Assembly (NCBI GenBank): GCA_015493615.1
Contig: WGCV01000047.1
Location: 1 to 64,000 of the forward strand
Length of the DNA: 64,000 nt
Direction of reading: 5' to 3'
Source: Melioribacteraceae bacterium
GTDB lineage: Bacteria > Bacteroidota > Ignavibacteria > Ignavibacteriales > Melioribacteraceae
Positions 1 to 64,000 of the stretch are shown one piece after another; position 1 is the first letter of the stretch; each line of letters starts with the position of its first letter. A model generated the notes under the pieces. That model was given only the letters and a program-made list of their open reading frames with translations, was not told the DNA's origin and ran no database searches. The position numbers were made by a program, and so were the translations under genes.

Positions 1-90
1 ACGCGCGGATCGATTATCGGACAAGCTGCAACGGCAATGTTAGCGCAGTTGAATATGGCTCCTCAGCAAGTATTGCAGTTATTCCGTTAA
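1..90 (+). CDS. Flagellin, C-terminal end (partial)
   Basis: Only the last 29 codons are in the window; the 5' part lies to the left. The peptide runs TRGSIIGQAATAMLAQLNMA and then PQQVLQLFR before a TAA stop. This matches the conserved flagellin C-terminus (an I-x-Q-A-x-TAMLAQ-N helix followed by PQ-x-VL-x-L), which packs in the D0 core of the filament. An efficient-looking terminator follows 46 bases later, so this gene ends its transcription unit. It is probably a fliC/hag-type major flagellin, but which paralog cannot be told from the tail alone. Confidence 0.85.
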   Translation, partial: TRGSIIGQAATAMLAQLNMAPQQVLQLFR

Positions 91-136
91 GCTTCAAATT
101 ATTGGTAAATAATATTGTTATAATTACGAAAGCCAG

Positions 137-170
137 CCTCTACCTGTAAAAAGGTAGAGGTTTTTTTTGT
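137..170 (+). terminator. Rho-independent terminator after flagellin
   Basis: A perfect 9-bp stem (CCTCTACCT at 137-145 with AGGTAGAGG at 152-160) encloses a 6-base loop and is followed directly by eight T. It ends flagellin transcription and separates it from the regulatory operon. Confidence 0.9.
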
Positions 171-241
171 TTTGCCGCGGTCCCGGGCGAAATGAAAAGA
201 TGTAATTGAACCAAAATGATATTGGTTGTTAAAATGTTGTT

Positions 242-268
242 ATTTTGCTTGTAAGGCAAAATTTTTTG
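242..268 (+). terminator. Possible second, weak terminator-like hairpin
   Basis: ATTTTGC at 242-248 pairs with GCAAAAT at 256-262 and runs into six T. The stem is A/T-rich and weak. It could be a back-up terminator for the flagellin gene. The rest of 171-428 is AT-rich sequence in which I see no gene. Confidence 0.4.
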
Positions 269-428
269 GACACGCTTATTTAAAAAACTCTTTTTTCCCC
301 GAATATCAGATGATTTGTTTTGAATTATCCATTTTTTTTGTAAATTAGAATCACATCAAAATAGGGTAGTATCATTTTGGTACTGAAAATTAAAAAAACG
401 GGCGGAGATTTTTCGCTTTATAATTTTT

Positions 429-444
429 TGGCAAAATATTTGCA
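429..444 (+). promoter_or_regulatory. Sigma-54 promoter of the flgS/flgR operon
   Basis: TGGCAAAATATTTGCA has the -24 GG and -12 GC exactly 12 bases apart, and matches TGGCAC-N5-TTGCW at all the key positions. Counting the C at 443 as -12 puts +1 near 455, which is 4 bases inside the longest reading frame of the kinase gene. Confidence 0.8.
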
Positions 445-450
445 TGTAAA

Positions 451-1167
451 ATGTTAAAGAAAAACGGAAAGAAGTTGGACAAAGACATTCAAAAAAATAA
501 AATATTATTACTCGGGAAACTTTTTGCAACGCTTGCGCATGAAATCCGCAACCCGCTTTCCGTTTTAAAGATTAATTTGGACTTAATTGAAATCCCGAAC
601 TCCAAAACAGAGGAAATTGAATTTCACGAAAGTATTTCGACAAGCAAAGAAGCGGTTGAACGAATAGAAACTCTTGTCGCCCAGACGATGGAATTTTTAC
701 GCGGCGGTGGCGAAGGGAAAACGCATGTTTCATTGATTGAAGTTGCGGAGAACGCTCATAAATTTTTGCTTTTCAGGGCGAATAAAGATAATATTGAACT
801 GATTACCGAATATGAGGCGGACCTTCCCAAAATAGTTGCAAATAAAAATGAAATTCTTCAAATAGTTATAAATTTGGTAAATAACGCCATGGATGCGGTT
901 AACACCGATGGCTACATTAAAATTAAAACTTATTCCGCCGGTGCGGAAGTTGTGCTTGAAGTGGAAGATAACGGAAGCGGCATCAAGCCGGAAATGCAGT
1001 CCAAAATTTTTGAAGAATATTATACTACTAAAAAAGGGGGAACGGGTTTGGGACTTGCAGTTTGTAACGAAATTGCTCAAAAAAACGGCGCTAAGCTGGA
1101 ATTTAGCAGCAAATATGGAGAAGGGACAAGTTTTTATGTCCGTTTTAAGAAGATTGGAGAAGTTTAA
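451..1167 (+). CDS. flgS: Sensor-less NtrB/FlgS-type histidine kinase
   Basis: Cytoplasmic histidine kinase of 238 residues from ATG 451. The H-box is LAHEIRNPLS with the phospho-accepting His at residue 30. The C-terminal ATPase has an N box (INLVNNAMDA), a DNGSG motif and a GTGLGL motif. Almost nothing precedes the H-box, so there is no sensor domain or membrane segment. That is how FlgS/FleS-type kinases, which read flagellar assembly state rather than an external ligand, can look. The neighbour 2 bases downstream is its evident partner, an NtrC-type activator. The start is uncertain: the sigma-54 promoter predicts +1 near 455, so ATG 451 may not be in the message, and TTG 475, with a GGAAAG a few bases before it, is an alternative. 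The name rests on context. Confidence 0.8.
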   Translation: MLKKNGKKLDKDIQKNKILLLGKLFATLAHEIRNPLSVLKINLDLIEIPNSKTEEIEFHESISTSKEAVERIETLVAQTMEFLRGGGEGKTHVSLIEVAENAHKFLLFRANKDNIELITEYEADLPKIVANKNEILQIVINLVNNAMDAVNTDGYIKIKTYSAGAEVVLEVEDNGSGIKPEMQSKIFEEYYTTKKGGTGLGLAVCNEIAQKNGAKLEFSSKYGEGTSFYVRFKKIGEV

Positions 1168-1169
1168 TT

Positions 1170-2555
1170 ATGGTTCCTAAAATATTAGTTATTGACGACG
1201 ACGACCTGGTTTGTAAAAGTTTGGAAAAGGTTATTAAAAGATTCGGCTATGAGGTTGAAGTTTGCATGGAAGCGGATAAAACTTTTAAGAAAGTTGAAGA
1301 AACAAATCCCGATATCGTACTTCTTGATATATATCTTAAACAAACCAGCGGACTGGACGTTCTGAAAGAACTGCAGATGAAATATCCTTACATTCCCGTA
1401 ATTATGATTACGGCTTTTGCAGACGTTAATATAGCGGTGAAAGCGATGAAACTGGGCGCTTTTGACTTTCTTTTGAAGCCGATTGAAATTGAATATTTAC
1501 AATTGATATTGGAAAAAGTAGTTAAGCATCTCAACTTAAAATACGAAGTCGATAAGCTGACAACGTTGGTCGAAGGCGAAAAAATTACACGCGAAATGTT
1601 CGGCAAAAGCAAGAATATAATAAGAGTTGTTAATGAGGTTGAGCATCTTGCTCAAAGCGAAGATACGACAATATTGCTTGAAGGCGAAAGTGGAACGGGT
1701 AAAGAAGTTTTTGCACGCTATATTCATCAGCAAAGCCCGCGAGCGGACAAAGTATTTATACCGATAAACTGCGGAACAATTCCAAAGGATTTAGCCGAAA
1801 GCGAGCTTTTCGGGCATGAAAAAGGGGCTTTTACCGGAGCATCGTCAAAAACCAAGTTAGGGAAGTTTGAGATTGCAAACAACGGTACGATTCTTCTTGA
1901 CGAGATAGGGGAGCTGAGTTTGGACTTGCAGGTAAAGCTTCTGCGAGTTCTTCAGGAGCGAAAATTTTACAGACTCGGCGGCGAAAAGGAAATAGCGCTG
2001 AATGTAAGAGTAATTGCCGCAACCAATAAAGATTTGGAAGAAGAAGTCCGGAAAGGAAACTTCAGAGAAGATTTGTATTATCGCCTGAATGTTGCAAAAA
2101 TAACATTGCCTCCTTTGCGCGAGCGGCGGGAGGATATTCCGATTCTCGCTTATTCGTTTCTAAATTTTTTCTCGTCAAAGTTCGGAAAATCGATTACTTC
2201 CATTTCCGAAGATGCAATGGATTTGATGCTGAAACAGCGCTGGAACGGAAATGTGCGCGAGCTTCGTAATTCAATTGAGCGCGCTATGTTAATGGCGGAG
2301 GGAAAAGAACTCAAAAGCAAGCATCTCTATTTCTTGAATCAGGAGGAAGAAATAAAAGATTCCGATAGTTATATTTTAAATATTCCTTCAAAAGGGATAA
2401 AAGTAGATGTTGTATTACGGGACTTAATACTTAAAACGCTGGAAATTACAAACGGCAATCAGGTGAAAGCCGCTAAGGTTTTAGGACTTTCACGTTCCAA
2501 ATTAAGATACAGAATGGAACAACTTGACATAGAGGTTACAAAAAAAATTGGCTAA
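1170..2555 (+). CDS. flgR: Sigma-54-dependent response regulator, FlgR/FleR type
   Basis: NtrC-family activator of 461 residues. It has an N-terminal receiver (acidic cluster at residues 9-12, phospho-acceptor D53 in VLLD) and a central AAA+ domain. The AAA+ domain carries Walker A GESGTGKE (172-179), the sigma-54 contact loop GAFTGA (219-224), the LLDEIGEL Walker B region and an R-finger region. A Fis-type helix-turn-helix (KAAKVLGLSRSKLRYRM) lies at the C-terminus. The family opens sigma-54 promoters by ATP hydrolysis. It sits directly after the kinase and next to flagellin and chemotaxis genes, so it is most likely the master regulator for the sigma-54 promoters found in this window, including its own. 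Confidence 0.9.
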   Translation: MVPKILVIDDDDLVCKSLEKVIKRFGYEVEVCMEADKTFKKVEETNPDIVLLDIYLKQTSGLDVLKELQMKYPYIPVIMITAFADVNIAVKAMKLGAFDFLLKPIEIEYLQLILEKVVKHLNLKYEVDKLTTLVEGEKITREMFGKSKNIIRVVNEVEHLAQSEDTTILLEGESGTGKEVFARYIHQQSPRADKVFIPINCGTIPKDLAESELFGHEKGAFTGASSKTKLGKFEIANNGTILLDEIGELSLDLQVKLLRVLQERKFYRLGGEKEIALNVRVIAATNKDLEEEVRKGNFREDLYYRLNVAKITLPPLRERREDIPILAYSFLNFFSSKFGKSITSISEDAMDLMLKQRWNGNVRELRNSIERAMLMAEGKELKSKHLYFLNQEEEIKDSDSYILNIPSKGIKVDVVLRDLILKTLEITNGNQVKAAKVLGLSRSKLRYRMEQLDIEVTKKIG

Positions 2556-2570
2556 TATTAGTCGCGATGG

Positions 2571-2601
2571 TTGAGCAATATTAGACGTGTGTCTATATTT
2601 A
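2571..2601 (+). promoter_or_regulatory. Possible Bacteroidota-type promoter of the chemotaxis operon
   Basis: TTG at 2571 is followed after 20 bases by TATATTTA at 2594-2601, which resembles the TTG-N17-23-TAnnTTTG promoter of Bacteroidota except for the last base. A second candidate is TGGCTAAAAACTTTCT (2651-2666). It looks like a sigma-54 site but lacks the G of the -12 GC. Either could drive the operon that begins at 2717. Confidence 0.3.
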
Positions 2602-2716
2602 GCCAAAATGTTTTGCAAGAAAGAATTTTTTATGGTTTTTTTTCTGAAAGTGGCTAAAAACTTTCTTTATTCTTTCGATAATGATTTTGGTAAAAACAAA
2701 TTGATGGAATTTTAAT

Positions 2717-4072
2717 ATGATTGACGAAATCAAAAAGAAATTACTCTCCGAAGATTTTCAGGTAAGAAGGGGAGCTATTGAGGAGCTGAATCCTGCCGAC
2801 CTGGACGATGAACTTCTTAAAACAATAATCAAGCTGATTGAAGATGACAATCAGGGCGTAAGGGACGCCGTTTCCCATCTGCTGATAAATGCCTCCAACG
2901 AGATTATCCCCGGTGAAGTAGTTCCTTATATCTCCTCTCCGAACATCAGCGTCAGAAACCTTGCCGGAGAAATTCTTCTGAAAAAAGGAGTTAAAGCGAT
3001 TCCGCCCATGCTGGAGTATCTGAAAAAAGCCAACGACGACGATCAGAAATTTATAATCGACGTTCTCGGACTTATCGGTGATAAATCGGTTGAGGACGAT
3101 ATTATCGGCGTGTTGAAAGTTTCGCAGAACGATAATGTAATATTGGCTTGCATTGAAGCGCTGGGAAATATCAAAAGCGAAAAAGCTATTGATTTGATTA
3201 TTGATAAATACGAGGAAAACGAGTTGTACCACCCGACAATTTTTGAAGCGTTGGGAAAAATAGGCACGGACGAAGCGCTTGGTTTTATCAATAAAAAGTA
3301 TAAAGAGGCGGACGATCTTTCAAAATTTGCCATGATCGAAAGTTTGGGAATTGTCGGGAACGAGGAAATTTTTTATACGCTGCTCGGCGAACTGCGCGAG
3401 TTAAAAGGTCCTCTTACATGGGCGATAGTTGAAGCATTGGTTAAGCTGCAGAATAAACTTCATCTTGATATTCCTTTTGACGACAGTATGAAAAATACTT
3501 TGGTTACGGTAATAAGCGAAGCAGACGACGAATATAAAATTGCCGCATCCAAGCTTGTAAAAGATTTCTCCGATGTTGATATTCTTAATGTCTGTTTGGA
3601 AACTTACGGACGTTTGTATGAGTTTGACGATAATGTCAAACATAAATTTTTTGAAAATCCAAAGGCATTTTATAAACAGTTTGTGAAAGTAGTTAATGAA
3701 ACAAAGCATGAAAACGAACTCTTTGAACTTTTCAAAGAGGTGCTTTCCTCGGACGGAGGTGAGAGCTTAAAAGAGATTACCGATATTGAGTTTCGTAATC
3801 TTTGCGATTCCTTTACGCAGAAGCTTGAAAGTCCGGACGAAGAAGTAAGACGAAGCGCAATGGAATTAATGTTTTTCCTCTGTTACGACACGGCTATGAT
3901 GTTCTTAGACGTGATGGTTGCGGATTCCAATGTGTGGAATCGCGCAAGATTGCTTGAGTTCTTCGAGCAAATTGACGATGAAGCGATTGTTCCTTTTTTG
4001 AAAACGTTAGCCGAAGACGAAGAAGAAATGATAAGTTCCAAAGCGCAAGAACTACTTTCAAACAGAGAATAA
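2717..4072 (+). CDS. HEAT-repeat protein at the head of the chemotaxis operon
   Basis: Soluble, acidic protein of 451 residues made almost entirely of HEAT/PBS-lyase-like helical repeats, with units such as DDNQGVRDAVSHLLIN, SPNISVRNLAGEILLKK, DEEVRRSAMELMFFL and EEEMISSKAQELL. There is no signal peptide, catalytic motif or membrane segment. HEAT solenoids act as protein-binding scaffolds. It is the first gene of the operon, 17 bases before cheR, so it is likely translated together with the chemotaxis proteins and may bind one of them. A partner cannot be named from sequence. Confidence 0.75.
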   Translation: MIDEIKKKLLSEDFQVRRGAIEELNPADLDDELLKTIIKLIEDDNQGVRDAVSHLLINASNEIIPGEVVPYISSPNISVRNLAGEILLKKGVKAIPPMLEYLKKANDDDQKFIIDVLGLIGDKSVEDDIIGVLKVSQNDNVILACIEALGNIKSEKAIDLIIDKYEENELYHPTIFEALGKIGTDEALGFINKKYKEADDLSKFAMIESLGIVGNEEIFYTLLGELRELKGPLTWAIVEALVKLQNKLHLDIPFDDSMKNTLVTVISEADDEYKIAASKLVKDFSDVDILNVCLETYGRLYEFDDNVKHKFFENPKAFYKQFVKVVNETKHENELFELFKEVLSSDGGESLKEITDIEFRNLCDSFTQKLESPDEEVRRSAMELMFFLCYDTAMMFLDVMVADSNVWNRARLLEFFEQIDDEAIVPFLKTLAEDEEEMISSKAQELLSNRE

Positions 4073-4089
4073 CTTAGAACGGGAAAAAA

Positions 4090-5004
4090 ATGGCAAACAA
4101 TTTTGGTGGATTTGGAGATAGCGCTAAAAAAGGAAGCAGCTTTAATTTTAATTTCTCTTCTAATAAGAAATTAGCGTTGTCTAATCTTGAGTTTGAAGAC
4201 TGGCGAAAATTTATATACGAAAAAACAGGAATATATTTTCAGGATAACAAAAAATATCTTCTTGAAAGCCGTCTTCAGAAGAGAGTGAATTTCTTAAAGC
4301 TCGGTTCTTTTAAAGATTATCTTCAGTACTTAAAGACAAATCCGAGAGCGAAATTTGAAATGCGGGAACTTTATGAGGTTATTACAATTAACGAAACTTT
4401 CTTTTTCAGAAATCAGCCTCAGTTGGACGCATTGGCGGGAAACATAATCCCGGAAATGATGAATGATCCGAGAAACAGAACCAAACGGAAAGTTAAAATA
4501 TGGAGCGCCGCGTGTTCTTCCGGCGAGGAAGCATATTCCGCCGGGATGATATTGGACGATTTGGTTAAGCCGAAGTATCCGACTCTCGGCTATGAAATTG
4601 TCGGAACGGATATAAATTATGCGGTAGTCGAGACGGCGCGAAAAGGCGTTTACAAAGAGTACGCCGTTCGCAACACTCCTCCCTACTACATGAAAAAATA
4701 TTTTAAACAACAGAACGGGCTTTATCTGCTTTCCGAACAAATCAAAAGAATGGCGACGTTTAAAGTTCAGAACTTAAGCGATGAAATGGAAATGAGAAGG
4801 ATGACGGGATTTGACGTTATCTTTTGCGCCAATGTTTTGATTTATTTCGATCAAGCCTCAAAAATAAAGGTTGTCAATAATCTGTACAACGCTTTAAATC
4901 CGGGCGGATACTTGTTTGTGGGATATTCCGAAACATTACACGGGATTTCAAAAGCGTTTAAATTAGTTAGTTTCCCCAAAACAATTGGATATAGAAAGGA
5001 GTAA
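4090..5004 (+). CDS. cheR: Chemotaxis receptor methyltransferase CheR
   Basis: SAM-dependent glutamate O-methyltransferase that adapts chemoreceptors. At 304 residues it has the small helical CheR N domain (about 33-100) and the methyltransferase domain. Visible motifs are ITINETFFFRN, WSAACSSGEEAYS (SAM binding), VGTDIN, DVIFCANVLIYFD and LFVGYSETL. About 30 Gly/Ser/Asn/Phe-rich residues precede the CheR domain and look disordered. It sits between the HEAT protein and the CheY genes. Its opposing enzyme CheB is encoded in the same operon, but no receptor gene is in the window. Confidence 0.95.
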   Translation: MANNFGGFGDSAKKGSSFNFNFSSNKKLALSNLEFEDWRKFIYEKTGIYFQDNKKYLLESRLQKRVNFLKLGSFKDYLQYLKTNPRAKFEMRELYEVITINETFFFRNQPQLDALAGNIIPEMMNDPRNRTKRKVKIWSAACSSGEEAYSAGMILDDLVKPKYPTLGYEIVGTDINYAVVETARKGVYKEYAVRNTPPYYMKKYFKQQNGLYLLSEQIKRMATFKVQNLSDEMEMRRMTGFDVIFCANVLIYFDQASKIKVVNNLYNALNPGGYLFVGYSETLHGISKAFKLVSFPKTIGYRKE

Positions 5005-5012
5005 TAAAATAA

Positions 5013-5378
5013 ATGAAAAAAATGATTTTAATTGCGGACGATTCACCGACTATCAGAAAGTTTGTTTCGTTTTCACTGAAGATGCAGGGCTACGAAGTTG
5101 TTGCGGCGTCCGACGGAATGGAAGCGGTTGAAAAACTGCCTCAGGATAATTTTGAATTGATTATTACCGATTTAAATATGCCGAACATGGATGGTTTTGA
5201 ACTCATCAGAGTAATCAGAGAAAATCCCAACTATAAGGAAACTCCAATCATTATTTTATCATCTTTATCCGAAAGCGAAGATATTGAACGCGGAATGGGA
5301 TTAGGGGCAAATTCATATTTAGTAAAACCGTTTGATCCGAAACGGATACAGTACGAGGTAGCCAAGTATTTAAATTAA
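5013..5378 (+). CDS. CheY-like single-domain response regulator (1)
   Basis: Stand-alone receiver of 121 residues with acidic pair D9-D10, phospho-acceptor D53 (IITDLNMPNMDG), the LSS segment and the KPF lysine motif. It lacks the DWNMP form of classical CheY, so it may act as a phosphate sink or adaptor rather than the switch-binding protein; the next gene fits CheY better. It lies 8 bases after cheR and 27 bases before the second receiver gene. Confidence 0.85.
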   Translation: MKKMILIADDSPTIRKFVSFSLKMQGYEVVAASDGMEAVEKLPQDNFELIITDLNMPNMDGFELIRVIRENPNYKETPIIILSSLSESEDIERGMGLGANSYLVKPFDPKRIQYEVAKYLN

Positions 5379-5405
5379 TACGGTTAATAATAGGAGAACC
5401 AAGTT

Positions 5406-5783
5406 ATGGATTTAAAGTTTTTAGTTGTAGATGATTCGGTTACAATGAGAAGAATCGTTGTAAACTCTCTGAAAAATCTGGGATATAACGATTACGTGGA
5501 AGCAGGAGACGGAGAAGAAGCATTTGCAAAACTTCAGGAAGACAGTAGTATTAACTTTGTAATTACAGATTGGAATATGCCGAATATGTCGGGACTTGAA
5601 CTTTCGAAAAAGATTCGTTCCACTCCCGAATTTGAAAACTTACCGATTATGATGGTAACAACGCGCGGCGTCAAGGAAGATATAGTTGATGCGTTAAAAG
5701 CTAAAGTTAATAATTATGTTGTTAAACCTTTTACCCCGCAAATTCTGAAACAAAAAATTGACCAAATCTTAAACAATTTATGA
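5406..5783 (+). CDS. cheY: Chemotaxis response regulator CheY
   Basis: Receiver of 125 residues with D9-D10, phospho-acceptor D55 in the typical CheY string ITDWNMPNMSG, TTRG at the switch Thr and VKPF at the conserved Lys. These match classical CheY, whose phosphorylated form binds the N-terminal peptide of FliM. A FliM with that peptide is encoded at 24617. An AGGAGA ribosome site precedes it. The gene is followed 13 bases later by the predicted phosphatase CheZ and then by CheA. Confidence 0.92.
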   Translation: MDLKFLVVDDSVTMRRIVVNSLKNLGYNDYVEAGDGEEAFAKLQEDSSINFVITDWNMPNMSGLELSKKIRSTPEFENLPIMMVTTRGVKEDIVDALKAKVNNYVVKPFTPQILKQKIDQILNNL

Positions 5784-5796
5784 TGAAGAGGGAAAA

Positions 5797-6576
5797 ATGA
5801 AGCAGCCTACAAATTTTTCGGAAGTATTTGAAAAGATAACGGACCTTAAAGAGCTTTTTCAATTCGGCGAGAAAATAATCCCGATTTTTCAGAGCTTAAT
5901 AGAGTTTATGAAAGATATTGTTCCTCTTATGGAGAATATCAATAAATCGATAGCCGAAAGCACGAACAAAATGCCTTCCGCCACGAACCAGATAAATAAC
6001 GTTACCAGCGCAACTGAGATGGCGACAACGGAAATCTTGGACAGGGTGGATTCGATTTCAACTGCGCTGATGAATATCGATAACGATTTAACTGAAATTT
6101 TGAAACGAAGAGCCGGCAAGAAGGATATACTTGAGAAACTGAAAGCGGAAATTGACTTTAACGACGAGCAGCTCGAATTGCTCGGACAGCTTTATGACCA
6201 GGATGAGATTGACACTTTCTTAAATTCAATTAAAGAAAAACTTTCATTGCTGAATGACGAAAGCTACCAGATTACGCTTGCTCTGCAGGTTCAGGATATT
6301 ACGTCCCAGCAGTTAGCTGCGGTTAATCATTTAATTGAGTCGGTTAACGACAAACTTGCGTCGCTTGTCGATGATATTCATAACGCGCAGTTAGATGAAA
6401 AAGATGTGGATAAAATTGAAGTTCCGGATTCGGCAACGTTTGATCCTAACGCAAGATACGATAAAGATACAAGCAGGCAGAATGACGCCGATGATATTTT
6501 TAATAATCAGCAGAAAGATGAAAGTAAAGACATCGCTTCGCAGGATGAAATAGATAAACTTTTTTCAGGGGAATAA
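5797..6576 (+). CDS. cheZ: CheZ-like CheY-P phosphatase
   Basis: Protein of 259 residues, largely alpha-helical, with a long coiled region. Residues 163-172 read LQVQDITSQQ, placing D167 and Q171 in the D-x-x-x-Q arrangement that CheZ uses to dephosphorylate CheY (DLTGQ in enteric CheZ). An acidic linker follows, and the last ten residues are SQDEIDKLFSGE-like. This is the same type of CheY-binding peptide seen at the start of FliM here (LSQQEIDELLS) and at the end of enteric CheZ. It sits between cheY and cheA. Overall similarity to enteric CheZ is low, so the call rests on the active-site motif, tail and context. Confidence 0.8.
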   Translation: MKQPTNFSEVFEKITDLKELFQFGEKIIPIFQSLIEFMKDIVPLMENINKSIAESTNKMPSATNQINNVTSATEMATTEILDRVDSISTALMNIDNDLTEILKRRAGKKDILEKLKAEIDFNDEQLELLGQLYDQDEIDTFLNSIKEKLSLLNDESYQITLALQVQDITSQQLAAVNHLIESVNDKLASLVDDIHNAQLDEKDVDKIEVPDSATFDPNARYDKDTSRQNDADDIFNNQQKDESKDIASQDEIDKLFSGE

Positions 6577-6577
6577 A

Positions 6578-8938
6578 ATGTCAGATTATTCTTTGTTGAA
6601 CGATCCGGAAATGGCGGAAATTTTTGAAGGATTTGTAGTTGAAACCGCTGAAATTTTGGAAAAACTGGATTTGGAATTAGTAGAACTCGAAAGCCATCCG
6701 GACGACGTTGAATTACTGAATGAAATTTTCAGGGCGTTTCATACAATTAAAGGAACTTCAGGGTTCCTCGGTTTGGTTAAGCTGCAGCAGGTTACTCATA
6801 AAGGGGAAGATCTGCTGAATAAATTACGGAAAGGCGAGGTGCAACTTAACGACGACATTATGGATGCGATTCTCCTTTCCTACGATACGATAAAAGATTT
6901 GGTCGAAGTAATTTCGGAAACCAAAACGGAGGACTTTGACACTCAGCCGACTTTGGCAAAATTAGACGAGGTTTTAAGCAATTTAAATGGAGCCGGTAAT
7001 TCAGCCGTTACCGCCGACTCCGCGCCCGCCGAGGAGGAGAAAGTCGCAGAAGAAGAAACTGAGACGCCTCAAGAATCTGAAGAAGATAAAGAGCCTGAAG
7101 GAAGCGAAAAAGTTGAAGTTCCTGAAACGGAAGTTGCGGAAGAATTGGTAGAAGAACCGGTAGGAGATTACAGTTTACTTCACGACGAATCAATGGCGGA
7201 AATATTTGAAGGATTTGTAGTTGAGACAAACGAAATTCTTGAAAAGCTTGATTTGGATTTAGTGGAACTTGAAGACCGCCCGGACGACGAAGAATTGCTG
7301 AATGAGATTTTCCGTTCGTTTCATACGATTAAAGGAACTTCAGGGTTCCTCGGTTTGGTTAAACTCCAGAAGGTTACTCACAACTGCGAAGATTTGCTTA
7401 ACAAACTGAGAAAAGGGGAAATCCAACTGAACGAAGAAATTATGGATTCCATACTTCTTGCTTATGATACAATAAAAGGTTTGGTTGAGGTTATTTCAAA
7501 CGAAAAAGCCGAAAATTTTCCGGTCGCTGAAACCCTTACAAAATTGACCAACTTAATAGCTTATTTAAACGGACATAAACAGGAAAAGAAACCTGCCGAA
7601 CCGAAGCATGAAGAAAAGAAGGAAAAAAGTCCCGCTGAAGAAACGGCTCAAGCGCCCGAAGTGAAAAAAGAGGTTCAAAACGTACCGGAAAAGAAACCTC
7701 AAGTTAAAAAGGCGCAGGCTGTAAAGCCGAAAGCACAGAATGAAACAATCAGGGTGGAAGTTGAGAGACTTGACGAACTACTGAATATTGTGCAGGAATT
7801 GGTGCTCGGGCGCAACCGACTGCTTCAGATAAATAATGTGGTAAGCCAGGAACGGGAAGGTACGCGGCTTTCAAGCGATTTATCCGAAGCCACGCAGCAG
7901 ATAGATCTGATGACGACCGAACTTCAGCTTGCCGTTATGAAAACAAGAATGGTGAAAATCGGGAAAGTTTTTAATCGTTTCCGCCGTATGATACGAGATT
8001 TAAGTAAAGATATGAACAAAAAGGTCGATCTTCAGATTTACGGCGAAGATACGGAATTGGATAAAACATTGATTGAAGAAATTTACGATCCGCTGGTTCA
8101 CATGGTTCGTAATTCGGTTGATCACGGGTTGGAATTTCCGGAAGAAAGAGAAAAAGCGGGGAAAAATCCGGTCGGAACGGTTATCCTTTCGGCTACGCAG
8201 GAAGGGAACAACATAATAATTACAATTGAAGACGACGGACACGGTATTGATCCGGAAGTAATTAAAAGAAAAGCGATTGAGAAAAATATTATTACGGAAG
8301 AAAAAGCTAAAGAGCTTACTAGAACGGATATTCTTAATCTTATTTTTGCTCCGGGTTTTTCAACAGCGCAAAAAGTTTCAAATGTTTCGGGGCGCGGCGT
8401 TGGAATGGACGTTGTTAAAACAAACGTAACCAAACTTCGCGGAATTATTGACATAGAAACCGAGGTGGGAAAAGGGTCTAAGTTTATCATAAAATTACCG
8501 ATTACGCTGGCTATTATTCAGGGACTACTGGTGCAAATCGGGAATGAGACGGTTGTAATTCCTCTGAATACGGTAATTGAAGTTGTGCGCGTTTCCAAAG
8601 AGGAGATTTATTCCCTTAACATGCATGACGTTATTAAACTCAGAGACGAGGTTATTCCGCTGCTCGATTTAGGCGAAAGTCTTTTTGAAAATCCGGAAAA
8701 AGAAATGAAGGAGTGGCAATATATCGTGGTTGTCGGAATTGCGGAAAGACGTTTCGGACTAAAAGTTGACAGAATGTTGGGACAAGAGGAAATTGTAATA
8801 AAATCAATGGGAAAATATCTCGGGAATATTCCGGGAATAGCGGGTTCCACGATAATGGGAGACGGAAGCGTTGTTATTATCGCCGATATTGCAGAAATCG
8901 TAAATATTGAGGAGAAGAAAGAAAATGCCAAAAATTAG
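6578..8938 (+). CDS. cheA: Chemotaxis histidine kinase CheA with two tandem Hpt domains
   Basis: CheA of 786 residues. The order is Hpt 1 (about 3-113, His55 in FHTIKGTSGFLG), an acidic linker, Hpt 2 (about 197-307, His249 in the same motif), a Lys/Glu/Pro-rich linker (about 333-388), the P3 dimerisation domain (from IRVEVERLDELLN), the ATPase domain (VHMVRNSVDHGLE, DDGHGID, GRGVGMDVV) and a C-terminal CheW-like P5 domain. The two Hpt domains are about 84% identical by eye, so the duplication is fairly recent. No CheY-binding P2 domain is recognisable between Hpt 2 and P3. It starts 1 base after cheZ and its end overlaps cheB. Confidence 0.95.
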   Translation: MSDYSLLNDPEMAEIFEGFVVETAEILEKLDLELVELESHPDDVELLNEIFRAFHTIKGTSGFLGLVKLQQVTHKGEDLLNKLRKGEVQLNDDIMDAILLSYDTIKDLVEVISETKTEDFDTQPTLAKLDEVLSNLNGAGNSAVTADSAPAEEEKVAEEETETPQESEEDKEPEGSEKVEVPETEVAEELVEEPVGDYSLLHDESMAEIFEGFVVETNEILEKLDLDLVELEDRPDDEELLNEIFRSFHTIKGTSGFLGLVKLQKVTHNCEDLLNKLRKGEIQLNEEIMDSILLAYDTIKGLVEVISNEKAENFPVAETLTKLTNLIAYLNGHKQEKKPAEPKHEEKKEKSPAEETAQAPEVKKEVQNVPEKKPQVKKAQAVKPKAQNETIRVEVERLDELLNIVQELVLGRNRLLQINNVVSQEREGTRLSSDLSEATQQIDLMTTELQLAVMKTRMVKIGKVFNRFRRMIRDLSKDMNKKVDLQIYGEDTELDKTLIEEIYDPLVHMVRNSVDHGLEFPEEREKAGKNPVGTVILSATQEGNNIIITIEDDGHGIDPEVIKRKAIEKNIITEEKAKELTRTDILNLIFAPGFSTAQKVSNVSGRGVGMDVVKTNVTKLRGIIDIETEVGKGSKFIIKLPITLAIIQGLLVQIGNETVVIPLNTVIEVVRVSKEEIYSLNMHDVIKLRDEVIPLLDLGESLFENPEKEMKEWQYIVVVGIAERRFGLKVDRMLGQEEIVIKSMGKYLGNIPGIAGSTIMGDGSVVIIADIAEIVNIEEKKENAKN
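6584..7572 (+). repeat. In-frame tandem duplication of the Hpt domain in cheA
   Basis: Two copies, about 6584-6990 and 7166-7572, are offset by 582 bases (194 codons). They are clearly alike at DNA level too, for example GAAGGATTTGTAGTTGA in both and a shared TTCAGGGTTCCTCGGTTTGG. The intervening bases encode a Glu/Pro-rich linker. Confidence 0.9.
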
Positions 8939-10016
8939 AATTCTTATTGTTGATGATTCCGCTTTTATGAGGAAATCGCTTGAGATTTTATTATCTCAAG
9001 ATCCTGATATAGAAATTGTCGGATTTGGCACAAACGGAAAGGAAGGTGTTGAAAAGGCAAAAGCGCTAAAGCCCGATATCATTACGCTTGATATTGAAAT
9101 GCCCGTTATGGACGGCTTAACCGCTTTACAGATTATTATGAAGGAAGCGCCGACATCGGTGATTATGATAAGTTCCCTTACCACGGAAGGAGCCGAAGCT
9201 ACGCTGAAGGCAATGCAACTGGGCGCTGTGGATTTTATCCCGAAGGAAATGTCTTATGTAAGCGTTAATATTCAGAATATTAAAGCGAGCCTGATTGAAA
9301 AAATTAAAGCAGTAGGAAATAAAAAATCCATTCTCGGCAGACTTGCCCGCGTTCGCGGAGTGCGGACAGGGGGAGCGACTGTTTCAAAACCTGCGCCTCC
9401 TTCTCAGAGAAGCGCTTCCGGCGAAAAAGCATTGGAAAGCAAAAGAATAGAAGCAATCGCACTCGGTATTTCGACCGGAGGACCTTTGTCCCTGCAGAAA
9501 GTAATCCCGAACATTAAAGAAAATTTGAATGTTCCCGTTATTATTGTTCAACATATGCCTCCCAATTTTACCAAATCGTTGGCAAACCGATTGAACGGAA
9601 TGAGCAAGGTGCATGTTAAAGAAGCCGAGCACGGAGAAATTTTGGAAAAAGGAACGGTTTATGTCGCTCCCGGCGGACTGCACATTACATTTAAAAAAGA
9701 AGGAATGAGCAGGTACAAAGTCAACTTGTCCGAAGAACCTTCGAAAACGCTTCACCGTCCTTCCGTTGATGTTATGATGTCAGCGGCGGCAAATACATGG
9801 GGCGACAGAGCGCTTGGAATTATTATGACCGGAATGGGAAAAGACGGACTGGAGGGCGCGAAGCTGCTGAAATCTAAAAACGGAATTCTTATCGCTCAGG
9901 ATGAGGAAAGTTCGGTTGTTTGGGGAATGCCGAAAGCAATTTACGACGCCGGAATAGCCGATATTGTTGCCCCGCTTGAGAGAATAAGCGATTTAATTAA
10001 CAAGGTGATACGATGA
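8925..10016 (+). CDS. cheB: Chemotaxis methylesterase/deamidase CheB
   Basis: 363 residues from ATG 8925, which follows a GAGGAGAAG ribosome site; an in-frame ATG at 8907 is less likely. The receiver domain has D10-D11 and phospho-acceptor D56 in ITLDIEMPVMDG. After a short basic linker comes the esterase domain, with Ser in GISTGGPLS, His in IIVQHMPPNFT and Asp in MTGMGKDG forming the usual Ser-His-Asp set. It removes methyl groups from receptors and opposes CheR. The start overlaps the cheA end by 14 bases, which suggests translational coupling. Confidence 0.95.
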   Translation: MPKIRILIVDDSAFMRKSLEILLSQDPDIEIVGFGTNGKEGVEKAKALKPDIITLDIEMPVMDGLTALQIIMKEAPTSVIMISSLTTEGAEATLKAMQLGAVDFIPKEMSYVSVNIQNIKASLIEKIKAVGNKKSILGRLARVRGVRTGGATVSKPAPPSQRSASGEKALESKRIEAIALGISTGGPLSLQKVIPNIKENLNVPVIIVQHMPPNFTKSLANRLNGMSKVHVKEAEHGEILEKGTVYVAPGGLHITFKKEGMSRYKVNLSEEPSKTLHRPSVDVMMSAAANTWGDRALGIIMTGMGKDGLEGAKLLKSKNGILIAQDEESSVVWGMPKAIYDAGIADIVAPLERISDLINKVIR

Positions 10017-10276
10017 CCGACAAAGAGTTTCACGAAGAAGATTTTAAAGATATTCCTTATGACGAAATAACTTACCGCGAGGAAGGACGAAAGGGGAACG
10101 TAATTAAGCACGACAGCGCAAAAATTGAAGGAAAAGTTAAACTGACGTTTGAACATGACGAACTTGACGATGTTAAGGTTATTTTGAAGAAAGATGAAAA
10201 CGACAATGTTAAAGAGATAAAGTTTGTTTGTTCTTGCGGGCAGACTAAAACAGTCATTTTAGATTACGATGAATAA
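10013..10276 (+). CDS. Small acidic unknown protein with a CSCG motif
   Basis: Protein of 87 residues that I do not recognise. It overlaps the cheB stop (ATGA), so it belongs to the chemotaxis operon. The N-terminal half is very acidic and the C-terminal half is predicted beta (KVKLTFEH, VKVILKK, VKEIKFVCSCGQTKTVILDYDE). The only cysteines form a CxC pair near the end. One CxC could help bind a metal in a dimer or form a disulfide, but this is speculative. No membrane segment or signal peptide. Confidence 0.65.
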   Translation: MTDKEFHEEDFKDIPYDEITYREEGRKGNVIKHDSAKIEGKVKLTFEHDELDDVKVILKKDENDNVKEIKFVCSCGQTKTVILDYDE

Positions 10277-10323
10277 AAAACATCAAGTGTTTAATTTTAG
10301 CCATTAGGCAAAAACTTATTGTT

Positions 10324-10369
10324 AATATCATAAAAGAGAAAAACGAGTCAAGCTCTTTGCCGTGATATT
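10324..10369 (+). other. Imperfect stem-loop in the 3' region of the chemotaxis operon
   Basis: AATATCA (10324-10330) can pair with TGATATT (10363-10369), and AAAGAG (10333-10338) with CTCTTT (10353-10358), giving a two-part stem. There is no T-run after it, and a true terminator lies about 30 bases further on. It may be a 3'-end structure or part of a small RNA. Confidence 0.35.
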
Positions 10370-10395
10370 TTGAAAAACCGAATTATTCTGTAAAA

Positions 10396-10440
10396 CAACT
10401 CCAAATCAGCGTTTATTGCGAATTTGGAGTTGTTTTTTTA
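10396..10440 (+). terminator. Rho-independent terminator of the chemotaxis operon
   Basis: A perfect 11-bp stem (CAACTCCAAAT at 10396-10406 with ATTTGGAGTTG at 10422-10432) is followed by seven T. It lies between the chemotaxis and basal-body operons. Confidence 0.9.
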
Positions 10441-10505
10441 TTTATCTCGGATACAATTCCGGAATCCCTCCTAAATAGAACCTGCAATATTTACCGAAAT
10501 TTAGT

Positions 10506-10521
10506 TGGCATTGCATTTGCT
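10506..10521 (+). promoter_or_regulatory. Sigma-54 promoter of the flgBC-fliEFGHIJ operon
   Basis: TGGCATTGCATTTGCT has GG and GC 12 bases apart, a near-consensus sigma-54 site. Predicted +1 is about 10532, leaving a 19-base leader with an AGGTGAAG ribosome site before flgB at 10551. Confidence 0.85.
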
Positions 10522-10550
10522 TAATTAGTAGTAAAAAATTAGGTGAAGTT

Positions 10551-10937
10551 ATGTCAAACAACATAAATCTTTTGGAAAAAGTTTTGGATTATTCGGCTCT
10601 TAAGCAGAAGGTAATAGGAAAGAATATTGCCAACGCTACGACGGTCGGATATAAAAGAGAAGATGTTGAATTTGATAATGTTTTCGACAGCGTCAATAAC
10701 AAGCTGAAAATTTCCGAGAAGAAACATATCCCGAGCGGCGATCACGTAATTTCTCCTAACAGCGAAATAAAAGTTGTTGAAAAAGGGGGAAAGGAAAATG
10801 TTTCGGGATTCAACAATGTGGATATTAACCAGGAGATGGCGGAACTGGCGCAGAACAATCTTATGTTCCGCTTTTCGGCAAAGAGAATGACGCAGTATTT
10901 TCAGGATATGCAGGCGGTTATACGAGGAGGTAAATAA
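10551..10937 (+). CDS. flgB: Flagellar proximal rod protein FlgB
   Basis: 128-residue rod protein, usual size for FlgB. It carries the rod/hook-family N-terminal pattern (LKQKVIGKNIANATTVGYKREDV) and the C-terminal helix (VDINQEMAELAQNNLMFRFSAKRM). These two ends form the coiled coil typical of axial flagellar proteins. It is exported by the flagellar type III system and assembles in the proximal rod next to FliE. It is the first gene of its operon, behind a strong sigma-54 site, and its stop overlaps the start of flgC by one base. Confidence 0.95.
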   Translation: MSNNINLLEKVLDYSALKQKVIGKNIANATTVGYKREDVEFDNVFDSVNNKLKISEKKHIPSGDHVISPNSEIKVVEKGGKENVSGFNNVDINQEMAELAQNNLMFRFSAKRMTQYFQDMQAVIRGGK

Positions 10938-11431
10938 TGAAAATAGGTCCTAAATTTTCCGCATTCAACATAATTGCGAAAGGCTTGAAAATTCAGAAAA
11001 AAAGAATGGATTTGGTAGCTGAAAATCTAGCCAATGCCGAAACAACCAAGACCGCCGCAGGCGGCCCGTACAAAAGAAAATACTTAACCGTACACGCTAC
11101 GGATTTCAAAATTCCGGGGCAGAACGTCGGCGAGCAGCAGACAATATCATTAGAAACGACTTCCGCCGATCATATCAGAATTCCCGCGCAACCGCAGAGT
11201 GAAACTCAAGAAACAAATTTTTCGCTTCAGACACAGACGGACAATACGCCGGGTGAAATGGTTTACATGCCGGATCATCCGGACGCGGACGAGAACGGAT
11301 ATGTGCAGATGCCGAACGTAAATGTAATTACGGAAATGGTTGATATGATTGCGGCGTCGAGAGGTTTTGAAGCTAACGTTACGGCGTTTAACGGAGCAAA
11401 ACAGATAGCAAAAGATTCTTTGGAGATATAA
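10937..11431 (+). CDS. flgC: Flagellar proximal rod protein FlgC
   Basis: 164 residues. The N-terminal rod motif is LVAENLANAETTKTAAGGPYKRKY (the Gly-Gly-Pro-Tyr-Lys-Arg stretch is typical of FlgC) and the C-terminal motif is VNVITEMVDMIAASRGFEANVTAFN. It is an exported axial protein of the proximal rod. The middle part (about 60-115) is rich in Gln and Thr. A GGAGG ribosome site lies before the start, and a small unknown gene follows 2 bases after the stop. Confidence 0.95.
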   Translation: MKIGPKFSAFNIIAKGLKIQKKRMDLVAENLANAETTKTAAGGPYKRKYLTVHATDFKIPGQNVGEQQTISLETTSADHIRIPAQPQSETQETNFSLQTQTDNTPGEMVYMPDHPDADENGYVQMPNVNVITEMVDMIAASRGFEANVTAFNGAKQIAKDSLEI

Positions 11432-11433
11432 TT

Positions 11434-11715
11434 ATGGCAATTTCTATAAATTCAATAGGCAACTACAATCCTTACGCAAGCAAAGTAGGGGCGACCGGTT
11501 TAACAAGAAAAACCGAGTCTGTAAAACAAGTTCAAACAAATGACGTTTCAGTAAATAATATTTCCAAGCAGAATGTTATTTCAACTAAGGAAAAAGAGTT
11601 TTTTGCTCAGTTGTACCCCGACAACATTCCTTCAATTATGGATTACCATTATTACCGGCGTTCCGGGGAAATGTCCGGCGTGGCTGTCGGGTCTCTAATT
11701 GATAGAAGAGGTTAA
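11434..11715 (+). CDS. Small unknown flagellar-operon protein between flgC and fliE
   Basis: 93-residue soluble protein that I cannot assign to a named family. The first half is Ser/Asn/Thr-rich and probably unstructured. The second half holds a compact block with EKEFFAQLYPDNIPSIMDYH and ends in GVAVGSLIDRRG. It has no signal peptide or membrane segment. It is packed between flgC (2 bases) and fliE (stop overlapping the first possible ATG), so it is co-translated with rod genes. An export cofactor or minor rod-associated protein would fit, but nothing in the sequence proves it. Confidence 0.75.
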   Translation: MAISINSIGNYNPYASKVGATGLTRKTESVKQVQTNDVSVNNISKQNVISTKEKEFFAQLYPDNIPSIMDYHYYRRSGEMSGVAVGSLIDRRG

Positions 11716-11717
11716 TG

Positions 11718-12014
11718 ATGAAACTTAACGGAATAGGCATAAACGATTTTAATCCCGATTTGCAGAAACTGGGAGAAATCAGCAAAAAACAGGATGGGAG
11801 TTTCGGAAAAGTTCTGGCTAACTTTGTTGAAAATGTAAACGATATGCAGCAGGACGCAGATAAGAAGACCGCGGATTTTATTCACGGCGAAAACGGAGTT
11901 GAAGTGCACGATGTAATGATTGCAGAAGAAAAAGCAAGAACAAGTTTGCAGCTTCTAATGGAGATAAGGAACAAAGGGATTGATATGTTCAAAGAATTGA
12001 CTAGGATGCAATAA
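11718..12014 (+). CDS. fliE: Hook-basal body protein FliE
   Basis: 98 residues from ATG 11718, chosen because AGAGG lies 6 bases before it; ATG 11715 is the alternative. FliE joins the MS ring to the rod. The family pattern is seen in FGKVLANFVENVNDMQQDADKKTADF, in VEVHDVMIAEEKARTSLQLLMEIRNK, and in the C-terminal ELTRMQ end. The usual length is about 100 residues. It is followed after 2 bases by fliF. Confidence 0.93.
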   Translation: MKLNGIGINDFNPDLQKLGEISKKQDGSFGKVLANFVENVNDMQQDADKKTADFIHGENGVEVHDVMIAEEKARTSLQLLMEIRNKGIDMFKELTRMQ

Positions 12015-12016
12015 CC

Positions 12017-13684
12017 ATGGCTGATAATTCAACACCAATCGGAAATGTTTTCGGAATATTCAATAAGCTGAGCGCTCAGCAAAAAATGCTGATTGGCGCA
12101 ATTGTTATTGTAACTTTTGTGCTTATCGGTTTTGTAATGTATCTGTTTAATCAGACCAACTATGCTCCGTTATTTTCAAACTTGGATACAAAAGATCAAA
12201 GCGGAATAGTCGATTATCTTGACGGAGCGAAAGTACCTTACAAACTAACCGATAACGGTAAAACGATTGAAGTTCCCCAGGATCAGGTTTACAAATTAAG
12301 ATTAAAATTAGCGGCAAAAGGTCTTCCAAACTCAGGCGTAGTCGGATATGAACTGTTCGATAATAATAATTTGGGAATGTCGAACTTTATGCAGAAGCTT
12401 AACTACAAGCGTGCGCTTGAAGGGGAACTCTCCAAAACGCTTTCTGAAATGAGCGGGGTAAAAAGCGCAAGAGTTCAGATTGTAATGCCGCAGAAATCGG
12501 TGTTTAAAGACGAACAGAAAAAGCCGACGGCTTCGGTTGCCCTTCAATTAATAGGAAATAACGATTTATCCGCTAACAGCGTAAAAGCGATTCAGCATCT
12601 AATCGCTTCGAGCGTCGAGGGCATGAGTCCGAACGACGTTACGGTGCTTGATACACAAGGACATTTGCTTTCGCGTCAGGAAGACGACAGCCCGCTGCCT
12701 TATTCCGGTTCCAAGCAATATGAAATGAAGAGAAACATTGAAAAATATTTGGCGAACAAAGCGCAGTCGATTTTGGATAATGTTTTGGGATACGGAAGCG
12801 CGGTAGTTAAGGTAAACGCCGATTTGGATTTCAAACGAGTTGAAAGAACGCTTGAATCCTACGACCCGGATTCTCAAGTTGCGATAAGCGAGCAAGTAAT
12901 TAAATCGAGCAATGCAGGGAAATCCGTTGGGGACACCTCCGCGGCAAGCACGCAAAATACAATTACCAATTACGAATTGAGTAAGACAATAGAAAAAGTG
13001 ATGGAAGGCGCGGGAAACATCAAGCGGATTACGGTTGCAATAGTTGTAAACGGCGTTAAAAAAACAGTACAAGCCGATGACGGAACGAATAAAACCGAGA
13101 TTGTTCCCCGTCCCGAAACCGAATTACAAAAGCTGAAAAACATAGTCGTTACCGCAGTCGGGTATGACGCAAACCGCAACGACGAAGTTTCAATTGTCAG
13201 TATTCCTTTTGAGAATCAATTGCAGCCGGTCGAGGAAATTCAGCAGGCTTCTCCGTTCGGGGATATGAACGAAATCTCAAAACTTGTAATGATGCTTGTC
13301 GGTTTTATTGCGTCAATGCTGATATTAAAAGGACTTTTGAAAAAGTTAAAGAATGAAAAAATAATTGTCGGCTCTCTCGGAATGGGCGGAGGAGATTTTG
13401 TGGATAACTCTTTAACCGAACTGGCTCCTTCGTTGGCGGGAAGTCTCGGCGCCGGGTCCGCTTCACTCTTGGAAAGCGGAAAAGCGGCATCTCCGGCTGA
13501 ACTTCCGGCGGCGGCAAAGAAAAGAAAGCAGGCGTTAATGGAAGTGGGCAACATCGAAGACGAGATTTCGGATGAAGCGATTTCCAAGAAAGTCAGAAAA
13601 GAAAAAATTGCAAATTATGTAGAAAAGAATCCGATAGAAGCTGCAAAGTTAATCAACTCATGGTTAAGAGAGGATAATTACTAA
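12017..13684 (+). CDS. fliF: Flagellar MS-ring protein FliF
   Basis: 555 residues, the usual size. Membrane segments lie at about 25-46 and 426-446. Between them is the periplasmic YscJ/FliF-type ring-building region (for example YAPLFSNLDTKDQSGIVDYLDGAKVPYKL and SVALQL). The last residues (EKNPIEAAKLINSWLREDNY) form the FliG-binding tail. FliF is the inner-membrane base plate of the motor and houses the export gate. It lies between fliE and fliG. Confidence 0.96.
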   Translation: MADNSTPIGNVFGIFNKLSAQQKMLIGAIVIVTFVLIGFVMYLFNQTNYAPLFSNLDTKDQSGIVDYLDGAKVPYKLTDNGKTIEVPQDQVYKLRLKLAAKGLPNSGVVGYELFDNNNLGMSNFMQKLNYKRALEGELSKTLSEMSGVKSARVQIVMPQKSVFKDEQKKPTASVALQLIGNNDLSANSVKAIQHLIASSVEGMSPNDVTVLDTQGHLLSRQEDDSPLPYSGSKQYEMKRNIEKYLANKAQSILDNVLGYGSAVVKVNADLDFKRVERTLESYDPDSQVAISEQVIKSSNAGKSVGDTSAASTQNTITNYELSKTIEKVMEGAGNIKRITVAIVVNGVKKTVQADDGTNKTEIVPRPETELQKLKNIVVTAVGYDANRNDEVSIVSIPFENQLQPVEEIQQASPFGDMNEISKLVMMLVGFIASMLILKGLLKKLKNEKIIVGSLGMGGGDFVDNSLTELAPSLAGSLGAGSASLLESGKAASPAELPAAAKKRKQALMEVGNIEDEISDEAISKKVRKEKIANYVEKNPIEAAKLINSWLREDNY

Positions 13685-13685
13685 T

Positions 13686-14714
13686 ATGTCCGGAAAAGAT
13701 AAAATTAAATTGGAAGATTTGAAAGGCGTTCAGAAAGCGGCGCTTTTGTTAATAGCTTTGGATGCCGACGCTGCGGCGCAGGTAATTAAAAATGTTGACG
13801 ATGAAACGGTTGAGGCGATTTCCGCAGAAATTACTCAAGTGCGTAGTATTCCTCCCGAAGTTGTAGATCAGGTAATGGATGAATATTACCAGATGATTAC
13901 GGCTAACGAATTTGTTGTCGAAGGAGGTTTGGAGTACGCGCAGGCAATATTGGAAAAGAGTTTCGGCGTCGCCAAAGCGATGGAAATAATCGAAAAGGTA
14001 AAGAGCATTACAACTCTGCACGGATTTGACGTTTTAAAGAAAGCCGATTCAACACAGCTTGTGAATTTTCTGCAGAAAGAGCATCCACAGACTATCGCGC
14101 TTATCTTATCTCATCTTTCCCCCGATTTAACGGCGGAAACAATTAAAGCGCTACCCGCCGACGTTAGGGCGGATGTCGTTTACAGAATAGCAAAAATCGG
14201 AAAAATTTCCCCTCAGATTTTAAAGAAAATCGAGAGAGTTGTGGACGACATGGCTGGACTTTCGATTAACCAGCAAATGAGTAAACTCGGCGGTCCTAAA
14301 ACTGTAGCTACGATTTTGAACAGAACTTCGGTTTCCCTGAACAAGGAAATTATCGCCGAAATTGAGAAGAAGGATGAAGACACGGCTAACGAAATTAAAC
14401 GCCTGATGTTCTTGTTCGACGACATCGTTCATCTTAACGACAAAGATATCCAGAGGATACTTAAAGAGGTTGACAGAAAAGATTTGGCTCTCGCGCTTAA
14501 AATTGCCGACCAAGCCGTACAGGATAAGATTTTCGGCAATATGTCCGAACGCGCCGCCGATCTTATGAAAGAAGAGCTGCAGTTTATGGGACCGGTTAAA
14601 CTGAAAGAAGTTGAAGGCGCACAGGCAAGAATTGTCGATGTTATTAAAACCCTCGAAGAGGAAGAGCAGATTACAATCAGTTTCCGCGGCGGCGCAGAGG
14701 AAGTATATGTCTGA
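13686..14714 (+). CDS. fliG: Flagellar motor switch protein FliG
   Basis: 342 residues, the usual FliG size. The N domain binds FliF, the middle domain contains an EHPQTIALILSHL motif, and the C-terminal domain contains the charged torque helix (DRKDLALALKIADQAVQDKIFGNMSERAADLMKEE in outline). FliG transmits stator force to the rotor and is the core of the C ring with FliM and FliN (24617, 25598). Its end overlaps the start of fliH by 8 bases. Confidence 0.96.
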   Translation: MSGKDKIKLEDLKGVQKAALLLIALDADAAAQVIKNVDDETVEAISAEITQVRSIPPEVVDQVMDEYYQMITANEFVVEGGLEYAQAILEKSFGVAKAMEIIEKVKSITTLHGFDVLKKADSTQLVNFLQKEHPQTIALILSHLSPDLTAETIKALPADVRADVVYRIAKIGKISPQILKKIERVVDDMAGLSINQQMSKLGGPKTVATILNRTSVSLNKEIIAEIEKKDEDTANEIKRLMFLFDDIVHLNDKDIQRILKEVDRKDLALALKIADQAVQDKIFGNMSERAADLMKEELQFMGPVKLKEVEGAQARIVDVIKTLEEEEQITISFRGGAEEVYV

Positions 14715-15357
14715 TATTGTTAAAATAAATATTAAAAAAAAGACGCCTGTAAAAGCTTCCATGATAGAATCCTCATCAAAGAAAAACGGAGGCTTTTTGG
14801 AAGAAAGCGACGAGATGGCTCTTTCCAAAAAACTTGAGAATGAATATCAGCGAGGATTTAACGATGGTTTTCAATGCGGCGTGGAAGAAACCGAAGCAAA
14901 ATATGAACAGCTGCTTTTAGAGAAAAACGAGGAGTTCTACAATATTCTTACCGAAATGGAAAATCAGTTCGCCGAATATGAACAGGCTTTTGCCAAAATC
15001 GTAATCGAGACTTCCGGAAACATTGCTTCCAAAATCTTGAAGAAGGAGATTTCCGAGCGCTCGATTATTCAGGAGACGCTCGGCGAAGCTCTGACGCAGG
15101 TAATTGCGTCGGATAAGATACTTGTAAGAATTAATCCTCGCGATAAGGAAATTCTTGAAGCTAATGAAGAGAGTATCGGTAAAAATCCGGCGTTTACCAA
15201 AATACGATTCGAAGCCGATTCGTCGGTTGAACCGGGGGGATGTTGCGTTGAAACCGAACTCGGAAATATTGACGCAAGAATAAGTTCGCAGTTAAATGAA
15301 GTAATTAAACAATTGGAACTGAAATTTTTGAAAGAAGACGTAAATGCAGATAGCTGA
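14707..15357 (+). CDS. fliH: Flagellar export ATPase regulator FliH
   Basis: 216 residues from ATG 14707, which has GAGG just upstream. The reading frame is open further upstream, but that part overlaps fliG and is unlikely to be used. It has a basic N-terminus, a long coiled-coil middle (LEKNEEFYNILTEMENQF) and a C-terminal domain resembling the peripheral stalk of V/F-ATPases (ADSSVEPGGCCVETELGNIDA, a FliH signature). It holds FliI and links it to the C ring. The overlap with fliI is 14 bases. Confidence 0.9.
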   Translation: MSDIVKINIKKKTPVKASMIESSSKKNGGFLEESDEMALSKKLENEYQRGFNDGFQCGVEETEAKYEQLLLEKNEEFYNILTEMENQFAEYEQAFAKIVIETSGNIASKILKKEISERSIIQETLGEALTQVIASDKILVRINPRDKEILEANEESIGKNPAFTKIRFEADSSVEPGGCCVETELGNIDARISSQLNEVIKQLELKFLKEDVNADS

Positions 15358-16675
15358 ACAATATATATCGGAATTTAACAGAGTTATTGAACGGACTCAG
15401 CTTTTTCGGATGAACGGAAAGGTTACCGATATAGTCGGTTTGGTTATTGTTTCCGTAGGCCCCCAGGCAACTTTGGGAGAAATATGCACGATAATTGATC
15501 ATGACGGACGCGAAGTAAGTAAAGCCGAAGTTGTGGGATTTAAAGACGGCAAAGTGCTTTCGATTGCATTGGGACAGGTTGAAAATATTTCTCCCTCTTG
15601 TGAAATTATTGCAACGGGAAAAAGTTTTAGAATCGGGATAGGAAACGAGCTTCTCGGCAGAGTAATTGACGGATTGGGAAATCCGATTGACGGTAAGGGG
15701 GAAATTAATTATGAGAAATTCCGTTCGGTGCATGCCGACCCGCCAAATCCGCTGTCCCGCAAGAGAATCGAAACGCCCCTTCAAACAGGAGTAAGAGTAA
15801 TCGACGGGCTTTTGACCGTGGGGAACGGACAGAGAGTCGGTATTTTTGCCGGAAGCGGCGTAGGTAAAAGCGTTATGCTCGGTATGATTGCGCGTAATAC
15901 TTCGGCTGACATAAGCGTTATTGTGCTTGTCGGGGAGCGGGGCAGAGAGGTGAGAGAGTTCATCGAAAACGATTTGGGAGAGGAAGGATTAAAACGCTCG
16001 GTTGTCGTTGTGGCAACCAGCGATAAACCCGCTTTAATGAGAATAAAAGCGGCGTTTATCGGAACGACAATTGCTGAATATTTCAGAGACCAGGGAAAAA
16101 ACGTTGTACTGATGATGGATTCGGTAACCCGTTTCGCCATGGCGCAAAGGGAAATCGGACTGACAATCGGGGAGCCGCCTACAACAAAAGGATATACGCC
16201 TTCGGTTTTTGCAATTTTGCCAAAACTTCTCGAAAGAGCCGGAACGTCGGAGATCGGGAGTATAACCGGATTTTACACGGTACTTGTTGATGGCGACGAT
16301 ATGACGGAGCCAATTGCCGACGCCGTGCGTTCAATATTGGACGGACATATTGTTCTTTCAAGAAAAATTGCAAACAGAGGACAATTCCCGGCGGTGGATC
16401 CGCTGCAGAGCGTAAGCAGGGTAATGCCTCAGGTGGTTTCCACCGATCATAAAAAAAGAGCGATGGCTTTTAACGAAATATTGGCGACATACAACGAAGC
16501 CGAAGATTTGATAAACATAGGCGCGTACGTTAAAGGAAGCAATCCTTCGATTGATCACGCGCTGAATAAAATTGTCGATTTAAGAAGTTTTATGAAACAG
16601 GATATGTTTGAGAAATCAGATTTTGATACGACGGTTGCGAGATTGAATTCAATAATAGAACAGCCGCTGGTGTAA
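15344..16675 (+). CDS. fliI: Flagellum-specific export ATPase FliI
   Basis: 443 residues, the usual length. It belongs to the F1-beta-like family: Walker A GIFAGSGVGKS near residues 166-176, VLVGERGREVREF, Walker B VLMMDSVTRFAMAQ, and the type III ATPase signature with GEPPTTKGYTPSVFAILPKL. It hexamerises under the export gate and unloads substrates. Encoded between fliH and fliJ, its two physical partners. Confidence 0.97.
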   Translation: MQIAEQYISEFNRVIERTQLFRMNGKVTDIVGLVIVSVGPQATLGEICTIIDHDGREVSKAEVVGFKDGKVLSIALGQVENISPSCEIIATGKSFRIGIGNELLGRVIDGLGNPIDGKGEINYEKFRSVHADPPNPLSRKRIETPLQTGVRVIDGLLTVGNGQRVGIFAGSGVGKSVMLGMIARNTSADISVIVLVGERGREVREFIENDLGEEGLKRSVVVVATSDKPALMRIKAAFIGTTIAEYFRDQGKNVVLMMDSVTRFAMAQREIGLTIGEPPTTKGYTPSVFAILPKLLERAGTSEIGSITGFYTVLVDGDDMTEPIADAVRSILDGHIVLSRKIANRGQFPAVDPLQSVSRVMPQVVSTDHKKRAMAFNEILATYNEAEDLINIGAYVKGSNPSIDHALNKIVDLRSFMKQDMFEKSDFDTTVARLNSIIEQPLV

Positions 16676-16678
16676 TCA

Positions 16679-17119
16679 ATGGGAAAGTTTAAGTATAAAT
16701 ATAAGTCAATAGAAAACCTTAAAAGAATTTTGGAAAAGCAGGTTCAAAAGGAACTGGCAGAAATTGATTTGGAGATTGATAAGGTTATCGATTTGTTATC
16801 GCAGCTTAAAATTGAAAAAGCCAATTTTATCGATAAAAAAGATGAGCCGCGAAGGGCAAAGATAATCGACGTTCAGCTTAATGAAAATTATCTGATGCAG
16901 TTGGAAGAAAAGATTGAGAAGGTTGAAGAAGAAATAGTTGAGCTGAATAAAAAACGGGAAGTAAAGTTAAAAGAGTTGGAAGAAAGATCGAAAGAGAAAA
17001 AAGTATTTGAAATTCTCGGTGAAAAACATCTGAGTGAATTTGTAAAAGAAGAGAACAGACTTGAACAATTGGAAATAGATGATATAGCTACAAAAAGATA
17101 TATAAGGAAAAACAGTTAA
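16679..17119 (+). CDS. fliJ: Flagellar export protein FliJ
   Basis: 146-residue, highly charged, almost fully coiled-coil protein rich in Lys and Glu, beginning FKYKYKSIENLKRILEKQVQ, a typical FliJ start. FliJ is the central-stalk-like part of the export ATPase. It starts 3 bases after fliI, and its stop overlaps the next start by one base. The sequence is too simple for a motif, so the call rests on fold type, length and position. Confidence 0.85.
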   Translation: MGKFKYKYKSIENLKRILEKQVQKELAEIDLEIDKVIDLLSQLKIEKANFIDKKDEPRRAKIIDVQLNENYLMQLEEKIEKVEEEIVELNKKREVKLKELEERSKEKKVFEILGEKHLSEFVKEENRLEQLEIDDIATKRYIRKNS

Positions 17120-17742
17120 TGAAAAATATAATTGTAGCCTCGCTGGTTTTTGCAGTCGCGTTTGTAGCCGTTTCGGCTTTGATTATCATGGCGAACTGGG
17201 AGTTCAGAGATATTTGGGCTTTTGATTTTACGCCGCGTCCCGTAAAAAAAGTTGTTACCCACAAGGTGGTTTTTGCTTCAAAAGATTACTGGAAAATTCA
17301 GAAATATATGGACGACACTTTTAAACCTGCGCTTCTCGATACATTGCACAAAATGTATTTCAAGAAAAAGATTGATACGGTTTACGAAGTTGTAGTAAAA
17401 GATAAAGCTTTATTGAAAAGTTTGGACAAAGCAATGAAGACCGCACTTGCTAAGGATAATGTGATAAAACAGAAAGATTCACAGATAAAAAAGTTGGAAG
17501 ACGAGAAAAAAGCGCTTAAAGAAAAGTTTAAAACCAAAATAGATGAAGACTATATCGCTTGGGTAAAAAGTAACGCAAAATTACTCAGCAGCCTCGAACC
17601 GTCGCGTGCGGCTAAAATTTTACAAATTTATTCCGATAATGTAGCACACGATTTAATATTTGCAATGAAAAAGAAACAGGCGGCTGATATTCTAAGTTAC
17701 TTGACGCCTCAAAAAATTGCTAAGATTACAAGGAGTAAATAA
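17119..17742 (+). CDS. MotE-like membrane-anchored flagellar protein
   Basis: 207 residues. It has an N-terminal membrane anchor (about 4-26), a periplasmic region with a coiled coil (about 115-145: DSQIKKLEDEKKALKEKFK), and a C-terminal helical domain (LEPSRAAKILQIYSDNVAHDLIFAM, then LTPQKIAKITRSK). That C-terminal pattern resembles the MgtE-N-type domain of MotE-like proteins, which often follow fliJ. In other bacteria MotE chaperones the periplasmic part of MotC, but no MotC is seen here, so the role is open. Confidence 0.7.
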   Translation: MKNIIVASLVFAVAFVAVSALIIMANWEFRDIWAFDFTPRPVKKVVTHKVVFASKDYWKIQKYMDDTFKPALLDTLHKMYFKKKIDTVYEVVVKDKALLKSLDKAMKTALAKDNVIKQKDSQIKKLEDEKKALKEKFKTKIDEDYIAWVKSNAKLLSSLEPSRAAKILQIYSDNVAHDLIFAMKKKQAADILSYLTPQKIAKITRSK

Positions 17743-20700
17743 TGGTTTTCAATTCGGTATTTTTCGAGACAAACGAGAGCGGGGAACTTGCGTATTTCGC
17801 TCGTCCGCAGAAAATCTCAAACGTAAGTTATTTGTTTGCCGATATAATGAATGTCTATTCACAAAAGAATAATGTCCTATCTTCCAAACCCGCGGCGGAA
17901 AACGAAAAGGGAAACGGAGCGCTATCCGGATTCCCGATGTTGACGGGAAATATTGATTCTTCATCTATTGATAAAATAATTGACGCAATTAAAAGTCTGT
18001 TAAGCGCGGGAAAAACGGGAATCCAAACCGGAAAAACAAGCGCATTACAAATAACCGAAGGAGAATTACAGAACTTACTAATGCAGATTGGCGGTATCTT
18101 GGGGAAAAGCGGTCAACAACAATTTAGCGTTAATGGGGCGATTGCCGAGCTACAACGGAAAATTGCTTCGGGAAGTGATTTTTCTTTAGCGCTCAATAAT
18201 GGAGAAACCTATTTAACAGTGAAAGTTTCTCAACCGGATATTTCAGATAGTTCCGGAAAAGGAGGCATGAAATTTCTCCTTACGGTTACGGAAAGCGCGG
18301 GGAAAAAGTCAGGCTTCGGTAAACACGGAAAAATTAAAGATTCTGCCGGAGATAAAAATCCCGAAGGATTTTACGCGATATCGGTAGTCGCTCCTTCTCC
18401 TTCCAAACCGGCGGAGGCGGCGGGAAAATCGCTGGAAATGCTTTCAGGCGAGAAGCGGACCTCAAAACTGATGAAAGATGTTACAAAAGGAACAAAAGCA
18501 AATATCTTAAGCAAAGCTGAGTTTACAAAACTCTTGAAATCAACTTCCGATTTTATTAAAGATGTAAAAAAACAGATAGAGTCGGGCAAGGCGTTTTCAG
18601 GAGGGGAGATATCTGAGATAAAAGAGAAAGCGGATGAGCTTTTATCCGAAATTGGAAAAGCCCCGAACGACGGGTTCAGGAAAGCGCTTGTAAACGAATT
18701 GAAAGCGTTCTCCGAAAATTTATCCTCGCTGAAGGATGAAGTTTCGGCATCGCCCGAGATATCTCAGGAAGTAAACGCTGTTCTGCGGAGTTTGGAGAAG
18801 ATTGCCGGGGGAAATTTATCTCCGGATAATTTTGCGAAAATCGGAGAGGAAATAGAATCGGGAATTAAAAATCTTGCGGAAGAAATTTCACAATTTACCG
18901 GAATGAAAAAATTAAGCTCCCGGCTGGAGAATCTCGTTAAGGAAATTAATTCCGACTTGAAAACCAAAGGAAATATATCGAGCAGCTTGGCGAACAAGGC
19001 GGAAGAAATCCTGAGCGGAATTAAAGCCGCAGATACAAACTTGGCTTTTACAAAAGAGAAACATGCGGATGTTAAAACGGAATTGGTTAACGAGTTAAAG
19101 TCAATTTCGCAAAGTTTGTCGTCGGTGCAAAAAGGTGGAACGCTTCCGGCGGACGCAATTGAAAAATTAACGAAAGCGCTGAAAAGTTTGGAGAATGTTT
19201 CTGTTGCGGAATCTGAAGTTAAGAGCGATTTTGTGAAGACTGTCGCAAATCTGAAAAATGAAGTCAAAGAAATTATGGCGGAAAGTTCGAAAACTTTTGA
19301 CTCCGTTAATTTGACAGAAAAAGTAAACCGGATTGTTGCGCAAATTAAAGAGTTGCCTGATAGTCCGGTGAAAGATAATTTGCTCAAGGAAATTACTTCT
19401 GTCGCGGAGAGTTTATCGTTAGTTGTAAAGAAGGCAAATTCGGGAAATGAGATTGCGGGTACGGCGCTTAAAAGTTCCAATAAATTCGGGCAAGATGTTT
19501 TAACAAAAAAAGTAAATCAAGTTATGTCTCAAATTACGGAGTTATCCGACAGTCCCGTAAAGGAGAAATTTGTTGATGAAATAACTTCGATTTCGGAGGG
19601 TTTATCGTCGGTAAAAAAAGGTGAAACGCTCCCGGCGGAGATAACGGAAAAGTTAACAAAAGCGCTTAACAGTTTGGATGAGCTTCCCGTCGCTAAACCT
19701 GAAGTTAAAAGTGACTTTGTGAAGACAGTTGCGAATTTGAAGAATGAAGTCAAAGAAATTATAACGGGAAGTTTGAAAAATATTGATGCGGTTAAAGTGA
19801 CGGAAAAAGTAAACCGGATTTTAGCGCAAATTAAAGAACTGCCCGACAGTTCCGTAAAAGAGAAATTCGTTAATGAAATAACTTCGATTTCGGAGAGTTT
19901 GTCATCGCTTAAAAAAGGTGAAACGTTCCCGGCGGAGATTACGGGAAAGTTAACGAAAATGCTTGCCGGTTTGGATGAACTTCCAATCGCAGAGAGTAGT
20001 GGGAAAAGTGATATTGAAAAATTAAGTCTTGATTTGAAAAAAGAATTATCTCCGGTTTTAGGCAAAGCAATTTCATCTCGCAAGATTAGTAAAATTAACA
20101 AAACTATCGACGCTTTGGTAAGTAAGCTGAAATCAACCGATGTAATTACGGGGAAAAAGACGTTAGACGAAAATAGTAAAATTACCGCCGGAGATAAGGG
20201 AGAAGCGCGAACTGTTAATAATATCAAAACCGCGCAGAACGAATTTAAGACGGAAAAGATTAAAGAAACAATAGAGAGTTTTGAGAAAAATGTAGTGAAA
20301 CTGTTTTCGGAGGAAAGCGCAAAAATTTCTAACGTCCGGAATTCCGGCGAGAGAGCGCCGACGCACACCGGCGGCGCGCGAACCGCAAACGGGCTTTCCG
20401 GTAAAGAGCCTGATATTGCAAAAGTTTCTTCAGGGAATAAGGACGCTAATAGCTACGCAAACGAAAATAGCGGAAAAGAAAGTGAAGGTTGGAATTCTTC
20501 CGGAAACGGGAAAAGCGGAATTCAAGCCAAGAGTAATTTCAGAACGGCGTTTATTGAAAAAGTTGACGCGCTTCCTACAAATACTCCGAATGTTATGCGC
20601 GAGAGCTTTGCTCAGAATAAACCGTTTGCCGGTTTTACAGCTTCAACTCTGACGAAAGAAGAATTGATTCAAAACTTTACGGCTATTATTGAAAAAGCAA

Positions 20701-21059
20701 AAGAAAAAAGCATAACGCTCCAGTTGCAACCGGAAACATTGGGTAAGGTTAAAGTTACATTATCGGTTACGCACAACCAAGCCGTGCAGGCAAATATTCA
20801 GGTTGAGAATCATATAGTTAAGCAGTTTGTCGAAAATAATCTGAGTCAGCTTTACGCGCAAATGGGGAAAGGCGGAGCGCAGTTTTCTTCCGTGAATGTT
20901 TCCGTATCTCAAAATCCTTTTACAAAAGATTCGAACTCGCACAGTTCAAATCATAAAAGAGGGAAAGGTAAATATAACAACGTCGAAGAATATACGACTG
21001 AAAATGAAGCCGGCAAAGCAAGAGCGTTCGGGTACAATACTTATGAATATTTAGCATAA
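17742..21059 (+). CDS. fliK: Giant flagellar hook-length control protein FliK
   Basis: 1105 residues, about two to three times the common FliK length. The last ~170 residues hold the conserved FliK C-terminal core (TLQLQPETLGKVKVTLSVTH, then VENNLSQLYAQMGKGG), which switches export specificity through FlhB. The long N-terminal part is Lys/Ser/Glu-rich, predicted helical, and contains a 99-residue repeat in several copies. In FliK/YscP-type rulers the length of the N-terminal region relates to hook or needle length, so this protein predicts an unusually long hook or a compacted ruler. It lies between the MotE-like gene and flgD. Confidence 0.92.
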   Translation: MVFNSVFFETNESGELAYFARPQKISNVSYLFADIMNVYSQKNNVLSSKPAAENEKGNGALSGFPMLTGNIDSSSIDKIIDAIKSLLSAGKTGIQTGKTSALQITEGELQNLLMQIGGILGKSGQQQFSVNGAIAELQRKIASGSDFSLALNNGETYLTVKVSQPDISDSSGKGGMKFLLTVTESAGKKSGFGKHGKIKDSAGDKNPEGFYAISVVAPSPSKPAEAAGKSLEMLSGEKRTSKLMKDVTKGTKANILSKAEFTKLLKSTSDFIKDVKKQIESGKAFSGGEISEIKEKADELLSEIGKAPNDGFRKALVNELKAFSENLSSLKDEVSASPEISQEVNAVLRSLEKIAGGNLSPDNFAKIGEEIESGIKNLAEEISQFTGMKKLSSRLENLVKEINSDLKTKGNISSSLANKAEEILSGIKAADTNLAFTKEKHADVKTELVNELKSISQSLSSVQKGGTLPADAIEKLTKALKSLENVSVAESEVKSDFVKTVANLKNEVKEIMAESSKTFDSVNLTEKVNRIVAQIKELPDSPVKDNLLKEITSVAESLSLVVKKANSGNEIAGTALKSSNKFGQDVLTKKVNQVMSQITELSDSPVKEKFVDEITSISEGLSSVKKGETLPAEITEKLTKALNSLDELPVAKPEVKSDFVKTVANLKNEVKEIITGSLKNIDAVKVTEKVNRILAQIKELPDSSVKEKFVNEITSISESLSSLKKGETFPAEITGKLTKMLAGLDELPIAESSGKSDIEKLSLDLKKELSPVLGKAISSRKISKINKTIDALVSKLKSTDVITGKKTLDENSKITAGDKGEARTVNNIKTAQNEFKTEKIKETIESFEKNVVKLFSEESAKISNVRNSGERAPTHTGGARTANGLSGKEPDIAKVSSGNKDANSYANENSGKESEGWNSSGNGKSGIQAKSNFRTAFIEKVDALPTNTPNVMRESFAQNKPFAGFTASTLTKEELIQNFTAIIEKAKEKSITLQLQPETLGKVKVTLSVTHNQAVQANIQVENHIVKQFVENNLSQLYAQMGKGGAQFSSVNVSVSQNPFTKDSNSHSSNHKRGKGKYNNVEEYTTENEAGKARAFGYNTYEYLA
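19077..20045 (+). repeat. 297-base (99-residue) tandem repeats inside fliK
   Basis: Units start near 19077, 19374, 19563 and 19860. The spacings are 297, 189 and 297 bases; the short one equals 297 minus 108, an in-frame loss of 36 codons. Shared strings include SDFVKTVANLKNEVKEI, TEKVNRI-x-AQIKELPDS and EITSISE-x-LSS-x-KKGET. The last unit is incomplete, and a more diverged unit may start near 18680. Confidence 0.85.
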
Positions 21060-21071
21060 GGTAAATATAAG

Positions 21072-21800
21072 ATGATTAATAATATTTCAAATTTTGTAGG
21101 AAGTACGGGATATGAACCGGAACCCGGAAAGAGTAAAATGGGGAAGGATGATTTCCTACGTCTGATGGTTGAGCAGCTTAAATATCAGGATCCGCTTAAT
21201 CCGATGGATTCTACTCAGTACGTTTCACAGCTGGCGCAGTTCAGCTCGGTTGAACAGCTTGAGAATATGAATAAGTCGCTCGGCGACAGTATTAACGCCA
21301 ATTATCAACTGATTCAATCCGTTAATAATACAATGTCAGCTACGCTTATCGGGAAGCAAGTTAAAATTGGAAACAATACAGTTTCCTTTAACGGTCAGGA
21401 TAGCGTTGATATCGGCTACAATCTGCCGGCGACGGCTTCGACAGTTACGCTAAATGTTTACGACAGCAACGGCGCATTGGTAAAAACCATAGAAAATTTG
21501 CCTCGCGAGAGCGGAAACCATAAACTTTCCTGGGATTTTACCGATAATGAAGGTAACAAATTAAGTTATGGCGATTACACATTTGAAGTTAAAGCCAAAG
21601 CAATGAACGGAGAAGACGATTTGGACACAAGCGCATATCAGGTTGGAACAATAGACGGAGTTAAGTTCACGGACAAAGGAACTTTCTTCGTGATAAACGG
21701 CGCTGAAGTTAATCTCTCCGATGTAATTGAAATTTTGAACAGCCCCGTTAATTCAGGGGAAAATGTCGCACATAAAGATTTCTCATTTTTAGGAGGATAG
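21072..21800 (+). CDS. flgD: Flagellar hook cap protein FlgD
   Basis: 242 residues. The N-terminal signature is MGKDDFLRLMVEQLKYQDPL followed by NPMDSTQYVSQLAQFSSVEQLENM, the classic FlgD region. It is followed by the Tudor-like/FlgD Ig-like beta domains (VTLNVYDSNGALVKTI, LSWDFTDNEGNKLSYGDYTF). FlgD caps the growing hook and is later removed. Gene order fliK-flgD-(TIGR02530 type)-flgE is common. Confidence 0.96.
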   Translation: MINNISNFVGSTGYEPEPGKSKMGKDDFLRLMVEQLKYQDPLNPMDSTQYVSQLAQFSSVEQLENMNKSLGDSINANYQLIQSVNNTMSATLIGKQVKIGNNTVSFNGQDSVDIGYNLPATASTVTLNVYDSNGALVKTIENLPRESGNHKLSWDFTDNEGNKLSYGDYTFEVKAKAMNGEDDLDTSAYQVGTIDGVKFTDKGTFFVINGAEVNLSDVIEILNSPVNSGENVAHKDFSFLGG

Positions 21801-21801
21801 T

Positions 21802-22179
21802 ATGGCAGGATACATTAATGGAATTCAGGTTCCGTTTGTACCGATTGAACGTCCGGAACAGTCGCTCCCTAAAAAAAATGTTCATGGAAACGATGCTTTC
21901 GATTCGGTACTGCAGCGCGAACTTGAAAAAGTTAAATTCTCCAAACACGCTGCGCAGCGGCTCGATTCTCGAGATATTTCGTTATCAAGCACACAGTTGG
22001 AAAAGTTGCAGAGCGCAGTTGATAAAGCGGAGAAAAAAGGCGCAAAAGATTCATTGGTTATGCTTAACGATACGGCGTTTATTGTTAATATTCCGAATCG
22101 CACGGTTGTTACAGCCGTCCCGATTGCCGATGAAGAGAACATATTTACAAATATTGACAGTGTAGTAATAGCTCATTAA
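21802..22179 (+). CDS. Flagellar operon protein of the TIGR02530 type
   Basis: 125 residues. Its core (VKFSKHAAQRLDSRDISLSS, LQSAVDKAEKKGAKDSLVML, FIVNIPNRTVVTAV, IFTNIDSVVIAH) matches the small conserved protein that sits between flgD and flgE in many flagellar operons. Its molecular role is not well established; the position suggests help in hook assembly or hook-length control. No signal peptide or membrane segment. It is preceded by an AGGAGG ribosome site. Confidence 0.85.
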   Translation: MAGYINGIQVPFVPIERPEQSLPKKNVHGNDAFDSVLQRELEKVKFSKHAAQRLDSRDISLSSTQLEKLQSAVDKAEKKGAKDSLVMLNDTAFIVNIPNRTVVTAVPIADEENIFTNIDSVVIAH

Positions 22180-22199
22180 AAAAATTAACTAAAGTAAAC

Positions 22200-22284
22200 G
22201 GGCGGGACCTTCGAGGACGCCCTTGATTCAGCCGACCGACAGACGCTGAATCCGATTTTATTAAAATAATCTTAGGAGGTTAAG
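22200..22284 (+). promoter_or_regulatory. Structured leader of flgE, possible CsrA target
   Basis: Hairpin 1: GGGCG (22200-22204) with CGCCC (22218-22222), and inner CCT/AGG. Hairpin 2: GATTCAGC (22225-22232) with GCTGAATC (22245-22252), an 8-bp stem with a 12-base loop. GGA triplets lie at 22205-22207 and 22215-22217 in hairpin 1 and in the AGGAGG ribosome site at 22273-22278. CsrA binds A-N-GGA motifs in hairpins and over ribosome sites, and csrA is encoded at 47153. No T-run follows, so these are not terminators. Confidence 0.45.
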
Positions 22285-23928
22285 ATGTCATTAATTAATT
22301 CATTATTCTCGGGCGTTTCCGGGTTAAGAAACCATCAAACAATGATGGACGTTGTTGGAAACAACATTGCAAATGTAAACTCAATCGGTTACAAAGGTTC
22401 AAGAGTAACTTTTGCAGACGCATTCAATCAAGTAGTTCGCTACGGTTCAAACTCCACTTCCAGTTCAGGCGGAACAAACACTTTCCAATTAGGTCTCGGA
22501 ATGAAAATTAACTCAATTGACAGAAATTGGGGACAAGGAACATTCCAGAGAACCGGAATAACTACGGATTTGGCTTTACAGGGAAACGGTTTATTCGTTC
22601 TTAACAATAACGGCGAGCAGTTCTACTCGCGCGCCGGAGCGTTCGTTTTTGACGCGGACGGTAAATTGGTTAATCCGCAGAACGGAGCAATTGTTCAAGG
22701 TAAAGTCGCAACCGCGGATGGCGCAATCCCTCCCGGCAATAATCTTGAGGATATTAAAATTGATACGCAGATGAAGCTGCCTGCGGTAGCTTCGAGCGAA
22801 GTAACATGGGGCGGCAACTTAAAGAGCAGCTCGACAATCACCCGAAGCGAAGATTACACTGAAAACGGAAATCTGAACTCCGCAATGGCGGTAGGCGATT
22901 CTTCAACCGATACAAATACGGTTTACGACGACTGGGGCAATGAATATACATTCTCCGTAACATATGAAAAAACGGCAGCCGACACTTATGATATGACTTA
23001 TTCACTTACCGATTCTGACGGAACTGCTGTAATAGGACCGACGACAAAATCAGTTCAGTTTGACGCAAGCGGAAAAATGAGCACAATCGACGGAGCCGCA
23101 GCAGCGAAGATTACCATCTCCGACAGCACAAAGGGAATCGATTTTGATTTTGACCCGACTGCCGTTACGCAGCTTGCAAGCTCAAATACTTTAAGCTCAA
23201 CGGTTGATGAAAACAGAGAACCTACTATCGTTTCCGGCACCGTTACAATATATGATTCCTTAGGCGCAAGTCATTCATTGACATTGAAATTTACAAAAAC
23301 AAGCTCGAACAACTGGTACTGGAAAGCGTCCGTTCCGGCGTCAAGCGGAACATTGACCGATTCAAGCTCAAGCGGTTCAATTCAGTTCGATACCGACGGT
23401 TCAATCCTTTCGATGTCGCCGAGCACGCCGACAATTCATTTTACTCCGGCAGGCGGCGCAAGCGGACAGGACATTCAATTGAACTTCGGCGCAATCGGCG
23501 GGTTTGATGGCATTACGCAAACTTCATCCGATTCTGTTGTTTCCGCTTTAACTCAGGACGGTTCGGCATCGGCAAATCTTTCAAATATCAATATCGATCA
23601 GTACGGTAACATCGTGGGCGTATTTACAAACGGGCAATCGCAAAAATTAGCTCAGATTTTGCTTGCGACATTTAAGAATAACGGCGGACTGGTAAGCATC
23701 GGCGACAATATGTACTCGGTATCGGCAAATGCGGGCGAACCGTTGGTCGGCGAACCGGGGCAAAATACCGGAACGACAATTCAATCGGGAGCATTGGAGC
23801 AATCGAATGTTGACCTTTCTCAGGAATTTACAAACATGATTGTAGCGCAACGAGGTTTCCAGGCTAATGCGCGCGTTGTAACGGTTTCCGATTCAATTCT
23901 TCAGGAAATTACTAATCTTGTAAGATAA
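22285..23928 (+). CDS. flgE: Flagellar hook protein FlgE
   Basis: 547 residues. N-terminal rod/hook signature: SLINSLFSGVSGLRNHQTMM and VVGNNIANVNSIGYKGSRVTF. C-terminal signature: SNVDLSQEFTNMIVAQRGFQANARVVTVSD. The large middle (about 140-440) is Ser/Thr/Asp-rich and forms the outer hook domains. It is exported by the flagellar system and builds the hook whose length FliK sets. The gene has its own structured leader and a strong terminator, so its level may be set separately from its neighbours. Codon use is visibly more C-rich than in nearby genes, as for a highly made protein. Confidence 0.96.
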   Translation: MSLINSLFSGVSGLRNHQTMMDVVGNNIANVNSIGYKGSRVTFADAFNQVVRYGSNSTSSSGGTNTFQLGLGMKINSIDRNWGQGTFQRTGITTDLALQGNGLFVLNNNGEQFYSRAGAFVFDADGKLVNPQNGAIVQGKVATADGAIPPGNNLEDIKIDTQMKLPAVASSEVTWGGNLKSSSTITRSEDYTENGNLNSAMAVGDSSTDTNTVYDDWGNEYTFSVTYEKTAADTYDMTYSLTDSDGTAVIGPTTKSVQFDASGKMSTIDGAAAAKITISDSTKGIDFDFDPTAVTQLASSNTLSSTVDENREPTIVSGTVTIYDSLGASHSLTLKFTKTSSNNWYWKASVPASSGTLTDSSSSGSIQFDTDGSILSMSPSTPTIHFTPAGGASGQDIQLNFGAIGGFDGITQTSSDSVVSALTQDGSASANLSNINIDQYGNIVGVFTNGQSQKLAQILLATFKNNGGLVSIGDNMYSVSANAGEPLVGEPGQNTGTTIQSGALEQSNVDLSQEFTNMIVAQRGFQANARVVTVSDSILQEITNLVR

Positions 23929-23958
23929 AAATAAACTAAAATAGAGTTAACAATAAAT

Positions 23959-23989
23959 AACGGGAGTTTCGGCTCCCGTTTTTTATTTT
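23959..23989 (+). terminator. Rho-independent terminator after flgE
   Basis: AACGGGAG (23959-23966) pairs with CTCCCGTT (23973-23980) around a 6-base loop, followed by a T-rich run. It closes the operon that begins at flgB. Confidence 0.92.
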
Positions 23990-24074
23990 TCTTCAATTGT
24001 TTATTATTAGCCATTCTATGCGGGGGAATTTTTTCCCAATCAAGGTTTTTGTAATGAAAACGGACAAAAAAATA

Positions 24075-24090
24075 TGGCATATCAATTGTA
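24075..24090 (+). promoter_or_regulatory. Probable sigma-54 promoter of the fliL operon
   Basis: TGGCATATCAATTGTA has GG and the -12 G 12 bases apart and TTG in the right place, but GT replaces GC at -13/-12. Predicted +1 is near 24101, 17 bases before fliL. Confidence 0.6.
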
Positions 24091-24117
24091 TCTGTTTAAG
24101 AAAAAAACAGGTATATA

Positions 24118-24615
24118 ATGGCAGATAAAGAAAAAAAAGAAGGCGGCGGCGGATTAAGCCCCAAGGTAATTCTAATCGGACTTCCTCTTTATATTGTGCA
24201 GTTGGTTGCTGTTTATTTTGTCGTGGTTAATTTTATAGTAAAACCGCAGAATCCGGAGGACGGTAAAGAACTTGTTAATCAGGATAATCTTGAATTTCAG
24301 GATTCAGTCGTAACCGGTAAGTTTATTTATAAAACCGAGGATTTAATCGTTAATCCGGCGGATGGAGGGATGAGGCTGCTTCTTATTTCACTCGGGCTGG
24401 ATGTACCGAAAGAGGAAATGGTTACGGCTCTGCAAGAAAAAACTCCGATTGTCAACGACATTATTATCTCAACCTTAAGGAAGTGGAAACTGAAAGATCT
24501 TTTACGGATTGGCGCAAGGGATAAAATCAGAAAGCAGCTTATGGACCAGTTTAAGATACAGCTCGGAGACGTAAAAGTTACTAAAATTTATTTCAACAAA
24601 TTTATAGTGCAATAA
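24118..24615 (+). CDS. fliL: Flagellar basal body-associated protein FliL
   Basis: 165 residues. A short charged cytoplasmic N-terminus with a GGGG run is followed by a single membrane segment (about 17-40) and a periplasmic domain (YKTEDLIVNPADGGMRLLLISLGLDV, then a LRKWKLKDLLRIGARDKIRKQL segment). FliL surrounds the stator units and stabilises torque. It is the first gene of the fliLMNOPQR-flhBA-flhFG operon, 1 base before fliM. Confidence 0.9.
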   Translation: MADKEKKEGGGGLSPKVILIGLPLYIVQLVAVYFVVVNFIVKPQNPEDGKELVNQDNLEFQDSVVTGKFIYKTEDLIVNPADGGMRLLLISLGLDVPKEEMVTALQEKTPIVNDIIISTLRKWKLKDLLRIGARDKIRKQLMDQFKIQLGDVKVTKIYFNKFIVQ

Positions 24616-24616
24616 T

Positions 24617-25597
24617 ATGGCTGAAGTATTATCACAGCAAGAGATAGATGAACTTCTATCGAATATGAAAAGCGGCGACGAGGTCGAAGAAGGAGTTTCC
24701 GTCGATAAGGAAATAGTCCCCTTTGATTTTCGTCTGCCGAACAGAATTTCAAAGCTGCAGCTTAGAACGTTGAGGAATATCCACGAGAACTTTGCCGAGG
24801 CGTTCAGTTCCTATCTGATGTCAAAATTGCAGACGATAATTAATATCAATGTAATAACGGTTGATCAGATTTATTACAGTGAATATGTATTGTCGGTTTC
24901 GAATCCTGCGGCATTATTTATCTTCCAAATTAAGAATACCGACATTCGCGGTATTTTGGAATTGAGTCCCGAGCTGGCAATTACTTTGGTTGACAGACTG
25001 CTCGGAGGCACCGGAGAAAACACCAAGCAATCCAAAGCGATTACGCCGATTGAACAGAGCGTTTTAAGCGATATCGTGGGACGGGTGCTAAACGAATTGG
25101 GAAAAGCCTGGTCGATAATCGATAATTTTCAGTTTGATTTGGACCGCTTTGAACCCGATATAGATTTTGCCCAGATTACATCACAGAGTGAAAGCGTACT
25201 TTTAATAACATTTGAAATATTTATCGGGGAAGATTCTTTTCTGATGAATGTGGCGTTTGCCACTTACGCATTTGACACGATTCTTTCCAAACTGTCGAGC
25301 CAGAATTTATCGACTATTCGTCCGGTAAAATATCTCGGTACGACGGCGAGGGAAATCGTAACAGGGCAGTTGAAAGCGACAAAATTGAACGTAAGCGTAG
25401 AGTTCGGTAGAACGCAGCTGACTTTGGAGCAGGTACAAGAATTACAAAACGGAGATATTATCATTCTTGAAAATAAAGTCGGCTCCGAGGTAGTTGCAAA
25501 GGTGGAAGGAAAGCCCTATTTCTTAGCTGTTCCGGGGATTTCAAACGATAATAAAGCAATTAAAGTAGTAAAAAGAATTGAAGATAAGGAGATATAA
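24617..25597 (+). CDS. fliM: Flagellar motor switch protein FliM
   Basis: 326 residues. The N-terminal CheY-P-binding peptide is clear (LSQQEIDELLSN, residues 5-16). The middle CheC-like domain (GILELSPELAITLVDRLLGGTG) and the C-terminal SpoA domain (LNVSVEFGRTQLTLEQVQELQNGDII) follow. FliM lies between FliG and FliN in the C ring and turns CheY-P binding into a switch of rotation. The peptide resembles the CheZ tail encoded at 6544-6573. Confidence 0.96.
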   Translation: MAEVLSQQEIDELLSNMKSGDEVEEGVSVDKEIVPFDFRLPNRISKLQLRTLRNIHENFAEAFSSYLMSKLQTIININVITVDQIYYSEYVLSVSNPAALFIFQIKNTDIRGILELSPELAITLVDRLLGGTGENTKQSKAITPIEQSVLSDIVGRVLNELGKAWSIIDNFQFDLDRFEPDIDFAQITSQSESVLLITFEIFIGEDSFLMNVAFATYAFDTILSKLSSQNLSTIRPVKYLGTTAREIVTGQLKATKLNVSVEFGRTQLTLEQVQELQNGDIIILENKVGSEVVAKVEGKPYFLAVPGISNDNKAIKVVKRIEDKEI

Positions 25598-26023
25598 ATG
25601 AGCGACGATATTGAAAATGGCGGTCAGAACTTAGACGATTTGGCAAGTCAGATTGCCGGTGAAGGCGGCGGAGATTCCTCTTCGTCGGGAGACGAAATTT
25701 TAGGAAGCGTAGCCGATTTCCCGGAATTCGACGATTCTTTGCCAAGCTCAATTGCCGGAAACGATAAGCTTTCAATGCTTAAAGATTTGAAGCTGAATGT
25801 TTTTATTGAATTGGGCAGAACAAAAATGGAAATCAAAGATATTCTGGATTTGGAACGCGGCTATGTTATTGAGCTTGACAAACTTGCCAGCGAACCGGTG
25901 GACGTTTTTGTGAACAACAAAAAAATAGCCGAAGGGGAAGTGGTTGTAATAGACAAACATTTCGGTATAAGAATTACGAACCTTGTTTCGGCTGAGCAGA
26001 GAATACAAGGCATTCAGCAGTGA
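25598..26023 (+). CDS. fliN: Flagellar motor switch protein FliN
   Basis: 141 residues. About 55 Gly/Ser/Asp-rich residues precede the SpoA domain (LKLNVFIELGRTKMEIKDIL, YVIELDKLASEPVDVFVNNK, AEGEVVVIDKHFGIRITNLV), the FliN core at the base of the C ring, which also docks FliH. It starts immediately after the fliM stop, and its end overlaps the fliO start. Confidence 0.95.
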   Translation: MSDDIENGGQNLDDLASQIAGEGGGDSSSSGDEILGSVADFPEFDDSLPSSIAGNDKLSMLKDLKLNVFIELGRTKMEIKDILDLERGYVIELDKLASEPVDVFVNNKKIAEGEVVVIDKHFGIRITNLVSAEQRIQGIQQ

Positions 26024-26364
26024 GCAGCGGCGATATAGTATATATTTTTATTGTTCTCGTTCTTTTGCTCGCTTCGGTTTACGTTGTTCTCTATTTTATG
26101 AAAAAAATGATGTTCAAGTTCGAGGGAGGGAAAGGTAATCAAATCCCTATTTCCGTTGTCGCAGTTAAAGGGATTCTGCCCAAGCGGTATGTTTCCGTTG
26201 TAAAAGTTTTGGATAACTACTATGTGCTCGGAATAAGCGATTCGAACATTACGCTGTTAGATAAAGCGGACGCCGAAGCGATTAAAGATTACGACTCTCT
26301 GCAATCGGACGACGTAAATATGAGATTCGCAGATTTCTTGAAAAAGAGCTTGAAGAAAAAATGA
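26020..26364 (+). CDS. fliO: Flagellar export apparatus protein FliO
   Basis: 114 residues from GTG 26020, which overlaps the fliN stop. There is one N-terminal membrane segment (about 6-28) followed by a cytoplasmic SH3-like domain (ISVVAVKGILPKRYVSVVKVLDNYYVLGISDSNITLLDKA), the usual FliO plan. FliO helps assemble the FliP ring. The family is poorly conserved; position between fliN and fliP supports the call strongly. Confidence 0.85.
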   Translation: MSSGDIVYIFIVLVLLLASVYVVLYFMKKMMFKFEGGKGNQIPISVVAVKGILPKRYVSVVKVLDNYYVLGISDSNITLLDKADAEAIKDYDSLQSDDVNMRFADFLKKSLKKK

Positions 26365-27140
26365 AGAAAACTATTTTCATAATATTGACGGCTTTTTTTT
26401 TATTCGCATTCGCAAATGAAAATTATGCGCAGAATGCCCCAAAACAGAAGGTCGGGCAAACTATAACTCTTCCTAATGTCGGAATTACTTTCGGCAACGG
26501 AAAAAGCACAGATAACGTTTCCACAACTTTGGAACTGCTGCTTCTTTTAACTGTTCTGTCGCTTGCCCCTTCAATACTGATTATGACAACATCCTTTTTA
26601 AGGATTATTATTGTTTTTAATTTTCTGAAAACGGCGCTCGGAACCATGCAGAGTCCGCCTAACCAGTTGCTGGCGGGAATAGCGCTTTTCATAACTTTTT
26701 ATATTATGGCGCCGACTTGGAATAAGGTTTACGACGACGCCGTTAAGCCATACATGGCGAAGGAGATTTCAATCGATTCGGCGTACACTGCCGGAATGGA
26801 GCCGGTCAGAGATTTTATGTTTCGTAATGTTCGGGATGAAGATCTTGAACTTTTTCTCGGTATGGCTCACATGAACAAACCCGCAACAAGAAAGGAACTC
26901 CCGACGTATGTTCTGATTCCGGCATTTGTAGTAGGGGAACTGCGAGCCGGTTTTGTGATAGGATTTTTCCTGTTTGTTCCTTTTGTGATGATGGATATGA
27001 TTATCGCGAGTATTTTAATGTCAATGGGAATGATGATGCTGCCCCCGACTCTGATATCGATGCCGTTTAAAATTCTTCTCTTCATATTGGTGAACGGGTG
27101 GGATTTAATTATTTCATCATTGGTTAGGAGTTTTCAATGA
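26361..27140 (+). CDS. fliP: Flagellar export gate protein FliP
   Basis: 259 residues with a cleavable signal peptide (about 1-23, ending NYAQ) followed by four membrane segments. Signatures are LAPSILIMTTSFLRIIIVFNFLKTALGTMQSPPNQLL and FVVGELRAGFVIGFFLFVPFVMMDMIIASILMSMGMMMLPP (both quoted in outline as the two FliP hallmarks). It forms the core of the export gate with FliQ and FliR. ATGA overlap with fliO, and its end overlaps fliQ. Confidence 0.96.
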   Translation: MKKTIFIILTAFFLFAFANENYAQNAPKQKVGQTITLPNVGITFGNGKSTDNVSTTLELLLLLTVLSLAPSILIMTTSFLRIIIVFNFLKTALGTMQSPPNQLLAGIALFITFYIMAPTWNKVYDDAVKPYMAKEISIDSAYTAGMEPVRDFMFRNVRDEDLELFLGMAHMNKPATRKELPTYVLIPAFVVGELRAGFVIGFFLFVPFVMMDMIIASILMSMGMMMLPPTLISMPFKILLFILVNGWDLIISSLVRSFQ

Positions 27141-27406
27141 ATCTCGATTTAGTAATAAGTTTATTAACCGATGCTTTTTATACGGTGCTGATAATACTGC
27201 TCCCGATATTGGGCGCCGGGCTTATCGTCGGAATTATAATCTCAATTTTTCAGGCTGCGACTTCAATTCAGGAAATGACGCTTACTTTCGTTCCTAAAAT
27301 AATTATTACGGCGGTAGTATTGATTTTAATGCTTCCTTTTATGGCTCATAAAATGATAGCCTTTACAAAAGAAGTGTTTGATCTGATGATAACTGTGGTA
27401 AAATAA
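27137..27406 (+). CDS. fliQ: Flagellar export gate protein FliQ
   Basis: 89 residues, two membrane helices. The family motif GLIVGIIISIFQAATSIQEM and the following LTFVPKI lie between the helices. It is part of the FliPQR gate. It overlaps fliP by ATGA and fliR by one base, the compact arrangement typical of this set. Confidence 0.95.
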   Translation: MNLDLVISLLTDAFYTVLIILLPILGAGLIVGIIISIFQAATSIQEMTLTFVPKIIITAVVLILMLPFMAHKMIAFTKEVFDLMITVVK

Positions 27407-28182
27407 TGAACGTTCTGGTTTCGGATTTCGTCGTCGGCGTATTGATGTTCCTGAGAATTGTCAGTTTGTTTTTTATCGCTCCGATTTTCAGCAACCAGGC
27501 GGTGCCCAAATATTTAAGATTATTGCTTGCGCTTGCAATTACGTATATAGTTTTTCTTACCGCGCCGGCAAAGCTTAATTTCGATTTTCAGAACAATTTG
27601 ACGCTCCTTTTCTTCATGGGAATTAAGGAAATAATTACCGGCGTTATAATGGGATTTATGCTCAATTTTGTTTTCTATGCGTTATCATTGGCGGGGTATT
27701 TACTCAGTCGCGAAATCGGTTTGATGATGGCGAATATGTTTGATTCGAGCGCGCAGAATCAGGATAATATTATGGGAGTTCTTTTTGTTTTCCTCGGCTT
27801 GATAATCTTTCTGATTATAGGCGGGCATGAGTATATTATCAAAAGCGTTGTATATTCGTTCCAATTTATTCCGCTCGGCAAGTTTACCTTCAACGGTTCC
27901 GTACTACAGTTATTTATTAAATATTCCGCCGCAATATTTGTGTTATCGGTAAAAATCGCTTCGCCGTTAATTGTGGCGTTCTTTTTCGTTCATGTTGCAA
28001 GCGGAATAATTTCAAGAGTGAGTCCCTCGTTTCAGGTTTTTTTTGTTTTACTTCCGCTGAAGTTGGGACTGGGCTTATTTCTGATGTTTTTAATGATTCC
28101 GGTATTTGCATTTTCAATCAGAGATATTCTATCCGGCTATGAAGATAAATTATACGAACTGTTAAAATTAATGGCGCAATAA
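27406..28182 (+). CDS. fliR: Flagellar export gate protein FliR
   Basis: 258 residues with about six hydrophobic segments. The N-terminal region has RIVSLFFIAPIFSNQAVPKYLRLLLAL-type FliR sequence, the middle has LAGYLLSREIGLMMANMFD, and the C-terminal part ends in an amphipathic tail. It completes the FliP5-Q4-R1 gate. flhB follows after 12 bases. Confidence 0.93.
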   Translation: MNVLVSDFVVGVLMFLRIVSLFFIAPIFSNQAVPKYLRLLLALAITYIVFLTAPAKLNFDFQNNLTLLFFMGIKEIITGVIMGFMLNFVFYALSLAGYLLSREIGLMMANMFDSSAQNQDNIMGVLFVFLGLIIFLIIGGHEYIIKSVVYSFQFIPLGKFTFNGSVLQLFIKYSAAIFVLSVKIASPLIVAFFFVHVASGIISRVSPSFQVFFVLLPLKLGLGLFLMFLMIPVFAFSIRDILSGYEDKLYELLKLMAQ

Positions 28183-28194
28183 AAAGAGTGGGAA

Positions 28195-29280
28195 ATGGCA
28201 AAGGAAGCTGACGGACAAGAAAAGACCGAACAACCAACCGAGAAGAAACTGAGCGACGCTCGGGATAAAGGTCAGGCTCCTAAGAGTATGGAGGTTAATT
28301 CTCTCGGAATTTTCTTTTTCGGGATAATTATCATTTATCTCTTCCGCGGAATGATTAGCAAGGATATTGCGCGAATGACGATAATGGTCTTCAGTTCGCT
28401 TGACAAGCTGACATTAAATGTTGATTTACTGCAGGTTTACGCTGTAAGCACAATGCTTTTTTATCTTAAAGTGCTTGCTCCTTTTTTTATTGTTCTGGTT
28501 ATAGTTGCGCTTGCGGTCGGATTTGGCCAAGTCGGGATTCGTCTTTCCCCGAAGGCGCTTATGCCGAAGTTCTCCAAGTTAAATCCGCTGAAAGGATTTA
28601 AATCGAAATTTTTCTCCATGGAGCCTGTGGTTGAGTCGATAAAAAACCTGATTAAAGTAGTCGTAGTCGGAATGGTATCCTACTGGCTGCTGAGCGATTT
28701 AATCCTAAATTCCGTCAACCTCGTAAGATTATCCGTCCCGGAAATTGTTACATATATGACTGACAATATCAGCTCCTTTCTTTGGGAAATTTCCGCCGTT
28801 TATCTCGTAATTGCCGCCGCTGATTTTGTTTATCAAAAATATAAGTTTAAAGAAGATATGAAGATGACAAAACAGGAAGTTAAGGAGGAAAATAAAAATA
28901 CCGAAGGCGACCCCCACACAAAAGGAAGGATAAAATCCAAACAGATGGAAATGGCACAGCGGAGAATGATGGCGGATGTTCCGACTGCGGATGTCGTTAT
29001 AACAAACCCGACTCACTTTGCCGTGGCGCTGAAATATGAGATGGGTTCGCAAGGCGCTCCTAAGGTTGTTGCGAAAGGCGCCGACAGAGTGGCGCAAAAA
29101 ATTAAGGAGATTGCCAAAGAGAACGGAGTGCCGCTGCACGAGAACGTAATGTTGGCACGGGCTTTGTATAAGTCTTGTGAGGTCGGGGAGGAAATTCCCG
29201 CCACATTATTTAAAGCCGTCGCCGAAGTTTTGGCGTATGTATTTAAACTAAAAAATAAGAAGAAAAAATCAATTGTATAA
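28195..29280 (+). CDS. flhB: Flagellar export switch protein FlhB
   Basis: 361 residues. The start has the usual GQEKTEQPTEKKLSDAR-D-KGQ sequence, then four membrane segments. The cytoplasmic domain carries the autocleavage site NPTH (N271-P272 in VVITNPTHFAVALKYE). Cleavage and contact with the FliK C-domain change export from rod/hook to filament substrates. GKVKLTL-type FliK core and this domain are therefore expected to interact. It lies between fliR and flhA. Confidence 0.96.
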   Translation: MAKEADGQEKTEQPTEKKLSDARDKGQAPKSMEVNSLGIFFFGIIIIYLFRGMISKDIARMTIMVFSSLDKLTLNVDLLQVYAVSTMLFYLKVLAPFFIVLVIVALAVGFGQVGIRLSPKALMPKFSKLNPLKGFKSKFFSMEPVVESIKNLIKVVVVGMVSYWLLSDLILNSVNLVRLSVPEIVTYMTDNISSFLWEISAVYLVIAAADFVYQKYKFKEDMKMTKQEVKEENKNTEGDPHTKGRIKSKQMEMAQRRMMADVPTADVVITNPTHFAVALKYEMGSQGAPKVVAKGADRVAQKIKEIAKENGVPLHENVMLARALYKSCEVGEEIPATLFKAVAEVLAYVFKLKNKKKKSIV

Positions 29281-29283
29281 CGG

Positions 29284-31323
29284 ATGAAGAAATTTTTTGA
29301 AAATACGGATATAGTTTTTGCTTTCGGAGTTCTGTTAATATTATCATTGATGATATTACCTTTGCCTCCGTTTATTCTTGATTTTCTTCTCTCAATAAAT
29401 ATTTCCTTAGCGCTGTTGGTTCTTGTGGTTTCAATCTATATCAAGCGTCCGCTTGATTTATCTATTTTTCCCGGACTTTTGCTTATTCTTACTCTTTTCC
29501 GGCTCGGACTGAACATAAGCTCAACAAGATTGATTTTGCTCAACGGCTATGCCGGAAAAATAATCGAGACTTTCGGCTCGTTTGTCGTAGGGGGAAGTTA
29601 TGTGGTCGGTTTTATTATCTTCCTAATTCTTTTGATTATTGAGTTTATCGTAATCGTTAAAGGCGCTACGCGTATTTCCGAAGTGGCGGCAAGATTTACC
29701 TTGGACGCAATGCCGGGCAAGCAGATGGCGATTGACGCCGACCTTAACAGCGGATTGATAAACGAAGATCAGGCGCGAGAACGAAGAGACCAAATAAGGC
29801 GTGAAGCAGAGTTCTTCGGTGCAATGGACGGAGCAAGTAAGTTTGTAAAAGGTGATGCAATTGCCGGATTGATTATTACTTCAATTAATATTATCGGCGG
29901 ACTTGTAATAGGCGTGATGCAGCTGGGAATGCCGATAACCGACGCGCTCCACACTTACACAATTTTAACTATCGGCGACGGACTTGTTTCTCAGATACCG
30001 GCTTTGATTATCTCGGTTTCCACCGGAATGGTGGTAACAAAAGATTCCGACGACAGCTCGATGGATTCCAAGTTCAAATTGCAGATGTTCAGCAATCCGC
30101 GTGTGCTCGGAGTTGTTGGGGCGGCTGTTTTCCTTTTTGCGTTTATTCCGGGAATGCCTACGCTTCCCTTCCTTTTTGTCGGGTTATCCGGAGGCGCGGC
30201 TTCGTTTTTCGTAAATAAAAAGAAGAATGAAGAACAAATTGAAGAAATTATCGATGAGGAAGAAGAGACCGAAGAGCCGGAAGAAAAAGTTGAAGAATAC
30301 CTCCAGGTTGATCCGATAGAAATTGAAATCGGTTACGGGTTAATCTCGCTCGTTGATGAAAATCTCGGCGGAAATTTGTTCCAGAAGATTTCTTCCACAA
30401 GAAAATATATCGCTCTTGAATATGGCGTTTTGGTTCCGCCCGTCAGGGTGCGGGATAATCTGCAGCTTAATCCGAATGAATATATAATTAAAATTAAAGG
30501 AAATATTGTCTCGAAATATGAGATATTCAGCGACAGATATCTTGCTATGAATCCAGGAATGGTTGACGGGGATATCAGCGGCGTTCCCACGCGCGATCCC
30601 GCCTTCGGTTTGGACGCGTACTGGATTACCGAATCGGAAAAAGAGAAGGCGGAGCTTGCGGGCTACACGGTTGTCGATAGTATTTCCGTGCTTTCGACTC
30701 ATCTGCAGGAAACAATTAAAAAGCACTTCGATAAAATACTTACGAGGCAATCGGTTAAGCAGCTTCTTGAAAATCTTAAGAAAGATTATCCCGCGGTAAT
30801 CGAAGATATAAATCCCGAATTACTTCCGCTCGGAACAATACAAAAAGTTTTACAGAATTTATTGAAAGAACAAATCCCGATTAAGGACTTGGTTCAGATA
30901 CTCGAATCGTTAATCGATTATTCAAAAGTTACGAAGAATATCGACGTACTTACGGAATATGTGCGCCACTCGCTCGGTGAAACAATCGCCAATCTGTACA
31001 AAGACCAAAACGGAATTATACACGCCGTTTCGATTGGCGGAAATCTTGAATCGTTCATAACAAACGCATTGCAGAATTCAAATAATTCTACGCAGACTTT
31101 AGGCTTAAGTCCGGAAATGCTGCGAAAACTGAATGAAGAAATTGATAACTGGATAATGAAATTCCGCGAGTTCGGCTACATTCCGGTATTTATGACGTCG
31201 GCGACTATCCGTCCCTATTTTTACAGACTGATTAATTCGACATTCCCGGAAGCGATTGTGCTTTCATATACGGAATTGCCTGCTGATGTAGAAGCTGAAT
31301 TTTTGGGAAAATTAGAGATCTAA
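29284..31323 (+). CDS. flhA: Flagellar export protein FlhA
   Basis: 679 residues. The N-terminal half has about eight membrane segments and the FHIPEP region (RFTLDAMPGKQMAIDADLNSG, then EAEFFGAMDGASKFVKGDAIAG), a family hallmark. An acidic linker (about 317-340, Glu-rich) leads to the cytoplasmic ring domain that docks chaperone-substrate complexes. It powers export with the proton gradient. It is followed 4 bases later by flhF. Confidence 0.96.
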   Translation: MKKFFENTDIVFAFGVLLILSLMILPLPPFILDFLLSINISLALLVLVVSIYIKRPLDLSIFPGLLLILTLFRLGLNISSTRLILLNGYAGKIIETFGSFVVGGSYVVGFIIFLILLIIEFIVIVKGATRISEVAARFTLDAMPGKQMAIDADLNSGLINEDQARERRDQIRREAEFFGAMDGASKFVKGDAIAGLIITSINIIGGLVIGVMQLGMPITDALHTYTILTIGDGLVSQIPALIISVSTGMVVTKDSDDSSMDSKFKLQMFSNPRVLGVVGAAVFLFAFIPGMPTLPFLFVGLSGGAASFFVNKKKNEEQIEEIIDEEEETEEPEEKVEEYLQVDPIEIEIGYGLISLVDENLGGNLFQKISSTRKYIALEYGVLVPPVRVRDNLQLNPNEYIIKIKGNIVSKYEIFSDRYLAMNPGMVDGDISGVPTRDPAFGLDAYWITESEKEKAELAGYTVVDSISVLSTHLQETIKKHFDKILTRQSVKQLLENLKKDYPAVIEDINPELLPLGTIQKVLQNLLKEQIPIKDLVQILESLIDYSKVTKNIDVLTEYVRHSLGETIANLYKDQNGIIHAVSIGGNLESFITNALQNSNNSTQTLGLSPEMLRKLNEEIDNWIMKFREFGYIPVFMTSATIRPYFYRLINSTFPEAIVLSYTELPADVEAEFLGKLEI

Positions 31324-31327
31324 AATT

Positions 31328-32449
31328 ATGAAGATAAAGAAGTTTGTCGGTTTTTCTCTTAAGGAAGCCACCGAGAGGATGAAATCCGCGCTCGGCGAAG
31401 ACGCCGTTATTCTAAGCTCTAAAGTTTATGAAGACAGGGAAAAGTTCGGGAAGAGAAAACTGTTCGAGATAACAGCCGGAATAGAAGATGAGGAGCCCGA
31501 AGAAATTCTGACGCGGAACTCCGAATCAAAGGTGGAGAAAGCCCCCGATTTCGAGACCGAGTTAAAAAAACTTACCGATAAAATTTATAAACAGAAGCAG
31601 ACTTCTCCGGCAAAGAAAGCGAATCTTGTCGATATTAAAATCGGCGATGATGAACCGTCGTTCAAAAATGAAATAGCCGAGATAAAAGAGATGCTGCTTC
31701 AGCATGACGTAGAACCCGCGTTGGTAAATGTTATAGTTAAAAAACTTTCCGCGGATATTGATTTGATGTCGGCGGATAACTTGGACGAACAGCTGAGAGA
31801 GATTATCGCCTCGCTTATCAAGACGGAAAGTTTTTCGATTGACAAAGGGGAAGGTCCTAAAGTTATTACGCTTGTAGGTCCAACGGGAGTTGGGAAAACA
31901 ACGTGCATCGCCAAGCTGGCTTTAATATCGAAAATACTCCATAAACTTGACGTCGGCTTAATTTCGATTGACACATACAGACTCGGCGCGCTGGATCAGC
32001 TCAGAATCTTTTCGGAAGTCAGCGCAATCGATTTTTTAGTCGCTTACGAACCGAACGATATTAAAAAGTTCTTAAAGAAATTTTCGCATAAAGATTTGAT
32101 TTTTATCGACACGGTCGGGCGAAGTCAGAAGAACAGTTTATTATTGAATGATATTCAAAAATTCCTTGACGCGGCAAAAAGCGACGAAATATATTTGGTT
32201 TTGAGCGCGACAAGTTCGACAAAGAACCTGATAGATATTGCGGACAAGTTCAAAATGTTTAATTACACGGGATTTGTTTTTACAAAGTTGGATGAGTCGG
32301 TAACATTCGGAAATTTATTGAATCTCTCTTCAAAATATGACGAGCCGATTAAGTATTTGACAAACGGACAGGTAATCCCCGACGATATAATAGCCGCGGA
32401 CGCCGATTTTATTTCCAACGTAATTGTAAGCGGGAAGCTCACAGGATGA
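31328..32449 (+). CDS. flhF: SRP-type GTPase FlhF
   Basis: 373 residues. The N-terminal B domain starts KIKKFVGFSLKEATERMKSALGEDAVILSSK, typical of FlhF. The NG GTPase has G1 LVGPTGVGKTTCIAKLA, SIDTYRLGALDQLRIF, G3 IDTVGRSQKN and G4 FTKLDES. FlhF places and starts the flagellum at the cell pole in many bacteria. Its regulator FlhG is encoded next, with ATGA overlap. Confidence 0.95.
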   Translation: MKIKKFVGFSLKEATERMKSALGEDAVILSSKVYEDREKFGKRKLFEITAGIEDEEPEEILTRNSESKVEKAPDFETELKKLTDKIYKQKQTSPAKKANLVDIKIGDDEPSFKNEIAEIKEMLLQHDVEPALVNVIVKKLSADIDLMSADNLDEQLREIIASLIKTESFSIDKGEGPKVITLVGPTGVGKTTCIAKLALISKILHKLDVGLISIDTYRLGALDQLRIFSEVSAIDFLVAYEPNDIKKFLKKFSHKDLIFIDTVGRSQKNSLLLNDIQKFLDAAKSDEIYLVLSATSSTKNLIDIADKFKMFNYTGFVFTKLDESVTFGNLLNLSSKYDEPIKYLTNGQVIPDDIIAADADFISNVIVSGKLTG

Positions 32450-33273
32450 TAGGGCAGGCGCAGCGAATATCGGAATTAAGCCGTGCGGCGTTACCGCACA
32501 CAAGGCGAAATCACACTCCGGTTTTGGCGTTCACTTCGGGCAAAGGGGGAACCGGCAAATCTTTCATGTCGCTGAATACGGCGTATGCGTTGTCGGAACT
32601 CGGGAAAAAAGTTTTACTGATTGATTTTGACATAAACTTCGCCGCCCAGCATATTCTTGTCGATGTTTTGCCCGAATATTCCTTAAGCGATTATCTGCAA
32701 AGAAAAATCGGGATCGAAGAAGCAATTTATGAATTCGGTCCCAACTTGGAGTTTATTTTCGGCGAATCGGGAGTAAGGGAAGCTGATTTAACACCGACGG
32801 TTATTAGTAAATTATTTCTCGATGTCGATTCTCTTGACCGGCAATATGATTTTATCATTATCGATACCGCCGCCGGGGGCGGGGAACAAGTTTTGTCCGT
32901 TTTGAAAAAATCGGATATTCAGATAGTGGTGGCAAATCCGGAACCGACCGCGGTTATGGACGCCTACGTCATCGTTAAGCTGATGCTGAAGTACGGAATA
33001 ACTTCCGATTCAAAATTTGTTATTGTTAACAAAGCAAATAATCTTGAGGAAGGGGAAATAGCTTACCGCAATATTAATGCCGCCGTTAAGAATTTTCTAA
33101 AGGTAGAAGTTCCTTTACTCGGGATAATTCTTGATTCTGATGAAATTAAAAGAAGTTCATTTTCTCAGCGGATTTTTCTTAAAGAAATGAAGGGAAACAG
33201 CGAAGCGGCGCGCATAAAAGAAATTGCACGAAAATTACTTAAAATTAAACAGCTGGCGAATAGTAACCAATAA
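32446..33273 (+). CDS. flhG: MinD-like ATPase FlhG/FleN
   Basis: 275 residues. A short N-terminal extension with GQAQRISEL resembles the FlhG segment that stimulates the FlhF GTPase. The MinD-like fold has the deviant Walker A SGKGGTGKS and LLIDFDINFAAQHILVD. The C-terminal part should carry the membrane-binding helix. FlhG limits flagellar number, and in several species also acts on the sigma-54 activator, which would fit the FlgR encoded at 1170. Confidence 0.93.
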   Translation: MIGQAQRISELSRAALPHTRRNHTPVLAFTSGKGGTGKSFMSLNTAYALSELGKKVLLIDFDINFAAQHILVDVLPEYSLSDYLQRKIGIEEAIYEFGPNLEFIFGESGVREADLTPTVISKLFLDVDSLDRQYDFIIIDTAAGGGEQVLSVLKKSDIQIVVANPEPTAVMDAYVIVKLMLKYGITSDSKFVIVNKANNLEEGEIAYRNINAAVKNFLKVEVPLLGIILDSDEIKRSSFSQRIFLKEMKGNSEAARIKEIARKLLKIKQLANSNQ

Positions 33274-33348
33274 AATTTTCTTCTCGTTTTTTATCAAAAA
33301 AAAACATACCTTTTTTTATCAAAAATCAAATTTCTTTGTTTTTTGTCT

Positions 33349-33364
33349 TGGTATATTCTTTGTA
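33349..33364 (+). promoter_or_regulatory. Possible sigma-54 promoter of the fliA operon
   Basis: TGGTATATTCTTTGTA has TGG and TTG correctly spaced (first G of GG to the -12 G is 12 bases), but two consensus C positions are T. Predicted +1 is about 33375, 13 bases before ATG 33388. The 114-base gap before it (33274-33387) holds only AT-rich sequence with T-runs. Confidence 0.5.
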
Positions 33365-33387
33365 ATAACAATTACAAGGAGAATAGT

Positions 33388-33630
33388 ATGAATAAAATAG
33401 TTCTAAATTTCGGTTTGCTTGTTTTTTTTCTGTCGATGATGTTTTTCAGCGCGCAGAATTTACCTGTGTTGGATGTTCTATTGCGTTCATTCGCTCTTTT
33501 TATTGTTGTTACAGTAATGACCGCCATACTGGTCATGGTCTTTTTTAAATCGGTTGGAAAAGCCATTTATAAAAAAGCCGTACAAAAACAGGAATCACTT
33601 ATGATGGGAAACGATAGTAATGAACACTAA
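33388..33630 (+). CDS. Small two-helix membrane protein upstream of fliA
   Basis: 80 residues from ATG 33388, preceded by AAGGAGA at a good distance; a longer frame to 33343 is excluded by the predicted promoter. There are two hydrophobic segments (about 6-24 and 32-54) and a charged C-terminus (KAVQKQESLMMGNDSNEH). I do not recognise a family. It overlaps the start of fliA by 11 bases, so the two are co-translated. It may simply be a lead gene of the operon or a small membrane regulator of FliA or the export gate. Confidence 0.7.
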   Translation: MNKIVLNFGLLVFFLSMMFFSAQNLPVLDVLLRSFALFIVVTVMTAILVMVFFKSVGKAIYKKAVQKQESLMMGNDSNEH

Positions 33631-34264
33631 AACTCTGTGGGAACTTTATAAAAAGAATCCGAATGAGTCGTTGAAAAGACAAATTATTGTTAATTACACT
33701 AATTTGGTTCATTACGTTATTCAAAACAGTCATTTTGTAAATCTCAATGTTGTGGAAGAAAAAGATTATTTTCAGTTCGGCGTTGAAGGTTTAAGCGAAG
33801 CCATTGACAGATTCGACCCTGATTTCGGCACTAAGTTCGAAACTTACGCAATCCAGCGGATTCGCGGAAAAATTATCGACGAGCTACGTAAGCTGCAGAT
33901 AAAACCCCGAAATAATTTTGACGAACAGGGCAACAGAAAGTATTCCAATATTTCGCTTGATTACAATTCATCTTCGGATGACGGTTATTCCCTGCATGAA
34001 ATTCTTCCTTCCGATGAACCGAAACCTGAAGAAGAATTTCAGAAATCGGAAGACAAGGAATTGCTGAAGGAGGCGATTAAGAATCTTACGGAAAGAGAAA
34101 GATTGATAATTTCACTTTACTACTACGAAAATTTAAACTACAAAGAGATTGCCGAAGCGCTCGAAGTTTCTGTGTCGCGAATCTCGCAGTTGCACTCAAA
34201 AGTAATGAATAAATTAAAAGAAATATTATTGAATAAATCCGGGACAAATTTTGAAAGATACTGA
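33620..34264 (+). CDS. fliA: Flagellar sigma factor FliA (sigma-28)
   Basis: 214 residues, a short FliA/WhiG-type sigma factor. Region 2 includes DYFQFGVEGLSEAIDRFDPDFGTKFETYA followed by IQRIRGKIIDELRK (the sigma-28 form of region 2.3-2.4). Region 4 contains LTERERLIISLYYYENLNYKEIAEALEVSVSRISQLHSK. It directs late flagellar genes such as flagellin. No flgM anti-sigma gene is in the window. Its 3' end overlaps the TTG start of the next gene. Confidence 0.93.
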   Translation: MNTKTLWELYKKNPNESLKRQIIVNYTNLVHYVIQNSHFVNLNVVEEKDYFQFGVEGLSEAIDRFDPDFGTKFETYAIQRIRGKIIDELRKLQIKPRNNFDEQGNRKYSNISLDYNSSSDDGYSLHEILPSDEPKPEEEFQKSEDKELLKEAIKNLTERERLIISLYYYENLNYKEIAEALEVSVSRISQLHSKVMNKLKEILLNKSGTNFERY

Positions 34265-35120
34265 AACCAAACGACAAGAAGTTTTTGAAACGCTCGAGAA
34301 CATTAATAACTTGCCGTCGGCTCCTGTTATATTGGCGCAAGTAACAAGATTGCTTGATAAGGAAGACACGAATGCGACAGATTTAAGTAACCTGATATCA
34401 AAAGACCAGGGACTTGTTACTAAAATTCTGGTCATTGCCAACTCTCCTTTATTCGGAATTCCGAGGAGAGTTTCGACAATAGATTTTGCGATTGTTATTT
34501 TGGGATTTAACCAAATTAAAAATATTGTGATTTCCCTTGCGATGATGGAAGCGTTTAAATCTATAAAAGGGAAGGAATTTGATCAAAAGAAATTTTGGCA
34601 GCATTCGATGCTTGCGGCCTATCTTTCAAAAAAGATAGCCGATGATTTGGGTTATTATTTCAGCGGAGACGCTTTTACGGCGGGATTGCTGCACGATTTG
34701 GGAATTCCGCTTATATTTAAATTTTTAAACGACAGGTACATTGAAATTTACAACAAGTCGAAAGAAACGGGAAGTTGTTTTGCCAAATATGAAACGGAAA
34801 TACTCGGCGCTACTCATGCGGATATTGGAAGATTTTTGATTGACAAATGGGGATTGCCGGAATCGCTGGCGGAAGTTACCGCATTTCATCATACTCCGGC
34901 AAAGTGCAGAGACGATTTTAAGGAAATTACTTTCGTTGTTCATTTGGCTGATTACATCTTAAACTTTACGGATATCGGAGGATTCGACTGGGACCAATCT
35001 TTGGAACTTGACGAAGGCGTTTACGACGCATTGAAGTTAAGCGGAAGTGAATATTTGGACGGATTAATCGAGCAATATAAACCGTTAATCGAAGAACAAT
35101 TAAACAGTACATTTATCTAA
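34251..35120 (+). CDS. HDOD-domain protein (1)
   Basis: 289 residues from TTG 34251, overlapping fliA by 14 bases. A single HDOD domain covers most of it (NLPSAPVILAQVTRLLDKED; SKDQGLVTKILVIANSPLFGIPRRVSTIDFAIVILGF; AGLLHDLGIPL; ATHADIGRFLIDKWGLPESLAEVTAFHH). HDOD proteins are HD-like regulators that generally lack phosphodiesterase activity and act through binding. It is a close paralog of the next gene. Translational coupling to fliA suggests a link to sigma-28 or late gene control, but this is an inference. Confidence 0.88.
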   Translation: MKDTETKRQEVFETLENINNLPSAPVILAQVTRLLDKEDTNATDLSNLISKDQGLVTKILVIANSPLFGIPRRVSTIDFAIVILGFNQIKNIVISLAMMEAFKSIKGKEFDQKKFWQHSMLAAYLSKKIADDLGYYFSGDAFTAGLLHDLGIPLIFKFLNDRYIEIYNKSKETGSCFAKYETEILGATHADIGRFLIDKWGLPESLAEVTAFHHTPAKCRDDFKEITFVVHLADYILNFTDIGGFDWDQSLELDEGVYDALKLSGSEYLDGLIEQYKPLIEEQLNSTFI

Positions 35121-35135
35121 TAAAAGAGTGGTAAA

Positions 35136-36008
35136 ATGAGCGAACAAGAATTAGAACAAAGGCGCAAACGGACTAAATTAGTCCTATCGAATGTGTACAA
35201 CTTACCTGCAGTTTCTCAGGTAATGATGGAAGTATCTAATATGTTAGATAACCCGACAACCAACACGGCAAAGCTCGGAGATATGATAGGAAAAGACCAG
35301 GGACTCGCGACAAAAATCCTGTCGATCGCAAATTCTCCTTTGTACGGCTTGCCCCGCAAAGTTACAACTATCGACTTTGCGATATTAATTATCGGTTATC
35401 AGGATATCAAAAATATTGTGATAGCTCTTTCCATGATTGAGTCGTTTAAAAACAAAACCGACAAATATCTCGACCAGAAGGAATTTTGGCTTCATTCCAT
35501 TTTAACCGGTAACGCGTCGAAACGTATTGCCGAAGATCTCGGTTTCAGAATCGGGAGCGAAGTCTTTGTATCGGGGTTACTTCACGATTTGGGTATTCCC
35601 GTTCTTCACAAATTCTTCCACACCGAGTTTATGGAAATTGTTGACGAAGTAAATGAAACCGGAAAGAGTTTCCACGAAGTTGAAATTGAAAAACTCGGTT
35701 ATGACCATCAGACGATCGGACGCTTTTTAGCCGAAAAATGGAACTTGCCGATGCAGCATTGTTCTACGATTGAAAATCATCATAATCCTTCGAAAGCCGA
35801 AGAAAACCAGGTAATGGCTTCCGTTGTTCATCTTGCCGATTATATGACTCAGGTATTGGAAATCGGTAACTTCTATTGGGATAATAATTATGTTCTCGAT
35901 GAATCGATTATCGATACGCTTAAATTCGGTTCGCGCGAAAAATTGGACGAGTTTGTATCCGGCTACAAAGAACTGTTCCAGCAGGAAATTGATAATTCAT
36001 TGATTTAA
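35136..36008 (+). CDS. HDOD-domain protein (2)
   Basis: 290 residues, colinear with the preceding HDOD protein along its whole length. The same blocks recur (NLPAVSQVMMEVSNMLDN; GKDQGLATKILSIANSPLYGLPRKVTTIDFAILIIGY; SGLLHDLGIPVLHKFF; YDHQTIGRFLAEKWNLPMQHC). It therefore arose by tandem gene duplication, now well diverged. The domain has no evident output. It is followed 11 bases later by a degenerate histidine kinase, so the three may form one regulatory unit. Confidence 0.88.
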   Translation: MSEQELEQRRKRTKLVLSNVYNLPAVSQVMMEVSNMLDNPTTNTAKLGDMIGKDQGLATKILSIANSPLYGLPRKVTTIDFAILIIGYQDIKNIVIALSMIESFKNKTDKYLDQKEFWLHSILTGNASKRIAEDLGFRIGSEVFVSGLLHDLGIPVLHKFFHTEFMEIVDEVNETGKSFHEVEIEKLGYDHQTIGRFLAEKWNLPMQHCSTIENHHNPSKAEENQVMASVVHLADYMTQVLEIGNFYWDNNYVLDESIIDTLKFGSREKLDEFVSGYKELFQQEIDNSLI

Positions 36009-36019
36009 GCGATTTAAGA

Positions 36020-37306
36020 GTGAAATTACATAAATTAAATACCGAAGAATACCCTACTTTCTATGAAGCTCTCGGAGCGGAGAAGGAGAGTTCGATAAAC
36101 GAGGAATTGGAGTTTATCGGCGGGAAAAAAATTGAGCCGGCTGTTTTAGCCGAAAAATATTCTCATATTATTCAGAACTTAATTTTGTTTGAGAATGAAA
36201 GTCAATCCGTCAACAATCTTGATTCCCTTGTCGGAATGTTTAAGCTAGCCGTACGAAGAATCGTTCCGGCAAAATCATCCGAAGTTTTTTTCTTTGCAGA
36301 AAACAAAGGGGAGCTTAAAGCGTTATCGAACGATTTTGATTCCTCTCTTTTAGAAGTTGCGAACAGATTTCATAAAGAGGGTATTCTTTCCGTAATTTTT
36401 GAGAGTAAATCATCTTATGTTTTCCCCGACTTGGACAGTTACACTGAAAAAGGAACAGAGTTAAATTATCTCGTTTTCCCGATTATCCGGGATAATGTGG
36501 ATAAAGGCATTTTCATTATCAAATCTACAATCAGCCGCGAAAATTTAACCGAAATCGACAAAAGAATGATTCAAGTGCTGCTGAATACTACAATCACAAA
36601 GATCGAAAAAATAATTTATAAGCAGAAACTTAACTCGGCTTACGAAGAATTGCAGATTTATCAGGGAAAACTTTCAAACGATTTCCGTCTTTCCGCAATC
36701 GGAGAGTTAACCGAAGGAATCTTGGAAGATATTTCTTCTCCGCTTCAGACGATTATAAGTCTGGTGGAAGTGCTTGACGTTGAGGATACGAACGCGATTG
36801 AGATTTCGAAGATTAAGAGCCAGGTTCATAAAATTAACAAAACTGTTGGTCGTCTAATTCGCTTTACTAATCTTAATCAGAAGAGCGTAAAACTTCTTCC
36901 CTTAAATTTGAACAAAGTTGTTTCCGATTATTACAATATAGTTAAGTCAACTTTGGATACGGCAAAAATCGAATGCGTTCTGGATTTTGAAGAAGAAATT
37001 CCTTCGATTTTGAGTCACGCAAACTATATCAACCAAATCCTTACCAATATATTCGGAATTATCCGGAAGAATAAGGAAGGACGAAGCGGAATAATAATCC
37101 AGACAAGATACAGAAACGACAACATCTATTTGAGAATTATCACTACAATTCAGTTAAACGAAGAGAAATTAAAACCTGAATTGAACTACAAAATAGTTCA
37201 GAATCTGGTTAAAAAACATGAAGGCAGTTTTTCCATTAAGGAATCTATTGACGGCGGTTCGACAATTCTGCTCGGATTTCCGTTAATCAGAAAAATCAGA
37301 GGTTAG
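36020..37306 (+). CDS. GAF-type histidine pseudokinase
   Basis: 428 residues from GTG 36020. There is a GAF-like region (about 60-195), a coiled helix (about 195-222), a DHp-like region and a C-terminal ATPase-like fold. In the DHp region the normal GIAHEINNPL reads GILEDISSPL, so the phospho-accepting His is Glu236 and the following acidic residue is Asp. The ATPase part keeps a weak N box (NQILTNIFGIIRKN) and a late KIVQNLVKKHEGSFSIKES segment, but has no DxGxG and no GxGLG motif. It should neither bind ATP normally nor autophosphorylate. It probably acts as a sensor or scaffold next to the HDOD proteins. Confidence 0.8.
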   Translation: MKLHKLNTEEYPTFYEALGAEKESSINEELEFIGGKKIEPAVLAEKYSHIIQNLILFENESQSVNNLDSLVGMFKLAVRRIVPAKSSEVFFFAENKGELKALSNDFDSSLLEVANRFHKEGILSVIFESKSSYVFPDLDSYTEKGTELNYLVFPIIRDNVDKGIFIIKSTISRENLTEIDKRMIQVLLNTTITKIEKIIYKQKLNSAYEELQIYQGKLSNDFRLSAIGELTEGILEDISSPLQTIISLVEVLDVEDTNAIEISKIKSQVHKINKTVGRLIRFTNLNQKSVKLLPLNLNKVVSDYYNIVKSTLDTAKIECVLDFEEEIPSILSHANYINQILTNIFGIIRKNKEGRSGIIIQTRYRNDNIYLRIITTIQLNEEKLKPELNYKIVQNLVKKHEGSFSIKESIDGGSTILLGFPLIRKIRG

Positions 37307-37309
37307 ATT

Positions 37310-37900
37310 TTGAAAAGGTTGTTTTTCATAGCGTTTATTTTTGCGTTAGGAGTAACGGCTAATTACGCACAGGAAGCGACAATAACCGAAGGAAAAATTG
37401 AGACTGATATTCATACAATTTTAAATAAGCAGATTGCCGAAGCAAAACAAAAATTAAATAATCATACCTTAAATTCAACAACTCAAACTATTTCCGAAGG
37501 AAATACCTCAGTAAAACACTCAGAAAAAATTCCAAAAGAGAGCAGTTGGTTAAATTTGTCCAATTTTTCTTTTGGGAAGAAGCAATTATTCCCCTTTTTC
37601 CTGCTAATCGAGGTTTTATTAATTGGTACAATCCTTGCAATATGGATTAAGAGTAGAAGACTCCCGAACGGGAACAATGAAGTTGAACTAAAAGAGGTGG
37701 TACGAAAAATGAGAATGGAAAAGATAGGTTCAAAGTTTGACCCGGAAATTTCCGAACTTCGTTCATCTCTTACGGAACAAAACTTTACTGTTACCGACGG
37801 AGGAAAGTCTATTACAAAATTTGCAAGGAAAAAGAAAATTGCCAAAGGAGAATTGCAGCTCGCGATGAAACTCCGGATTTTGGCAAGCATGTACAAATAA
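37310..37900 (+). CDS. Membrane-anchored unknown protein with signal peptide
   Basis: 196 residues from TTG 37310. Signal peptide about 1-20 (ending NYAQ), a short polar periplasmic stretch, a membrane segment (about 93-113) and a basic cytoplasmic tail. The tail ends ITKFARKKKIAKGELQLAMKLRILASMYK (in outline), a pattern loosely like the end of small flagellar-operon membrane proteins such as DUF6115/DUF2802 or SwrB, which also lie near fliA/sigD. That likeness is weak. It starts 4 bases after the pseudokinase, so it could be its membrane partner. Confidence 0.65.
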   Translation: MKRLFFIAFIFALGVTANYAQEATITEGKIETDIHTILNKQIAEAKQKLNNHTLNSTTQTISEGNTSVKHSEKIPKESSWLNLSNFSFGKKQLFPFFLLIEVLLIGTILAIWIKSRRLPNGNNEVELKEVVRKMRMEKIGSKFDPEISELRSSLTEQNFTVTDGGKSITKFARKKKIAKGELQLAMKLRILASMYK

Positions 37901-37924
37901 AACGAGATTAGAAACTCAAAAATA

Positions 37925-39091
37925 ATGATTGGACGTATCGAGAATATTAATTCTTCGATAGGGGAAGTTAAGATTGTTGCATCGAGAGTAAGAAAAAATT
38001 TACCCAAAATTAACTCCCTTGTAAAAATCGAAGTGCTTGAAAAGCTAAAAGGCAACTACAAGATTTTAGTTGACGGAGAGCTGTATCAAAGCAAATTGCC
38101 GATAAAAGCAAAAGCGGGAGACATAATGATGGGACAATTGGCGAACTTAAATCCTTTGACAATAAAGCTTGATTCTTTCGGCGGAATTGAATTATCCGCA
38201 AGCGGAACGGTCGGAATAATCTTAAAGGAACTTGGGCTTGCAAAAACGGAACTTGCCGAAAAGCTGATTGCAGAGTTGATTAAATCCCACAAGCATTTGT
38301 CCAAAGAAAAAATAGAGCGATTTCTTGACTTTGCAGGCAACTCGTTAACGAACTTGGACAAGCTCCAATTCGGACTGTTAATTGCGATGATTTGGAACGA
38401 CGGCGATTCCTATTCCGCTCGGGAAAAGAGGGCGGTTTTCAGCAGAGTGTTCGACATTTCGTTTTGGGATTTGGCGGACAGAATTTTTGAAGAAGTAATC
38501 AATCTTAAAAAATCAAATCTTCCCGAATCGGTCGAAATAATACTTGATGAAAAAACGGTTTTTGATTATAAGGAATTCGATGAGAAAAAAGTTCTATCCG
38601 GAATCAGCTCCAAGGTGCGAAATTATATTGAGCTGACCGACTTTATTGAGGAAGGCGTTGCCGGAAACCGTTTTGATTCGTTAGTCGGGAAATCATTTAA
38701 CAGATTGAGCGATCTTCTCGTAAAATATGTTTTGCAGAAAGCGCTTTTAAACAAGTACAAAATTTATATTGATTTTACAATCGCTCGCAACGATAACGGC
38801 TACAGACTCTGGAAATTTTCCTACAACAAAATTATTAACAAGCTCGGCGAAGCGGTTTACAAGTTTGAAACTTACGCCGAAGATAAAATTTCGTCGATAG
38901 ATTATGAACTTTATCTTGTCGGCGATAAAGTACGCGGAAAAATTGAGACAACCGACATTAAAGAGGAACGGAGACTGAAATTTGAAACCGACTTTAAGAA
39001 CGCCGTCAGAAAACAAGCGGCTAATCAAGCGGAGTTAAATTGGCTTAAACGTAGAAGAAATATCGCGGCAAACAGAGAAGATAATATCTAA
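37925..39091 (+). CDS. FliK-like protein, possible second hook-length-control homolog
   Basis: 388 residues. The N-terminal part (about 30-85) has a small beta domain with LVKIEVLEKLKGNYKILVDG and LPIKAKAGDIMMGQLANLNPLTIKL. This resembles the N-terminal beta unit in FliK-like proteins of delta-proteobacteria and other phyla. The rest is helical, with a C-terminal region ending in a Lys/Arg-rich tail. I see no clear FliK C-core, so the name is tentative. It is encoded between the membrane unknown and the rod genes flgF and flgG, well away from fliK. Confidence 0.55.
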   Translation: MIGRIENINSSIGEVKIVASRVRKNLPKINSLVKIEVLEKLKGNYKILVDGELYQSKLPIKAKAGDIMMGQLANLNPLTIKLDSFGGIELSASGTVGIILKELGLAKTELAEKLIAELIKSHKHLSKEKIERFLDFAGNSLTNLDKLQFGLLIAMIWNDGDSYSAREKRAVFSRVFDISFWDLADRIFEEVINLKKSNLPESVEIILDEKTVFDYKEFDEKKVLSGISSKVRNYIELTDFIEEGVAGNRFDSLVGKSFNRLSDLLVKYVLQKALLNKYKIYIDFTIARNDNGYRLWKFSYNKIINKLGEAVYKFETYAEDKISSIDYELYLVGDKVRGKIETTDIKEERRLKFETDFKNAVRKQAANQAELNWLKRRRNIAANREDNI

Positions 39092-39098
39092 GCAAAAA

Positions 39099-39290
39099 AT
39101 GGAATGCAAACTAAGCGGGAAAATATTTTATAAGGCGATACAGATGAAAATTATCGATAAAGAAAACAGAATAATGATGGACATATTAAAATTTTACGGA
39201 GCTGAGGAGCTTCCCGTAAAAGTCAGATTGCTTACCGCCGCCGTAATCGCCGAAACGGAAAAATTATTTAAGGAAGAGCGCAATGGATAG
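39099..39290 (+). CDS. Small unknown protein before flgF
   Basis: 63 residues, charged, with no membrane segment and no family I recognise. It starts at ATG 39099, or possibly at ATG 39144, and its end overlaps flgF by 8 bases. In other flagellar operons a FliK-like gene is often followed by a small FlhB-C-domain gene, but this sequence lacks NPT(H/E) and the rest of that domain, so that identity is not supported. Confidence 0.55.
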   Translation: MECKLSGKIFYKAIQMKIIDKENRIMMDILKFYGAEELPVKVRLLTAAVIAETEKLFKEERNG

Positions 39291-39996
39291 AGGTTTATTC
39301 GATGCTGCAAGAAGCATGCATATCAAAATGAAGAATATGGAAATCGTTGCAAACAACCTTGCGAATGTAAATACAACCGGCTATAAAAGGGAAATTCCCT
39401 TTTCGGAGTATCTTGCGAGATTGGAGAATAAACCGATGAAACAGCTCTCGAATATGCAGCAGGGAAATTTGATTGAAACCGATAGTCCGCTGAATGTAGC
39501 GTTGACGGGCAACGCCTTTTTTATGATTAAAACCGAACGGGGCATCGAGCTTACGCGAAACGGAAATTTTATGCTGACGAAAAACGGCGATTTGGTTACT
39601 CACGACGGCTATCCGGTGTTAACGCAGGGCGGAACGCTGAACATCTTTGAAGAAACGATTAATAAAGATAAAACCAAACAACTCGCCATTACGGATAACG
39701 GCGAAATAAAATACGGGAATCAGATTATCGATAAATTAATGATTGCCAAGATAACAGACCAGCATGAAATTGAGCGGGACCAGGGGAGCAGGTTTTTTAA
39801 TGAAAACCAAGAATACGAATTAGCCGACGAATCGGATTATCAGGTGCATCAGGGATTTCTTGAAGAGTCGAATACTAATCCTTTTCAGGAAATGCAGGAA
39901 ATGATTTCGCTGAACAAAGAGTTTGAAACTGCGCAGCGGACAATTCAATCGATTGATAAAATGCTGGGAGAATCAAAAGAAATTGGAAAAACATAA
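39283..39996 (+). CDS. flgF: Flagellar proximal rod protein FlgF
   Basis: 237 residues. N-terminal motif NMEIVANNLANVNTTGYKREIPF, middle motif LNVALTGNAFFMIKTERGIELTRNGNFML, C-terminal motif QGFLEESNTNPFQEMQEMISLNKEFETAQRTIQS. The order before flgG and the weaker, shorter sequence point to FlgF. It is exported and assembled in the proximal rod. Confidence 0.88.
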   Translation: MDRGLFDAARSMHIKMKNMEIVANNLANVNTTGYKREIPFSEYLARLENKPMKQLSNMQQGNLIETDSPLNVALTGNAFFMIKTERGIELTRNGNFMLTKNGDLVTHDGYPVLTQGGTLNIFEETINKDKTKQLAITDNGEIKYGNQIIDKLMIAKITDQHEIERDQGSRFFNENQEYELADESDYQVHQGFLEESNTNPFQEMQEMISLNKEFETAQRTIQSIDKMLGESKEIGKT

Positions 39997-40007
39997 GGAG
40001 ATAAATT

Positions 40008-40805
40008 ATGCCTAACAGAGCTTTAAGAACGGCAGCATCAGGCATGTACGCTCAGGAACTTAACGTTTCGGTTATTTCGAATAATATAGCCAACGTAAAC
40101 ACAACATCGTTTAAGAAAAACCGAGCCGAGTTTCAGGACTTAATGTACCAGGCGGTTGCGGCAAATCCGCAGAACCAGGATTTGCCCGGCATAGTTGAAA
40201 ATCCGGCAGATGAGATTCAGGTCGGCGTCGGCGTTAAACCTTCTTCAACTCAAAAGATTTTTTCTCAGGGAGATTTGAAACAGACCGGACACAATCTTGA
40301 CTTGGCAATATACGGAGACGGGTTTTTCCAGCTTAGAACTCCCGACGGAAAATTTGTTTATTCGCGCGACGGTTCGTTTAAGCTTTCGCAGGATGGTACG
40401 ATAGTTTCCTCTAACGGGAATGTTTTGGAACCCGGTTTTGTAATTCCCAATGACGCGGTTGATTTAATGGTTTCGTCCGATGGAGTTGTGAGCATAAAAG
40501 ATACAAGCAATAATATTGTGGAACTCGGAAGTATAGAACTGGCAAAGTTTGTGAACCCCGGCGGACTGGAAGCCCTTGGAAATAACCAGTATGCGGAATC
40601 GGAATCCTCCGGCGTTCCGTTCCTCGGCGCTCCGGCGTCCGAAGGATTCGGAGAACTGCAGCAGGGTTATCTTGAAGCGTCAAACGTTGATATCGTTGAG
40701 GAAATGGTAAATATGATTTCGGCTCAGCGGGCTTACGAGATAAATTCCAAAGCGGTTAAAACCGTTGAAGATATGATGAGCATAACCAATAATCTTAAAA
40801 GATAA
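40008..40805 (+). CDS. flgG: Flagellar distal rod protein FlgG
   Basis: 265 residues, the usual FlgG length. N-terminal: RALRTAASGMYAQELNVSVISNNIANVNTTSFKKNRAEFQDLMYQ (typical of FlgG in outline). Middle: LDLAIYGDGFFQLRTPDGK. C-terminal: LQQGYLEASNVDIVEEMVNMISAQRAYEINSKAV. It forms the distal rod that crosses the P and L rings. flgA follows 3 bases later. Confidence 0.96.
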   Translation: MPNRALRTAASGMYAQELNVSVISNNIANVNTTSFKKNRAEFQDLMYQAVAANPQNQDLPGIVENPADEIQVGVGVKPSSTQKIFSQGDLKQTGHNLDLAIYGDGFFQLRTPDGKFVYSRDGSFKLSQDGTIVSSNGNVLEPGFVIPNDAVDLMVSSDGVVSIKDTSNNIVELGSIELAKFVNPGGLEALGNNQYAESESSGVPFLGAPASEGFGELQQGYLEASNVDIVEEMVNMISAQRAYEINSKAVKTVEDMMSITNNLKR

Positions 40806-40808
40806 CGA

Positions 40809-41453
40809 ATGACCAAACTGCTTTCCATATTGATTTTATTGATGTTCCCGCACGGACTGAAAACCGATGCGATTAAGGAATATCTTAAAGCGAATCTGAT
40901 TAACTACGATTCGTTTGAGTACAGACTTCTGCCTACGGAGAGTAATTTAAAATCAATGAGTATTGACGAAAGCCGGGAATTCGTTTTGAAAAATAAGTAC
41001 GGATATATTCCCGTTATTATAAAAGGGAAAAACGGCGAGAGAAAATCGCTGATTACCGTAAGGTTAAAGCTGATGAAGAAGGTCGCTGTCGCAAACAGGC
41101 TTATAAGAAGGGGAGAAAACATATCTCCCGAAGATTTTACTATCCGCGAAGCCGATGTTACCGGTTTAAGATTTTTGCCTGTTGTTTCGCTGCGTGATAG
41201 AGGAAGTCTGAAATCTAAAATAAATATTCGGAAGGGTGAAATATTAACGCGGAATATGATTGAGCAAGGGGAAACAATTTACGCGGGCAACAAAGTGAAA
41301 GCTGTTTATTCTACAGGCGCGGTTATGGTTACATTCGACGCCGAAGCAAGGTCAGCCGGAAGAGTGGGGGAAGTAATCCGTGTAAAAAGAAATGACGGAA
41401 TAATTTTTAAGGGAAAAATTATTAATAAAAATGAAGTGAAAATAGTTGAGTAA
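40809..41453 (+). CDS. flgA: P-ring assembly chaperone FlgA
   Basis: 214 residues. A short hydrophobic N-terminus that acts as a signal sequence is followed by a C-terminal SAF domain (VANRLIRRGENISPEDFTIREADVTGL and IRKGEILTRNMIEQ), as in FlgA. FlgA guides FlgI into the P ring in the periplasm. It lies between flgG and flgH, consistent with the ring genes that follow. Confidence 0.9.
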   Translation: MTKLLSILILLMFPHGLKTDAIKEYLKANLINYDSFEYRLLPTESNLKSMSIDESREFVLKNKYGYIPVIIKGKNGERKSLITVRLKLMKKVAVANRLIRRGENISPEDFTIREADVTGLRFLPVVSLRDRGSLKSKINIRKGEILTRNMIEQGETIYAGNKVKAVYSTGAVMVTFDAEARSAGRVGEVIRVKRNDGIIFKGKIINKNEVKIVE

Positions 41454-41457
41454 TAAA

Positions 41458-42030
41458 ATGAAAAAATTAATTTATCTGATAATAATATTGCCTGTTGTAA
41501 TAAGCGCGCAGAACTTTAATTACAACGCGTCGAGGTCCATATTCTCCGACTATAAAGCGCTTCACAAAGGAGACGCAATAACAGTGATTGTAGTAGAATC
41601 ATCCAAAGCTTCAAATCAATCAAATCTGGAATCGGGAAGAGATGGAAGCGTGGGCGTAAGCGCTTCGGCTGCAATGGGAGCGACAAATTATTTGCCCGAT
41701 TCGAAAGGGAGTTTGGGGACAAGCAATTCGTTCAAAGGCGGCGGAAAGATTACCAGCGCGGGAAGTTTTACTACGAAGTTAAGCGCGATTGTCGATAGCG
41801 TTTACCCCAACGGGTTGCTTCATATAAAAGGAACAAGAAAACTTGAAGTAAACGGAGAAGAGCAGAATGTAAGTATTTCGGGATTGGTAAGACCAATCGA
41901 TATCAGCTCGGCAAACAGCGTTTATTCTTATAACATCTCCGAAGCTGAGATTGTTCTTGACGGAAGCGGAATGATAGACAGGGAAACTACTCCGAGCTGG
42001 TTAACAAGATTATTCCATTGGCTATTCTAA
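41458..42030 (+). CDS. flgH: Flagellar L-ring protein FlgH without a lipobox
   Basis: 190 residues from ATG 41458; a TTG at 41446 is in frame but would put a polar extension before the signal peptide. The signal peptide MKKLIYLIIILPVVISAQ fits signal peptidase I. The family pattern is clear: SIFSDYKALHKGDAITVIVVESSKASNQ, GGGKITSAGSFTTKLSAIVDSVYPNG, LHIKGTRKLEVNGEEQ, IDISSANSVYS, and the WLTRLFHWLF-type end. The protein contains no cysteine at all, so the usual lipid anchor of FlgH is missing. Confidence 0.92.
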   Translation: MKKLIYLIIILPVVISAQNFNYNASRSIFSDYKALHKGDAITVIVVESSKASNQSNLESGRDGSVGVSASAAMGATNYLPDSKGSLGTSNSFKGGGKITSAGSFTTKLSAIVDSVYPNGLLHIKGTRKLEVNGEEQNVSISGLVRPIDISSANSVYSYNISEAEIVLDGSGMIDRETTPSWLTRLFHWLF

Positions 42031-42044
42031 GGTTGGGTGAAGAA

Positions 42045-43136
42045 ATGAGAATCAGAAAGACAATAATTTTATTAATGCTTTTGACTTCGTTGTCGTTCGC
42101 ACAGCGATTGAAGGATATAGCTTATTTCCAAGGCGTTAGCGACGAACAGTTAATCGGTTACGGACTTGTCGTCGGATTGGCGGGAAGCGGCGATACTTAC
42201 CGTTCGACTATGACGCATCAGTCGGTTATCAGTATGCTGAAGCGGTTTGGGGTTAACGTGCCGGAGTTAAATTTCCGCACGAGGAATGTTGCTGCTGTAA
42301 TGGTTACGGCAACTGTTTCCAATCAATCGAAGAAGGGAAGGCACTTTGACGTAACGGTTTCCTCAATCGGGGATGCAAAAAGTTTAATGGGCGGAACTCT
42401 TCTGCTTACGCCTCTTTCCGATAAAACGGGAAACGTTTACGCTACGGCACAGGGCGCAATTTCAACTGGCGGGTATGATGTCGGGACTCCAAGCGGCGGA
42501 AGAATTTCCCGGAATATTACTTCCTCCGGTTTAATCCCGAACGGAGGAATTTTCGAAAAAGATTATCCGGGGAATTTGGCAAGCAAGGATGAGATCAACA
42601 TCGTTCTTGACGAGCCGGATTTTACCACCGCAAATAATGTAAGCGCGGCTATTAATTCCGCAATAGGGCAAGCAACCGCAACAGCTGAGGATGCTTCCCT
42701 GATTAAGGTTAAAGTTCCCGCAAATCAGAAGAAAAATATTTCGGCATTTTTGGCGCAGCTTGAAGGGCTTCAGGTTCAGAAAGACGTTGTGGCGAAAGTT
42801 GTTTTGAACGAAAAGACGGGGACCGTGGTTACCGGAAGCAACGTTACAATCTCGCCATGTACGGTTACGCACGGAAATCTGAATATCGAAATTAAATCTT
42901 ATCCCGTTATTTCACAGCCGTCTTCATTCTCGCAAGGCGGGACCGTTGTCTTTAACAATCTGGTGCCTACCGTAAAACAGGATAAAAATAACACGGTTGA
43001 AATACAAGGCGCATCCAATGTTCAGCAGGTCGCCGCGGCGTTAAATTCATTAAAAGTTTCGCCGAGAGATATAATCGCAATTTTCCAAGCGATTAAGGAA
43101 GCGGGCGCATTAACGGCAGAATTGGTGATTATGTAA
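42045..43136 (+). CDS. flgI: Flagellar P-ring protein FlgI
   Basis: 363 residues from ATG 42045 with GGTGAAGA just before it; an earlier in-frame ATG at 42018 would add a non-signal-like extension. Signal peptide to about residue 20 (SLSFAQ). Signatures are LIGYGLVVGLAGSGD, RNVAAVMVTATV, FDVTVSSIGDAKSLMGGTLLLTPL and the end DIIAIFQAIKEAGALTAELVIM. It forms the P ring in the peptidoglycan layer. The start overlaps neither gene strongly; flgJ follows after 3 bases. Confidence 0.95.
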   Translation: MRIRKTIILLMLLTSLSFAQRLKDIAYFQGVSDEQLIGYGLVVGLAGSGDTYRSTMTHQSVISMLKRFGVNVPELNFRTRNVAAVMVTATVSNQSKKGRHFDVTVSSIGDAKSLMGGTLLLTPLSDKTGNVYATAQGAISTGGYDVGTPSGGRISRNITSSGLIPNGGIFEKDYPGNLASKDEINIVLDEPDFTTANNVSAAINSAIGQATATAEDASLIKVKVPANQKKNISAFLAQLEGLQVQKDVVAKVVLNEKTGTVVTGSNVTISPCTVTHGNLNIEIKSYPVISQPSSFSQGGTVVFNNLVPTVKQDKNNTVEIQGASNVQQVAAALNSLKVSPRDIIAIFQAIKEAGALTAELVIM

Positions 43137-43139
43137 GCG

Positions 43140-43970
43140 ATGAAAGGGTTAAGTCTTAAAATATCGAATCCGAACAAACAGATTGAAAAACCGATTGAGG
43201 TAAAAAGTCATTTTTCGGAAGCGAAGAAAAGAAAGCTGGCGAAAGCGTCAATGGATTTTGAAAGTTTGCTTACGCAGATGATGCTTAAGAGCATGACAAA
43301 AAGCACAGGCGGACTTTTCGGCAAAGAAGGTTACGGAAGCGATATTTACAACACGCTTTTTGAAACCGAAATATCAAAATATATGAGCCGCAGCGAAAGT
43401 ATGGGCGTTGCGTCAATGATATATAAGAAGATTACCGGCGAAGAGTTGGATGTAAGTAAGTTCCGGGCTGAAGAAGCCGGCGGTAATTTGCAGAATGCTT
43501 TGCAAGGCTTAAGATTTAATTCAACGGAAAGTAGTGGTAAAACGGTTGCGCCTCCGGTATCGGCATTGAAAAGGTTAAGCAAAATCGAGCCGATTATTGA
43601 GAAAGCGTCCAAAAAATATGACGTAAGTAAATCGGTGCTGAAATCGATAATATTGGCGGAATCCGCAGCGAGACACGATGCGGTTTCGAGCGCAAACGCA
43701 AAAGGTTTGATGCAGTTAATGGACCCGACAGCGGCAGAACTCGGGGTTAAAAACGTATTCGACCCCGAAGAAAATATTGAGGGAGGAACTAAATATTTAG
43801 CGTCGCTGCTGGATAAGTACGACGGTAAACTTGATTTAGCGCTTGCGGCTTATAATGCGGGACCCGACAGCGTTAAGAAATATAACGGTATTCCGCCGTA
43901 CAAAGAAACGGTGAACTACGTTAACAGAATAAAGAATTACATAAACTATTTTGAGATGAATCATGAATGA
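43140..43970 (+). CDS. flgJ: FlgJ-type rod-binding domain fused to a lytic transglycosylase
   Basis: 276 residues. The N-terminal rod-cap domain (about 30-105) has DFESLLTQMMLKSM and KEGYGSDIYNTLFETEISKYMS. The C-terminal domain (about 148-272) is an SLT/GH23-type transglycosylase with E174 in ILAESAARHDAVSSANAKGLMQLM and LALAAYNAGPDSVKKYNGIPPYKET. Enteric FlgJ carries a GH73 glucosaminidase instead, so the wall-cutting module differs although the job, opening peptidoglycan for the rod, should be the same. No signal peptide, as expected for a flagellar-export substrate. Overlaps flgN by 8 bases. Confidence 0.9.
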   Translation: MKGLSLKISNPNKQIEKPIEVKSHFSEAKKRKLAKASMDFESLLTQMMLKSMTKSTGGLFGKEGYGSDIYNTLFETEISKYMSRSESMGVASMIYKKITGEELDVSKFRAEEAGGNLQNALQGLRFNSTESSGKTVAPPVSALKRLSKIEPIIEKASKKYDVSKSVLKSIILAESAARHDAVSSANAKGLMQLMDPTAAELGVKNVFDPEENIEGGTKYLASLLDKYDGKLDLALAAYNAGPDSVKKYNGIPPYKETVNYVNRIKNYINYFEMNHE

Positions 43971-44418
43971 TATAACAAGCTTCATTGAGATATTGGAAAA
44001 GCAGAAAGATAACCTTGAGGTTTTTATTGAGGTGGCTGCTAAAAAACAAAGGGCTTTGCTGGAAAACGACAGGGAACTTTTCGACGAGACTTTGAAAGAT
44101 GAAGAGTTTTACATCTCAAAGTTGACAAGAAACGAAAAAGATAAGCAGGCGCTCCTTAGGAAAATCTTCGGAAGAAGTTTGTCGGAAGAGGAACGAAAAC
44201 TTTCCAAATTAATTCCTCTTCTGCAGAAATACAGTCCGGAGGAAGAAGGGAAAAAGATTGAGGAGCTGCAGCTTGAGTTGAAAAACTTAGCTGAGAAGTT
44301 GAGCAAAATCAACAATCAGAATATGTTCTTAATTAGGAACGCTCGTCAATTTTTGATTGACACAATCAACACTTTGATGAATGAAAAGCGAGCGTCGATT
44401 TTTGACAGAAAGGTGTAA
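43963..44418 (+). CDS. flgN: Flagellar export chaperone FlgN
   Basis: 151 residues, all helical and charged. It has the FlgN pattern of an N-terminal helix (FIEILEKQKDNLEVFIEVAAKKQRALLEND) and a C-terminal amphipathic helix that binds substrates (NQNMFLIRNARQFLIDTINTL). FlgN carries FlgK and FlgL, which are encoded directly downstream. Sequence conservation is low, so the call relies on size, helicity and position. Confidence 0.85.
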   Translation: MNDITSFIEILEKQKDNLEVFIEVAAKKQRALLENDRELFDETLKDEEFYISKLTRNEKDKQALLRKIFGRSLSEEERKLSKLIPLLQKYSPEEEGKKIEELQLELKNLAEKLSKINNQNMFLIRNARQFLIDTINTLMNEKRASIFDRKV

Positions 44419-44420
44419 TT

Positions 44421-45788
44421 ATGGCTCTGACAAGACTGTTTGAAATATCGAGTAAAAGTTTAGCGACTTATCAGCGGGCGCTTTCCATTAGCTCTAACAA
44501 TATTGCTAACGCGGCGAACCCGAATTATTCGAGACAGCGGGCGCAGCTTACGACAACCGAGCCGGACCACAGCACAAACGTCGAGCTGGGAACCGGAGTT
44601 GATATTACCGATGTTCAGCGTGTAAGAAACACGATACTGGATTCGCAAATCAGAAAGTACAACGGATATAAAGAGGATGCGGATTACCGGACTTCGGTAA
44701 TGGGGAATGTCGAGTCGCTCTATTCCGAACCGACGGACGCGGGGTTGTCTAATTTAATGAAGAAGTTTTTTAATTCGTGGAATGAATTGGCAAACGATCC
44801 CTCTTCTATTTCTTACCGGAACCAAGTTGTGAACGCGGCGCGTCAGATGACGGATAAAATCAGCTCCATATACTCGGGAATGGATGTTGTGCGGAGCGAC
44901 CTGAAAGCCGATACTTCCGAAGCGGTTAAAAGCATTAACAGAATTCTTACTAATCTCGCCGATGTTAATCAGCAGATTTACAATGCCAGCACTACCGGAA
45001 AAACCGTAAATACATTGATGGACAGCCGCGACCAGCTTCTGAAGGAATTAAGTAAATACGCCAACTTAAACGTTCATATCAATGATGATAATACCGCTAC
45101 GGTTTCGATGGGAGGCGTTAATGTAATCGACCGAGCAAACGCTTATGAATTAAGCGTTAACACAGTTAATAGCGGAGGACGAAATAAACTGCAGGTTTTA
45201 GTTCACGGCGATACCTCGCTGAGATTGAATTCCGGAAAGTTAAACGCGATGCTGGATATTTATAATAATAAGATTGAAGAGTACAAATCCGCAATTGACA
45301 CTATCGCCAATTTGATAATGGATAATGTCAACTCCGTACATACAACAATGCAGACAATTGAAACTCCGCCGCAGACAAATGTTAAGTTTTTTACTTCCTA
45401 CTCGGCGGGTAAGTTGGAAATCAACACCGATATTTTGTCGGATCCGAAAAAAATTGCCGTTTCTTCCGATGGCAGCGACGGGAATTCCGACGGGGCAATT
45501 CAGATTGCAAACCTTGCAGACGAAAATTTAATCGACGGCGAAAGTTTCAGCGGAAAATATTCCGATTTGCTTACCGATATTGCCAACGAAAAAAGCACCA
45601 ATACAAAGCAGGGAGAAACTTTTGATTTGGTTTTGCAGCAACTTGATTCGCAGCAGTCGCAGGAATCCGGAGTTAACGTTGACGAAGAAATGGTCAATGT
45701 GCTGAAGTATCAGCGTTCATACGACGCTTCTGCAAAACTGATAAAAATAGCGGACGATATTTTGAAAACATTAATAGAAATGGTGTAA
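44421..45788 (+). CDS. flgK: Hook-filament junction protein FlgK (HAP1)
   Basis: 455 residues. N-terminal ISSKSLATYQRALSISSNNIANAANPNYSRQRAQL (FlgK hallmark, in outline), then VQRVRNTILDSQIRKYNG. C-terminal SGVNVDEEMVNVLKYQRSYDASAKLIKIADDILKTLIEMV. It links the hook to the filament together with FlgL. It starts 2 bases after flgN, whose product is its chaperone. Confidence 0.95.
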   Translation: MALTRLFEISSKSLATYQRALSISSNNIANAANPNYSRQRAQLTTTEPDHSTNVELGTGVDITDVQRVRNTILDSQIRKYNGYKEDADYRTSVMGNVESLYSEPTDAGLSNLMKKFFNSWNELANDPSSISYRNQVVNAARQMTDKISSIYSGMDVVRSDLKADTSEAVKSINRILTNLADVNQQIYNASTTGKTVNTLMDSRDQLLKELSKYANLNVHINDDNTATVSMGGVNVIDRANAYELSVNTVNSGGRNKLQVLVHGDTSLRLNSGKLNAMLDIYNNKIEEYKSAIDTIANLIMDNVNSVHTTMQTIETPPQTNVKFFTSYSAGKLEINTDILSDPKKIAVSSDGSDGNSDGAIQIANLADENLIDGESFSGKYSDLLTDIANEKSTNTKQGETFDLVLQQLDSQQSQESGVNVDEEMVNVLKYQRSYDASAKLIKIADDILKTLIEMV

Positions 45789-45791
45789 ATT

Positions 45792-46688
45792 ATGAGAGTT
45801 ACCGACAGAATGATGCAGTCGATTTTTCTGAATAATCTGCGGAACGTTAAATCGCAGATGGGCGAAACTCAGGAAAAACTTGCGACCGGGAAAAATATAA
45901 ACCGCCCGTCGGACAATCCCCTCGGAACGGCGAGATTATTAAGATTGAATAATGAGATTGAAAATATTCGGACTTATAATAATTCGGTCGATGAAGGAAT
46001 GGCTTTTGTCAGCACTACAACTTCCTCTCTCGAAGGAATTCAAGCTGAGGCGTCGCGTCTGATAACATATATGACTTCGGCGCGGGACGCTACAAAAGAT
46101 CCGAAAGATTTTGCGGCTAAGGTGCAGACTTCTATCGATAACCTGCTTGCTTACGCGAATACAAAATACGGAGGCAAGTATATTTTCGGCGGGACGGATC
46201 ATTCGGAAAAACCGTACGGAATGGATGCGACGAATTCGTTTGTCGAAGAGAAGACTTCACACTTGGACGGGGAGCAGAAAATCCGTATTTCAAGCAGCGC
46301 CACATTGCAGATTAATATTCCTGGGCGCGACGTTTTCGGGACGGTGGGAAATCCTCCGGGTACCGATATTTTTAATTCGTTAATTGATCTTAAAAACAGA
46401 CTGGCGGCGGGAGAAACCCCGACGGACGCAGATTTTAAAACTTTGAACGATTTTAACGATAATGTGCTTTCGGAACTTACGGTTGCCGGCAATCTTTATA
46501 ACCGTCTCTCAGACGCTAAATCGCTTCTTGAATCGCAACGGCAGGATGTTGAAACTTTAATGGGAAAAGTTCAGGAAGTGGATGTTGCGCGCGCAATAGT
46601 CGATTTAAAGGATTTGCAAACTACAATGGACAGAACTTTGCAGATTTCATCTTACGTTCTGCCCAAGTCCCTGCTTGATTATTTGTAA
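45792..46688 (+). CDS. flgL: Hook-filament junction protein FlgL (HAP3)
   Basis: 298 residues. N-terminal RVTDRMMQSIFLNNLRNVKSQMGETQEKLATGKNINRPSDNPLGTARLLRL is the flagellin/FlgL D0-D1 pattern; the C-terminal helix QDVETLMGKVQEVDVARAIVDLKDLQTTMDRTLQIS completes it (both in outline). It forms the junction on which the filament cap and flagellin assemble. It is the last gene before a 69-base gap and fliW. Confidence 0.94.
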   Translation: MRVTDRMMQSIFLNNLRNVKSQMGETQEKLATGKNINRPSDNPLGTARLLRLNNEIENIRTYNNSVDEGMAFVSTTTSSLEGIQAEASRLITYMTSARDATKDPKDFAAKVQTSIDNLLAYANTKYGGKYIFGGTDHSEKPYGMDATNSFVEEKTSHLDGEQKIRISSSATLQINIPGRDVFGTVGNPPGTDIFNSLIDLKNRLAAGETPTDADFKTLNDFNDNVLSELTVAGNLYNRLSDAKSLLESQRQDVETLMGKVQEVDVARAIVDLKDLQTTMDRTLQISSYVLPKSLLDYL

Positions 46689-46757
46689 TTCGCCGATAAT
46701 TATTTGATAAAAGAATGGTAGATATTTTAATTTTAAAACAATAAATTATGGTTTAAT

Positions 46758-47150
46758 ATGAAAATAAAAAACAATAAATTCGGAGAGTTGGAATTCGATG
46801 AGAATATAATCATCGAATTTACGGATGGAGTAGTCGGTTTCGAGAACTTCAAGAAATTTATCCTTGTTACGGAAGAGGAAGGACTTTTTTATTGGCTTAC
46901 TTCAATAGAGGAACCTGAGATAATTTTCCCTCTTTTCCCGACTGCTTTGCTGGATGAAAATTATCCGCAGGAAGAAGGTTATGAGGCTTACGGAATCGTA
47001 AAATTAGCCAAAGAAGTAACCGATATTTCCATTAATCTTAAAGCTCCGATTTATATTAATCACGAAGAGAAAAAAGGATTCCAAAAGATATTCGACAGCG
47101 ACAAATTCGAAATTAACAAACAACTATTTGTAGAAAGTAAAAGCGAATAA
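46758..47150 (+). CDS. fliW: Flagellar assembly factor FliW
   Basis: 130 residues, the usual FliW size, with ITEFTDGVVGFENFKKFILV-like start (here IIEFTDGVVGFENFKKF), SIEEPEIIFPLFPTALLDENY and LKAPIYINHEEKKGFQ. FliW binds CsrA and flagellin competitively, so it reports flagellin level to translation control. csrA follows after 2 bases. Confidence 0.95.
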   Translation: MKIKNNKFGELEFDENIIIEFTDGVVGFENFKKFILVTEEEGLFYWLTSIEEPEIIFPLFPTALLDENYPQEEGYEAYGIVKLAKEVTDISINLKAPIYINHEEKKGFQKIFDSDKFEINKQLFVESKSE

Positions 47151-47152
47151 AT

Positions 47153-47392
47153 ATGCTTGTATTATCAAGGAAGCAAAACGAAAAAATAAGGATTGGAAAA
47201 GATATTGTTATTACAATAGTAAATCTTTCCGATAACAGCGTTAAAATCGGTATTGAAGCCCCTAACTCAGTCAAAATTTTAAGAGACGAGCTTTACGAAA
47301 GCGTAAAGCAACAAGTCAGCGAAGCTCAAAAACATACGGCTGAAGTTGATTCCGATATGCTTAAAAAATTAAAAGAACGGTTTAAAAAATAA
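47153..47392 (+). CDS. csrA: Carbon storage regulator CsrA
   Basis: 79 residues starting MLVLSRKQNEKIRIGKDI, then VKIGIEAPNSVKILRDELYE, the full CsrA pattern including the Arg that contacts GGA motifs. It has about 18 extra C-terminal residues compared with the shortest CsrA, the form that tends to bind FliW. It represses translation of mRNAs that have GGA at or near the ribosome site; possible target at 22200-22284. Confidence 0.95.
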   Translation: MLVLSRKQNEKIRIGKDIVITIVNLSDNSVKIGIEAPNSVKILRDELYESVKQQVSEAQKHTAEVDSDMLKKLKERFKK

Positions 47393-47398
47393 TTTGTG

Positions 47399-48115
47399 AT
47401 GATAACGGACTCCAAGAAAGTACTTATTGTAGATGATTCCGATGTTGTTTTAAGTTCATTAAAAAAGTTTTTAGAAGATTATAACTTTCGAGTTTACACT
47501 TCTCAAGATGGGCTTGACGGAATAAGACTGACCGCAGAAAAACGTCCCGACATTATTTTCCTCGATCTGATGATGCCTAACTTTGACGGGATTAAAATGC
47601 TCCAGGTTAAAAAAGTATTAAATGATATTAAGGATATTCCCGTTGTGGTAATCAGCGGAAATACCGTTCACAGCAATGTGATGGCGGCGTTGGAAGCGGG
47701 CGCGACTAAAGTTATTTCAAAACCTATCGATAATGATACTGTAATAAAAGTAGTTAATGAAATTCTGAAAGGCGACTTTTTCAAATCTTATTCCCGGAAC
47801 TACATTTCGGAGACAAGACAGAAAGAAATTGAAAAAGGATTGCTGAAAATGTTCTTGGCAAAATTTCCCGAGCAGAAGCACAGAATTGCCGCGGCGTTAC
47901 GCAAACGGGACGCCGAAACATTGAAAGACGCGGTGCACGAAATTAAAGGAGCCGGTTCGACAGTCGGATATCCTGAAATTACGTCAATGGCAAAAGAGAT
48001 TATGGAGCGGACTTACAAACAGCCTGCCGATTGGGTTTTTGCCGAGATTAAAACAAGTCAGATTTTCAGATTTGTTGAAGAACTAAAGAAAAAAACAAAA
48101 AAGACGGTATTATAG
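47399..48115 (+). CDS. Response regulator with a C-terminal Hpt domain (REC-Hpt)
   Basis: 238 residues from ATG 47399 (GTG 47396 is possible). The receiver has DDSD at the acidic pocket, phospho-acceptor D56 in IIFLDLMMPNFDG, and KPID. The Hpt-like region near the end has H180 in LKDAVHEIKGAGSTVGYPE. It can thus receive and pass on phosphate but has no DNA-binding or enzymatic output. It lies directly before motA, with 1 base between, so it is likely produced with the stator. Confidence 0.85.
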   Translation: MITDSKKVLIVDDSDVVLSSLKKFLEDYNFRVYTSQDGLDGIRLTAEKRPDIIFLDLMMPNFDGIKMLQVKKVLNDIKDIPVVVISGNTVHSNVMAALEAGATKVISKPIDNDTVIKVVNEILKGDFFKSYSRNYISETRQKEIEKGLLKMFLAKFPEQKHRIAAALRKRDAETLKDAVHEIKGAGSTVGYPEITSMAKEIMERTYKQPADWVFAEIKTSQIFRFVEELKKKTKKTVL

Positions 48116-48116
48116 T

Positions 48117-48968
48117 ATGTTTATTATTATCGGGGCTGTAGTTGTATTAGGTAGTCTTGTTACCGGTTTCAGTATGGCCGGTGGAAGCATAGGAGCGTTA
48201 ATCCAAATATCCGAGTTTATAACAATCGGCGGCGCCGCTACAGGCGCGCTTTTAATTATGGCGCCGATGCCTGTAATTAAGAAAATTATTAGCGCAATTA
48301 CCGGAGCGCTCGGAGCAAAACATATTGAAAAAGAAGAATATATGCAGCTTCTTAAAGCGTTATATGATATTTTTCTTGTAGCGCAGCGCGACGGATTACT
48401 TGCAATTGAAAAACATATCGAAAATCCCGCTGAAAGTGAGGTACTTAATCAAAGCGAGGCGTTTATAAAAAATGAAATCGCTTTGGCGTTTTTTTCCGAC
48501 ACGCTTAAAGTAATGCTTTCCGGAGGAGTTCCGCCGCATGAAATTGAAGCGTTAATGGATACCGAAATTGAGACTTATGAAGCTGAAAACAAACCGATTG
48601 CCGAATTGCTGACAAAGCTGGGCGATTCATTTCCCGGACTTGGAATCGTTGCCGCCGTGCTCGGAATTATTGTAACGATGGCAAGTATTAACGAAGGCGC
48701 CGAAGTCGTGGGGCATCACGTTGCCGCAGCCCTTGTGGGAACGTTTCTCGGTGTGCTTTTGGCTTACGGGTTCGTAGGTCCTTTGGCGACGAACATTGAG
48801 CACAATATTGAGATGCAGATCCGTTTTATGGAGACGATTAAAACTGCTGTTGTCGCTTACGCAAAAGGAAATCCTCCGATTGTCGCAGTTGAAATTGCGC
48901 GCCGGACTTTGTTCCAGGATGTTCGTCCTTCCTTTACTGAATTGGAAAGTTTCCTCAGAGGTAAATAA
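48117..48968 (+). CDS. motA: Flagellar stator protein MotA
   Basis: 283 residues with four membrane segments and the large cytoplasmic loop between segments 2 and 3. The start IIIGAVVVLGSLVTGFSMAGGSIGALIQISE and the later GDSFPGLGIVAAVLGIIVTMASI and HHVAAALVGTFLGVLLAYGFVGPLA are typical (in outline). It forms the proton-driven stator with MotB. Encoded between REC-Hpt and motB. Confidence 0.95.
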   Translation: MFIIIGAVVVLGSLVTGFSMAGGSIGALIQISEFITIGGAATGALLIMAPMPVIKKIISAITGALGAKHIEKEEYMQLLKALYDIFLVAQRDGLLAIEKHIENPAESEVLNQSEAFIKNEIALAFFSDTLKVMLSGGVPPHEIEALMDTEIETYEAENKPIAELLTKLGDSFPGLGIVAAVLGIIVTMASINEGAEVVGHHVAAALVGTFLGVLLAYGFVGPLATNIEHNIEMQIRFMETIKTAVVAYAKGNPPIVAVEIARRTLFQDVRPSFTELESFLRGK

Positions 48969-48973
48969 CAATT

Positions 48974-49774
48974 ATGGCGGGCGAGCAAGGAAATCATAAC
49001 GAAGAACCTGTAATAATCTCCAAAGGCAAAAAATGCGGAGGAGGTCATCACGGCGGGGCTTGGAAAGTAGCTTATTCCGATTTTGTAACCGCAATGATGG
49101 CGCTCTTTATCGTTCTTTGGGTTCTGGCTCAGTCTGACGAAATAAAAACTTCGGTAGCTCATTATTTCCAAAATCCCACAATACTGGGAATTAGCGGAAG
49201 CAAAAGTTTTATGAAAGGGCAGGGCCCCGGAACCGGAAAAGAAGAAATAAAAGGAGAAATAAAAAACAGCAAAGAGGAAAATAACAAAGATGTTGAAAAG
49301 CAAATTCTGATAAAAAAAGGGAAAGCGATTATATCCCTTCTGCAGGGAACTCCCGATCTTTCCTCTTTACTCGATCAGGTTGACGTACAAATAACATCCG
49401 AAGGATTGCGAATAGAACTGCTCGATAATAAAGGAACATTTTTTAAATCCGGAAGCGATAAGCTGAATCCGCTGGCTAGGAAAATGCTTTTTGTTATAGG
49501 AAAACAGCTTAGCGAGATAAATAATAAAATTGTTGTGGAAGGGCATACCGACGCGCGTCCGATTCCTCCTAATTCCAAAGGAATTACGAATTTTGAGTTA
49601 AGCGTAAACAGAGCTAACGCGGCGCGGCGTGTTTTAGTAGCCGCCGGAGTCCCGCTGGATCAAATAGACGAAGTGCGCGGTTACGCATCCAACCGTCTTC
49701 GCGATCCTTCGCATCCTTACAGTCCCGTAAACAGGAGAATCAGTATTTTAGTTAAATTTGAGCAGGTGCTTTGA
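48974..49774 (+). CDS. motB: Flagellar stator protein MotB
   Basis: 266 residues. Basic N-terminus, one membrane segment (about 30-52) with the proton-carrying Asp D36 in WKVAYSDFVTAMMALFIVLW, a Lys/Glu-rich linker with plug-like potential (about 78-110), and a C-terminal OmpA-like peptidoglycan-binding domain (VVEGHTDARPI, LSVNRANAARRVLVAAGV, NRRISILVKF). Asp plus no Na+-type PomB features points to proton drive, but this is not proven by sequence. Confidence 0.95.
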   Translation: MAGEQGNHNEEPVIISKGKKCGGGHHGGAWKVAYSDFVTAMMALFIVLWVLAQSDEIKTSVAHYFQNPTILGISGSKSFMKGQGPGTGKEEIKGEIKNSKEENNKDVEKQILIKKGKAIISLLQGTPDLSSLLDQVDVQITSEGLRIELLDNKGTFFKSGSDKLNPLARKMLFVIGKQLSEINNKIVVEGHTDARPIPPNSKGITNFELSVNRANAARRVLVAAGVPLDQIDEVRGYASNRLRDPSHPYSPVNRRISILVKFEQVL

Positions 49775-49775
49775 A

Positions 49776-50168
49776 ATGGGGAAGATAATATTGGTAATAG
49801 AAGACGATCCGCTCATTCTGCAGTTTTATAAATATATCTTTGAGTTTGAAAAGATGGAAGCCGTAATCTCGGAAGATTACGAAGAAATTATGAATATTGT
49901 TAAGACAAAAAATGTCGGCTTAATAATTATGGACGTTAATCTGAGAAATACATATATTAACGAAGAAAGAACCGACGGAATCGAGCTTTCCAGAATCATC
50001 AAAACTGACGAGCGTTTTAATGATATTCCGATTATTTTGGTCTCGGCATACAATCTGAAGGTTTTGGACGAAGAAAGCATTGAAAATAGTTTGGCTGATG
50101 ATTTTATTCTTAAGCCGATAACCGATTACAATGGATTTATGACAAAAGTAAAAGCGCTGATAAATTAA
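49776..50168 (+). CDS. Single-domain response regulator downstream of motB
   Basis: 130 residues from ATG 49776, 1 base after the motB stop. Receiver with EDD at the acidic pocket, phospho-acceptor D53 in LIIMDVNL, and KPI. An insert (RNTYINEERTDG) follows the phospho-acceptor strand. It has no output domain. One base of overlap with the next REC-DHp gene suggests joint translation and a shared relay. Confidence 0.8.
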   Translation: MGKIILVIEDDPLILQFYKYIFEFEKMEAVISEDYEEIMNIVKTKNVGLIIMDVNLRNTYINEERTDGIELSRIIKTDERFNDIPIILVSAYNLKVLDEESIENSLADDFILKPITDYNGFMTKVKALIN

Positions 50169-50836
50169 TGGATTTAGATAGAAATAATATACTTATCGTT
50201 GAAGATAACATTGACAACGCTTACGCGCTCTCGAAAAATTTAGAGCTTAACGGTTATGAAACAAAAATTGTTTATAACGGCGTTCAAGCTTTGGATGTTA
50301 TTGACGAATACCAGCCCCGTGTGATTATCGCCGATTGGACAATGCCGGAAATGGACGGGCTTTCTCTGCTTGAAACTCTGCGCGAAAAAGAAGAATATAA
50401 GGATATCTACTTTATTATGCTTACGGCGCGCGGAACAATTAAAGATCAGGTTGAGGGAATTACTTGCGGCGCCGATAACTTTCTTGTTAAACCGGCGGAC
50501 CCGGGAGTGATTGTAGCATACGTAAAAGCCGGAATGCGGATTACTCAGCTTCAGGAAGAATTGAAAAAAGCCGAGCATTCCAAAGCCCTTGTTGAGATGG
50601 CTTTTACAGCCGGACATCAAATTAATAATCCTCTTGCCGGAATGTTAATGAGTTTGGAGACAATCAAAGCCGAACTTGACCGGGAATCTTTAGAAAAAAT
50701 AAGCGATGAGTTAAAAATAATTGAAGAATCAATCCAGAGGATTAAAGCAGCTGTAAATCAGCTTACTAATTTGAAAAACCCGAAACTTATCAGCTACACT
50801 TCCGATACTCACATGCTCGATTTGGAAGAAGACTAA
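50168..50836 (+). CDS. Receiver fused to a DHp-like domain without ATPase
   Basis: 222 residues. N-terminal receiver with ED pair, phospho-acceptor D56 in VIIADWTMPEMDG and VKPA. A coiled linker (about 122-142) leads to a DHp-like helical hairpin with H150 in FTAGHQINNPLAGMLMSLE. The protein ends about 70 residues later in an acidic tail, with no room for the ATP-binding domain. It could act like a phosphotransfer protein or as a dimeric partner for another kinase. Part of the motAB-linked signalling group. Confidence 0.8.
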   Translation: MDLDRNNILIVEDNIDNAYALSKNLELNGYETKIVYNGVQALDVIDEYQPRVIIADWTMPEMDGLSLLETLREKEEYKDIYFIMLTARGTIKDQVEGITCGADNFLVKPADPGVIVAYVKAGMRITQLQEELKKAEHSKALVEMAFTAGHQINNPLAGMLMSLETIKAELDRESLEKISDELKIIEESIQRIKAAVNQLTNLKNPKLISYTSDTHMLDLEED

Positions 50837-50879
50837 AGATTTACATGATTTTTCCGATAATATATTGGAGAAATCTTGA

Positions 50880-51542
50880 ATGTTTAATAAAATTGCAAAT
50901 ATCGGCATATTAAAGGATAATTCTTCCGGGCGCGCGGGATATTTGGTCGCGGAAAAATCCGTTGCCAGGAGAAGAAAAAAAGAGAAAGGTAACAAAGATT
51001 CAATTACTTTTTCTCCCGCCGCTTTGTTTTTGACCGAAGTTAAATGGGGACTTTCCGGTGTGGATTACTCTTCCGAATCGCAAATTAAATTCGATTTTAA
51101 CATTGAGGAGATAAATTTTAAATTAACCCTTGATTTTAATGAGTTCTATAAAACATCTCATCAAGTGGTTTGGGTTAGCAAAGATATTTTTAGAAAAGAA
51201 ACGAGGAAAAGACACTCTCTTAAAATATTGGTGCGTAAACCGAGTATAAGATTGTTTGAAAAGTTTCCCCCTTTTCCGGTTCCGGGAATAGCTTCCGTTT
51301 TTCGTCGCGTTGAAAAAATGAATATCAAATCGGAATTTTATAAATATGAAAGTTTAGCCCTACATTCACTGCTTGACGGTTTGGAATATGAAATCTACGA
51401 GGACTTCAAAAAAATATTTTTTGTTATCTATTCATTTATTGATAAGTTAGATAAATATGATTTGAACCATATGTACGTATTCCCGAATAATAATATGGAT
51501 AATATTTTGATTGAGAAGGTTCTTGTAAAAGATGAGCATTAG
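50880..51542 (+). CDS. Unknown protein encoded between the relay genes and the PAS kinase
   Basis: 220-residue soluble protein with no motif or family that I recognise. A basic patch near residues 28-40 (ARRRKKEKGNK) and a charged segment ETRKRHSLKILVRK are followed by an aromatic-rich C-terminal helical part. No signal peptide or membrane segment. It overlaps the histidine kinase start by 11 bases, so it is translationally coupled to the kinase and is a candidate partner of the motAB-linked relay. Confidence 0.7.
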   Translation: MFNKIANIGILKDNSSGRAGYLVAEKSVARRRKKEKGNKDSITFSPAALFLTEVKWGLSGVDYSSESQIKFDFNIEEINFKLTLDFNEFYKTSHQVVWVSKDIFRKETRKRHSLKILVRKPSIRLFEKFPPFPVPGIASVFRRVEKMNIKSEFYKYESLALHSLLDGLEYEIYEDFKKIFFVIYSFIDKLDKYDLNHMYVFPNNNMDNILIEKVLVKDEH

Positions 51543-53415
51543 CGATAAAAATGAAAATAGCAAGCCTGAGTTAACTGAAAAAAAGATTCCTTCTTTTTCG
51601 GAATTTAACATGCTAAAGGAATTCCCGAATACCAAGCCGTTGATTTTTTTGGACAATGATAAAAAAATTATTTTCGTAAACAAGTCGGCACAGGCAACTT
51701 TTGACGCCGAAACGAACAAAAACATTTCTACTCTCAAAACTGTTCCGCAGCTCGATGATGTAATCTCGAACATGGGCGAAAGAGGGTTTTGCAGCTTCAA
51801 CTTCGATATTTCTATTGAAACAAAATCAAACGGGAAGGAGAACTACTTTGTCGAGATAGAAAAAGTCCTTGTGGAAGGAATATATCTTTATCTGTTATCT
51901 TTTACTTCGCTTGCCGAGCGGAATAAAATTGAAGAAAGAATTAACAGTCTGCATAATGCAATTGAATACGGAAATGTTCCCTTAACGATTATAAATAATA
52001 AATCTCAGATTACTTATACGACCACTTCTCTCGAATCAATAGTCGGAAGCGATATTTCTCGCCTTTACGGTAAACCGATATCGGATGTTCTTAAGCCGTT
52101 TATAGCCGAAGATAGCTTGGATGAATTAAGAACCTCGTTAGCCGAACATAAAGTTTGGAGAGCGACCTCAAAGGTTAAAGTAAAACAGAGCGACAAATGG
52201 TACGAATTTCTTCTAAACCCGATTTATATAGGGAGTTTGAAGAGCAACGGATTTGTCCTCAGATTAAACGATATTACAAGGTATGTTGAAGCGACTTATG
52301 AGATTAAGAAAAACGAAAGAAGACAGCGCGCTTTGCTTTCCAACATTTCAGAGCCGATTTTAATTCTGAGGGAGGAAAAAGATTCCCTTTATATCGAAGG
52401 CGCAAACGACAGTTTTTGCGAAAGTTTCGGAGTCGATTCTGAAAAAATTGTAGAGCTTGATTTTGCCGACTGTGTGCTCACGGATTTATATGAAGTAATT
52501 TATACTGCCATTGACCGCGCCACAAGCGAAAATCGAAAAAGCATCAGATTCCGCTTTACCAACAAAGACACCAAAAGGGAATACCTCTGTAAATTTGCTA
52601 TTCTTACTTATGAGCATTTTGACAATCGTACATTTATCATCTCATTTTTCGATATTACTACCGAAGTTGAAAATGAGAAAAGATTGAGAGCCGCTTACGA
52701 AAAAGAACTTCATTTGAATAAACTTAAAACTACTTTTCTTTCAAATATGTCGCATGAGCTTCGCACGCCGTTAAACGCCGTCGTCGGCTACTCCGACCTG
52801 ATGAGAATGGAAATCGAGGAGAGCGGAAATTCCGGGCTTAAAGAATTGATGGGATATCTGTCCGAAGGCATAGTTCGGCTTAAAAGATTTGCCGACAACA
52901 TAGTCGATATAGCGCTTATTGAAGCAGGCGAAATAAAACCGGATATAAGACTGATTCATCTTAGAGAGGAAATTGAGAAAATCTTAAAGGAGTTAGATGT
53001 TTTTGCAAAAAGCAGAAAAATCAATTATACGCTCTCTTTTGAAGACACTTGCAGTTTTGTTGAAACCGACCCGGAATTAATGAAAAAGGTTTTTACTGAA
53101 ATTATAGATAACGCAATCAAATATAATATTGAAAACGGACTGATTGAAATCAGATGCTATACTTTTGCTAATGAGTGGCGGGTTGAAGTAACGGACACCG
53201 GAAAGGGCATCGCTCAAAATATGCTCAAGGAAATTTTAAAACCCTTTACTCAAGAAGAATCGGACGGATATAAACGAAATTATGAAGGGCTGGGGCTTGG
53301 ACTTACAATCGCCAATAAATTAACGGAAGCTCTGAAAGGCAAACTCGAAATCACTTCCGAATTGGGGAAAGGAACAAAAGTGCTTCTTTCGTTCCCGATT
53401 GAAATAACCTCATAA
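51532..53415 (+). CDS. Cytoplasmic PAS-domain histidine kinase
   Basis: 627 residues without membrane segments. The N-terminal 390 residues contain about three PAS-like regions (around 25-125, 137-260, 265-385). The kinase core has H-box FLSNMSHELRTPLNAVVGYSDL, N box FTEIIDNAIKYN, VTDTGKGI and LGLGLTIANKL, so it is complete and active-looking. It is the only full kinase in the group and the likely phosphate donor for the receivers encoded at 47399, 49776 and 50168. Signal unknown; PAS without membrane anchor suggests a cytoplasmic cue. Confidence 0.9.
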   Translation: MSISDKNENSKPELTEKKIPSFSEFNMLKEFPNTKPLIFLDNDKKIIFVNKSAQATFDAETNKNISTLKTVPQLDDVISNMGERGFCSFNFDISIETKSNGKENYFVEIEKVLVEGIYLYLLSFTSLAERNKIEERINSLHNAIEYGNVPLTIINNKSQITYTTTSLESIVGSDISRLYGKPISDVLKPFIAEDSLDELRTSLAEHKVWRATSKVKVKQSDKWYEFLLNPIYIGSLKSNGFVLRLNDITRYVEATYEIKKNERRQRALLSNISEPILILREEKDSLYIEGANDSFCESFGVDSEKIVELDFADCVLTDLYEVIYTAIDRATSENRKSIRFRFTNKDTKREYLCKFAILTYEHFDNRTFIISFFDITTEVENEKRLRAAYEKELHLNKLKTTFLSNMSHELRTPLNAVVGYSDLMRMEIEESGNSGLKELMGYLSEGIVRLKRFADNIVDIALIEAGEIKPDIRLIHLREEIEKILKELDVFAKSRKINYTLSFEDTCSFVETDPELMKKVFTEIIDNAIKYNIENGLIEIRCYTFANEWRVEVTDTGKGIAQNMLKEILKPFTQEESDGYKRNYEGLGLGLTIANKLTEALKGKLEITSELGKGTKVLLSFPIEITS

Positions 53416-53455
53416 ATACCTGATATTTACCTTTTTTTAAAATCCTTTATTTCCT

Positions 53456-53463
53456 TATATTTA
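53456..53463 (+). promoter_or_regulatory. Possible -7 element before the peptidase operon
   Basis: TATATTTA resembles TAnnTTTG with the last base changed, and a T-rich stretch lies about 20 bases upstream. An AAAGGAG ribosome site precedes ATG 53486. No terminator hairpin is seen between 53415 and here. Confidence 0.3.
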
Positions 53464-53485
53464 AAATTCAACTTAAAGGAGAAAT

Positions 53486-54370
53486 ATGTTTTTAAAAAAG
53501 AATTGGGCGCTTTGGTTATTGGCAATTTTAATCACAATCGGAGCGGCCGTTTATCAGCGAGTAACAGGTCCAACCTACCCTTTCCGGGGAAATGTAATAA
53601 TCGAAAATTTGTCTTTTAACTATAACTTACCGAGAACTCATTCAGGGAACGACGCTCAAGCGGTTGAGGTAATTGTTCCGGATAGTTCAATCAAAGGGGA
53701 TTTGGTTTGGAAGCGGTATAAAACCGACGATAAAAACAGTTATGTGAAAATGGAAAGAAGCGGAGATACATTGCGCGCGTTTCTTCCCGGGCAGCCTCCC
53801 GCCGGAAAGTTAGAGTATTTTGTCGAGCTTGAAAAACACGGGAAAAATTATATTCTTCCGGGGAAAAACAGTGTCGTCATCAGGTTTAAAGGGCGCGTCC
53901 CGAACGGTATATTGATCCCGCACATTCTTGCCATGTTTCTGGCGATGCTTTTCTCCACGCGCGCCGGACTCGAAATAATAAGCCGCAGCGGAAAAGTTAA
54001 AACATATACTTACTGGACGCTCGGGTTTCTTATTTTCGGCGGATTTATTTTCGGTCCCTTAGTTCAGAAATTCGCTTTCGGAGAGTTGTGGACAGGCGTG
54101 CCTTTCGGTTGGGATTTAACCGACAACAAAACATTAATCGCCCTTATCGGCTGGCTGATTGTACTTGCGGCTTATCGCAAAACAAAACATCCTGAAAAGT
54201 GGGCGGTTTTCGGAGCTGTGGTAACGTTTTTAATTTTCCTGATTCCCCACAGCGTGTTAGGCTCGGAATTGGATTACAAAAAGTTAGATCAAGAAAAAAA
54301 GATGCACAAAAATAAAATTGAACAAATTGATAATGTTAAAAAGGAGCTTAAGAAAAATGAAGTACATTAA
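53486..54370 (+). CDS. Membrane protein of unknown function upstream of the subtilase
   Basis: 294 residues. One N-terminal membrane helix (about 7-26), an extracytoplasmic beta-rich domain of about 120 residues (VEVIVPDSSIKGDLVWKRYK, LRAFLPGQPPAGKLEYFVEL), then about four membrane helices (about 142-265) and a charged cytoplasmic tail. I do not recognise a family. Its end overlaps the peptidase start by 14 bases, so it is co-translated and may help handle or sense peptides, but this is an inference. Confidence 0.7.
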   Translation: MFLKKNWALWLLAILITIGAAVYQRVTGPTYPFRGNVIIENLSFNYNLPRTHSGNDAQAVEVIVPDSSIKGDLVWKRYKTDDKNSYVKMERSGDTLRAFLPGQPPAGKLEYFVELEKHGKNYILPGKNSVVIRFKGRVPNGILIPHILAMFLAMLFSTRAGLEIISRSGKVKTYTYWTLGFLIFGGFIFGPLVQKFAFGELWTGVPFGWDLTDNKTLIALIGWLIVLAAYRKTKHPEKWAVFGAVVTFLIFLIPHSVLGSELDYKKLDQEKKMHKNKIEQIDNVKKELKKNEVH

Positions 54371-57158
54371 AATTTCATTTTTATTGTTTATTGCGGCGGC
54401 GGTTTCTGTTTTTGCACAGGACACAACACAAGTAATGCTGCCGATTAAATCAACGGGAGTTGCAGAATTTTTACAGCAGCATCCGAAATACGACGGTAGA
54501 GGAACAATCGTATTTATTTTCGATACCGGCGTTGATATGGGAATAGACGGATTGAAAAAAACTTCCACAGGCGAAACAAAAGTAATTGATGTACAAGATT
54601 TTACGGGACAAGGCGACGTAAAATATTACGAAGCTGATATTGACGACACAGACGGGAAAAAATATTTTGAAAATGAAGACGAAGGGCTGAAAGTTTTCGG
54701 CGTTGACAGTCTTGCTCTAAAAGCTAAGGACGGAGATTATTTTATCGGTTCGCTCGACGAATCTCTCTGGAAAAATTCCGGTTCCGGCGTAAGAGATTTA
54801 AACGGAAACGGAACAACAAACGACAAGTTCGATTTTGTTGTTTTTGACGCCGGGGATAACGATTGGGTTTTGTTTATCGATGAAAATGATAACGGCACTC
54901 TCGCCGACGAAAAACCGATTAGAAATTACAAAGTTAATCAGGATTATTTTACAATTAAAAACGCTGATGATTTGTCAATGTTTACTTTCGGAGTAAATAT
55001 TTTTCCGAAAGAAAGCAAAGTCTCCTTTTTCTTTGACGATGGAGGACACGGAACCCACTGCGCGGGAATTGCAACCGGTTATCACATCGGAGGCACCGAC
55101 CTAAACGGCGTGGCTCCGGGAGCAAACGTAATAGCGCTTAAGCTGGGCAACAACAATTTTGCAGGCGGAGCAACGGTTACCGAAAGCATGAGAAAATGTT
55201 TCCTTTACGCGGATAAAATTTCAAAGGAAAGAAAAGAGCCTTGCGTAATAAATATGAGTTTCGGAATCGGTTCGGTCATCGAAGGTCGTTCCGTTATGGA
55301 AAAATTCATTGACAGTCTTGTTGCAAAAAATCATTATCTCTATATTTGTAATTCAAACGGCAACGAAGGCCCCGGAATTTCAACAACCGGATTGCCCGCT
55401 TCGTCTCCCTCGCTTTTCTCTTCAGGCGCTATCTTAGCCAAAGAAGTGGGGCATAATCTCTACGCTACCGTTCAGGACAGAGACCAGATTACTTACTTCA
55501 GTTCGAGAGGCGGAGAAGTAATGAAACCGGATGTAGCGTCGCCCGGCGCGTCAGTTTCTACAGTTCCTAACTTTATGCACGCGGACAGAATGTGGGGGAC
55601 AAGTATGGCGTCTCCTTATTCAACCGGAGTTATGGCGTTGTTATTAAGCGCTATGCGTCAGGAATATCCGAATGTTAAAATACCTTCGTTAGTTCTTTAT
55701 AACGCTATCCGTCAGGGCGCGGTTAAAATGCCGAACTATGATAGAGTTGATCAGGGTGCGGGCGAAATCAATGTAGTTAACGCTTACAAAATTCTGAAAA
55801 AATATATTAAGCATGGAATTGTAAAAACGTTTGAAACATATACTACAAGCGCATTTGCCGAAACAATGCCGGATGAAACGGCTCAAGCCCTTTATATTAG
55901 AGATGGAAATTATATAACCAAATACAATAAATTTTCATTTAAGATTAAGAGAAATCACTTCTACGCAAAGAAAAGATTTTACCGTACATACAGAATTAAA
56001 AGCGATAAGGATTGGCTAATTCCGCTTCAGCGAAAAGTTCATTTCCGGAATAACCAGCCTGCTACGATAAACGTTCGTTTTGATAAATCGAAAATGAAAG
56101 AGCCGGGAATGTACAACGGAACAATTACCGCGTACAGAACCGATAGAACAAAACTTCCCGAAATTCAGATGATGGCTACGGTAGTTTTTCCGTATGAGTT
56201 TACTCCGGAAAACAATTACAAACATGAATGGAAAAACAAAGTTATAGCTCCCGGCGAACTTACAAGATATTTTATTAATGTTCCTGCCGGAGCAACCTCA
56301 ATGACGACACGCCTTAGCGGAGTTGATGGGAAATATGCGCTTGTCTGGTATTTGCTTACGGATCATGACGGAATCCAGTTCGGACGCGATTTTTATAAAT
56401 CCGCAGTTGACGGCGAAGCGTCGGAAACCACCTACAAGGAATTAAAACCCGGCGTTTATGAACTTGACGTCCTCGGATATTACGGCGCCGAAGGAGTTTC
56501 GACTTATAATTTAAGCGTCAGTTTTGAAAGCGCGGAAGTGTTAAACAAAATGCCATTGAGCGAGAACCACAATAAAATCAATGTGATTAACAGATTTAAT
56601 TTCCCCGAAAGTTATTCTGCAAGCGGAAAAATCTTAGGGTTCAAAAAAACTTACGCTTTTGATATTAAAGCGGGAGATACATATTCAATACCGGTAACGC
56701 TTTACAAAGGTGAAAGCGGCAAAAAGTTTGAAGTTCATCTTTCAAAAGAAGACTTCAATAAAGTAACCGATTTTGCATTGATGATATATGATAAAGATGG
56801 TAAAGCGGTAGCGCTCGGCGGATTATCTTACGCTAACGATGTAATCGAACTCCCCAACAGAAGCAAGGAAGACAGCGCGAAATATACGTTTACTTTAATT
56901 CCCGCTTTTGCGGAAAAAGTCGGGAAGATGACCGTTCACGTTACGGAACTTACGGAATTGAAAAAAACTTCAGACATATTCGTAACTTTCAACGGAACAA
57001 ACCGTTTTGCTTTGTTTCCCTCGCAGGTTAAAACTCTTTATTGTAATTTCAAAAAACCGGATTACAACTTCCCTAAAGGAACAACTCCTTACGGAAAAAT
57101 ATATTTGAAATCCGGCGATAAAACAAAACATATTATTCCGGTAACCTTTCAATTTTAG
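54357..57158 (+). CDS. Secreted tripeptidyl-peptidase-II-like subtilase
   Basis: 934 residues from ATG 54357, with AAGGAG 10 bases upstream; signal peptide MKYIKISFLLFIAAAVSVFA. It is an S8 serine peptidase with D56 (IFDTGVD), H231 (GGHGTHCAG), oxyanion N336 (NGNEGPG) and S416 (GTSMASP). The 175-residue spacing between D and H, with an insert starting ETKVIDVQDFTGQGD, is the layout of tripeptidyl-peptidase II rather than classic subtilisin. The ~500-residue C-terminal part is beta-rich, as in TPP II. It probably trims tripeptides from proteins outside the cytoplasm. An OPT peptide transporter follows 8 bases later. Confidence 0.85.
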   Translation: MKYIKISFLLFIAAAVSVFAQDTTQVMLPIKSTGVAEFLQQHPKYDGRGTIVFIFDTGVDMGIDGLKKTSTGETKVIDVQDFTGQGDVKYYEADIDDTDGKKYFENEDEGLKVFGVDSLALKAKDGDYFIGSLDESLWKNSGSGVRDLNGNGTTNDKFDFVVFDAGDNDWVLFIDENDNGTLADEKPIRNYKVNQDYFTIKNADDLSMFTFGVNIFPKESKVSFFFDDGGHGTHCAGIATGYHIGGTDLNGVAPGANVIALKLGNNNFAGGATVTESMRKCFLYADKISKERKEPCVINMSFGIGSVIEGRSVMEKFIDSLVAKNHYLYICNSNGNEGPGISTTGLPASSPSLFSSGAILAKEVGHNLYATVQDRDQITYFSSRGGEVMKPDVASPGASVSTVPNFMHADRMWGTSMASPYSTGVMALLLSAMRQEYPNVKIPSLVLYNAIRQGAVKMPNYDRVDQGAGEINVVNAYKILKKYIKHGIVKTFETYTTSAFAETMPDETAQALYIRDGNYITKYNKFSFKIKRNHFYAKKRFYRTYRIKSDKDWLIPLQRKVHFRNNQPATINVRFDKSKMKEPGMYNGTITAYRTDRTKLPEIQMMATVVFPYEFTPENNYKHEWKNKVIAPGELTRYFINVPAGATSMTTRLSGVDGKYALVWYLLTDHDGIQFGRDFYKSAVDGEASETTYKELKPGVYELDVLGYYGAEGVSTYNLSVSFESAEVLNKMPLSENHNKINVINRFNFPESYSASGKILGFKKTYAFDIKAGDTYSIPVTLYKGESGKKFEVHLSKEDFNKVTDFALMIYDKDGKAVALGGLSYANDVIELPNRSKEDSAKYTFTLIPAFAEKVGKMTVHVTELTELKKTSDIFVTFNGTNRFALFPSQVKTLYCNFKKPDYNFPKGTTPYGKIYLKSGDKTKHIIPVTFQF

Positions 57159-57166
57159 GAGATTGT

Positions 57167-59149
57167 ATGAGCGAAAATAATGAAAAAATAATCGGGTTAC
57201 CCGATTCCGCGTACAGAGAATTAAAAGAAGGAGAACGATACGAACCGATTCTTTCTCCGGTTAAAGAATATCCCGAAGTAACATTTTATTCGGTTGCTTG
57301 GGGCTTGGTTATGGCTGTCCTTTTTTCGGCAGCGGCAGCGTATCTCGGATTAAAAATCGGACAGGTGTTTGAAGCTGCAATTCCGATTGCAATTCTTGCC
57401 GTCGGGTTATCTACCGGGCTTAAAAGAAGCAACGCACTCGGAGAGAATGTGATTATCCAGTCAATCGGAGCTTCTTCCGGAGCGATTGTCGCCGGAGCAA
57501 TCTTTACTTTGCCCGCGCTCTATATTCTAAATCTTGACGTTAGTTTTTTCGAGATTTTCGCGGCGTCCGCTCTCGGCGGATTTATCGGGATACTTTTTCT
57601 CATTCCTTTTCGTAAATATTTTGTCTCCGATATGCACGGAAAATTTCCTTTCCCCGAAGCTACCGCAACAACTGAGGTTTTAGTCGCAGGAGAAAAAGAA
57701 GGCGGACAAGCTAAGGTGCTTGTCGTCAGCGCTATTATCGGCGGACTGTACGACTTTATTGTCGCATCTTTCGGCTGGTGGAGCGAAGTTTTTTCAACTC
57801 GCGTTCTCGGAGGAGTCGGAGAAAAATTAGCCGATAAATTTAAGCTGGTGTTCAACATCAATATCGGCGCGGCTGTAATGGGACTCGGCTACATCGTCGG
57901 ACTTAAATACGCCGCGATTATTGCAGCCGGTTCGTTCGTGGCTTGGTATGTAATAATGCCGGTGTTTGCTTACTTGGGCGATTTCGTTACGTCTCCCGTT
58001 GGAGCAAATGTTCACATGCTTATTAAAGATATGTCGCCCGAGCAGATTTTCTCACACTACATTCGCCATATCGGTATTGGCGGAATTGCAATGGCGGGAT
58101 TAATCGGTATAATAAAATCATGGCCGATTATTAAAAAAGCTTTCTCGCTTGGCGCGACCGAATTGTTTGGCAAGAAAACCGGTCTTGAGAAAGCTCCCGT
58201 TCGCACTCAGCGCGATTTGTCGATGAAAATCGTTACGGGCGGAATTTTTCTCGTTGCTGTTTTAATTTTTGTTTTCTTCTTGTTCGGAGTTGTTCACAAC
58301 TTATTCCATGCCATTGTCGGTCTGCTGATTGTGCTTATTATTGCGTTCCTCTTTACAACCGTTGCGGCAAATGCAATCGCTATTGTGGGAACAAACCCGG
58401 TGTCGGGAATGACGTTGATGACGCTTATTCTCTCTTCTGTGATTCTTGTCGCCGTTGGCCTTACGGGACCTGCGGGAATGATTGCGGCGTTAATTATTGG
58501 CGGCGTTGTTTGTACCGCTCTTTCCGTTTCCGGCGCGTTTATCACCGATTTGAAAATCGGTTACTGGATTGGTTCAACTCCCGAGAAACAGGAAAAATGG
58601 AAATTCCTCGGAATGTTGGTATCGGCGGCGACTGTCGGATGGGTTATCCTTTTGCTTAACAACACATTCGGATTTGTCGGCAACGAGCTTCCAGCTCCGC
58701 AGGCAAACGCAATGGCGGCGGTAATCAAACCTTTAATGAGCGATCAGCCGGCGCCTTGGATGATGTATATCGGCGGAGCTTTTATGGCTTTGATACTTAC
58801 TTCGATTAACGTTCCCGCATTGGCTTTTGCGCTTGGAATGTACTTGCCTCTCGAACTCAACACTCCGATTTTGGTCGGCGGAATTATCGCCTGGTTTGTA
58901 AGCACGCGAAGTAAAAACGAGGACTTGAATAAAGCCCGCAAGGAAAGAGGAATTCTTATCGCATCCGGATTTATTGCCGGCGGCGCGCTGCTCGGCGTAG
59001 TAAGCGTAATCTTAAAATCTGCCGGACTCAATATGAGAGCGGCTGAATGGGCGGAATCCGCAGGCGCAGAGTATCTCGGCTTGTTAATGTTCTTCGTAAT
59101 CATCGGCTACATGATTTGGGATTCGATGAGAGCCAAAGAAGAAGATTAA
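57167..59149 (+). CDS. OPT-family oligopeptide transporter
   Basis: 660 residues with about 14-16 membrane segments. OPT hallmarks: EVTFYSVAWGLVMAVLFSAAAAYLGLKIGQVFEAAIPIAILA near the N-terminus and FPFPEATATTEVLVAGEK (in outline). The family moves oligopeptides or metal chelates using the proton gradient. It is 8 bases after a TPP-II-like peptidase, so the likely substrates are the short peptides that enzyme releases. It is closed by a strong terminator. Confidence 0.92.
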   Translation: MSENNEKIIGLPDSAYRELKEGERYEPILSPVKEYPEVTFYSVAWGLVMAVLFSAAAAYLGLKIGQVFEAAIPIAILAVGLSTGLKRSNALGENVIIQSIGASSGAIVAGAIFTLPALYILNLDVSFFEIFAASALGGFIGILFLIPFRKYFVSDMHGKFPFPEATATTEVLVAGEKEGGQAKVLVVSAIIGGLYDFIVASFGWWSEVFSTRVLGGVGEKLADKFKLVFNINIGAAVMGLGYIVGLKYAAIIAAGSFVAWYVIMPVFAYLGDFVTSPVGANVHMLIKDMSPEQIFSHYIRHIGIGGIAMAGLIGIIKSWPIIKKAFSLGATELFGKKTGLEKAPVRTQRDLSMKIVTGGIFLVAVLIFVFFLFGVVHNLFHAIVGLLIVLIIAFLFTTVAANAIAIVGTNPVSGMTLMTLILSSVILVAVGLTGPAGMIAALIIGGVVCTALSVSGAFITDLKIGYWIGSTPEKQEKWKFLGMLVSAATVGWVILLLNNTFGFVGNELPAPQANAMAAVIKPLMSDQPAPWMMYIGGAFMALILTSINVPALAFALGMYLPLELNTPILVGGIIAWFVSTRSKNEDLNKARKERGILIASGFIAGGALLGVVSVILKSAGLNMRAAEWAESAGAEYLGLLMFFVIIGYMIWDSMRAKEED

Positions 59150-59161
59150 TTTTTTGATTTT

Positions 59162-59203
59162 AAGTGAAGGCGCAAAGACTACTTGCGCCTTCACTTTTTT
59201 TCT
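59162..59203 (+). terminator. Strong rho-independent terminator after the OPT gene
   Basis: A perfect 14-bp stem (59162-59175 with 59183-59196), a 7-base loop and eight T at 59195-59202. It separates the peptide operon from queE. Confidence 0.95.
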
Positions 59204-59225
59204 TCAATAATTTTCCGGAATAAAT

Positions 59226-59864
59226 TTGTTAAAGATTAACGAAATATTTTATTCGATTCAAGGTGAAAGTTCCGCCGCGGGATTGCCGACGACTTTTGTT
59301 CGCCTTACCGGATGTAACTTGCGATGCTCATACTGCGACACAGAATACGCTTTTTATGAAGGAGAAGATTTTACCGTCGAAGAAGCTATTCGGAAAGCAG
59401 AAGAATACGGGTGCAAATTGGTTGAGGTAACGGGGGGCGAACCTTTAATGCAGAAAGATGTTATTCCATTTATGACGCAATTGTGCGATAAAGGATTTGA
59501 TGTTATGCTTGAAACAAGCGGAAGCTTGCAGATAGAAAAGGTTGATAAAAGAGTAAAAATTGTAATGGACTTAAAAACTCCTTCGAGTGGAATGGAAAAG
59601 AAAAATCTCTATTCCAATATTGATTTTTTAAAATCGAAGGATGAAGTTAAATTTGTAATCGGTTCGCTTGATGATTATAACTGGGCGAAAAGGATGATTG
59701 AAAAATTTAATTTAACAGGAAAAACGGAGGTCCTTTTTTCGCCGGTGTTTAATGCAATAGAACCGAAACAGATTGTTGAATGGATGTTAAACGATAAACT
59801 AAATATTCGTTTCCAGCTTCAGATGCACAAATATATTTGGGAACCGGAAACAAGAGGCGTATGA
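59226..59864 (+). CDS. queE: 7-carboxy-7-deazaguanine synthase QueE
   Basis: 212 residues from TTG 59226. It is a radical SAM enzyme with the CX3CX2C cluster in GCNLRCSYCDTEYAF, an N-terminal NEIFYSIQGESSAAG-L-PTTFVRLTG motif, VEVTGGEPL and METSGSL-type sequence (LETSGSLQI). It makes CDG from carboxytetrahydropterin in the queuosine/preQ0 pathway. queD, the preceding step, follows directly. No riboswitch-like structure is seen in the 22 bases before it. Confidence 0.93.
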   Translation: MLKINEIFYSIQGESSAAGLPTTFVRLTGCNLRCSYCDTEYAFYEGEDFTVEEAIRKAEEYGCKLVEVTGGEPLMQKDVIPFMTQLCDKGFDVMLETSGSLQIEKVDKRVKIVMDLKTPSSGMEKKNLYSNIDFLKSKDEVKFVIGSLDDYNWAKRMIEKFNLTGKTEVLFSPVFNAIEPKQIVEWMLNDKLNIRFQLQMHKYIWEPETRGV

Positions 59865-60280
59865 TGAAAATTGCAAAAGAATTCAGATGGGAGATGGGGC
59901 ACAGATTGTTGTGCCATGCGGGAAAATGCTACAATCTTCACGGACATTCATACCGGATGCAGGTGGAAGTTACATCGGATGATTTAATAAACGGAATGAT
60001 AATGGATTATTATGACCTTAAGAAAACCGTTGAGCCGCTGGTAGAAGAGCTTGATCATTCGTTTATGATAAACAGCAAAGATGAAAAACTTCTTGATTCC
60101 GTTGAAAAATTAAAGACAAAAAAAGTTGTTGTCGATTTTGAAACAACGGCTGAAAATATCTGTAATTATGTTTTAAGCAATATAAAGGAAGCCGGCTTGC
60201 CCGAGCATATTAAGGAAGTTAAAGTTAAAATTTTTGAAACTTCCACATCTTACGCTGAGGAAAGTCTGATTATTAAATAG
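59864..60280 (+). CDS. queD: 6-carboxytetrahydropterin synthase QueD
   Basis: 138 residues from ATG 59864, the best spaced behind AGAGG; ATG 59861 overlapping the queE stop is the alternative. QueD/PTPS signatures: LLCHAGKCYNLHGHSYRMQVEV with the zinc-binding histidines and catalytic Cys, MIMDYYDLKKTVEPLVEELDHSFMI, and PTAEN-type PTS (here TTAENICNYV) with VKVFETSTSYAE-like VKIFETSTSYAEES. It makes CPH4 for QueE. Confidence 0.92.
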   Translation: MKIAKEFRWEMGHRLLCHAGKCYNLHGHSYRMQVEVTSDDLINGMIMDYYDLKKTVEPLVEELDHSFMINSKDEKLLDSVEKLKTKKVVVDFETTAENICNYVLSNIKEAGLPEHIKEVKVKIFETSTSYAEESLIIK

Positions 60281-60308
60281 AAGAAGTTAAATATTTTTTG
60301 TTTTACGG

Positions 60309-60340
60309 AATCGGCAAATTACTTGTCGATTTTGTTTTTT
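60309..60340 (+). terminator. Terminator of queED, overlapping the btuF-like 3' end
   Basis: AATCGGCAA (60309-60317) pairs with TTGTCGATT (60323-60331), one G-U pair in nine, and is followed by a T-rich run. The right arm lies inside the 3' end of the convergent minus-strand gene. Confidence 0.7.
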
Positions 60341-61200
60341 AAATCCGAAAGCGCTTCAACAAACCTTGGACCCGGCTTAAAATAAAGGTCGGGATTGATT
60401 TTAATTGTTCGTGAGTTTTCAATGGCGGTTACTCGTTTTAATACGGAATTACTTTTAACTATTTCTTTGAACGGAGTGTACATTTTCTCCGGGAGAATAA
60501 TAATAGAAGGATTTTCTTTGATAAGCGTTTCAATATTAATAACCGGATAAGACTGAGACGAATTTCGTATCACATTTTTTATTCCGAAGAAGGAAAGGTA
60601 CTCGCCTATGAATGTGTTTTTATTTGCCGCCATTAAAGGGTTTACTGAAATTAAGAAAAGAGCGGAGTCGCGAAGCGCCGGCGTATTCACGCTAAGTCGC
60701 TTTAATTCCATATTTATCGAATCAACTTTTGCCGCAGCGGTTTTTTCGTTCCCGAGTATTTTACCGATTGTTAAAATTGAATTTTCAATTCCTTTAAAAC
60801 TTCTTGGGTTGGTAACAAAGACTTTAAAACCGAGACTTTTCAATTTTTCGTATTGAGCTTTCGTGTTCCCTTCGACAGTCATAAAAATTAAGTCCGGTTT
60901 TATTTCTAGAATTTTTTCGTAATCTACCGTTATTAAATCACCGATTTTTTCTTTCTTTTTGGCTTCGGGAGGAAATTTGCAATACGTGGTTACTCCTTTC
61001 AAATAACGCTCGCCGCCTATAAAATAAATTATCTCGGTTAAGTTGGGCGCTAATGAAATTACTTTTTGCGGAATTTGCTTTAAGCTGAACGCATTATTCA
61101 AATCGTCTTTAATGATTAAAGAGCCATCGCTTTTAGGTTGCGGTTTGTTACATCCGAAAAGAAGAAAAAGAAATAAAATCGTAATAAGTTTAAGTTTCAT
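60319..61200 (-). CDS. BtuF/FecB-type substrate-binding lipoprotein
   Basis: 293 residues on the minus strand. Lipoprotein signal with lipobox LFGC (Cys16) and a periplasmic binding domain of the helical-backbone type (KVISLAPNLTEIIYFIGGERYLKGVT, YEKILEIKPDLIFM). The family binds cobalamin, haem or iron-siderophores for ABC import. No permease or ATPase gene is beside it, so the ligand is unclear; the sequence is closest in style to BtuF-like cobalamin-binding proteins. It sits between queED and the tRNA gene. Confidence 0.8.
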   Translation of the reverse strand: MKLKLITILFLFLLFGCNKPQPKSDGSLIIKDDLNNAFSLKQIPQKVISLAPNLTEIIYFIGGERYLKGVTTYCKFPPEAKKKEKIGDLITVDYEKILEIKPDLIFMTVEGNTKAQYEKLKSLGFKVFVTNPRSFKGIENSILTIGKILGNEKTAAAKVDSINMELKRLSVNTPALRDSALFLISVNPLMAANKNTFIGEYLSFFGIKNVIRNSSQSYPVINIETLIKENPSIIILPEKMYTPFKEIVKSNSVLKRVTAIENSRTIKINPDLYFKPGPRFVEALSDLKNKIDK

Positions 61201-61222
61201 GGCGTAATAAAAAATTCGTTAT

Positions 61223-61257
61223 AAAAAAAGCCTCGTAACAATGATTATTACGAGGCT
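61223..61257 (-). terminator. Terminator of the tRNA-Lys gene (minus strand)
   Basis: AGCCTCGTAA (61229-61238) pairs with TTACGAGGCT (61248-61257), a 10-bp perfect stem. Read on the minus strand it runs into seven T. It lies between the tRNA and the btuF-like gene. Confidence 0.88.
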
Positions 61258-61268
61258 GCTTATTTTCG

Positions 61269-61341
61269 TACACCCTGGCGGGCTCGAACCGCCGACCTGC
61301 TGATTAAGAGTCAGATGCTCTACCAACTGAGCTAAGGGTGC
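61269..61341 (-). tRNA. tRNA-Lys (anticodon CUU)
   Basis: 73-base cloverleaf on the minus strand. Acceptor GCACCCT/AGGGTGT with a G-U first pair and discriminator A. D-arm GCTCAGTTGGTAGAGC. Anticodon loop CTCTTAA with anticodon CTT (AAG codons), plus-strand 61306-61308. T-arm GGCGG-TTCGAGC-CCGCC. Position 27 to 43 is a T-C mismatch. The 3' CCA is not encoded and must be added. Confidence 0.95.
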
Positions 61342-61473
61342 ACCGCAAAAATAAGGAATTAAAGGAAAGTTTCAAAAACAATATTGATCATTTTGCAATT
61401 TTCTTTCTCATAAAATGATTGTAGGGCGCAAATAGCTGTAAATAAAGGGGAAGGAGCTGTTTTGTTTTTATTA

Positions 61474-61509
61474 TTACCGCCTTATTTTTAAGCATAAATA
61501 AGGCGGTAA
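61474..61509. repeat. 14-bp inverted repeat in the gap after the ArsC/Spx-like gene
   Basis: TTACCGCCTTATTT (61474-61487) and AAATAAGGCGGTAA (61496-61509) are perfect inverted repeats with an 8-base loop. Neither strand has a clean T-run after it. It lies downstream of the minus-strand ArsC/Spx-like gene and could be a weak terminator or RNA-end stabiliser. The rest of 61342-61535 shows no gene. Confidence 0.6.
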
Positions 61510-61535
61510 AAGTTTTATTTGAATTTAACGGGAGA

Positions 61536-61886
61536 TTAGATTATTTCCTCTATTTTTTCAATCGGACGGGCCAGAATAACTTTATCCCCTTTTTCGATAA
61601 TGGGGCGTTCGATTAAATCGGGATATTGCACCATAAAATCAATGATTTCGGCTTGTGTGTATTTCTTATTTTTGAAATCAAATTCCTTATACTCTTTGGC
61701 GCGCTTGCGTAAAATATCCTGCGCTTTCATATTCATTGCGCGAAGCAGATTTTTCAGTTTTGTTTTAGTAAAGGGTTTTTTGTAATAATTTACTTTTTCA
61801 AAATCCACTCCCTTTTCTTCAAGCGCTTTTATTACTTTTCTGCTAGTTGTGCATGTCGGTTTGTGATAGACAATCATTTTTTCCAT
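61536..61886 (-). CDS. ArsC/Spx-family protein
   Basis: 116 residues on the minus strand from ATG 61886, which has GGAG 6 bases upstream; an ATG at 61898 would place that GGAG inside the gene. Thioredoxin-like ArsC/Spx fold: YHKPTCTTSRKVIKALEEKG with one Cys in the CX2S position, KKPFTKTKLKNLL, and RPIIEKGDKVILARP near the end. In ArsC enzymes this Cys attacks arsenate. No ars operon is nearby, and the lone Cys fits either an arsenate reductase-like enzyme or a Spx/YffB-like protein. Confidence 0.8.
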   Translation of the reverse strand: MEKMIVYHKPTCTTSRKVIKALEEKGVDFEKVNYYKKPFTKTKLKNLLRAMNMKAQDILRKRAKEYKEFDFKNKKYTQAEIIDFMVQYPDLIERPIIEKGDKVILARPIEKIEEII

Positions 61887-62136
61887 TGTGTACTCCATAA
61901 TACTTATTATTATTTTTTAAAAATAGGTAATTTATTTTTGATTACAAAAATTGGAACTCTGCCGGAATTGTTTTTGTTCCATAGACAAAAAATTCGGTAA
62001 TATTTTATTTTTATTAGAGGAAGGGAAATTAATATTTTTTTGAAAATTGGGGGAGAAATAGTAAATTGATTTTATAAAAAATGCCGTCAATAAAATTTAT
62101 TTTTATTGAAAAAAATATTAAATTAAAAAAGTTATT

Positions 62137-62165
62137 TTGTATTAATACTTCTGCTCCTATTTTTG
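62137..62165 (+). promoter_or_regulatory. Bacteroidota-type promoter of cydAB
   Basis: TTG (62137-62139) lies 18 bases before TATTTTTG (62158-62165), a full match to TTG-N17-23-TAnnTTTG. Predicted start is near 62172, with a leader ending in TAGGAGG before cydA. The remainder of the 61899-62219 gap is very AT-rich and shows no gene. Confidence 0.55.
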
Positions 62166-62181
62166 TGAAATAAATATTCAC
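62165..62181. promoter_or_regulatory. Possible operator overlapping the cydAB promoter
   Basis: GTGAA (62165-62169) and TTCAC (62177-62181) form an inverted repeat with a 7-base spacer, placed over the -7 element and the predicted start. The half-sites resemble those of Rex (TTGTGAA/TTCACAA), but Rex normally has a 4-base spacer, so the regulator is uncertain. Confidence 0.3.
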
Positions 62182-62219
62182 TAAATAACTATAAATTAAC
62201 TAATTTGGTAGGAGGTTAA

Positions 62220-63587
62220 ATGGGTGTCCTTGAACTGTCGCGTTGGCAATTCGCGATTACTACAGTTTACCATTTCTTCTTTGTCCCTCTAACGCTTGGT
62301 CTTACAATCGCTATCGCACTGATGGAAACAAAGTATGTGCGTACCGGCGATGAAGATTATAAAAAAATGGCTAAGTTTTGGGGGCATTTGTTTTTAATTA
62401 ACTTTGCTATCGGCGTCGCTACCGGTATTGTTCAGGAGTTTCAGTTTGGTATGAACTGGTCTGAGTACTCTCGTTTTATGGGCGATATTTTTGGCGCTCC
62501 TTTGGCAATTGAAGCTCTCCTTGCATTTTACATGGAGTCCACATTTATCGGCGTTTGGGTGTTCGGTTGGAAAAGACTCTCTCCTAAAGCTCACGCCGCA
62601 ACAGCTTGGCTGGTAGCCGCAGGCTCAAATCTTTCGGCTATTTGGATTTTATCAGCCAACTCCTTTATGCAGCAGCCTGTAGGTTACGAGCTTGCAAACG
62701 GCCGCGCGCAGATGGTTGACTTCTGGGCAATCATTGGCAACCCTCATCTTTGGTTACAATTCCCTCATATTTTTACCGCCGGAATGGTACAGGCAGGTTT
62801 CTTTATGATTGGAGTTAGCGCTTGGCACTTTTTGCACAAAACAAAAAATATCACCCCTTTCAAAAAATCGATGCGTTTCGGTTCAACATACGCGCTGATT
62901 GGAATTGTATTGGTGATTTTGATTGGTCACCGTCAGGCTCAGCATCTTGCCGAAACTCAGCCGATGAAATTAGCCGCAGGCGAAGCTTTATGGGAAACTG
63001 AAAATCCTGCAGGCGAATCATTGTTCGCGCTTATCGATCAGGATAATCACAGGAACACGGTTGATTTGAAAATTCCCGGCTTCTTAAGCTTTTTGGCTTA
63101 CGATTCATTTTCCGGCGAGGTTAAAGGAATTAACGATTTGCAGAAAGAGTACGAGCAGAAATATGGAGCAGGCAAAAACTATATTCCGAACGTATGGCTT
63201 TCATATTGGTCGTTTAGGATTATGGTCGGCGTAGGTTTCTTGATGTTGCTGCTGGCGTTTGTCGCTTTCATGAAATCACGGAAGGACGAATTCAAATGTA
63301 AACCTCTCGGACTAAAAGTATTTATCTGGTCGATTATTTTGCCGATTCTTTCGGTGGCGTTCGGATGGATATTTACAGAAGCGGGCAGACAACCATGGCT
63401 TGTATTCGGATTATTCAGAACTGAAGACGGCGTTTCCAAAGCCGTAAGCGTCGGAGAAGCATGGACTACGGTAATCGGGTTCACGATTCTCTATGCTATT
63501 CTTATTGTTTTCACAGTTCAGTTATGGGTTAAATACGCTAAGCATGACATGGAATTAGAACCTGAAACATCAACAAGTGAAGCATAG
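62220..63587 (+). CDS. cydA: Cytochrome bd oxidase subunit I CydA
   Basis: 455 residues with about nine membrane segments. N-terminal [25 protein letters not shown] with haem-ligand His18 and the region [42 protein letters not shown]-type sequence (in outline) are diagnostic. Later [14 protein letters not shown] carries the other haem b ligand, and [12 protein letters not shown] is near the C-terminus. It is a short-Q-loop type. The enzyme oxidises quinol and reduces oxygen at high affinity. cydB follows after 11 bases. Confidence 0.96.
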   Translation: [455 protein letters not shown]

Positions 63588-63598
63588 GAGGAAAGAAG

Positions 63599-64000
63599 AT
63601 GGATTTAAACATACTTTGGTTTATACTTATAACCGTTCTGTTCATCGGATATTTCTTCCTTGAAGGATTCGATTACGGAGTCGGGATGTTACTTCCCTTT
63701 ATGGGGAAAGATGACGCCGAAAGGCGTGCAATTATCAATACGATTGGGCCGCACTGGGACGGTAATGAAGTTTGGCTGCTTACCGCGGGCGGAGCTTCGT
63801 TTGCCGCTTTTCCGAATTTCTACGCAACTTTATTCAGCGGGTTTTATCTTCCGTTGTTCTTAATGCTTCTCGGACTTATCGTCAGAGCCGTTGCATTTGA
63901 ATACAGAAGCAAGGAAGATAGCTTGAAATGGCGTTACAATTGGGATTGGATGATTTTCCTCGGAAGCTTTATTCCCGCATTTTTATGGGGTGTTGCAGTT
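63599..64000 (+). CDS. cydB: Cytochrome bd oxidase subunit II CydB (partial)
   Basis: First 134 codons only; the gene continues past the right edge. It starts at ATG 63599 behind GGAGGAAAGAAG. The N-terminus MDLNILWFILITVLFIGYFFLEGFDYGVGMLLPF has the CydB hallmark (LEGFDYGVG), followed by GPHWDGNEVWLLTAGGASFAAFP (in outline). It partners CydA in the membrane. Confidence 0.95.
   Translation, partial: MDLNILWFILITVLFIGYFFLEGFDYGVGMLLPFMGKDDAERRAIINTIGPHWDGNEVWLLTAGGASFAAFPNFYATLFSGFYLPLFLMLLGLIVRAVAFEYRSKEDSLKWRYNWDWMIFLGSFIPAFLWGVAV

Follow-up and report, generated by a model that had tools for sequence, protein, structure and literature searches.

Results

In the window, a 64,000-nucleotide stretch of a Melioribacteraceae genome (order Ignavibacteriales, class Ignavibacteria), the sigma-28 gene fliA is preceded by the small gene s95 and followed by two HDOD genes, a gene for a histidine kinase-like protein (HKL) and one for a membrane protein (TMP) (Table 1). 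The 14-base overlap of fliA with HDOD1 and the close spacing of the genes after it, claimed in the original prediction, were borne out (gaps of -14, +15, +11 and +3 bases, in order), and the colinear set is real and forms one tight operon, for which co-transcription from s95 to TMP is plausible. Overlaps are also common in relatives, between fliA and HDOD1 in 29 of 39 loci and between HKL and the membrane protein gene in 32 of 37. The s95 product is conserved and does not differ by a single amino acid from that of the relative G004. The original prediction had included neither the start of the operon at s95 and the element at 33349 nor the genes of its likely partners (451-2555 and 49758-50836).

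Table 1 Features of the fliA operon and of its likely partners in the window
Feature	Position	Strand	Remarks
Histidine kinase paired with NtrC	451..1167	+	Sensor-less; HisKA and HATPase_c, His intact
NtrC-type sigma-54 activator	1170..2555	+	REC-AAA-Fis, GAFTGA
Sigma-54-spaced element	10506..10520	+	About 45 bp upstream of flgB
Sigma-54-spaced element TGGTATATTCTTTGTA	33349..33364	+	Upstream of s95-fliA-HDOD-HDOD-HKL-TMP
s95	33391..33630	+	Opens the operon; small membrane protein
fliA	33620..34264	+	Sigma-28
HDOD1	34251..35120	+	Start TTG; metal ligands retained
HDOD2	35136..36008	+	Start ATG; tandem paralog of HDOD1; metal ligands retained
HKL	36020..37306	+	Start GTG; GAF-DHp-CA histidine pseudokinase
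TMP	37310..37900	+	Start TTG; membrane protein
Stand-alone receiver	49758..50168	+	Ortholog immediately 3' of HKL in flagellum-free relatives
Receiver-DHp protein	50168..50836	+	Ortholog after the receiver in flagellum-free relatives

A search for this gene order in relatives found the fliA-HDOD-HKL-membrane protein unit conserved order-wide. The arrangement s95-fliA-HDOD-(HDOD)-HKL-membrane protein was found in 40 loci of relatives throughout Ignavibacteriales and is therefore not due to chance; an annotation artefact is likewise ruled out by the conserved order. Class-wide, the order fliA-HDOD-HKL-flgF was present in all 16 flagellated loci fetched. The presence of FlhA and that of HDOD were concordant in 57 of 58 genomes, and the expected restriction to motile relatives held within the order, where flagellated genomes have the set and non-flagellated ones lack it, but not in the flagellum-free family f13, which retains HDOD and HKL. 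Families f21 and f27-f31, of which many possess FlhA, gave distant HDOD matches. Among the few annotated records of fliA neighbourhoods on plasmids, no HDOD was annotated adjoining fliA; these neighbourhoods yielded a SwrB sequence for comparison. A literature search on fliA and flagella in Ignavibacteria gave a single match, which concerns Rhodothermales.

HKL was matched in Pfam only by HisKA, below threshold, and in NCBIfam by AtoS/ZraS-like kinases. A GAF-DHp-CA fold was predicted by structure modelling, the best structural matches being the kinases ZraS, ThkA and NtrB and the pseudokinase DivL. Where kinases have GxxHExxNP around the phospho-acceptor His, HKL has GILEDISSP, and the His, N, G1 and G2 boxes are missing both from HKL and from the full-length HKLs of the order, the His being changed mostly to Glu. 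The predicted loss of catalytic residues from the kinase-like protein was thus confirmed at the sequence level, and HKL is non-catalytic in Ignavibacteriales. In other families of the class the orthologs at the same gene position (loci L144-L160) are intact GAF-histidine kinases, and HKL therefore derives from a working enzyme. The intact orthologs and the box-less HKLs of the order each form one clade in the tree (support 100/100 and 99/98, respectively), the position of f13 being weakly supported (81/58). Fold, synteny and tree all agree that HKL is related by common descent to the sensor histidine kinases. It is under purifying selection (dN/dS 0.04) and has invariant residues, which rules out a decaying pseudogene.

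Both HDOD proteins scored far above the PF08668 cut-off of 22.9 bits (194 bits for HDOD1 and 186 bits for HDOD2) and also exceeded the cut-off of PF01966, the catalytic-type HD family. HDOD2 is 45 % identical to HDOD1. The HDOD fold is supported, with 3hc1 as the nearest structure (Z 27.1), and the structural matches include HD-GYP and PgpH folds, SadB (9qzk) and Cj0248 (1vqr). The full set of HD metal ligands (H..HD..H..HH..D) occurs in both paralogs and in nearly every member, the third His (H189 in HDOD1, H191 in HDOD2) being invariant, and the original description of the HDOD proteins as non-enzymatic is not supported. However, other HDOD proteins of the same genome also retain most of these ligands, so their retention is not special.

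In 40 of 40 genomes of the order, against 0.018 expected, the sigma-54-spaced element precedes the operon by 31-49 bp, with GC at the -12 position in only 15 of the 40. It also occurs in all six f13 loci, and the strict pattern in only 1 of 17 other loci of the class. This promoter-like element and the one before flgB are candidate sigma-54 promoters. The NtrC-type regulator and its adjoining cytoplasmic kinase lie in the flagellar cluster with FlhF/FlhG, as in the FlgSR type, and an NtrC ortholog was present in 29 of 30 genomes tested. The kinase is short and without a sensor in 13 of 13 relatives of the order; in 16 of 16 class relatives it is long, with an N-terminal receiver-like region.

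Two reduced lineages retain part of this set. The flagellum-free f13 genomes have neither FlhA nor FliP, but NtrC (6/6 loci, 57-60 % identity), sigma-28, HDOD, HKL, the receiver and the receiver-DHp protein are held together there as one locus; sigma-28 is kept with HDOD and HKL in six genomes without FlhA. HDOD is retained without flagella in this one family, where it accompanies the same regulators and not the unrelated functions that the original prediction had considered. The genome G267 retains NtrC and FliFGLMN-s95-HDOD-HKL-Mot, i.e. rotor and stator genes; FlhA, FliP and a true FliA were searched for without a match in this 94 %-complete MAG of 410 contigs, and for this reason the absences may reflect an assembly gap. 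The proposed tie to sigma-28 holds in so far as co-transcription is plausible, but HDOD and HKL stay with NtrC and the rotor in G267, where no FliA was matched. As the FliA-less G267 and the flagellum-free genomes both keep HDOD and HKL with NtrC, NtrC is their shared partner.

Discussion

We tentatively regard HDOD1, HDOD2 and HKL as the cytoplasmic sensory adaptor of a FlgSR-like flagellar NtrC/sigma-54 checkpoint, rather than as a sigma-28 anti-factor; this is the likeliest reading, to which we give somewhat less than an even chance. Two-component systems in polar flagellates read the assembly of the rotor and export apparatus, and FlgSR, FlrBC and FleSR likewise pair a cytoplasmic kinase with an activator of the NtrC type, their genes being grouped with those of FlhF/FlhG (PMC7064773). 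The putative sigma-54-type elements before flgB and s95-fliA may be a further likeness, seen here by sequence only. The additional dead kinase and two HDOD genes in the fliA operon are not reported for those systems in the literature found.

In such a checkpoint, NtrC and its kinase would switch on both the s95-fliA-HDOD-HDOD-HKL-TMP operon and flgB via sigma-54-type promoters. The HKL of Ignavibacteriales, having lost phosphoryl chemistry, would act like DivL or RetS: through its GAF domain, dimer helices and CA fold it would bind and bias either the 451-1167 kinase or NtrC or the receivers close by, and the HDOD proteins would set the state of HKL as partners whose binding depends on a ligand or metal. 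Products of the operon would in this way exert feedback at the point where transcription of the rod/hook genes and of fliA is switched. The physical contacts, the direction of control and the nature of the signal are the parts that we infer. A precedent is the Caulobacter pseudokinase DivL (PMC4211667), which like HKL combines a sensor, DHp and CA fold with lost catalysis (structural match Z 17.7), but has PAS domains instead of GAF; HKL also differs in its location in an Ignavibacteria fliA operon and in the replacement of His mostly by Glu. It is also conceivable, though unlikely, that HKL and the NtrC kinase belong to a split sensor kinase, in which dead HKL and the two HDOD proteins became the sensory half and the sensor-less NtrC kinase the catalytic half of one Ignavibacteriales checkpoint, with either the assembly of the flagellum or a nucleotide signal as its input. 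The loss of the sensor from the NtrC kinase and that of catalysis from HKL both lie within Ignavibacteriales, which proves neither a shared branch nor causality.

The target of HKL could instead be sigma-28 or the rotor. A post-transcriptional role at the flagellar base, in which HDOD/HKL and TMP would resemble SwrB and FipA by activating the export gate or by positioning the flagellum together with FlhF, seems rather unlikely to us. TMP has the predicted signal peptide and single helix, together with a periplasmic stretch and a cytoplasmic C-terminus carrying a KGE-x2-LA motif, and it may, on weak evidence, resemble SwrB, DUF6115 or FipA. SwrB of B. subtilis (PMC4526659) and FipA of gamma-proteobacteria (PMC11620751) are single-helix membrane proteins encoded, like TMP, after sigD/fliA or its operon (sigD for SwrB, flhF-flhG-fliA for FipA). 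E181 and L184 are invariant in 36 of 36 TMP members with the E-x2-L spacing of FipA, and a G at -16 occurs in 11 of 36, including the window protein (cf. G110, E126 and L129 of FipA), which gives part of the TMP family a G-x15-E-x2-L spacing that may be shared with SwrB and FipA. DUF6115 was matched by 2 of 36 relatives (best E 0.001; one scored 15.4 bits, the cut-off being 27), and HDOD and HKL adjoin rotor and stator genes in G267. However, the window protein itself did not match the SwrB, DUF6115 or FipA (DUF2802) profiles, profile comparison with SwrB/DUF6115 was weak (hhalign probability 4 %), and hhalign of the C-terminal part alone gave no match to SwrB. Pfam scans of the consensus and of single members returned only noise apart from the two DUF6115 matches. 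Unlike SwrB and FipA, TMP has a signal peptide and a periplasmic stretch before the helix, and homology is not statistically secure. Moreover, the f13 genomes, which lack the export genes FlhA and FliP, still have HDOD and HKL in their loci.

Control of FliA activity was one suggestion of the original prediction. That HKL and/or HDOD would serve directly as an anti- or pro-sigma device for FliA, with the GHKL logic of SpoIIAB/RsbW, appears less probable still. The close coupling to fliA, the retention of sigma-28 with HDOD and HKL in the six FlhA-less genomes and the GHKL nature of the HKL CA fold would fit it. However, SpoIIAB-type factors need ATP-binding boxes, which HKL does not have, orthologous proteins in the class are normal kinases, and G267 holds HDOD and HKL without a true FliA match. 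FlgM-like ORFs also occur in the order, in several genomes directly upstream of the NtrC kinase. Replacement of FlgM by the HDOD pair is disfavoured, as such ORFs are found in 12 of 58 genomes, including this one, at a contig edge.

To our knowledge, no HDOD protein has demonstrated phosphodiesterase activity. The conserved ligands, the PF01966 scores and the HD-GYP and PgpH matches would suit active HD phosphohydrolases of cyclic or linear nucleotides, with HKL as regulatory subunit and a second-messenger input to motility, but we hold this to be the least probable alternative, given that ligands are mostly kept in the other HDOD proteins of the genome too and that the HDOD of SadB, which binds c-di-GMP, is described as inactive (PMC6543031). 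SadB, GsmR, Cj0248 and PSPTO_4229 are likewise HDOD proteins that affect flagellar motility; none of them is described as belonging to a tandem pair that shares a fliA operon with a pseudokinase, and SadB carries an additional YbaK domain.

The conversion of a kinase from an intact enzyme to a conserved dead form can be traced in the sequences, and HKL is a clear case of a kinase apparently turned to a new, non-enzymatic use in signalling. An inactive yet strongly selected HKL in a sigma-28 operon suggests a so far unstudied circuit that controls how the flagellum is built. The flagellum-free and FliA-free relatives serve as natural deletion experiments, with NtrC, its kinase and the two receivers as the likely partners. 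HDOD proteins are recurrent regulators of motility whose mechanism is not known, and here they are locked into an operon with sigma-28 and a kinase across much of the class. As the relatives name the likely partners, the HDOD question becomes directly testable by a few interaction assays.

Results

Gene calls agree with the positions and tight spacing originally predicted for five genes, fliA (sigma-28), HDOD1 and HDOD2 (tandem HDOD paralogs), HKL (a GAF/histidine-kinase-like protein) and TMP (a membrane protein), which are separated by −14, +15, +11 and +3. An additional gene, s95, stands at the front of the operon, overlaps fliA and is also present in relatives. ORFs related to the one between TMP and flgF occur in 15 loci of the order Ignavibacteriales. 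The FliW-like and CsrA-like ORFs suggest that flagellin is controlled as in FliW-CsrA systems. The same genome has a FlgM-like ORF at a contig edge elsewhere (G000:C3:280-420), and in several relatives FlgM directly precedes the NtrC kinase.

Features of the window, in order of position
Feature	Position	Description
Apparent flagellin	1-87	C-terminus; window and contig begin inside it (AMLAQLNMAPQQVLQLFR)
NtrC	1170-2555	sigma-54 activator
Sigma-54-spaced element	33349	upstream of s95
s95	33391-33630	small hydrophobic protein, apparently two membrane helices
fliA	33620-34264	
HDOD1	34251-35120	
HDOD2	35136-36008	
HKL	36020-37306	
TMP	37310-37900	
Conserved ORF	37925-39091	between TMP and flgF; without Pfam family above cut-off
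Second sigma-54-spaced element		~45 bp before flgB
FliW-like and CsrA-like ORFs	46758-47392	downstream of flgL (by eye)
Receiver	49758-50168	stand-alone
Receiver-DHp protein	50168-50836	

Within the order, the genes accompany flagella and keep their arrangement in relatives. FlhA was found in 44 and a match to HDOD1 in 43 of the 58 relatives, and the two sets agreed in 57; the sole discordant genome (G043) has FlhA and lacks HDOD and a clear FliA. The order s95-fliA-HDOD-HDOD-HKL-TMP-flgF-flgG was maintained across the 40 fetched loci, including three where flhA-flhF-flhG is not just upstream (L063, L065, L066), except where only one HDOD gene is present (L064, L072), in L037, which is damaged, and at contig ends. 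A scan of named genomes with the HKL alignment gave the same order in Melioribacteraceae, Ignavibacteriaceae and other Ignavibacteria or unplaced Bacteroidetes bins. Overlaps of fliA/HDOD1 (29/39), HDOD2/HKL (22/37) and HKL/TMP (32/37) speak for translational coupling. The G043 locus (L076) reads fliL-M-N-P-R-flhB-flhA-flhF-flhG, without fliA, HDOD or HKL and with no flgF-flgG after it. L037 (G003), from the same genus, is a decaying flagellar cluster: stop codons interrupt flhA and HKL, and both HDODs are open. A second fliA copy, 58% identical, lies beside a receiver-DHp gene without HDOD in L095 (G034:C55).

The sigma-54 promoter consensus is TGGCAC-N5-TTGC. An element with this spacing, TGG[CT]A[CT]-N5-TTG, precedes the start of s95 by 31-49 bp in 40/40 genomes, compared with an average of 0.018 genomes for shuffled sequences, and is found upstream of the sigma gene in all six loci of family f13. 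Its assignment as a sigma-54 promoter is only probable, since the strict pattern was found in only 1/17 other class loci and only 15/40 genomes have C in the −12 GC.

The loss of catalytic residues noted in HKL extends through the order: every full-length member examined lacks the glycine boxes and has another residue, usually Glu, in place of the phospho-acceptor His. Outside the order (f5, f7, f10, f14, f18, f19; L144-L160) the genes at this position are intact GAF-HisKA-HATPase kinases with HEIKNP, NLxxNA, DTGxGI and GTGLGL boxes (Pfam check, four members). Pseudokinases form a single clade (100/100) and intact kinases a separate one (99/98); HKL was once a kinase. That HKL is a decaying gene was ruled out by its dN/dS of 0.040 against a near relative, G004 (HDOD2 comparable, 0.031), and by invariant residues spread over the whole protein. 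The predicted structure (mean pLDDT 79) has a GAF domain, long dimer helices and a CA-like sandwich; it matches ThkA, DivL and two kinases that work with NtrC-type regulators, ZraS and NtrB, a common fold that alone says nothing on function.

In the kinase beside NtrC, the H box lies 21-34 residues from the open-frame start in the order (13/13 genomes) and at residue 225 at least, after receiver-like sequence, in the class (16/16), so that a sensor-less NtrC kinase and a catalysis-less GAF kinase share one order. One change may have led to the other.

Six f13 genomes without FlhA and FliP retain the flagellar regulators as a single locus (L161-L163, L173-L175) with NtrC (57-60% identical to the window's 1170-2555), sigma-28 (39-44%), one HDOD (32-38%), receiver (36-40%, window 49758-50168), receiver-DHp protein (38-41%, window 50168-50836) and, as far as readable (L175 stops at a contig edge), an HKL-like protein in between. 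The three aligned f13 HKLs retain the His and have lost the ATP pocket. In G267, a fragmented MAG, searches for FlhA, FliP and true FliA gave no match; FliF-FliG-FliL-FliM-FliN-s95-HDOD-HKL(intact)-MotA-MotB is retained, and the contig has an NtrC (52% identical). This may be a flagellar rotor/stator that lacks an export gate. The G267 loci are L158 and L170, and the contig also carries a 3358-aa ORF.

Discussion

NtrC is the regulator common to f13 and G267, and HDOD and HKL are therefore placed on the NtrC/sigma-54 branch, mainly from f13 because of the fragmented state of G267. In the reading we rank as best supported, still a tentative one, HDOD and HKL would pass information into the NtrC checkpoint, the FlgSR-like flagellar control, with HKL acting as a repurposed kinase of the kind for which DivL is a precedent (PMC4211667). 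FlgS-type systems sense MS-ring, rotor and export assembly (PMC7064773), and such reading of assembly by a kinase is the model for this input.

Action of the module at the basal body, together with a SwrB/FipA-like protein, is doubtful. TMP has a signal peptide, a periplasmic part, one helix (by eye) and a cytoplasmic tail with KGE-x2-LA; R135, E137, R151, E181 and L184 are invariant in 36 sequences. FipA (DUF2802) binds FlhF and has fully conserved (100%) G110, E126 and L129 (PMC11620751). This G/E/L spacing recurs in TMP, the G in 11/36 sequences, and by eye in SwrB of B. velezensis, encoded after sigD; statistical support for a relationship is weak. Direct action of HDOD and/or HKL on sigma-28, whose operon they share, is unlikely; G267 has both where true FliA was not matched.

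The least probable reading makes the HDODs active hydrolases; H, HD, HH and D are retained in nearly all of 38-40 aligned members, and most of them also in other HDODs of the same genome, so that this is not special to the pair. Because these metal ligands are kept and both proteins match PF01966, the sequence gives no support to the original view of them as non-enzymatic. A third His is invariant in both, and the structures closest to HDOD1 are 3hc1 (Z 27.1) and SadB 9qzk (Z 26.4).

Literature searches of open-licence papers found neither this combination of parts nor a class-wide contrast of kinase and pseudokinase in the fliA operon; every single part has a known relative. If the FipA/SwrB likeness is true, the fourth gene would be a known kind of flagellar accessory. 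We file the module with flagellum-associated two-component control.
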